A stretch of DNA of 27,070 nt from NCBI RefSeq assembly GCF_000003605.2, contig NW_003150756.1, positions 85,205 through 112,274 of the forward strand. The letters run 5' to 3'. The notes beneath the pieces are model-generated. The model was not told the origin of the DNA, searched no databases, and saw only the letters and a program-made list of their open reading frames with translations. The position numbers and the translations under genes are program-made. The number at the start of each line of letters is the position of its first letter. Position 1 is the stretch's first letter. The stretch is from Saccoglossus kowalevskii (lineage: Eukaryota; Hemichordata; Enteropneusta; Harrimaniidae). Positions 1 through 27,070 of this stretch are shown one piece after another.

Positions 1-727
1 TTTTTTCGACTTCTTCTTGAAAACTACAAGCCTGAATGCTTTGATACTTGGTGTATATGTACCTTGGGTAGACCTCTCTCAGATTTGTTCATTTCATGAT
101 ATCTTCAATTCTCTAATTTTGGTGAATATTTTTGTCATTTTTAGTAAAAAGTGGTATTTTCAACTTCTTGTTAAAAACCGCAAGTCCAATTGCTTTGATA
201 TTACATATATAGGTACTACATGTGGACCTCTCTCAGATTTGTTCATTTTGTAATGATATCTTTAATTCTCTAATTTTGGTGATTATTTTTGTCATTTTTG
301 GTAAAAAGTGATATTTTCGACTTCTTGTTGAAAACCGCAAGTCCAATTGCTTTGATATTACATATATAGGTACTACATGTGGACCTCTCTCAGATTTGTT
401 CATTTTGTAATGATATCTTTAATTCTCTAATTTTGGTGATTATTTTTGTCATTTTTGGTAAAAAGTGATATTTTCGACTTCTTGTTGAAAACCGCAAGTC
501 CAATTGCTTTGATATTACATATATAGGTACTACATGTGGACCTCTCTCAGATTTGTTCATTTTGTGATGATATCTTTAATTCTCTAATTTTGGTGAATAT
601 TTCTGTCATTTTTGGTGAAAAGTGATATTTTTGAATTCTTGTTGAAAACAGCAAGTCCCATTGCATTGATACTATGCATATTGTTCATTTTCTAATGATA
701 TCTTCCGTTCTTTAATTGAAATGTGCA
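1..727 (+). repeat. 157-bp tandem repeat array (copy 1, runs off left edge)
   Basis: The marker ctctaatttt recurs at 111, 268, 425 and 582, an exact spacing of 157 bases. The middle units are nearly identical; the first visible unit and the last one (about 590-727) have diverged. Each unit holds a gtaaaaagtgatatttt block, a ccgcaagtccaattgctttg block and a ggacctctctcagatttgt block. The degenerate last unit ends at the same point (gaaatgtgca) as a second array at 16391-17040 on the opposite strand. The array is therefore probably part of a mobile element with a fixed end rather than a simple satellite. Short frames inside it are not credible genes. Confidence 0.93.
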
Positions 728-1311
728 TTGCTAACAGCGGAGCTATCTCAGCCGAGAAGCTGCTTGTTTCAAAATTGGATCAAGGATTGCCGATTGACAG
801 CCATCTGACTTTTTGGCCTTACTACTATATTTCCAAGATTTATGTACCATTTTCATTTGTATTTGACACATACATCATACATGTCACTTTGTTTCATAAT
901 CAGATCAAAGATGGCCGAATAACGGCTGTTTTTATTTGTTGCCATATTACTATATCTCTGTCACCCATGTACTATTTTCATTGATATTTATCATGTCATA
1001 AATGGATACATGTCATTTCAATTTGCAATTTGATAAAATTTGGCCGACTGGCGGCCATCTTGTTTGTTTAAAATGTGATAACATGGACATGCTTTCACTT
1101 GTGATCCATGTTTTTCTTTGCTATGTCTTAAACTGGAGGGGTCGTCACGCAACGCATGTTCGAATTTGATGTAAATAAACAATCTGTTGTATACGCCACT
1201 TGGAACTCAAGTTTCAAGGACATGCTCGTGACAACCCCTCCACTTTAATATAACAAGCACAAAGAGAACTTTAAAAAATTTAACGGGGGCTGTCATTTTC
1301 AATGACTTGTT
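728..1311 (+). repeat. Dispersed interspersed repeat, copy A
   Basis: The segment shares several blocks in the same order and orientation with 10180-10770. Shared blocks are a cagatcaaagatggc block (900 and 10573), ggccgactggc followed by a gccatcttg block (1041 and 10343), a gtaaataaacaatctgttgt block (1170 and 10644), a ggaactcaagtttcaaggac block, and the closing pattern gtcatttt-ca-tgacttgtt. The unit beginning near the ggccgactgg block also recurs inside each copy. No coding potential is evident. The right end falls about 20 bases before the RRN3 splice acceptor at 1329-1330. Confidence 0.8.
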
Positions 1312-1330
1312 TCTATTCATTTTGTTACAG

Positions 1331-4300
1331 AATTTCCAGCACCAGAAGGCATAACAGAAGAAAAAGAAGCTATCTGTTTTCAGCGCACACATTGTGCATT
1401 GAAATCTATCATTCATATTGCACCAATGTAAGTTGTTTTGTTGATATAAATAAACATAATGGCATGTAATGTTAACAAATGGTTTCATGGTTTGATAATT
1501 TGAAATAATCACTGACTACCCACCCCGCCCCATCTTGTGGACCCCAGTGATATTTTTACTGATAACAAAATATTGCAAGTTTTCATGAACAATTTTTTTG
1601 GAAATATTAAAAATTACTTATTATTAAATTATTTCATTAGTAGAATTGCTATAATCTCACAGTTTCATATCTTGATAGTGCAGGTGTCGGATATGATACT
1701 GAACAAATTCCAGTATATGTAACAGAATCTAAACTGATAAAATACAGGACTGTACCTATATCTCATACTCACTGTGGAAATCATTTTTCAGATATTTTAT
1801 GAGCAAATTTATGTTTTACAGGACACCAACTATACTACCAGAAACATGTTCTGAATGCTTTCCTTACATGAAGAAAGAAACGCACATACAGGTGATCATT
1901 ACTACCATCCATTATTTGATATTTTGTGTATATTTAAAGAGGAAGCTGTAAATCCCAGGGATTGTACCATGGAATCTTGGGATACCAATGTTTACAATGT
2001 TTTCTCTATTCATCTGTTTTTCGTTGTAATTTTAATCCAGTTGTAAATTTTTTTTTGAGATTAGGCTTAACCAAAATGGCTTACTGATTTCATACGTTTG
2101 TTCTGAATAGGAATGCTATGTGAAAAACTTACTTGAACTCATCGGATATCTTCCTAATATGCGGGCTTCAATACTGCAACTGATAGTAGAAAAGATGACA
2201 AAAATCGATGTAAGTAACTCTTAGTAATTGTCTGCAATGATGTCTGTCAGCATCTATCATCTTTGAGAAAGTGTCTTACAACAGGAAAGCATCTGTGTTT
2301 ATTCCAACATTGTATGTGTTTGGCTACAGGTCCATGCCCCAAAACATGAATTAAACCAAATTGCTGCTGAGGAGGAGGAAGATGAAGATGAGGAAGACGA
2401 CTTGATGGAGGAAGATATGCAGTTTGATATGGTATGTCACATGATAAGATGACAGCTGGGCTGGATTTTAACTTGCCCATAACATTAGATGATGAGAAAT
2501 TATGCAAGGGCACATGTTTGTCCTTGTTTCTTGTGATTTCATTTACTCAAGCGATTCCAACTCAAGCAACAAAACCCATGCTAATTTAGCTGTCTGTTCT
2601 TATCAGGATGAGTTAGACGGAATAGAAAATGATAAAGATACTGCAAAAGAGAAAGACTGTACAGGAGATGAGGCAGAGAATGGTGGACCAATGACACATG
2701 AGATGGCTGATAGATTAGATGTGATGATGAATTTATTATTTAAATACACATTCAGTGTATGCCATCCACAAGGTACTGTGAACAAAATATTGCTTTGACT
2801 TAATTGAAACATAGACCAAAAAGTTCTGAACTCATTGTGAGGAGATGCATGATGTGAATCACACTACCACAGTGTTCTCCCCAGGCCTTTCAAGCACTGC
2901 GGGCCCGCGTCGCTTAGACAAACAGCCGCGTCGCTTTTGTTTCGCCCACGATCCTTGAAATCCTGCCCGCGATGCTTATTCACTTGTATTGTTTACAAGT
3001 GTCAGCTTCGTCTAGCACATCTTTAAAGCAATAACATGTATTGATCGAAAGGTAACCCCGCCTTTGTACATAGTTAGCCTTACAAAAACAGTGATAAAAA
3101 CGGAAGTCTACAAGAAGAAGTCTATCAAGGGTGCGGAGCTGGCAAACCCAAAATACTAGGGTAGTAATAATTTGCCCATTGCGTCGGGATGGTCTATCCC
3201 GAGTTGCTGCACTGCGGTTAATTGCGTTTTTACTACTTCATCGCCAGTGACACTGATTACCAAGAATTAAAAAAACAAGTGAAATTAAGTCGCATTGGAA
3301 AGAAAACTGTAAATAAATCGAAGTAAAAATTATTCAACTGCAGACGAGACGGACGAAGAAAAAACGAACCCTGACCTCTAGAAATACCTTATTCATAGTG
3401 TCATTACCGAGGAACGCCACCCTAAGGCAACGTAATGCATGTAGTGACATCACAACCGATGCATGCTGGGTTACAACGGAGATTTTGATTGAGCTAACAA
3501 AGATGGCGGCGCAGAGTACATGTTTTTCCGCGATGTTTAAAAACAACATTTCGTTGGCGATTTTGATGTAATTTCTACGTCAATCATCAATGAATCGTTT
3601 TAATTAAGCAAACATTCTAAGTTTGTGTATTTTTAAACAAAAAAGTCAGGGGCCGATGATCGCAACCGCAGTGGTGAATACCCGTTCAACGCAATGCTGA
3701 CAATGTTACGGTGATCGTAGCGTTACACAAATAATAGATAGATCAATGAAAAATCGCTGACTTTAGTTTTGAAATGCCGTTGAAAAAAAAAAATGTCATT
3801 ATTGATTTATTAATTTCTTCATATTTTGATAACCCGCAATCTTGCAGATTTTACAAATTTAACAGACAAATAAAACACAATAAATTTAAATGTAATAAAA
3901 TATGAGATATGTATCTTTTCTTTATTGCAGTTACAATGTTTGTTGGGGAAACTAATTATTATGCAAACAAAATTATGCAAATAAGATGTATTATTATGTA
4001 AATTAGCCACGATGCTTGGCTTAGAGTCTGGGGAGAACACTGCTACCAGCTGTAATAAATAAACACCCTAAAAGGGCAAGCTGTGAATACATTTATTCTA
4101 TAAAAAAAATTTTTTTAGATATTAAAATAATTTGGTCTCGTTAAAAGCTGGGGATCATCACACATCAGCATGCATCTGAATTTGAAGAAATTTGACCTGC
4201 ATTGTATATGTTGTGGGACCCATGTGAGCACAACTCAGTTTGAAATAAGCATCATTTTTCAATGAATGAAAATAAATGTCAGTATCTATGCATTATCGAA

Positions 4301-4824
4301 TGTCAAAATAGCAAAGTCATTCTTCTCTATAATTGTCATATTTTATTAATTATTGTAACCTGCTTTAATTTCAAGAGAGAAATTTTTTGTGATTCTGTGA
4401 AAATCATGGAATTTTGTCGGAGTTAAACTTCTAGCAGCGAAAAATCTAGTTCACATGTATGAGCTTCTTGAATGAGAATGTCAATCTGAATGAGAACTAC
4501 AAACACGACCACCCAGAATTTAAATCCAACTACATGTACCACTGTTATGCATCTTTGGTATACATTTGCCTATTTCAGGTATTTTCAAAATGGAGCCAAC
4601 AAGGTTGCTGTGGAAACAGTTTCTTGGTATATTCAACAAGATTATTTTACCCACCCATGGTTCCTGTCACATTCAGTATATTATGTTTTATATGTGTAGT
4701 TTTAATCAGGTAAATTTTATTTTATTATTATACTTGTATGGTGTCACAAAGCTGGTGATATTTGCAGTACACTTACCCAAGCAGAAAAGATGATAATGTA
4801 TTTGCCACTTATCTATAATAGATG

Positions 4825-4889
<65 letters not shown>

Positions 4890-5367
4890 GTGTTTATTGT
4901 ATGCTGGATCATTGAAAAACTACTTATTTTTATTATAGATACACATCTATATTTTGTGTAAGTGCATACAATAATAGAATATTACTCCCTAATGGAATAT
5001 TAAAGTACTCTTTTAGGAATTCGATAGGAATGTCTTACTTACTAATAAAGTCCTCATTTGTTTCAGTAGACAGTGTTTATAAAATATCTTATTAACTTAT
5101 TTATCATGGAGTCATAATTATGTTTAATAGTTGTTCTTCTAACAGGTTATAAAATTATACCAAAACAATAAAGTAGTAATGCGCATCGCCAATCATAGCA
5201 TGAAAGCCAAGTACATGTACAACATTCAGGAAAACATTCAGTGATTGATTTTTTTTTAGTCATTGAGAAATACATTTACTGATTAGTTGGTTTTAGTGGT
5301 CGAGAAATACTTACATTGATTGTCTTTTTTAATGGGAGAAATACATTGTACACTAATACTAATAACT

Positions 5368-5447
<80 letters not shown>

Positions 5448-8400
5448 CAAATACTGATGCAATTATTATTATCATTATATTAATTTGACTAATCTTTCTG
5501 TTTTATATCCAGAATATAGCTGATGCATTCATTGACTTTCTGTGGAAAAAGATTCAGAATCCAGATACTGCTGCCATCCTTAGACAGTCATCAGCTTCCT
5601 TCATTTCCAGTCTCCTGTCCAGAGCAAAATTTATTCCCCTTTCGTAAGTAAATTTGATTGATTTTGTTTTCTAAAACTAAACAAGAATTGACGAATTTGT
5701 TTACAGAAATTATATTGTGTTATATTCAAAATTTTGTATTTGGTATTCTGTTAGTACAAACAAAAAAACACTTTGAATAGAATAATTTTGTTTCTAAAGT
5801 TCATTATATATGTTATATTTTGTATAAAATATATTTTAATTGTGAGTGAATGTCCAAGCTGAATGTGTTAATAGTACTCATACCTGTGTTCTCCCCAAGT
5901 ATCTTTGTGCACCCAACCTTACCATGTTTTTAAAGAAACAACAGCAGTTAGTATTATGCGACTAAAGTGAACTAGATATTATTATGTAAATTAAGTTACA
6001 TTATGTATATTATTATGCAAATGAAAATAATTGAGAGAGAACACTGTTTTGTTACCTCTAGAAGATAATGAAATTAATACATTATTGCAACACGGTAAAT
6101 AAAATAGCACAATTTATTTAGGACAATATTAAATATGTTGACCAATAAAAACATTATGGCAAGTTATTTGGCCAATACTTAAATAACAAAGAATTGTATT
6201 TCATGTTTCCTGTGAGTTATCAAGTTCAAAAAATTGATGTTTAAACATGAACAGTCAGGGAATGTCAACTTGGATGACATAAGTTCATGTTTTAGGCTGC
6301 ATCTGCTTCTTTCTTTTTGGCCTAATATGTTTATCTTGTTTCTTACAGTACTGTGAAGGCAATGTTTGATGTATTAATACCCTGGATTCATAAATACATT
6401 GATAGACAAGAAGGAAGTAGTAGATCATACCCTGATGTTAATTTACATGGACCATTCTATTCTGTGTGCCAGGTAGGTTGCACCTCAAAATAACAGTATC
6501 CAGCATTGTCTTATTTTTCATTGTCAAAAATGGAATGAAGTAACAATTCATTCAACAAGTTTTTCTTTCTTTATAGGCAGCATTTTATATTTTTGTATTT
6601 CGACACAAGCAACTCTTGGAAACCAACAAAGGACTGAACTATGTAAGAAGTCTGAATTTCGACAGAATCGTAACTTGTCGGTTGAATCCTTTGAAAGTAT
6701 GCTTACCAACTGTAGTCAATATGTTTGCAACTATTACAAGGTATGTTTCGTCGCATTTCTTGGTTGTCTCATTTTACAATTCACGAAGAAAAGCAGGCAT
6801 GGTGTTCATGTACATGTATGTTAAACTAATTATTGGTATCATGCAATGTACTCACAATTTCATGATGTTACAAGAACAATTGATTGGTACAGATATCATG
6901 CACACCTTATACTTTGCCCAGTATTATGCAGTTGAAAACGTATCATATTGTAAACCCATCAGTGTGCCCTCTACACCGACATGCCACTGATGCACAAAAA
7001 TATCCTACAACTAGTTATGCTATTTCACTGGCGCACTATTGATGCAAGAAAAAAATTATACATTTATATAATGATTTTGAACTACTTTATATCATACCAG
7101 AGGTTATATAGTTTGTAATTTAGTGAAATGAAATTCACAGTTTATAATCAATAGAAGTATAAAAACAAAGGAAACCATTTTTGTTTGTGACTATACAGTT
7201 CTATATAATTATATTTTTCTTTTAAAAACTGACCACTCCAGCAGTCAACAAACTGACTACTGTCAAATGAATAATTTTCACTGGGTTTAAATTTCGCTGA
7301 TTTACCATTTCAGGCATATTTAGTAGGTTTTAAATTCACGGTTTTATCATTTAGATAATGCGTTCTATGCTAAATTTTACATATTCACTGGGTTTTAATT
7401 TAGCGCATTTTCCAGTCAGCGAAATAAGCATAATTAAAATCCAGTGAATAATTAATCCTTTTACAGTATGCTTGATTTTTGGAATTCCAATTGTCCCGTT
7501 AGAAGGGCACACTGAAACCAACAATTATGCATATCAAGTTGCCAGTCAGTGTGTTAAAGCCATACATCATGTTGAAATCTATTTGCTATCTCTGTTTATA
7601 GAATGCATCAGATAGTGTATTGTTACACTGTTATTGAACGCAACAACCGAACACTACTTCCAGTGGTAACACAGAGCCATAATACCAATGTTTTAACCAA
7701 TGTGAATCCCTTGGACTCGTACTTCCCGTTTGATCCATACCTACTCAGCAGGTAAGCAGCTCACTGTCTCCAGTATAACATTACCAATGGGATACGTGAA
7801 CATTCAACTCATAAAACAATATGGTCAAAATTTGAATGTTGTTTCAAGTGTAAGAAAATTTATACACACGCGTATTTAAATTTGTTTGTATCTAGTTTAA
7901 AGTAATTTTTCAAGACATATACTGTCTAAAAAATTTCCCTTGAATATGATGATCATAATTACAATCTTTCTACCACATGTGCAGCACTTGTATTCACCTT
8001 ATACTCTTAGTGATATTTTGTTTCAAAATTTAACGAAAAAAAACAATAAGTATACTAGTACCTGTTGTCTTGGTCACAGGCAATCTCAAGATTTTTTAAC
8101 TAATTTTCTTAATTCATTGACAGATCAAAAAAGTATATTAAACCCATCTACCAAGAATGGGAAGGTACATTACCGGAAGAACACCCAAAGATGATGTGGG
8201 GGGAATGCCCATAATAATTTATTGGGTTGTGTTTGCCCCCCCCCCCCCCAAGGTTGCACATCCTGGCATTTTCAGGGTTACCCGTATCATAACACCAATA
8301 ATTAAAACTCGGAGAGAAGTATATGGCCCCGTAATCACCTTTCCTTAATTGACCACAGGAGGGCGTTGCTGTTAAATGATTTCTTCAATTTTTCCTGCAA

Positions 8401-8860
8401 CTTAATAAGATGTGTTGAATCTGAGTTAACTTTATTGGTCTTATATTTGAAGAATTATGGTTATGTTAGCTTTGCTGATGGGTTTGAGAACAAAATTTTA
8501 ACTTGTACATGGAATTCATTTGTCACTTTTAGTCTGTTACTCAACACATATACCGTATATACATATCCTGAAAGCTTGGCTATGTTTTAAAAACATACAC
8601 TGCTTAAGAGAATCTTATGTGTGAATCATATTATATTTGTTTGCATACCTTGTATGGTGAGCCTATTCAATGGTGTTTTGCAAATCGATTTTTAAATGTT
8701 ATTTATTTCCTGACAGGATGAAGATGACGAGTTCTTGGGGTATGGTTCATCACCAGAAAGTCAGCTACCTCTGGGTATCACACCAACCAGTGCACATGGC
8801 GTATCACCAGGGTTTAAACATACTGGAATAATGACACATATCATGCATCCATTATCCTGA
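1331..8860 (+). CDS. RRN3: RRN3 / TIF-IA, RNA polymerase I transcription initiation factor (5' end outside window)
   Basis: RRN3 binds Pol I and recruits it to the rDNA promoter through SL1/core factor in the nucleolus. Coding exons read in the + direction: 1331-1427, 1822-1891, 2111-2209, 2330-2431, 2607-2772, 4579-4709, 5513-5643, 6349-6472, 6577-6740, 7602-7751, 8124-~8195 and 8717-8860 (stop TGA). All have AG acceptors, and all but the 8124 exon have a clear GT donor and a matching phase. Diagnostic blocks resembling human RRN3 are LPTHGSCHIQYIMFYMCSF, SRAKFIPL, LHGPFYSVCQAAFYIFVFRH, SLNFDRIV, LNPLKVCLP, CYTVIERNNR and YFPFDPYLL. A very acidic stretch (2393-2431 and 2607-2660) corresponds to the disordered loop within the HEAT-repeat fold. 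About 480 residues are visible against about 650 in human, so the first ~170-200 are missing to the left. The junction between the last two exons is unresolved. Identification is firm; exon ends come from reading, not transcripts. Confidence 0.95.
2864..4048. mobile_element. Non-autonomous DNA transposon with 15-bp inverted ends and 6-bp target duplication
   Basis: The element occupies 2870-4042 (1173 bp) in the RRN3 intron. It starts with CAGTGTTCTCCCCAG and ends with the exact reverse complement. Both sides are flanked by ctacca (2864-2869 and 4043-4048), a 6-bp target duplication. The ends carry GC-rich stretches (gcgggcccgcgtcgctt near 2900) in otherwise AT-rich DNA, and the right subterminal region repeats an attatgcaaat-like motif. 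The longest frame inside is 71 codons and resembles no transposase, so the element needs enzymes in trans. The superfamily cannot be assigned from these ends alone. Confidence 0.88.
4049..4578 (+). other. RRN3 intron sequence, no feature seen
   Basis: This is AT-rich intron between the transposon insertion and the exon acceptor at 4577-4578. Both strands were scanned; I saw no exon, RNA gene or repeat. Overlapping short frames from 4459 only run into the real exon at 4579. Confidence 0.6.
4829..4886. repeat. (TA)29 microsatellite
   Basis: This is an uninterrupted 58-base TA run in the RRN3 intron following exon 4579-4709. Reading it as coding gives only Ile-Tyr repeats, so that frame is spurious. 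Confidence 0.98.
5373..5444. repeat. (AT)36 microsatellite
   Basis: A 72-base pure AT run lies in the same RRN3 intron as the 4829 tract, about 70 bases before the acceptor of exon 5513. It is perfect alternating AT, so it can form a hairpin or cruciform and its length is probably polymorphic. Confidence 0.98.
5884..6046. mobile_element. Small MITE related to the 2870-4042 transposon
   Basis: The left end reads ctgtgttctccccaag and the right end, reversed, reads cagtgttctctc, close to the ends of the larger element at 2870. The subterminal motifs attattatgtaaatta and attattatgcaaat are also shared. No clear target duplication flanks it, and the ends have mutated, so this is probably an old internally deleted copy of about 163 bp within an RRN3 intron. 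Confidence 0.65.
6741..7601 (+). other. RRN3 intron with an imperfect inverted repeat at about 7271-7455
   Basis: This is the intron between exons 6577-6740 and 7602-7751. The sequence cactgggtttaaatttcgc at about 7280 returns in inverted, imperfect form around 7415-7450 (agcgaaataagc ... ttaaaatccagtg), and a third related unit lies near 7385. This looks like a palindromic MITE remnant. The 124-codon frame beginning at 6616 only reads through the true exon into this intron, so its tail is not coding. Confidence 0.6.
7752..8123 (+). other. RRN3 intron, no feature seen
   Basis: AT-rich intron between exons 7602-7751 and 8124. No repeat, RNA gene or extra exon was recognised. Confidence 0.55.
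8236..8249. repeat. Poly-C (C14) tract
   Basis: Fourteen consecutive C lie just after the problematic RRN3 exon, and a G6 run lies nearby at 8198-8203. Homopolymers like these are prone to length error in assemblies, which matters for the reading frame here. The tract plus the following aag could also act as a pyrimidine tract and acceptor. Confidence 0.95.
8250..8716 (+). other. RRN3 intron (provisional), no confirmed exon
   Basis: A clear acceptor (ttcctgacag) precedes the last RRN3 exon at 8717. Two frames here (8157-8348 and 8366-8590) show no similarity to RRN3. Because the flanking exons do not join in phase, a missed small exon may lie in this stretch, but I could not identify one. 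Confidence 0.5.
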
Positions 8861-9586
8861 GATCTGTCACATGTGTTGGTTTTTCCAATGAAAAAAATGT
8901 ACCCTAGTTTAGTGAACTTTTTTTTTGGCTAAATATCTAATTTTACATGCCAGATATTTTCCTATACCCAAAATTCAGAGCAAATATTTTCAAATTTTGT
9001 AAAATTTTCACCAAATTTCATCATCATTGTGAACCATATGTTTCAGATATTGTTTTTAGTTTATTATCAAAAGGCTTGTCAATTTACATCAACATTTCAT
9101 GTGGGAAGGAGAATCATTTGTACATGGTGCCAAAAGTTGACAATGTTAAAGGACCTAAATATTCTAATAACTCTTCAGCACATAATCCGCTCCCCTAGTA
9201 TACTTAAAATTCTAAACTGTGTGAAACAGTGCCTGAATGTCAGCGGGCTGAGATACTAGAAGCTGACTGTGTTTCTTTAAATAACATATGGTACATGATC
9301 CCAAACAGGTGTTTATATGACTTTTGAAAAATTATTTTGTCTTGAATGTAACTATTATCTTGTTAGCAAATCAAGATTTTTACACTGTTCAATTCTTAGA
9401 AATGATAAAAGTTCCAAATCCTTCTGACCTTTTGATGTAGTAGTGTTTGTATGCAAATTAAAACAAAAATGGCTCATTGCAGTTTTGTTTTTGTACCAAA
9501 CCCTAAATTTCTAGTTGTGTAAACTATAAATAATGTCAATATATTTCTAATAATTATTCCATATGACTACAACTTAAGTGTATTTA
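8861..9586 (+). other. RRN3 3' untranslated/intergenic DNA
   Basis: This AT-rich DNA follows the RRN3 stop. It probably contains the 3' UTR; the only polyadenylation hexamer I noticed is attaaa near 9456, which is weak evidence. Two overlapping short frames (8947-9198 and 9029-9259) have low-complexity composition and no recognisable domain, so they are not called as genes. Confidence 0.45.
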
Positions 9587-9981
9587 GGGACAACGTCAAA
9601 AGATCGATGTCGGATAAAAAACTTATTTGCTTTAGTTTGGGGGTGAGGGGTTTTGACCTCAAAAAGTTTCCATCCTACAAAAACGATTTTATTTTTTATT
9701 GAAGTCAAAAAAATCATGGAGTATTTGTAGTTCGTTTTTTTTTCTATCTATGGTTTGGTTCGAGTGTAAATATGTGCGTCAAATGAGGTCAATTTCAGGG
9801 CATGGACCTAGAACCAACTGCTATGCCATACCACTGTTCGATTATATATTTGTTGATTAATGGTGAATGTAGCCTGACGGCATCATCAATATTCATCAAT
9901 TAAGTTTCAGTGGGGGGTAGGGGAAAAAAATAAAGGAATTAAGTTTTTTATCCTACATTGAACTTTTGATGTTGTCCCTTA
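9584..9981. mobile_element. 392-bp MITE with 39-bp inverted ends and TTA duplication
   Basis: The element at 9587-9978 begins GGGACAAC and ends GTTGTCCC. The outer 39 bases of the two ends match as inverted repeats with four mismatches and share ggataaaaaactta at their inner edge. TTA flanks both sides (9584-9586 and 9979-9981), consistent with a 3-bp target duplication. There is no coding sequence, so this is a non-autonomous DNA element lying between RRN3 and NTAN1. Confidence 0.85.
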
Positions 9982-10179
9982 CTTAGTTTTATTTTACTAT
10001 TTCAATATCAGATTCAGTACTGTTAAAAAGGCATTCCTAGCACATAAGGAGTGTGATTAATGAACCTCCTACCTAATTAAAGTGAGAGGGTCATCACCTG
10101 CGCACACATGGGAATTGAGTCTCAAGCGATAACACGCTCTAAAAAAACAAAGGCTCATGGGTAGACGCTTGTTTTTAGT

Positions 10180-10770
10180 CCCCGTTCGGACGAAGTCCGA
10201 AAACGTGGACTTATAATTTGGTCTCCGTCTGTGCAGAGTTATCTCAGAATCCCTTGGACCGATTCCATTCATTCTATGTTTGTGCCTAGTACTTTATGTG
10301 GGACATATGCACATGCAGTGGTTTAGCGATTCGATTCAAAATGGCCGACTGGCAGCCATCTTGTTTTTTGAAAATGTTGTATTTTGGACATGCTTTGTCA
10401 GTTGTCATTCAAGCTTGGTACATAGATTATACATGTTAGGATACATGTCCATGACGATTTATTTCGCAATTGGATCAAAGATGGTCGACTGGCAGGCATC
10501 TTGTTTTTTTTATGCAGTATCTTGGACGTGCTCTGTCAGTTTTCATTCGTATTTGGCACATGTTTCATAATCAGATCAAAGATGGCTGAATAATGGCCGT
10601 TTTTATTTTGGCCATATTACTACGACACGAAACATGTGTTTTGATGTAAATAAACAATCTGTTGTATACGCCACTTGGAACTCAAGTTTCAAGGACACGC
10701 TCAAGACAATCCCTCTGCTTTAATGACTAGCACAAAGAGAACTTACCTGTGTCATTTTCAGTGACTTGTT
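10180..10770 (+). repeat. Dispersed interspersed repeat, copy B, with internal units
   Basis: This is the same family and orientation as 728-1311. A unit of roughly 100-130 bp beginning aaaatggccgactggcagcc recurs at about 10340, 10475 and 10575. The left part (about 10180-10260) carries a small perfect hairpin, cggac-gaa-gtccg, that copy A lacks. The right end, tcagtgacttgtt, matches the end of copy A, so the family has a defined right terminus. The 96-codon frame at 10280 is just this repeat read through. Confidence 0.8.
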
Positions 10771-11419
10771 ATGGCCATCTGACGCTGGCGCAGGTGATGA
10801 CTCCCACTTTAAAGTTGTGAAAACATTTCATATACTATATACCAAATCAGTAAAAATTAATTGCAACTAAACTTATTGCACTGCCCACGATAGCATGGTT
10901 CAAAGAATCACAACAGTACTCAAAAAAAAATTGTATTTTTTTTTATTAATCTTTCAGATGTTTTTAATTGAATATACAAAGACAGTGTGGTCTTTTAGTA
11001 TCATTCAGAGTAGATATTTGATCTAGGCAGCCTTGATTTTATGAATATGTAGTATCAAGTGAAAAATAATGTTGAATTGACACTTTAAATGTTGGAGGGC
11101 AATGTAAATTTTCCAACTATATAAAACTGTACAATCATGTATACTACTGATAATTAGTTATTAAATATATATTGTCTTCTGTCCAGTTTGTGAAAAAATG
11201 TCCTTTGGTTATTATAAATATATATTTCAATAATTCAGTAAAAAAAAATAGTTTAAATGCAAAATTGAGGCCAACGGATCATTCCATAAACTATACAAGA
11301 CTCCGAAAATAACTTTCTCATTACCATTATACACACTGTATGGTCTGGAGAAATAAACGTGCTAATTCGTCATCCTCAGTGTTAATATTCTTAGCTAATC
11401 ATGCAGCAACCAATACAAT
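10771..11419 (-). other. NTAN1 3' untranslated/intergenic DNA
   Basis: This is AT-rich sequence downstream of the NTAN1 stop codon on the - strand. A possible AATAAA signal reads on the - strand near 10943. No coding or structured RNA feature was seen. Confidence 0.45.
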
Positions 11420-14400
11420 TTATGGATTAACTTTAGTCCAAATGCCGGTACTGTCTTTTTCATATACTCTTGGTTTTTTGTCTGGGAAGAGTGTAATTTC
11501 TGGATGAGGGTTTTCTATCACATGTTGTATTGTATTCCTCATGTCCTTGACAAAATCTGGTGGTTCCACTTGTGGTGATGTAGACAAGTACTATGGGATA
11601 GGAATAAATAAATATGATCTACAGTAACTCCCACAATCATAGTTGTATGCTAGCAATCGTGTTAATGTCCAATCAGATATTTGAGAACACTAGTGGTCAA
11701 TGCAAAAATTGCACTTTCTAATAGATGGGCTGTATTAGACATTACTAAAAAAGGAGAAAGCTTAGAAAGAACTCTCGTGTGCGGAAAGTATTGAAGACAC
11801 ATTAAAAATTAATTCAAAATTACTTATACTTGAGATATTGAGGGAATAGCTGAAAACTAATTATGTAAATCAGGTAACTGATATGAACAGATTTGAGTGT
11901 AAAACTAATAAGGCTTGTGTAATATCTATGTACCAAGTTTCATTGAAATGTGATTAGAATTGATATGAACAAATTTCAACCCAAAATTAATCGGGCCTGT
12001 CTATTGTCCTAGAGCATTTATGTACCAAATTTTATGATCAGTGTTAATTATGTTAATTAGGTGATTAATAAGCATAAATATTGACCAAAAACTAATTGGG
12101 TCTCTGCATAGTCCTTGGTTCAATGAAATGTGATGATGAGTACTTTTTAAAAGTTTCATTAAAATCCAATTAATGGTTCTTTATATATCAGTGGAACATT
12201 CATGGGAAAAAAATTATTATGCAAATTAGGTAATTAATATCCACAATTATTTACCCTAAAACTAATTGGGTCTTTGCATAGTCCTAGAAGATCTATGTAG
12301 CATATTTCTATGAGACTTGATGATCAGCACTTTAGTTATCAAGCGAAAAGCTGAAAATTAATTATACTAATAAGGTGATTAATATGCACAAATATTTACC
12401 CCAAAACTAGTCGGGTCTCTGCACAGTCCTTAAGTAACTATGTACCAAGTTTCATTGAAATGTGATGATTACTACTTGAAATATCAAAAGCTGAAAATTA
12501 ATTAATAATGCAAATTAGGTAATTAATATGTACTGATATTACCCTAAAAACTATCAGGTCTGTGCAGTGTCCTATGACATCTATGTACGAAGCTTTATTG
12601 AAATGTGATGATTACTATTTGAAATATCAAAAGCTGAAAATTAATTAATTATGCAAAGATATTACCCTAAAAACTATCAGGTCTGTGCAGTGTCCTATGA
12701 CATATATGTACTAAGTTTTATTGAAATGTGATGATTACTACTTGAGATATCAGTGGAAAAGCCAAACATTGACTAATCATGCAAATTAGGTAATTAATAT
12801 TGCACAGATTTTTACCTAAAACTAATCAAATATGCGCTTTAGTTCAAAGCATTTATGTGCCAAGTTTCATCAAAATCCAATGAGTGGTTCTTTAGATATC
12901 AGTGGAACAGTCATGGAACAGCTAAGAATCAGCTAATTATTATGCATGGATTTTTACCAAAACCTAATCAAATCTGCGCATTGGCCCAGAGCATCTATGC
13001 ACTAAGTTTTTCGCACACAGGAGTCAAAAAAGAAATGTTTTAAACTGGAATAGAAATGCTTGGATGCCTACTCGTCTTATGTGTATACCAGCCATGATTG
13101 GTGATCATTTGTTATGCTCTTTTGTTTTGAACAGTGGTATGTGAAAAGTATTATGCTAATTTGTCACAAGTGAAAATTTGTTAATTTGACATGTTCTCAA
13201 CTACTTTTTTGTGGATTAACCGTCTTATGGGTTTGCAATGCTTGACCATAAGGTCGCTTGTTTTGAACAATTGATAGTAAAATCCTAAAATCATTGTTGA
13301 AGTAAGTTTAATATGGTGGGCTGATTCGAGATAGTCAACAAATGGTTTCTTCACTGCTATTGTAGGATCTGAATAGCATTAATGATATGCATGACTAGGA
13401 TCAACCAAAAATTGTGAAGCTTTTATTTATCTGGGACAAGCTTTGTCCCAAAAAAATTTGGTTAGTTGCAAGACTGACTTATAGAGGGACTGTGGTGAAA
13501 TGCACAATGATGCATTAAAAACCTTGTCTCACCTTCAGAATTATATTATCAGGTTGTTGTAACCACATGTGTGCATGAGGCCATGGCTTATACTCAAATG
13601 GTCCAATCTGAAGTTGATGTTTACTGCAGTTATATACATTCTTCATCTGAAACAGATAAGTTGTATTTTAGGATAATATAGATTGTTTTATGTAGATTGT
13701 AAACTGACGAGATCTTGCAACTTGCATATGCTCAAATGAAATTGCATTTCTCTTGGTAATATATCTTTCTATTTTCTGGCTATAACCCTGATTCACAGAA
13801 ATATCAACTTACGGCTTGACTGCCAAGCATGTTGCCAGCTGATCTACAGTAGATATCTGGGCCTTTATCTGCAAAGGATGCTGGGTAAATGTCGCCTGTC
13901 TGTACATCAGTAGCTGGATGGGTAGAAAAATTAAATTAAATCTGATGATGTTGTGGATCAACACTTTGTAAAACCATGGAAGGTAAAAAGAGAGGAGATA
14001 GGACGACTTTTAATCCGATTTATTTCTTTTGTTTCAAGCTGACAATATCGCCTTATTGCTATTGTTTATATTTCATTTTACCAGTCACCATTACTGCTTA
14101 TTTACTCAGCGAAATGGGATGAACTCACATTTTTCGTGACTGAAAAAAAATCACCATCACGAGTGGCACTGCGCATCAGCGAAGAGACGAAAGAGTGTAT
14201 GCGCAGAAAGGTTCATGTGACGTCATAGGTCATTGACAAGGCCTGACACCGGAAACGAAACACTCGTCAGTTGTTTTCCAGCGTGAGCGGATAATACGTT
14301 GCTCGGTCTCTGCACGTAAACTTGTTCCATTTTTAAAGACGAAAAAACTACACGCCCGGTTTTTTCCCCGAAGTATTTAAAAAGCTCAAGTGGGACTTTA

Positions 14401-17400
14401 TGTCAGGCACTTTCGAGTAAGCTTTGTCTTGTTTGTATGCGGTGATATGCGACGGTGAAAAAAACGATTTTTTTTTCGCAATAGTTTCGCCATTTTGTTA
14501 CCGCCTCGACACAACAAATATACTTATAAATACGTTGTGTGTGTGGTCATATGGAAGGTGGTGCGATGTTTGAACCATGGTGTGACCACGAACAGTTATT
14601 GTTGTGTCAGTTTTCTGATATGAGCATATAAATACATATTTTTCATTTCATTTTAACGATTTTTACAGTTATTGTCCGCAATTGAAATACTCAAATAGGG
14701 AAAGATGTTGGGTTATGGTTATGTTGCTGTCTTGCTTGTTGTCATGTTTGAATTGAGCCGACCCGAATATTAATTATTCACGTAATCGCATTACGGAATT
14801 GTTTACCAAGTAAAATTATCGAAACAATCATTGAACAAGGGAGAACAATAGCGTCCTATCTCCTCTCTTTTTACCTTCCATGGTAAAACAGACTAGTGGA
14901 CTAGTCTATATTGATGCAATTATGAGAACCTAAAGAGAGGGTGCCCTCTGGTGGTTGGTATTGAAATGACTGTTTTTTTGAGAATTTTGGTAATGTATTT
15001 TGTTAAAAAAGCTTGTCTGACTGACTTATCATATATAGTGATACTACAAAATTAGGGAAATATGTAAAATGGCAAATCAATGAATTCTAAAATGAACGTC
15101 ATGTGATCAAGGGTGTAAATTATGTATGGGTATTGTCCAAAAAGTGTACATTGCAATGTTCAATTCTTTCTCTGATTTCATCCAAAAATTCTCCAAACAT
15201 CTGAAGTTTGAAATTTTATAATTAAGTTAATTTTGAAATATATTTTGAGGGACTATGCATGTTATGGAAGGTAACAACAATTGACAATTACAGCAAGGCG
15301 TAAATAAGATTGATGCTTGTACCTATCTTGTTTATCTGTATAGAAATTTTGTTTGTGTAGACTCTAATCAATGGGGCATTCCATTCATTATATGTTCTGT
15401 ATAGTGAATGAAACATTACACAGATTATAGGCTAGTTGTGATTTCTGTAAACATGAGTCATGTGATATTACCGGTATATACTAACCTACTCCATATATAA
15501 CAGGCCAATGTACACCATTTTTTACAACATCATTTAAATCTAAAAAAAACATATCAATAAATTAAATTTGTGTTTTCCACCAAGATATATACATTTAGCA
15601 GGATTCATTTAAAACATGGGTCTTTGTGATAGACAGGGTACACAGTCATATCTACACAGCCATCAGTGTCGTAAAGCACGAGTTCTTATTTCGTCAGGCA
15701 CCAAAACTAGCAAATATTGTTTTTTTTTATTAAAATCTGCAAGTTTAATTATTCCAACTAAATGTGCAATAAATATAATCATGGTGTTGCATAGGTAGTA
15801 TTCTTGCTAGTAAGTTTTCATTCTTATCCACTGCTCAGTATTTTTTTATGGACATCGAAAAAGACTTGTTTGTCGCTAGTGAGTGGTGGTGGTCATCAAA
15901 TGAACTAAACTATGTGTAAAAAACAAAATAAATTGACAACATTTTTACTTCTTGCCATTTAGAAATTCAGTTATAAAATGACATGGTTTAAAAGTCTCAC
16001 ACTTGTCACTTCATAACCATTTATAAATGTCAAAAAGTTTGATATATTTCTACCTGTGATACATGCAGTCATTAAATGCAGTTCTTCTGCTTGTTTGTGA
16101 AATGCATCTGTAATAAGACAAATATAACAGAATAAATATGGAACATTTTCTACAAATAATTTTTAAAATATTATTTGCTTAAAATTATTTTAGTATAACT
16201 TGTTAATTCCATAAACATGAAATAAAATAAATATGTACATGTATAGGTCCTTTCTGTGCAACAAAAGATGTGACAATGGAGCTTGAACCAACCAGTCACA
16301 TATTTTTGAAAAAAACAATCAAGCTAAATTATAAGGAACATGATATGACAACAGCACTCTGATTGTAAGACCCCCTTCCTCCCTCAGTCTTGCACATTTC
16401 AATAAAAGAACAGAAGATATCATTAGAAAATATGTATAATATCAAAGCAATGGGACTTGCTGTTTTCAACAAGAATTCAAAAATATCACTTTTCACCAAA
16501 AATGACAAAAATAATCATCAAAATTAGATATTTGAAGATATCACCACGAAATTAACAAATCTGAAAGAGGTCCACATGTAGTACAAAATGTACCTATATA
16601 TGTAATATAAAAACAATCGGACTTGCGGTTTTTAACAAGAAGTCGAAAATATCACTTTTTATCAAAAATTACAGAAATATTCACCAAAATTAGAGAATTA
16701 AAGATATCATCACAAAATAAACAAATCTAAGAGAGGTCCACATGTAGTACCTATATATGTAATATCAAAGCAATTGGACTTTCCGTTTTTAACAAGAAGT
16801 CAAAAATATCACTTTTTACCAAAAATGACAAAAATATTCACCAAAATTAGAGAATTAAAAATATCATCACAAAATGAACAAATCTGAGAGAGGTTCACAT
16901 TTAGTACGTACCGGTATATATGTAATATCAAAGCAATTGAACTTGCGGTTTTTAACAAGAAGTTGAAAATATCACTTTTTACCAAAAATGAAAAAAATAT
17001 TCACCAAAATTAGAGAATTGAAAATATCATTACAATTTTTAAACGTAATTTTTTTTTTTTTTTCTAATTTAAACTACAACAAATCAATTGCCCCAACTGC
17101 GTCAGTCTATTTGGTCATTTTAGCATGACGCTGAAGAATTTTACCCTGGCGGCGCGATATTTAGCTTGGCGGCATATGATTTTACCATGGCGGCCCCGCC
17201 CTACCAAATCAATGCGTGGAGAACATTGTATTTTTTTGGAAGCTTGATACCAAATGAAAATGACACGAGAGATCTCCTGCAGGCTGCATGAATGCATATC
17301 CATATACTTAATTAATACAAGTGTCATAATTTATGTAAATCACTCACTCACCCAGTAACTCAATAGAAAGATTCTCAGAACATTTTTTGTCATCTGTAAA

Positions 17401-20400
17401 TCCTCCAATGATGTGTAATTCAAAACTAAAGGGAAATATCAAGACACATGCAATTTATTTGACTTACTGTAATAAATGTATTATTTAAAATGCATACAAA
17501 GGAAGTTCATAGAGTACTTTCGATCAATGTGAAATTATTAAATCAGTTTCTGCGGTGTGGCACATAATGTTGTCTGATTCATTACTGTATTTTCACAATA
17601 TTTCTTGGCTTTTGTAATTATCTGAACATTTATCATACAAGAAATAGATATCTGCCATTTCCTATTGATTAAGCTGCAACAATATTTTGCAGTACCGGTA
17701 GTCAATCCTCACCATGTAATAATTTACTCATTTTTGGAAAAGAACCAATGCCAAAATTTGAATTAGCAAGATGACATTTTGTGGAATGTTTTTTTGCTGC
17801 AGGTATGGGCAGCTTCATTTGCTACTGTGGATATTCTAGTTATGTGTGTGCTAATAATGTGATAAACACATAGAAGTATGTAAAGCTTGCACCAGGTTTT
17901 ATTTGGTTCTTAATTCTCTTGATATAAGATGAAACTGAATGCACTGCCTAAGGATCTTGCATGATAAACCAAAGTGTAGATGTAAAAAACTAAGCACCGC
18001 TGCCCTCATAAAACTGGTATAAGAGTCCTCACTCACAGTCCTTCTCTTCCCTTTGACAAATCACTGACTTCCTTTACCATGGATCTCACACCATTCTCTA
18101 TACCAGAGCCATCACAGTGTGATAAGCACACAGCACCACTTCCTACAATGACAACATGCCCATTGAACTCAAACCATCCCTTTACATATTTTAAAATAGT
18201 CAGTTATTTATTTAAATGACACTTATTGCAATGGTTGATTCCTCTAGTAGACAGTTCACCAAACTTCTTTAGTAGATAATACACTACACTACACTACACA
18301 GACTTATTTGTGCACACCACCAGTTCCCTCTTTTCATCACAAATTCACAAAATAGTCTGTCTCATTTATAGTCTGCAACAAAAATAGGTACATTTTTTTG
18401 AGTAAAAACTGAAAATAGACTCAAATTTTGTCTGTTGGCTCCAAAATTACGGTATTTCCAGATATATTGAAAGAATATACGAAAAATCTAGGTGAAAAGG
18501 TTAACCGTGTTGGGTGCTTTGTGGGATATTCCAATATCCCCTTCAGTCAAATGTAAACAAATTAAAAACTAATTGTCTGATTAGTTCAGACACTAGTTAA
18601 ATCACAAGTCAGAAAGGAAACTTAAGTTGCAGATATTCTTGTTTTTAATATGTGTTTACAAATTCATTGAAGGGTGTGTAGTAGTACTACAGCCTCACAA
18701 ATACTACTGTATGTGCATACCTACCTGTATGTCGTAAAACTGTCATGTGACAAGTGGTTGCATCTTCAGTTCCCAAAACACGTACAGCGGCTGTGGGATT
18801 ATCAAGAATCCTGCATAAGTGTACAAATACTGACTATGTATGCGAGTTACTAAATGTGAATATCTTTTCAAGGCAGCATAATGTTGATAGCAACACACAT
18901 GCACTTTAGCTTACATGCACCTCTATTGGAGGGAGATAGGAACCATTATTTGGTCCATTCTACAGTAATAGGTGATTTTCCGTACAATTGCGAGATCTTG
19001 CAAGATGCATGAAAGACGCGCGTCGAACGTCTGCCGCAAAAATCAAACGATTTGATTTTGAACTAGAATTTCTTTATTTCGTAGCTTACATTGACCGGCC
19101 GATCTTCGACAGAGGAATATTGCTTCCGAATACCCTTACTTAATCGAAATTGCCTATCATCAAATGTGGACAGCACATTATTAAGCATGGAAATGTCCCC
19201 GAAATACTTTTGCGTTTGTCGAATCCCACGCGATGTTTGACGCGACTACGACGCTATGACCTTTGTTTGTCCTGTTTTTACGTTCGATTTCACGCATAAC
19301 GCGTGATTCTCGCAGTGTACGGAAAATGGTCTATTGAGAGAATGACATATGTCATCTTTTCAAACAAATAACTAAACTGCCATAATTTTTACAATCACAC
19401 TTACCATCTTGTGGTGTAGTAGTAGCAAACTCGCGTTGATAAATATACAACAATCCTTCTGGTTGGCACTTCTTTACTTTTTTATTACAAAGTTTTGCTG
19501 CTGACTCCTGTAAGTAATATACATACATGCAGTATAATAATAATGTGAATTCTGTGGATAACTTGACACTTAGGGAAATGGTCAATATCATGAATGCCAA
19601 ATGAACAAGTTGTCAAACTTGTGAAACATTTTTCAAAACCATGACAACAAGTTTAACAATTTGTTAAAACTGTACTGTTTCACTATATTTTCCACAAACT
19701 TTTATACTGCAGTCAATGGCAGTGTTGGGAGGATAGAATCAATTCAATATTGCATCAGATTCATAATATGTAAACTGCAATCAAAGAAAGCTTAGAAAAA
19801 ACTCCCATGTGCTGAGAGTATTGGAGACACATTAAATATAATTCAAAATTACTTGTCAGAGATAGTGATAGTGATGGAAAAGCCAAAAACTAATAATGCA
19901 AATCAGAAAATTAATATGAACACCCAAAAACACAGGTAACATATTTATTAACTTCACTCAAAATTACTAAATACTATCAAGTTCACATAATAGTGACAGC
20001 ATTAGGTTGGTATGTACAAGCTGCTAAAACAATTAGTACATGATTTTGATTTGTGATTCCTTTTAACATAGATCTATATTAACCTAAAGCATATTTCATT
20101 ATACTGGTAGACTAAAAATCAATATAATTCAGTATTCATAGCAATTTACAAACCTTTTTAACACCATTATTCGTGCCGAAACATTTTGCATATTTTACGC
20201 ATACTTCCTGGACTCTAATGGTAATGAGACAGGCTTCAATCAAACTACATGAAGTGATGAATAGGGCAAAGGTAAGTTTTGTCAAAGTGACATTCATCTT
20301 TGGGTCATTTCTGAGCTAGGTGAATTAATGTTTCTGTTGATGGTTCAAGTCTACTCAAAGCTCATATAGAATACAATTTGATGGAGGTCCCTTGCATCCA

Positions 20401-23066
20401 CTTTGAATCTCTCTCATATCATACAATATGACACAAATTTTCACACATTTTATTAGTACCTCCAATGTAAATATATGTAACTGAACAGATTTTAAATAAA
20501 ACTTCATTTAATTAAATAATAAATTGTGGTCATATTTTAAAAATATAAAAAAGTTTATCTAAGTTTAACACTGAAATAAAAAATTGTAGTGTAATTACTG
20601 TTTATAATATATGTGAGAATCCAAATATTCATTTTTTGTATAGATAATTGAAAAATAAAAAATTAATGTGATAACAAACATATATCATGTAAAAATTTCA
20701 AACCAAATTTGAAAACTACCGTGATTGATATACAATGTATATATTAACTTCAATCAAGTACATGTATTTATTACACTCATAAAATCCAATCAAGGAAAAC
20801 AAAACTTACATATATCTGAAACACAACAGATTTTAATGGTAAATAATTATTCTTTTTACACTATATTTTTGTTATAAAGCAACTCATTTAAATAAAGCCC
20901 ATAATAAAGTTTCTAATGACCTCTGGTGCAGCAGAGTCAAAACCAGCAATATCCAGCATCCCTGTATCATCAGGATCTGCAATAGTGAAACCTGTAGATG
21001 TCATACCGCATACGATTAATTTAGCGTCTATGTTCATCTTTTCACGATACTGCCGTAGGGCTTCAACAGGTTGTACATTTCCACACCATGTTTCACAATC
21101 AGTGTACACAATAAACACGTCAATGGGAATATTGTTTTTTAAGGCATGTATCATTGGTAAAGAACAGTTTGTTGCACCCATGGGAATACGTTTCATTTCA
21201 TTTATCACTTCAGTCAACTTCATGCTAGCATTTATTTTCAATGGAACCATGGTATGAGAAAAGGCTACAGTATGAGAGTTTTTTTCAGTTCTCACAGTGA
21301 CCATAGACATGGCAGCCGATGCACAGTATGCAGACACGTTTGAAGCACCATGAATGTTACAGCTCATTGATCCACTGACATCTAAAGCTAACATGAAACG
21401 TTTATCAGTTGGTTCTACATTCTTGAATGAAGCATAAAATGCATCATCTAATGCATTCATTATCAACTTATTCGGCTGCCAATTCAATTTTCCTTTATCA
21501 CCATGTCCTGATTGGTAGGTCTTCAAAGCCAGAAGAACATTAAAAGGGTGGATACGTGCTTTTTTGAGTGACTCTTCGCATTGCAATTGTTCACACACCA
21601 TTGAGACTTCGTCACTCAATTCGTCACTCAAAAGCTCAATTGATGTCATCTTTCCAAGGTTCCTTATCATTGCTGTCATCGGCATTTCTCTCAACAAGGC
21701 CTGCCAAATCAATTTTGAGCTGAGAAATTGTGTTGGTACATGTTCTCTCACAAGTCTATGTTTCTCAATAAGCTGCACTACTTTCTCTTCTTCATGGGCC
21801 TCCTTTGCCTCCTCCACAGCTGTGAGGAATTCAAGTACTTGGGCAGTCTCTTTCTCTTCTTTCTCATTCTCAGTATCCATGTCTGCTTCTTCATCTATGG
21901 CAAAATCTTCCCTAGCGACTTTTAAACCTTTGATTATGTATTTCAACACAGCAGCAGTGGGTTTCTTGGTTGCCTTAATATGAGCTAATCGCAGTACATC
22001 TCTGTGTGTCCAACCATTCCGCTGTCGGTATTTTGTCACAGCCAAGGCAAGCTGTTTACCGCTTTTCCTTTTATACCAATCCTGTACAGCCCGTCGGTGT
22101 GCTCTCCCCCATCCAGTACCTCTGCTCAGTTTCTCGCACAGCTCTAAAAATGCAAAAAGATGAGTGGGTATTCGGCAGACATCATCTAGTACTTTATATG
22201 CAGCTTGTTTCGTCTTCAAATCTTTGTCTCTAGCGCAGATTGCCAGGGCAAACAAAATGGGATTTTGTTTCGCCGTTCGCCCTTCAACACTGAAGGTTTT
22301 GATCTCGTTCACCACTTTCTCACCTTCGCCGTTCATTATCATTCTTCTAATGCACTGAGCATTCTCCAGACCTAGTTCCTTCTCCCCTACGTAATATGTA
22401 CCGCCTTCAGAGCCCAGGCACATAAATCTGCGAAGACGGTTGATGTCGGACACTTCCCAAACATACCCGCCTGCGTTGTTTATCACCTGGTCTTCACGCA
22501 TCGGTTCAGACTGCGGTGTCCCTACCACATAGCTCAATATGGAATTCAATACTCCGGCCATTTCCAATTTCTACTCCTGCAGTTGATAATATTTCACGGA
22601 GCAGATGTTTACAGCAAGACTCGCTGCTCTCGAAGCTGTAGACCGTGGAGACGGGTATTCGGCCCTCGTCGTCGTCGTTTATTAAGTTTTCTTGCTGACT
22701 CAAGCACTTTTTATGGGTAACTATGTGCGTCATTTTTATAAATAGATTTTAACAAAAGTCCTACTAGGTCAGCAAAATTAAAAAATACGCTATATTCTTA
22801 CAACGGATATTGCACGACGATTTTGAAATGTGTCAAAGGAGTGTTATTTCGACTTGCAAAAAATGTGCCAATTCGACTTTTTCTACTCCGTACATGTCAT
22901 GGTACGCATATAAGATACGATGTCATATAAATTACCGAAGTGAAAGCTGCATCGTTGCTAGCTAAAATAATTCGAGACCACATACCTTAAAATGAGAGTA
23001 TTTCTTCACAAAATCAGCGACTGATGTGACCTGTTCGTATGTTGTGCCGCCCACAAGCAGAGGCAT
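11420..23066 (-). CDS. NTAN1: NTAN1, protein N-terminal asparagine amidohydrolase (ten coding exons, complete)
   Basis: NTAN1 deamidates N-terminal Asn to Asp, making proteins substrates of the Arg/N-degron pathway. Exons in coding order on the - strand: 23066-22986, 19507-19405, 18790-18725, 18142-18037, 17425-17352, 16107-16054, 15539-15486, 13913-13813, 13646-13533 and 11590-11420. All have GT donors and AG acceptors with matching phases, giving 307 residues plus stop (human has 310). Family blocks in order are N-terminal MPLLV, PEGLLYIYQREFATT, VLGTEDATTCHMTVLRHTG, CLSHCDGSG, LHIIGGFTDD, LNDVVKNGVHWPVIYGVA, TGDIYPASFADKGPD, LQIGPFEYKPWPHAHMWL, LSTSPQVEPPDFV and the terminal IWTKVNP. The DATTC cysteine falls at residue 75, the nucleophile position of human NTAN1. 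Exon 1 uses ATG at 23066-23064. Intron 1 (22985-19508) contains RO60 on the same strand. Identification is firm; exon ends are unconfirmed by RNA. Confidence 0.95.
11756..13010. repeat. Irregular tandem repeat in the last NTAN1 intron
   Basis: About eight degenerate units with spacing of roughly 110-190 bases fill the intron. Each has a block like aagctgaaaattaatta, then atgcaaattaggtaattaat, then ctaatcgggtctgtgcatagtcc, then atgtaccaagtttcattgaa and atgtgatgattactactt. The left edge, aaagcttagaaagaactc, recurs with the following 100 bases at 19787-19935, so this is a dispersed element with an internal expanded array. The 62-codon frame at 12855 reads through repeat and is not a gene. Confidence 0.85.
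13969..14888. mobile_element. 910-bp DNA transposon with perfect 32-bp inverted ends and TAAAA duplication
   Basis: The element spans 13974-14883 in the NTAN1 intron between exons 13913-13813 and 15539-15486. It starts CCATGGAAGGTAAAAAGAGA and its outer 32 bases are repeated perfectly in inverted orientation at the right end. TAAAA flanks both ends (13969-13973 and 14884-14888), a 5-bp target duplication. The interior has no transposase-like frame. The absence of any mismatch between the ends suggests a fairly recent insertion. CCATGG is its own reverse complement. Confidence 0.92.
14889..16053 (-). other. NTAN1 introns around exon 15539-15486, no other feature seen
   Basis: Apart from the 54-base exon at 15486-15539, I saw only AT-rich intron. 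The 60-codon + strand frame at 15616-15798 begins next to that exon and shows no recognisable domain; it is treated as chance. Confidence 0.5.
16391..17040 (-). repeat. 157-bp tandem repeat array, copy 2, inverted relative to copy 1
   Basis: This is the reverse complement of the 1-727 family, with about four units. The marker tagagaatt (tagatattt in the first unit) falls at 16525, 16691, 16848 and 17011; one spacing is 157 bases, and two are longer because of small insertions. The unit nearest 16391 carries the same divergent block as the last unit of copy 1 (caatgggacttgctgttttc when read on +) and stops at the same terminal sequence. It lies in an NTAN1 intron. A poly-T run follows at about 17050. 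Confidence 0.9.
17426..18724 (-). other. NTAN1 introns around exon 18142-18037, with a short ACACT microsatellite
   Basis: Besides the exon at 18037-18142, I saw only AT-rich intron. A short run of four ACACT-like units lies at 18281-18300. No RNA gene or additional exon was recognised on either strand. Confidence 0.55.
18969..19333. mobile_element. 361-bp MITE with inverted ends and TA flanks
   Basis: The element at 18971-19331 has ends ggtgattttccgtaca and, reversed from the right, gaccattttccgtaca, followed by related tgcgagat/tgcgagaat blocks. TA flanks both sides, as expected for mariner-like insertion. The interior is much richer in CpG (acgcgcgtcgaacg, tgacgcgactacgacg) than the surrounding intron. 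No coding frame was seen. Confidence 0.75.
19787..19935. repeat. Short copy of the 11756-13010 repeat family
   Basis: The opening aaagcttagaaaaaactc, the following gagtattggagacacatta and the agccaaaaactaataatgcaaatcag block match the left part of the 11756 array in the same order and orientation. It lacks the expanded tandem units, so it is a single-unit or truncated copy in NTAN1 intron 1. Confidence 0.75.
20767..20772 (-). promoter_or_regulatory. Possible polyadenylation signal for RO60
   Basis: AATAAA is read on the - strand about 115 bases downstream of the RO60 stop codon. In AT-rich DNA such hexamers arise by chance, so support is positional only. If used, a same-sense NTAN1 pre-mRNA would also cross this site inside intron 1. 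Confidence 0.4.
20888..22561 (-). CDS. RO60: RO60 (TROVE2, SS-A/Ro 60-kDa autoantigen), intronless, nested in NTAN1 intron 1
   Basis: Ro60 is an RNA-binding ring protein that holds Y RNAs on its outer face and threads misfolded noncoding RNA ends through its central hole. One frame of 557 codons starts at ATG 22561-22559 and ends with TAA 20890-20888. The frame is open two codons further upstream, but only to a TTG, so this Met (MAGVLNS) is the start. The TROVE domain covers about residues 18-375, with conserved GRTAKQNPILFALA, GTGWGRAHRRAVQDWY, NGWTHRDVLRLAH, HRLVREHVPTQ and KKARIHPFNVLLAL. A von Willebrand A-like domain follows, with a MIDAS formed by D394-x-S396-x-S398 (DVSGSMS), T464 (GATNCS) and D488 (YTDCET). 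An acidic helical segment (about 223-263) corresponds to a less conserved part of human Ro60. The length is close to human (538). All key residues are intact, so the gene looks functional; no poly-A tail or direct repeats survive to prove retroposition. Confidence 0.97.
   Translation of the reverse strand: MAGVLNSILSYVVGTPQSEPMREDQVINNAGGYVWEVSDINRLRRFMCLGSEGGTYYVGEKELGLENAQCIRRMIMNGEGEKVVNEIKTFSVEGRTAKQNPILFALAICARDKDLKTKQAAYKVLDDVCRIPTHLFAFLELCEKLSRGTGWGRAHRRAVQDWYKRKSGKQLALAVTKYRQRNGWTHRDVLRLAHIKATKKPTAAVLKYIIKGLKVAREDFAIDEEADMDTENEKEEKETAQVLEFLTAVEEAKEAHEEEKVVQLIEKHRLVREHVPTQFLSSKLIWQALLREMPMTAMIRNLGKMTSIELLSDELSDEVSMVCEQLQCEESLKKARIHPFNVLLALKTYQSGHGDKGKLNWQPNKLIMNALDDAFYASFKNVEPTDKRFMLALDVSGSMSCNIHGASNVSAYCASAAMSMVTVRTEKNSHTVAFSHTMVPLKINASMKLTEVINEMKRIPMGATNCSLPMIHALKNNIPIDVFIVYTDCETWCGNVQPVEALRQYREKMNIDAKLIVCGMTSTGFTIADPDDTGMLDIAGFDSAAPEVIRNFIMGFI
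22506..22733 (-). other. Possible upstream ORF overlapping the RO60 start
   Basis: A 75-codon ATG-initiated frame starts 172 bases upstream of the RO60 ATG and ends 53 bases inside the RO60 coding region, in a different frame. It has no recognisable domain. If the RO60 transcript begins upstream of 22733, this frame would tend to reduce RO60 translation. If transcription starts from the nearby TATA-like site, it would not be in the mRNA. Chance overlap is equally likely. Confidence 0.3.
22733..22740 (-). promoter_or_regulatory. TATA-like sequence upstream of RO60
   Basis: TATAAAAA reads on the - strand about 172-179 bases upstream of the RO60 ATG and overlaps the A of the upstream frame's ATG. 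A start site about 30 bases further on would give a 5' leader of about 140 bases. TATA-like strings are common in such AT-rich DNA. Confidence 0.3.
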
Positions 23067-23289
23067 GTCAATGCTGCTGTCCACAAAATTCTTCGCGGGT
23101 AAATAAAGCAAGAGGAAATAATGTGCAAGCATTCAAACAACATTGGAATCAGATTCTGATTCAGATCCAGAATCAGTTTAGGTTCGAATTCGTAATAATT
23201 ATAAAAAAAAAGAATCAGAATCGCCAGATGAAAAATCAAAAACAATTATACGTTCATTGATTGTTAGTGTACGTACTACCAAAACAACA
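23067..23289 (-). other. NTAN1 5' leader and probable promoter region
   Basis: This short stretch separates the NTAN1 start codon from the 3' end of the LINE remnant. It has no clear TATA element close to the ATG. The 79-codon - frame at 23006-23245 overlaps exon 1 out of frame and is not a gene. NTAN1's promoter is presumably here or extends into the LINE remnant. Confidence 0.4.
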
Positions 23290-24880
23290 AGCATAAAGGC
23301 GTATTAAAGAATGTCTTTTATTCATCAGATGTATACTACAAGAACATACAACAAAGGTAATATATATGTAAAATAATGACAGAAACAATTTACAAATTAA
23401 CTAAAACTAATAAAATACATAATAGTTAAGAGAGAAAGAAAAACAGACAATTTTAAAAGCATAAAAACACGTATAATAAAAAGGCAGTTATGAGGCAGCT
23501 GGAAATCCTTTATTAAACTGTCTTCCCTCATAGTAAAACACAACAACTCTTTTAATATTTGTCTATCTTTTAGTTTTAGTATATTTATCAAATTGTCATA
23601 GTCAGAGCAATTGTCCTGGAGTATGTTGTTTTTGTCGAAGAGGTCATCTCTCTCTTTTTTGTAATATTTGCACAGTGACTGTAGAAGGAAGTGTGTCTCA
23701 TTTTCGATCTGATCATTGTTGCATATTAAGCATTTTGATCAGATCAATATTTTCCATTTGCAGTGTATGTGCACTTAGATTCTTCTTAGCTTGGTCGTCG
23801 CCGACGGACCTGTGTTTTGGATTAATAGTTTCTAGATAATTTTCAAAGGTGAAATCTTGTTTTATTTCCTATATTTTAGTAGTTCATTTTTTGGTTTCCG
23901 CCTTTGTTGTCATTATATAGTGATTCCTTGGCATTTGTTTGATAGAGAAATTGCATTTTTTCTTTAAATCTAATGATTAGATTGTCATGCGGTTATCGCT
24001 ATGTTTAATAATTTGAGTAGACGTTTAATACTAGATTTCATCAGTTTTTACGCATAGTCTGTAACATTCATTGACCAGTGTATTTTCCGGCTTATTAGCA
24101 ATTTTCAGCCAATATTTAAACATTTGGGTCAGACTTGCTAAGCGTAGTGGGTAGCGAACCAGTTCCATTTTAATAGGCAACCAATGTTTGTGTCGTTACA
24201 GCCAACTTTTAGAAGAAATTTACAGAATTTCAGGTGGAGTTTTTCTGCTGGTGTTGTGCAGTTTGATAGGTTTGACGATTGTTTGATGTTATCACATGAC
24301 CAATAAAGCAGGAATGGGTTGACCACTGCGTCAAACATCTTTAGATATGCTTTTACCGGGATATTTGTTTCTCAGACTTAATATAATTGCTGTTTTAGAC
24401 TGAATAGGGCTTTCATTGTTTTTAAAGTCAATTTGGGCTTTGTGAAGTTTTCCTGTGAAATTAATTGTAATACCCAGATATGTATAAAAAGAAACTTTTT
24501 CAAGCTCTTTCTTATTTACATAAAATTTAAACTTGTTTAGACTTGTCCCCAATTTATTGAAAATGATTGTTTTTGATTTTGATATGTATATCTCTAGTTG
24601 CCATTTTTGCAATAAATCTCAAGTGAGTTTAATGCATTTAATATCCCAGTGTGTGACAGCAAAAGAAGATCATCTGCGTATAAAAGACATCACAACTGAC
24701 TGTCCAGTAGAGTTGGTGGGTCATTTTGTGATAGATCAATGTGTCTTTTAATGTCGTTTATGTATATATTGAATAGCAATGGACTTAATCCACCACCTTG
24801 TCTTATACCTTTCTGGATTGGAAATAGCTTAGTTAGGCCTTCTTTTACTTTTACACATCCTGTATTCGCAAATATACAGT
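23290..24880 (-). pseudogene. Decayed LINE (non-LTR retrotransposon) ORF2 remnant, 5'-truncated
   Basis: Reading the - strand from 24880 down, broken frames show reverse-transcriptase motifs: IRQGGGLSPLLFNIYINDI near 24790 (motif B), then, after a stop and frame change, YADDLLLL near 24665 (catalytic motif). Next come SKSKTIIFNKLG near 24560 and FYTYLGITIN near 24490, then FDAVVNPFLLYWSCD near 24325. EKLHLKFCKFLLKV near 24235 and FKYWLKIANKP near 24105 follow. A Cys/His-like tail, CLICNNDQIENETHFLLQS, lies near 23720. An AATAAA-like signal on - near 23320 may mark the 3' end. The order matches the RT-to-C-terminal part of Jockey/CR1/I-type LINEs. Several frameshifts and stops make it inactive, and the endonuclease half is absent. 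Confidence 0.88.
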
Positions 24881-26846
24881 AAAAACAACAATCTTCAAAA
24901 TTACATATTCCCGGCCATATTACATAACTGAAAATGTAAGTAAACCCAAAAAATGAACATTAAACCTAAAACAGCTGAGTAGCTGATTTCCTGGCCAAAT
25001 CACAATTCCAATCAGTATATTAATTAACACCACTGTCCCGCTATCAAAATCACAGTTCATGGCCACGCTGTTATTTTTACGACTATTGTAATCTTCATCG
25101 TCAAATTTATAAACAGCGATTTTTCCTATCTACATGGCATCATTTTTTTTCTCACGTGGAGAGTCCAACTTTCCCCGATATTTTTTCGATTTATTCGCAA
25201 ACAACAATACGATTTGATAAAAATCTTTGTTTTGAGTCAACTTGAAAATTATCAAATTATTTTTCCCCCCACATTTCCCTTAACTAACGGATTAGTTTAT
25301 TGTTTTCCTATGGTAGTCTGATATAGAAAGGCCATAAAATTGAGGATCGTGCATGTAGGTGTTTTTAAAACCAAGTCTTTAACAGCTTGAAACAATCATT
25401 AATTAAACAGTCAATTTTAAATTAGTTAATTATCCTGATTATCCGACATTGAAAATGCCACGCGGAAGCAGAAATCACGAATTTAACAAATCGAAATCTT
25501 AGGAGAAACTTCTGTTCATATATTAAATACCGGGGTGTACGTATGTGCTGGCACTCCATTCATAAAATGATTATTGATGGTGACGCAATTCATGAAAGAT
25601 TACAAAATTATGTTTATATGTTTTACAGAAATAAAATGCGAAGGGCGCAAAGATTCACCCGATTGTAGGATGATTGCTAATTGAGTAGTTGCGAAAGGAG
25701 GAATTCTCACATATAAAATATTTTAATTTGTTTAAATATGCCAGGCCTGGTAGACGCATTAAACAAAATATTCCTGTTCATACATTCAAATAAAGTTTGA
25801 TCATTCTTTGTGTGGATTGGTCATACTGTCCTCGTGAAAATAAAACTCACTTTGTCGAACCTAAACATTTGTGTAACTTTTCACGTTGCATACATTGCAT
25901 ACCAGACCCGGACAATATGTAGAAATTATTTATTGGGAACGTGCAATTGAGATACGTTATGTTTTTCAAGACTGTAGTTATAACTATGGGTCTTATTTTC
26001 TGTCCAATTAGGTATGAATTCAAGGTATAAATGAAACATTGATCTATATGCAAGACCTAAATCCCACCCGAATTCCGTTTAAATATCGAATACAGAACAT
26101 GGATCATGGAACATCCACAGTTTCTGATGGTTTGAAGAGGTCAAAAGACGAAGGACTGTGATTTCACATTTGTCAAATTAAATCAAGCAACAAAGTGTTA
26201 TCTTGTCTTTATTCGGTATAAAAAGTGTACTTTCGTATAAATATGGGCATGGATTTCGTAAACACAATGGTATAAAAATGCACACACTTTTGAAGGCTCA
26301 ATGGCATCCCTCTACCCAATTTTAGGTCTCGTTTAGTAACAAAATAAAAATGACATTTGGACAACATTTTTTGTGAGACTGCAAAATCTACAAAGCACAA
26401 TATATATAATCAAAGGCGGACGTCTATGAATTTTCTGTTTTTGAGTTGTTAACAGTGTAATGTATTACTTATATTTAATTTTACCCCCATGCTTTAGTCA
26501 AAGATGGATAAAATGACGTATTCACTGCCCCCCCCCCCTTCGACTCCACTTTTGTTTTATGATAAGTAACACACTCGCTGAATAGCGAACTCGAATCCGA
26601 ACAACTGTAACCGAATACTAATCCGAAAACATCATTCGGCGGTAGTTTGTTTTTGTTCCCACTTCCTGGTTCTCCGAATACTCATCGTGCCTTGCTGTGA
26701 ACCTGCTGTTGATATGGTAGATGATCCTAATAGAGGTGAGATATGTAAGACAGGTAAAACTAGATATATATAATTCATTATATGCTGTCTAAATCTACGT
26801 GTTCCAAAACGCATTCCGAACACGTGAATTATCATGAACATGGATG
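24881..26846. other. Intergenic DNA, nothing recognised except a C11 tract
   Basis: AT-rich sequence with scattered short frames (68 codons at 25847-26053 on -, 63 at 26209-26400 on -, 77 at 26632-26865 on -). None shows a recognisable domain or splice pattern. A run of eleven C lies at 26528-26538. No RNA gene, repeat copy or inverted repeat was identified by eye. Confidence 0.5.
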
Positions 26847-27070
26847 ATGGAAGCGTGCCAACCATTTACTGTACATGCTAGCCCTGAGTACAGTCCTGTA
26901 GGTTGGCCTCCTTCCGTTGATCATTCGGCCCCCACAGTCCTGAGAAGTCGCATAGACCGGGGATTCGACACTATTGTGAAAGAGTGTATCGGGCGATTTA
27001 AGAGGCATTCAGCTTTGCAGTTAAAAAATAAGCAGGTCGATACGTCTAACTATTCTAAATACCTTAACTG
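26847..27070 (+). CDS. Possible start of an unidentified gene, open to the right edge
   Basis: From ATG at 26847 the frame stays open for 74 codons and two further bases to the window end. The predicted start is MEACQPFTVHASPEYSPVGW, followed by a proline/serine-rich stretch and then a basic, helix-prone part (RSRIDRGFDTIVKECIGRFK). The DNA is visibly more GC-rich than the flanking intergenic DNA, which fits coding sequence. I do not recognise the family. An in-phase ATG choice is uncertain because two other ATGs lie just upstream in another frame, one of which stops after 13 codons. It could instead be a chance frame or part of a mobile element. Confidence 0.35.
   Translation, partial: MEACQPFTVHASPEYSPVGWPPSVDHSAPTVLRSRIDRGFDTIVKECIGRFKRHSALQLKNKQVDTSNYSKYLN

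What the first reader, a model, noticed from the sequence alone, without database searches (positions are those of the whole stretch)
20888..22561. Intact, intronless RO60 nested on the same strand inside NTAN1 intron 1
The sequence shows a complete 557-codon RO60 frame between NTAN1 exon 1 (23066-22986) and exon 2 (19507-19405). Vertebrate RO60 genes have several coding introns and lie elsewhere. An intronless but fully conserved copy inside another gene's intron suggests retroposition followed by long selection, or replacement of the ancestral gene. Same-strand nesting raises the question of how NTAN1 pre-mRNA avoids the RO60 polyadenylation site. Basis: structure is seen; the family comparison is known; the origin is inferred.
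Basis: partly seen in the sequence, partly recalled or inferred. Interest (0 to 1): 0.78.

Follow-up and report, generated by a model that had tools for sequence, protein, structure and literature searches.

The report
Intronless RO60 nested in NTAN1 intron
In an animal genome that looks like an acorn worm's, a complete intron-free copy of the RNA quality-control gene RO60 sits inside the first intron of another gene, NTAN1; it is the only RO60 we found there and is most likely a retrocopied gene that took over from the original, an unusual home for this gene but a known kind of event.

Summary
Window 22561-20888 (- strand) is one open frame of 557 codons encoding a full RO60 (TROVE plus vWA; 57% identical to human, 56% to Xenopus). 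It lies in the 3,478-base first intron of an intact ten-exon NTAN1 on the same strand; the window has no N. Three searches of the own assembly (572 Mb) found one Ro60 locus, this one; the only other TROVE gene found is intron-bearing and TEP1-like, not RO60. As controls, the tool found 7 of NTAN1's 10 exons (3 at E<=0.001) and 3 places of the TEP1-like gene. The best reading is a solitary ("orphaned") retrogene. Limits: 49.5% of the own-genome bases I took out were N, the 5' half of UCHL5 (human neighbour of RO60, recalled) lies in such a gap, and CDC73 was not found, so a hidden parent is not excluded. No poly(A) remnant or target-site duplication was found, and no RNA or related animal genome could be examined. 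The mitochondrial code fits a Saccoglossus-like acorn worm. Same-strand nesting is the minority arrangement but ordinary (76 of 296 simple human nested pairs). New member of a known kind; moderate interest.

The parts
20888..22561 (-). RO60 coding sequence, one exon, 557 codons plus stop
22986..23066 (-). NTAN1 exon 1 (coding part, ATG to GTATGT donor)
19508..22985 (-). NTAN1 intron 1, 3,478 bases, host of RO60
19405..19507 (-). NTAN1 exon 2
   Evidence: family match
18725..18790 (-). NTAN1 exon 3
   Evidence: family match
18037..18142 (-). NTAN1 exon 4
   Evidence: family match
17352..17425 (-). NTAN1 exon 5
   Evidence: family match
16054..16107 (-). NTAN1 exon 6
   Evidence: not among the places
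15486..15539 (-). NTAN1 exon 7
   Evidence: not among the places
13813..13913 (-). NTAN1 exon 8
   Evidence: family match
13533..13646 (-). NTAN1 exon 9
   Evidence: family match
11420..11590 (-). NTAN1 exon 10 with stop
   Evidence: family match
20767..20772 (-). AATAAA, candidate RO60 poly(A) signal, 116 bases after the stop; an ATTAAA lies at 20837
   Evidence: sequence pattern only; use not shown
22562..22985 (-). 424 bases between NTAN1 exon 1 and the RO60 start codon, candidate RO60 promoter and 5' UTR; CpG observed/expected 1.27, 1.49 and 1.10 in bins 23100-22801, 22900-22601 and 22700-22401, window mean 0.55; TATAAAA at 22740-22734
   Evidence: only the 1.49 bin exceeds the window's 95th percentile (1.415); promoter not shown

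Best explanation
This is a functional RO60 gene that arose when a spliced RO60 mRNA was reverse-transcribed and inserted into intron 1 of NTAN1, so that its start codon lies 0.4 kb below NTAN1 exon 1. The intron-bearing parent was later lost (or is hidden in assembly gaps), leaving the retrogene as the animal's RO60. It probably makes its own mRNA from a promoter in the 424 bases below NTAN1 exon 1 and ends it near the AATAAA 116 bases after its stop; NTAN1 transcripts read through it and remove it with intron 1. Shown: complete frame, nesting, intact host gene, one Ro60 locus found in the assembly. Inferred: retroposition, loss of the parent, promoter, poly(A) use, expression.
For: Complete single-exon frame with both Ro60 domains. 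57%/56% identity to human/Xenopus and grouping with them at 100/100 in a 10-row tree with Deinococcus Rsr, five other bacterial loci and one viral contig, so an animal RO60 and not a recent bacterial acquisition. Positions recalled as RNA-contacting in Xenopus Ro60 (K170, R174, H187) and a DVSGS motif in the vWA domain are kept. Own-genome searches with the protein (E<=0.001), TROVE (E<=10) and vWA_Ro60 (E<=10) give this single Ro60 locus. Controls: the tool found 7 places, matching 7 of 10 exons, of spliced NTAN1 at E<=1, 3 of them at E<=0.001, and 3 places (2 over the family cut-off) of a spliced TROVE gene only 24% identical to this RO60. A nested position in a conserved gene's intron is what insertion of a retrocopy gives and what intron loss in place does not.
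Against: No poly(A) remnant (the only run of 7 or more A in intron 1 is inside the frame) and no target-site duplication: the longest word shared by the flanks is 9 bases, reached in 172 of 200 shuffles. 123,585 of 249,589 bases taken by place from the own genome are N (25 stretches chosen around genes, not at random), and the 5' half of UCHL5 lies in a gap. CDC73_C gave no match although animals have CDC73, so genes can be missed. The control missed 3 of 10 NTAN1 exons. No relatives and no RNA.
Confidence: 0.72

Rival explanations
1. A retrocopy that coexists with an intron-bearing parental RO60 lying in unassembled sequence.
For: 49.5% of the bases taken by place are N; the flank of UCHL5, where the human gene lies (recalled), is a 13-kb gap, C2039:31560-44585; CDC73_C not found.
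Against: No exon-sized Ro60 fragment elsewhere in three searches, two of them at E<=10, although a spliced gene spans kilobases and most would leave some exons outside gaps; UCHL5 itself, partly in a gap, was still found.
Confidence: 0.18
2. RO60 lost its introns or was intronless at an ancestral place in the NTAN1 intron, shared by a wider group of animals, so the nesting is old and the vertebrate locus is the derived one.
For: Not excluded by any search: no related animal genome could be searched. No insertion scars.
Against: Loss of every intron in place plus a nested position needs two unusual events; recalled intron-bearing RO60 in vertebrates.
Confidence: 0.07
3. Assembly misjoin or contamination placed RO60 inside the intron.
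For: Draft assembly with many gaps; no reads to check.
Against: No N in the 27-kb window; the intron closes correctly between GT and AG around the gene and NTAN1 is complete; closest by sequence to animal Ro60; GC3 similar to NTAN1, 0.40 against 0.37.
Confidence: 0.03

Closest known systems
Retrogene replacement / orphaned retrogene, as amphioxus SYCP1 (PMC5803294; passages seen)
   Same: Single coding exon of a gene that is multi-exonic in most animals, no parental copy found, invertebrate deuterostome.
   Different: SYCP1 lies beside the ParaHox cluster, not inside an intron; its parent's loss rests on several amphioxus species, here on one gappy assembly.
Nested protein-coding genes of animals (PMC8467205; passages, one section)
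   Same: An intronless internal gene in an intron of a multi-exon gene.
   Different: Same strand, the minority arrangement (220 of 296 human and 193 of 248 mouse simple pairs are opposite-strand); the internal gene is a widely conserved one rather than a young tissue-specific duplicate.
Ro60 / Rsr protein family
   Same: Full-length TROVE plus vWA protein, 57% to human, 56% to Xenopus, 37% to Deinococcus.
   Different: 16 more residues at the N-terminus than the human sequence as printed by HMMER, whose first 6 residues were not shown, and 10 extra residues in an acidic stretch near 221-241; gene architecture.

Membership tests
RO60 (TROVE/vWA protein) | TROVE and Ro60 vWA domains | tested here: met
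   PF05731 196.2 bits, PF25045 254.5 bits
RO60 (TROVE/vWA protein) | Groups with animal Ro60 rather than bacterial Rsr | tested here: met
   100/100 with human and Xenopus, 10 rows; NCBIfam's bacterial Rsr equivalog scores 476 bits, under its cut-off of 900
RO60 (TROVE/vWA protein) | Binds Y RNA and misfolded RNA | not testable with these tools
   K177, R181, H194 match Xenopus K170, R174, H187 (their role is recalled). A Y_RNA search of the genome found none, but scored 52 of 46,627 candidates
Retrogene | Lacks the introns of its parent family | tested here: inconclusive
   Single exon shown; introns in other animals' RO60 are recalled, not tested
Retrogene | Poly(A) remnant and target-site duplication | tested here: not met
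   None found; such scars are commonly lost in old copies (general knowledge)
Retrogene replacement | No parental copy in the genome | tested here: inconclusive
   None in the assembled part, controls, but 49.5% N in stretches taken
Nested gene | Whole gene inside an intron of another intact gene | tested here: met
   NTAN1 intron 1, NTAN1 complete at 307 aa
Nested gene | Both genes expressed | not testable with these tools
   No RNA data

The most novel reading that the evidence does not exclude
A core RNA-surveillance gene, whose human product is reported to bind and restrain retroelement transcripts (PMC11277228, passages), was itself copied by retroposition, replaced its parent, and now lives on the promoter region and intron of NTAN1 on the same strand, so that the output of the two genes is coupled through the choice between RO60's poly(A) site and splicing of NTAN1 intron 1.
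Probability: 0.15. Interest if true: 0.55.

Novelty: new member of a known kind. Interest (0 to 1): 0.36.

Why it matters
If confirmed, RO60 joins the small set of conserved genes whose only copy is a retrogene, here placed on the same strand inside another gene. That gives a dated natural test of how a nested same-strand pair manages splicing against intronic polyadenylation, and of whether a housekeeping RNA-binding gene keeps its expression after leaving its old promoter. The protein itself looks ordinary.

Tried and rejected
Bacterial or viral origin: the closest prokaryotic and viral-contig relatives found are 30-46% identical, below the 56-57% to vertebrates, and the tree groups the gene with human and Xenopus; rejected as a recent origin. 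Those scans used six exact peptide patterns and reach close relatives only.

A second RO60 at C2018: the TROVE match proved to be an intron-bearing gene 24% identical to RO60, with no Ro60 chain among its PDB matches at E<=1; I call it TEP1-like from recalled TEP1 sequence. The ancestral RO60 site: the Peptidase_C12 hit on C3160 was BAP1-like, by recall; UCHL5 was found on C2039 but its 5' flank is a gap; CDC73_C gave nothing; GLRX2 was not searched.

A partial repeat of NTAN1 exon 2 just above RO60 (22701-22677): 2 of 1000 shuffles of the 424-base flank and 6 of 300 shuffles of the whole intron score as high; found after looking, so not used.

Retroposition scars: none. Y RNA: none at the Rfam thresholds in the window, 4 miRNA-like chance hits at E<=5, inconclusive in the genome. 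U1 protection of NTAN1 from the RO60 poly(A) site: a GTAAGT lies at 20809, 37 bases above the AATAAA, but no chance level was computed, so it is only a thought. Copies of the intron elsewhere in the genome: the DNA search did not complete.

In print: searches showed no paper on a nested or intronless RO60 among the entries listed (6 to 20 each, NTAN1 with TROVE2, matched 0 papers). Only the held open-licence library was searched.

Full report
What is there. The minus strand of the window carries one open frame at 22561-20888, 557 codons, with the TROVE and Ro60 vWA domains. Human RO60, Xenopus Ro60 and Deinococcus Rsr are the three PDB sequences matched at E<=0.001, with 653, 643 and 333 bits. 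In a MAFFT alignment it is 57% identical to human, 56% to Xenopus and 37% to Deinococcus, and a 10-row tree joins it to human and Xenopus at 100/100. Against human it differs by a longer N-terminus, about ten residues in an acidic stretch and single- to few-residue indels; nothing has the size of a retained intron. The longest open frame in 300 shuffles of the intron was 179 codons against 560.

The host. Ten exons from 23066 to 11420 with GT/AG borders splice into a 307-aa protein. The hand-spliced version (7 residues too many) matches N_Asn_amidohyd at 352.8 bits and the solved NTAN1 structures. RO60 lies in intron 1 (3,478 bases) on the same strand; 424 bases separate NTAN1 exon 1 from the RO60 start codon. 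No N occurs in the window. On the plus strand, tail to tail with NTAN1, lies RRN3: 4 of 4 open pieces given to Pfam match PF05327. NTAN1 and RRN3 are also neighbours in human (recalled), which would make the NTAN1 site an old one.

Is it the only RO60? The window is G000:C4067:85205-112274 of a 572,110,611-base assembly in 4,830 contigs. The protein search gave 1 match from 2 candidates, this one. TROVE at E<=10 gave 5 rows: 2 in this gene and 3 in a gene on C2018. The vWA_Ro60 profile at E<=10 gave 1, this one. The C2018 gene is spread over about 5 kb, is 24% identical to this RO60 where aligned, and matched no Ro60 chain at E<=1; I take it for TEP1 from memory. As a control, the NTAN1 family search returned 7 places at E<=1, all in this window, matching exons 2, 3, 4, 5, 8, 9 and 10; 3 of the 7 were at E<=0.001. 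So spliced genes are seen where the sequence is assembled. Against this, 123,585 of 249,589 bases in the 25 stretches I took by place were N; these were chosen around genes and the window's flanks, not at random. CDC73_C gave nothing, and UCHL5 was found only in its 3' half, the rest lying in a 13-kb gap. A hidden parent copy stays possible.

Which animal. COX1 lies on contig C4830. In ND1, COX1 and COX2, judged at positions I recall as conserved, ATA reads Ile, AAA Lys, AGA Ser and TGA Trp, and AGG is not used; COX1 is inverted relative to ND1 and COX2. Table 3 of PMC3121625 gives this code (Ile, Lys, AGG absent, AGA Ser) for Saccoglossus kowalevskii among the deuterostomes listed, and the text notes its derived gene order (passages). 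So the window is probably from an enteropneust hemichordate near Saccoglossus; this is an inference from three genes.

How it probably works. A spliced RO60 mRNA was reverse-transcribed and landed in NTAN1 intron 1. No poly(A) run or duplicated target site remains, as expected of an old event but no proof of one. CpG observed/expected is about 1.0 to 1.5 from NTAN1 exon 1 to the first third of RO60, against a window mean of 0.55; only one bin passes the window's 95th percentile, and another such bin lies elsewhere at 19500-19201. This is compatible with a shared promoter zone and does not show one. An AATAAA lies 116 bases after the stop. NTAN1 transcripts must pass it; same-strand nesting is the minority but common enough, 76 of 296 in human and 55 of 248 in mouse.

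Novelty. Retrogene replacement is documented in an invertebrate deuterostome, amphioxus SYCP1 (PMC5803294, passages), and intronless internal genes are the usual nested genes (PMC8467205, passages). The combination for RO60 was not seen in the papers listed. I rate it a new member of a known kind with moderate interest.

Noticed in passing
window 23350-24850, - strand: Degraded non-LTR retrotransposon remnant (reverse transcriptase piece, RVT_1 25.4 bits, E 1.3e-5, under the family cut-off of 29.6) ending a few hundred bases upstream of NTAN1 exon 1.
   Followed up: partly
window 22677-22701 against 19481-19507, - strand: The first 27 bases of NTAN1 exon 2 have a partial look-alike just upstream of the RO60 start codon, with a 3-base gap; 2 of 1000 and 6 of 300 shuffles reach the score.
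   Followed up: partly
window about 1330-8860, + strand: RRN3 gene, convergent with NTAN1; 4 of 4 pieces tested match PF05327.
   Followed up: partly
L001 4812-6614 and L002 (viral contigs): Viral contig with phage-like genes (names by eye) encoding a Ro60 46% identical to the window's, placed next to the animal Ro60s at 99/97 in a 10-row tree.
   Followed up: no
L044 (C2018:30001-39589): Intron-bearing TROVE gene, TEP1-like by recall, next to a long repetitive frame rich in GNTLDEL units.
   Followed up: partly
L046 (C4830): Mitochondrial contig with COX1 inverted between ND1 and COX2 and a Saccoglossus-like code.
   Followed up: partly
window 1-700 and 16400-17100: Similar AT-rich repeat units of roughly 160-170 bases occur in both places (seen by eye).
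   Followed up: no
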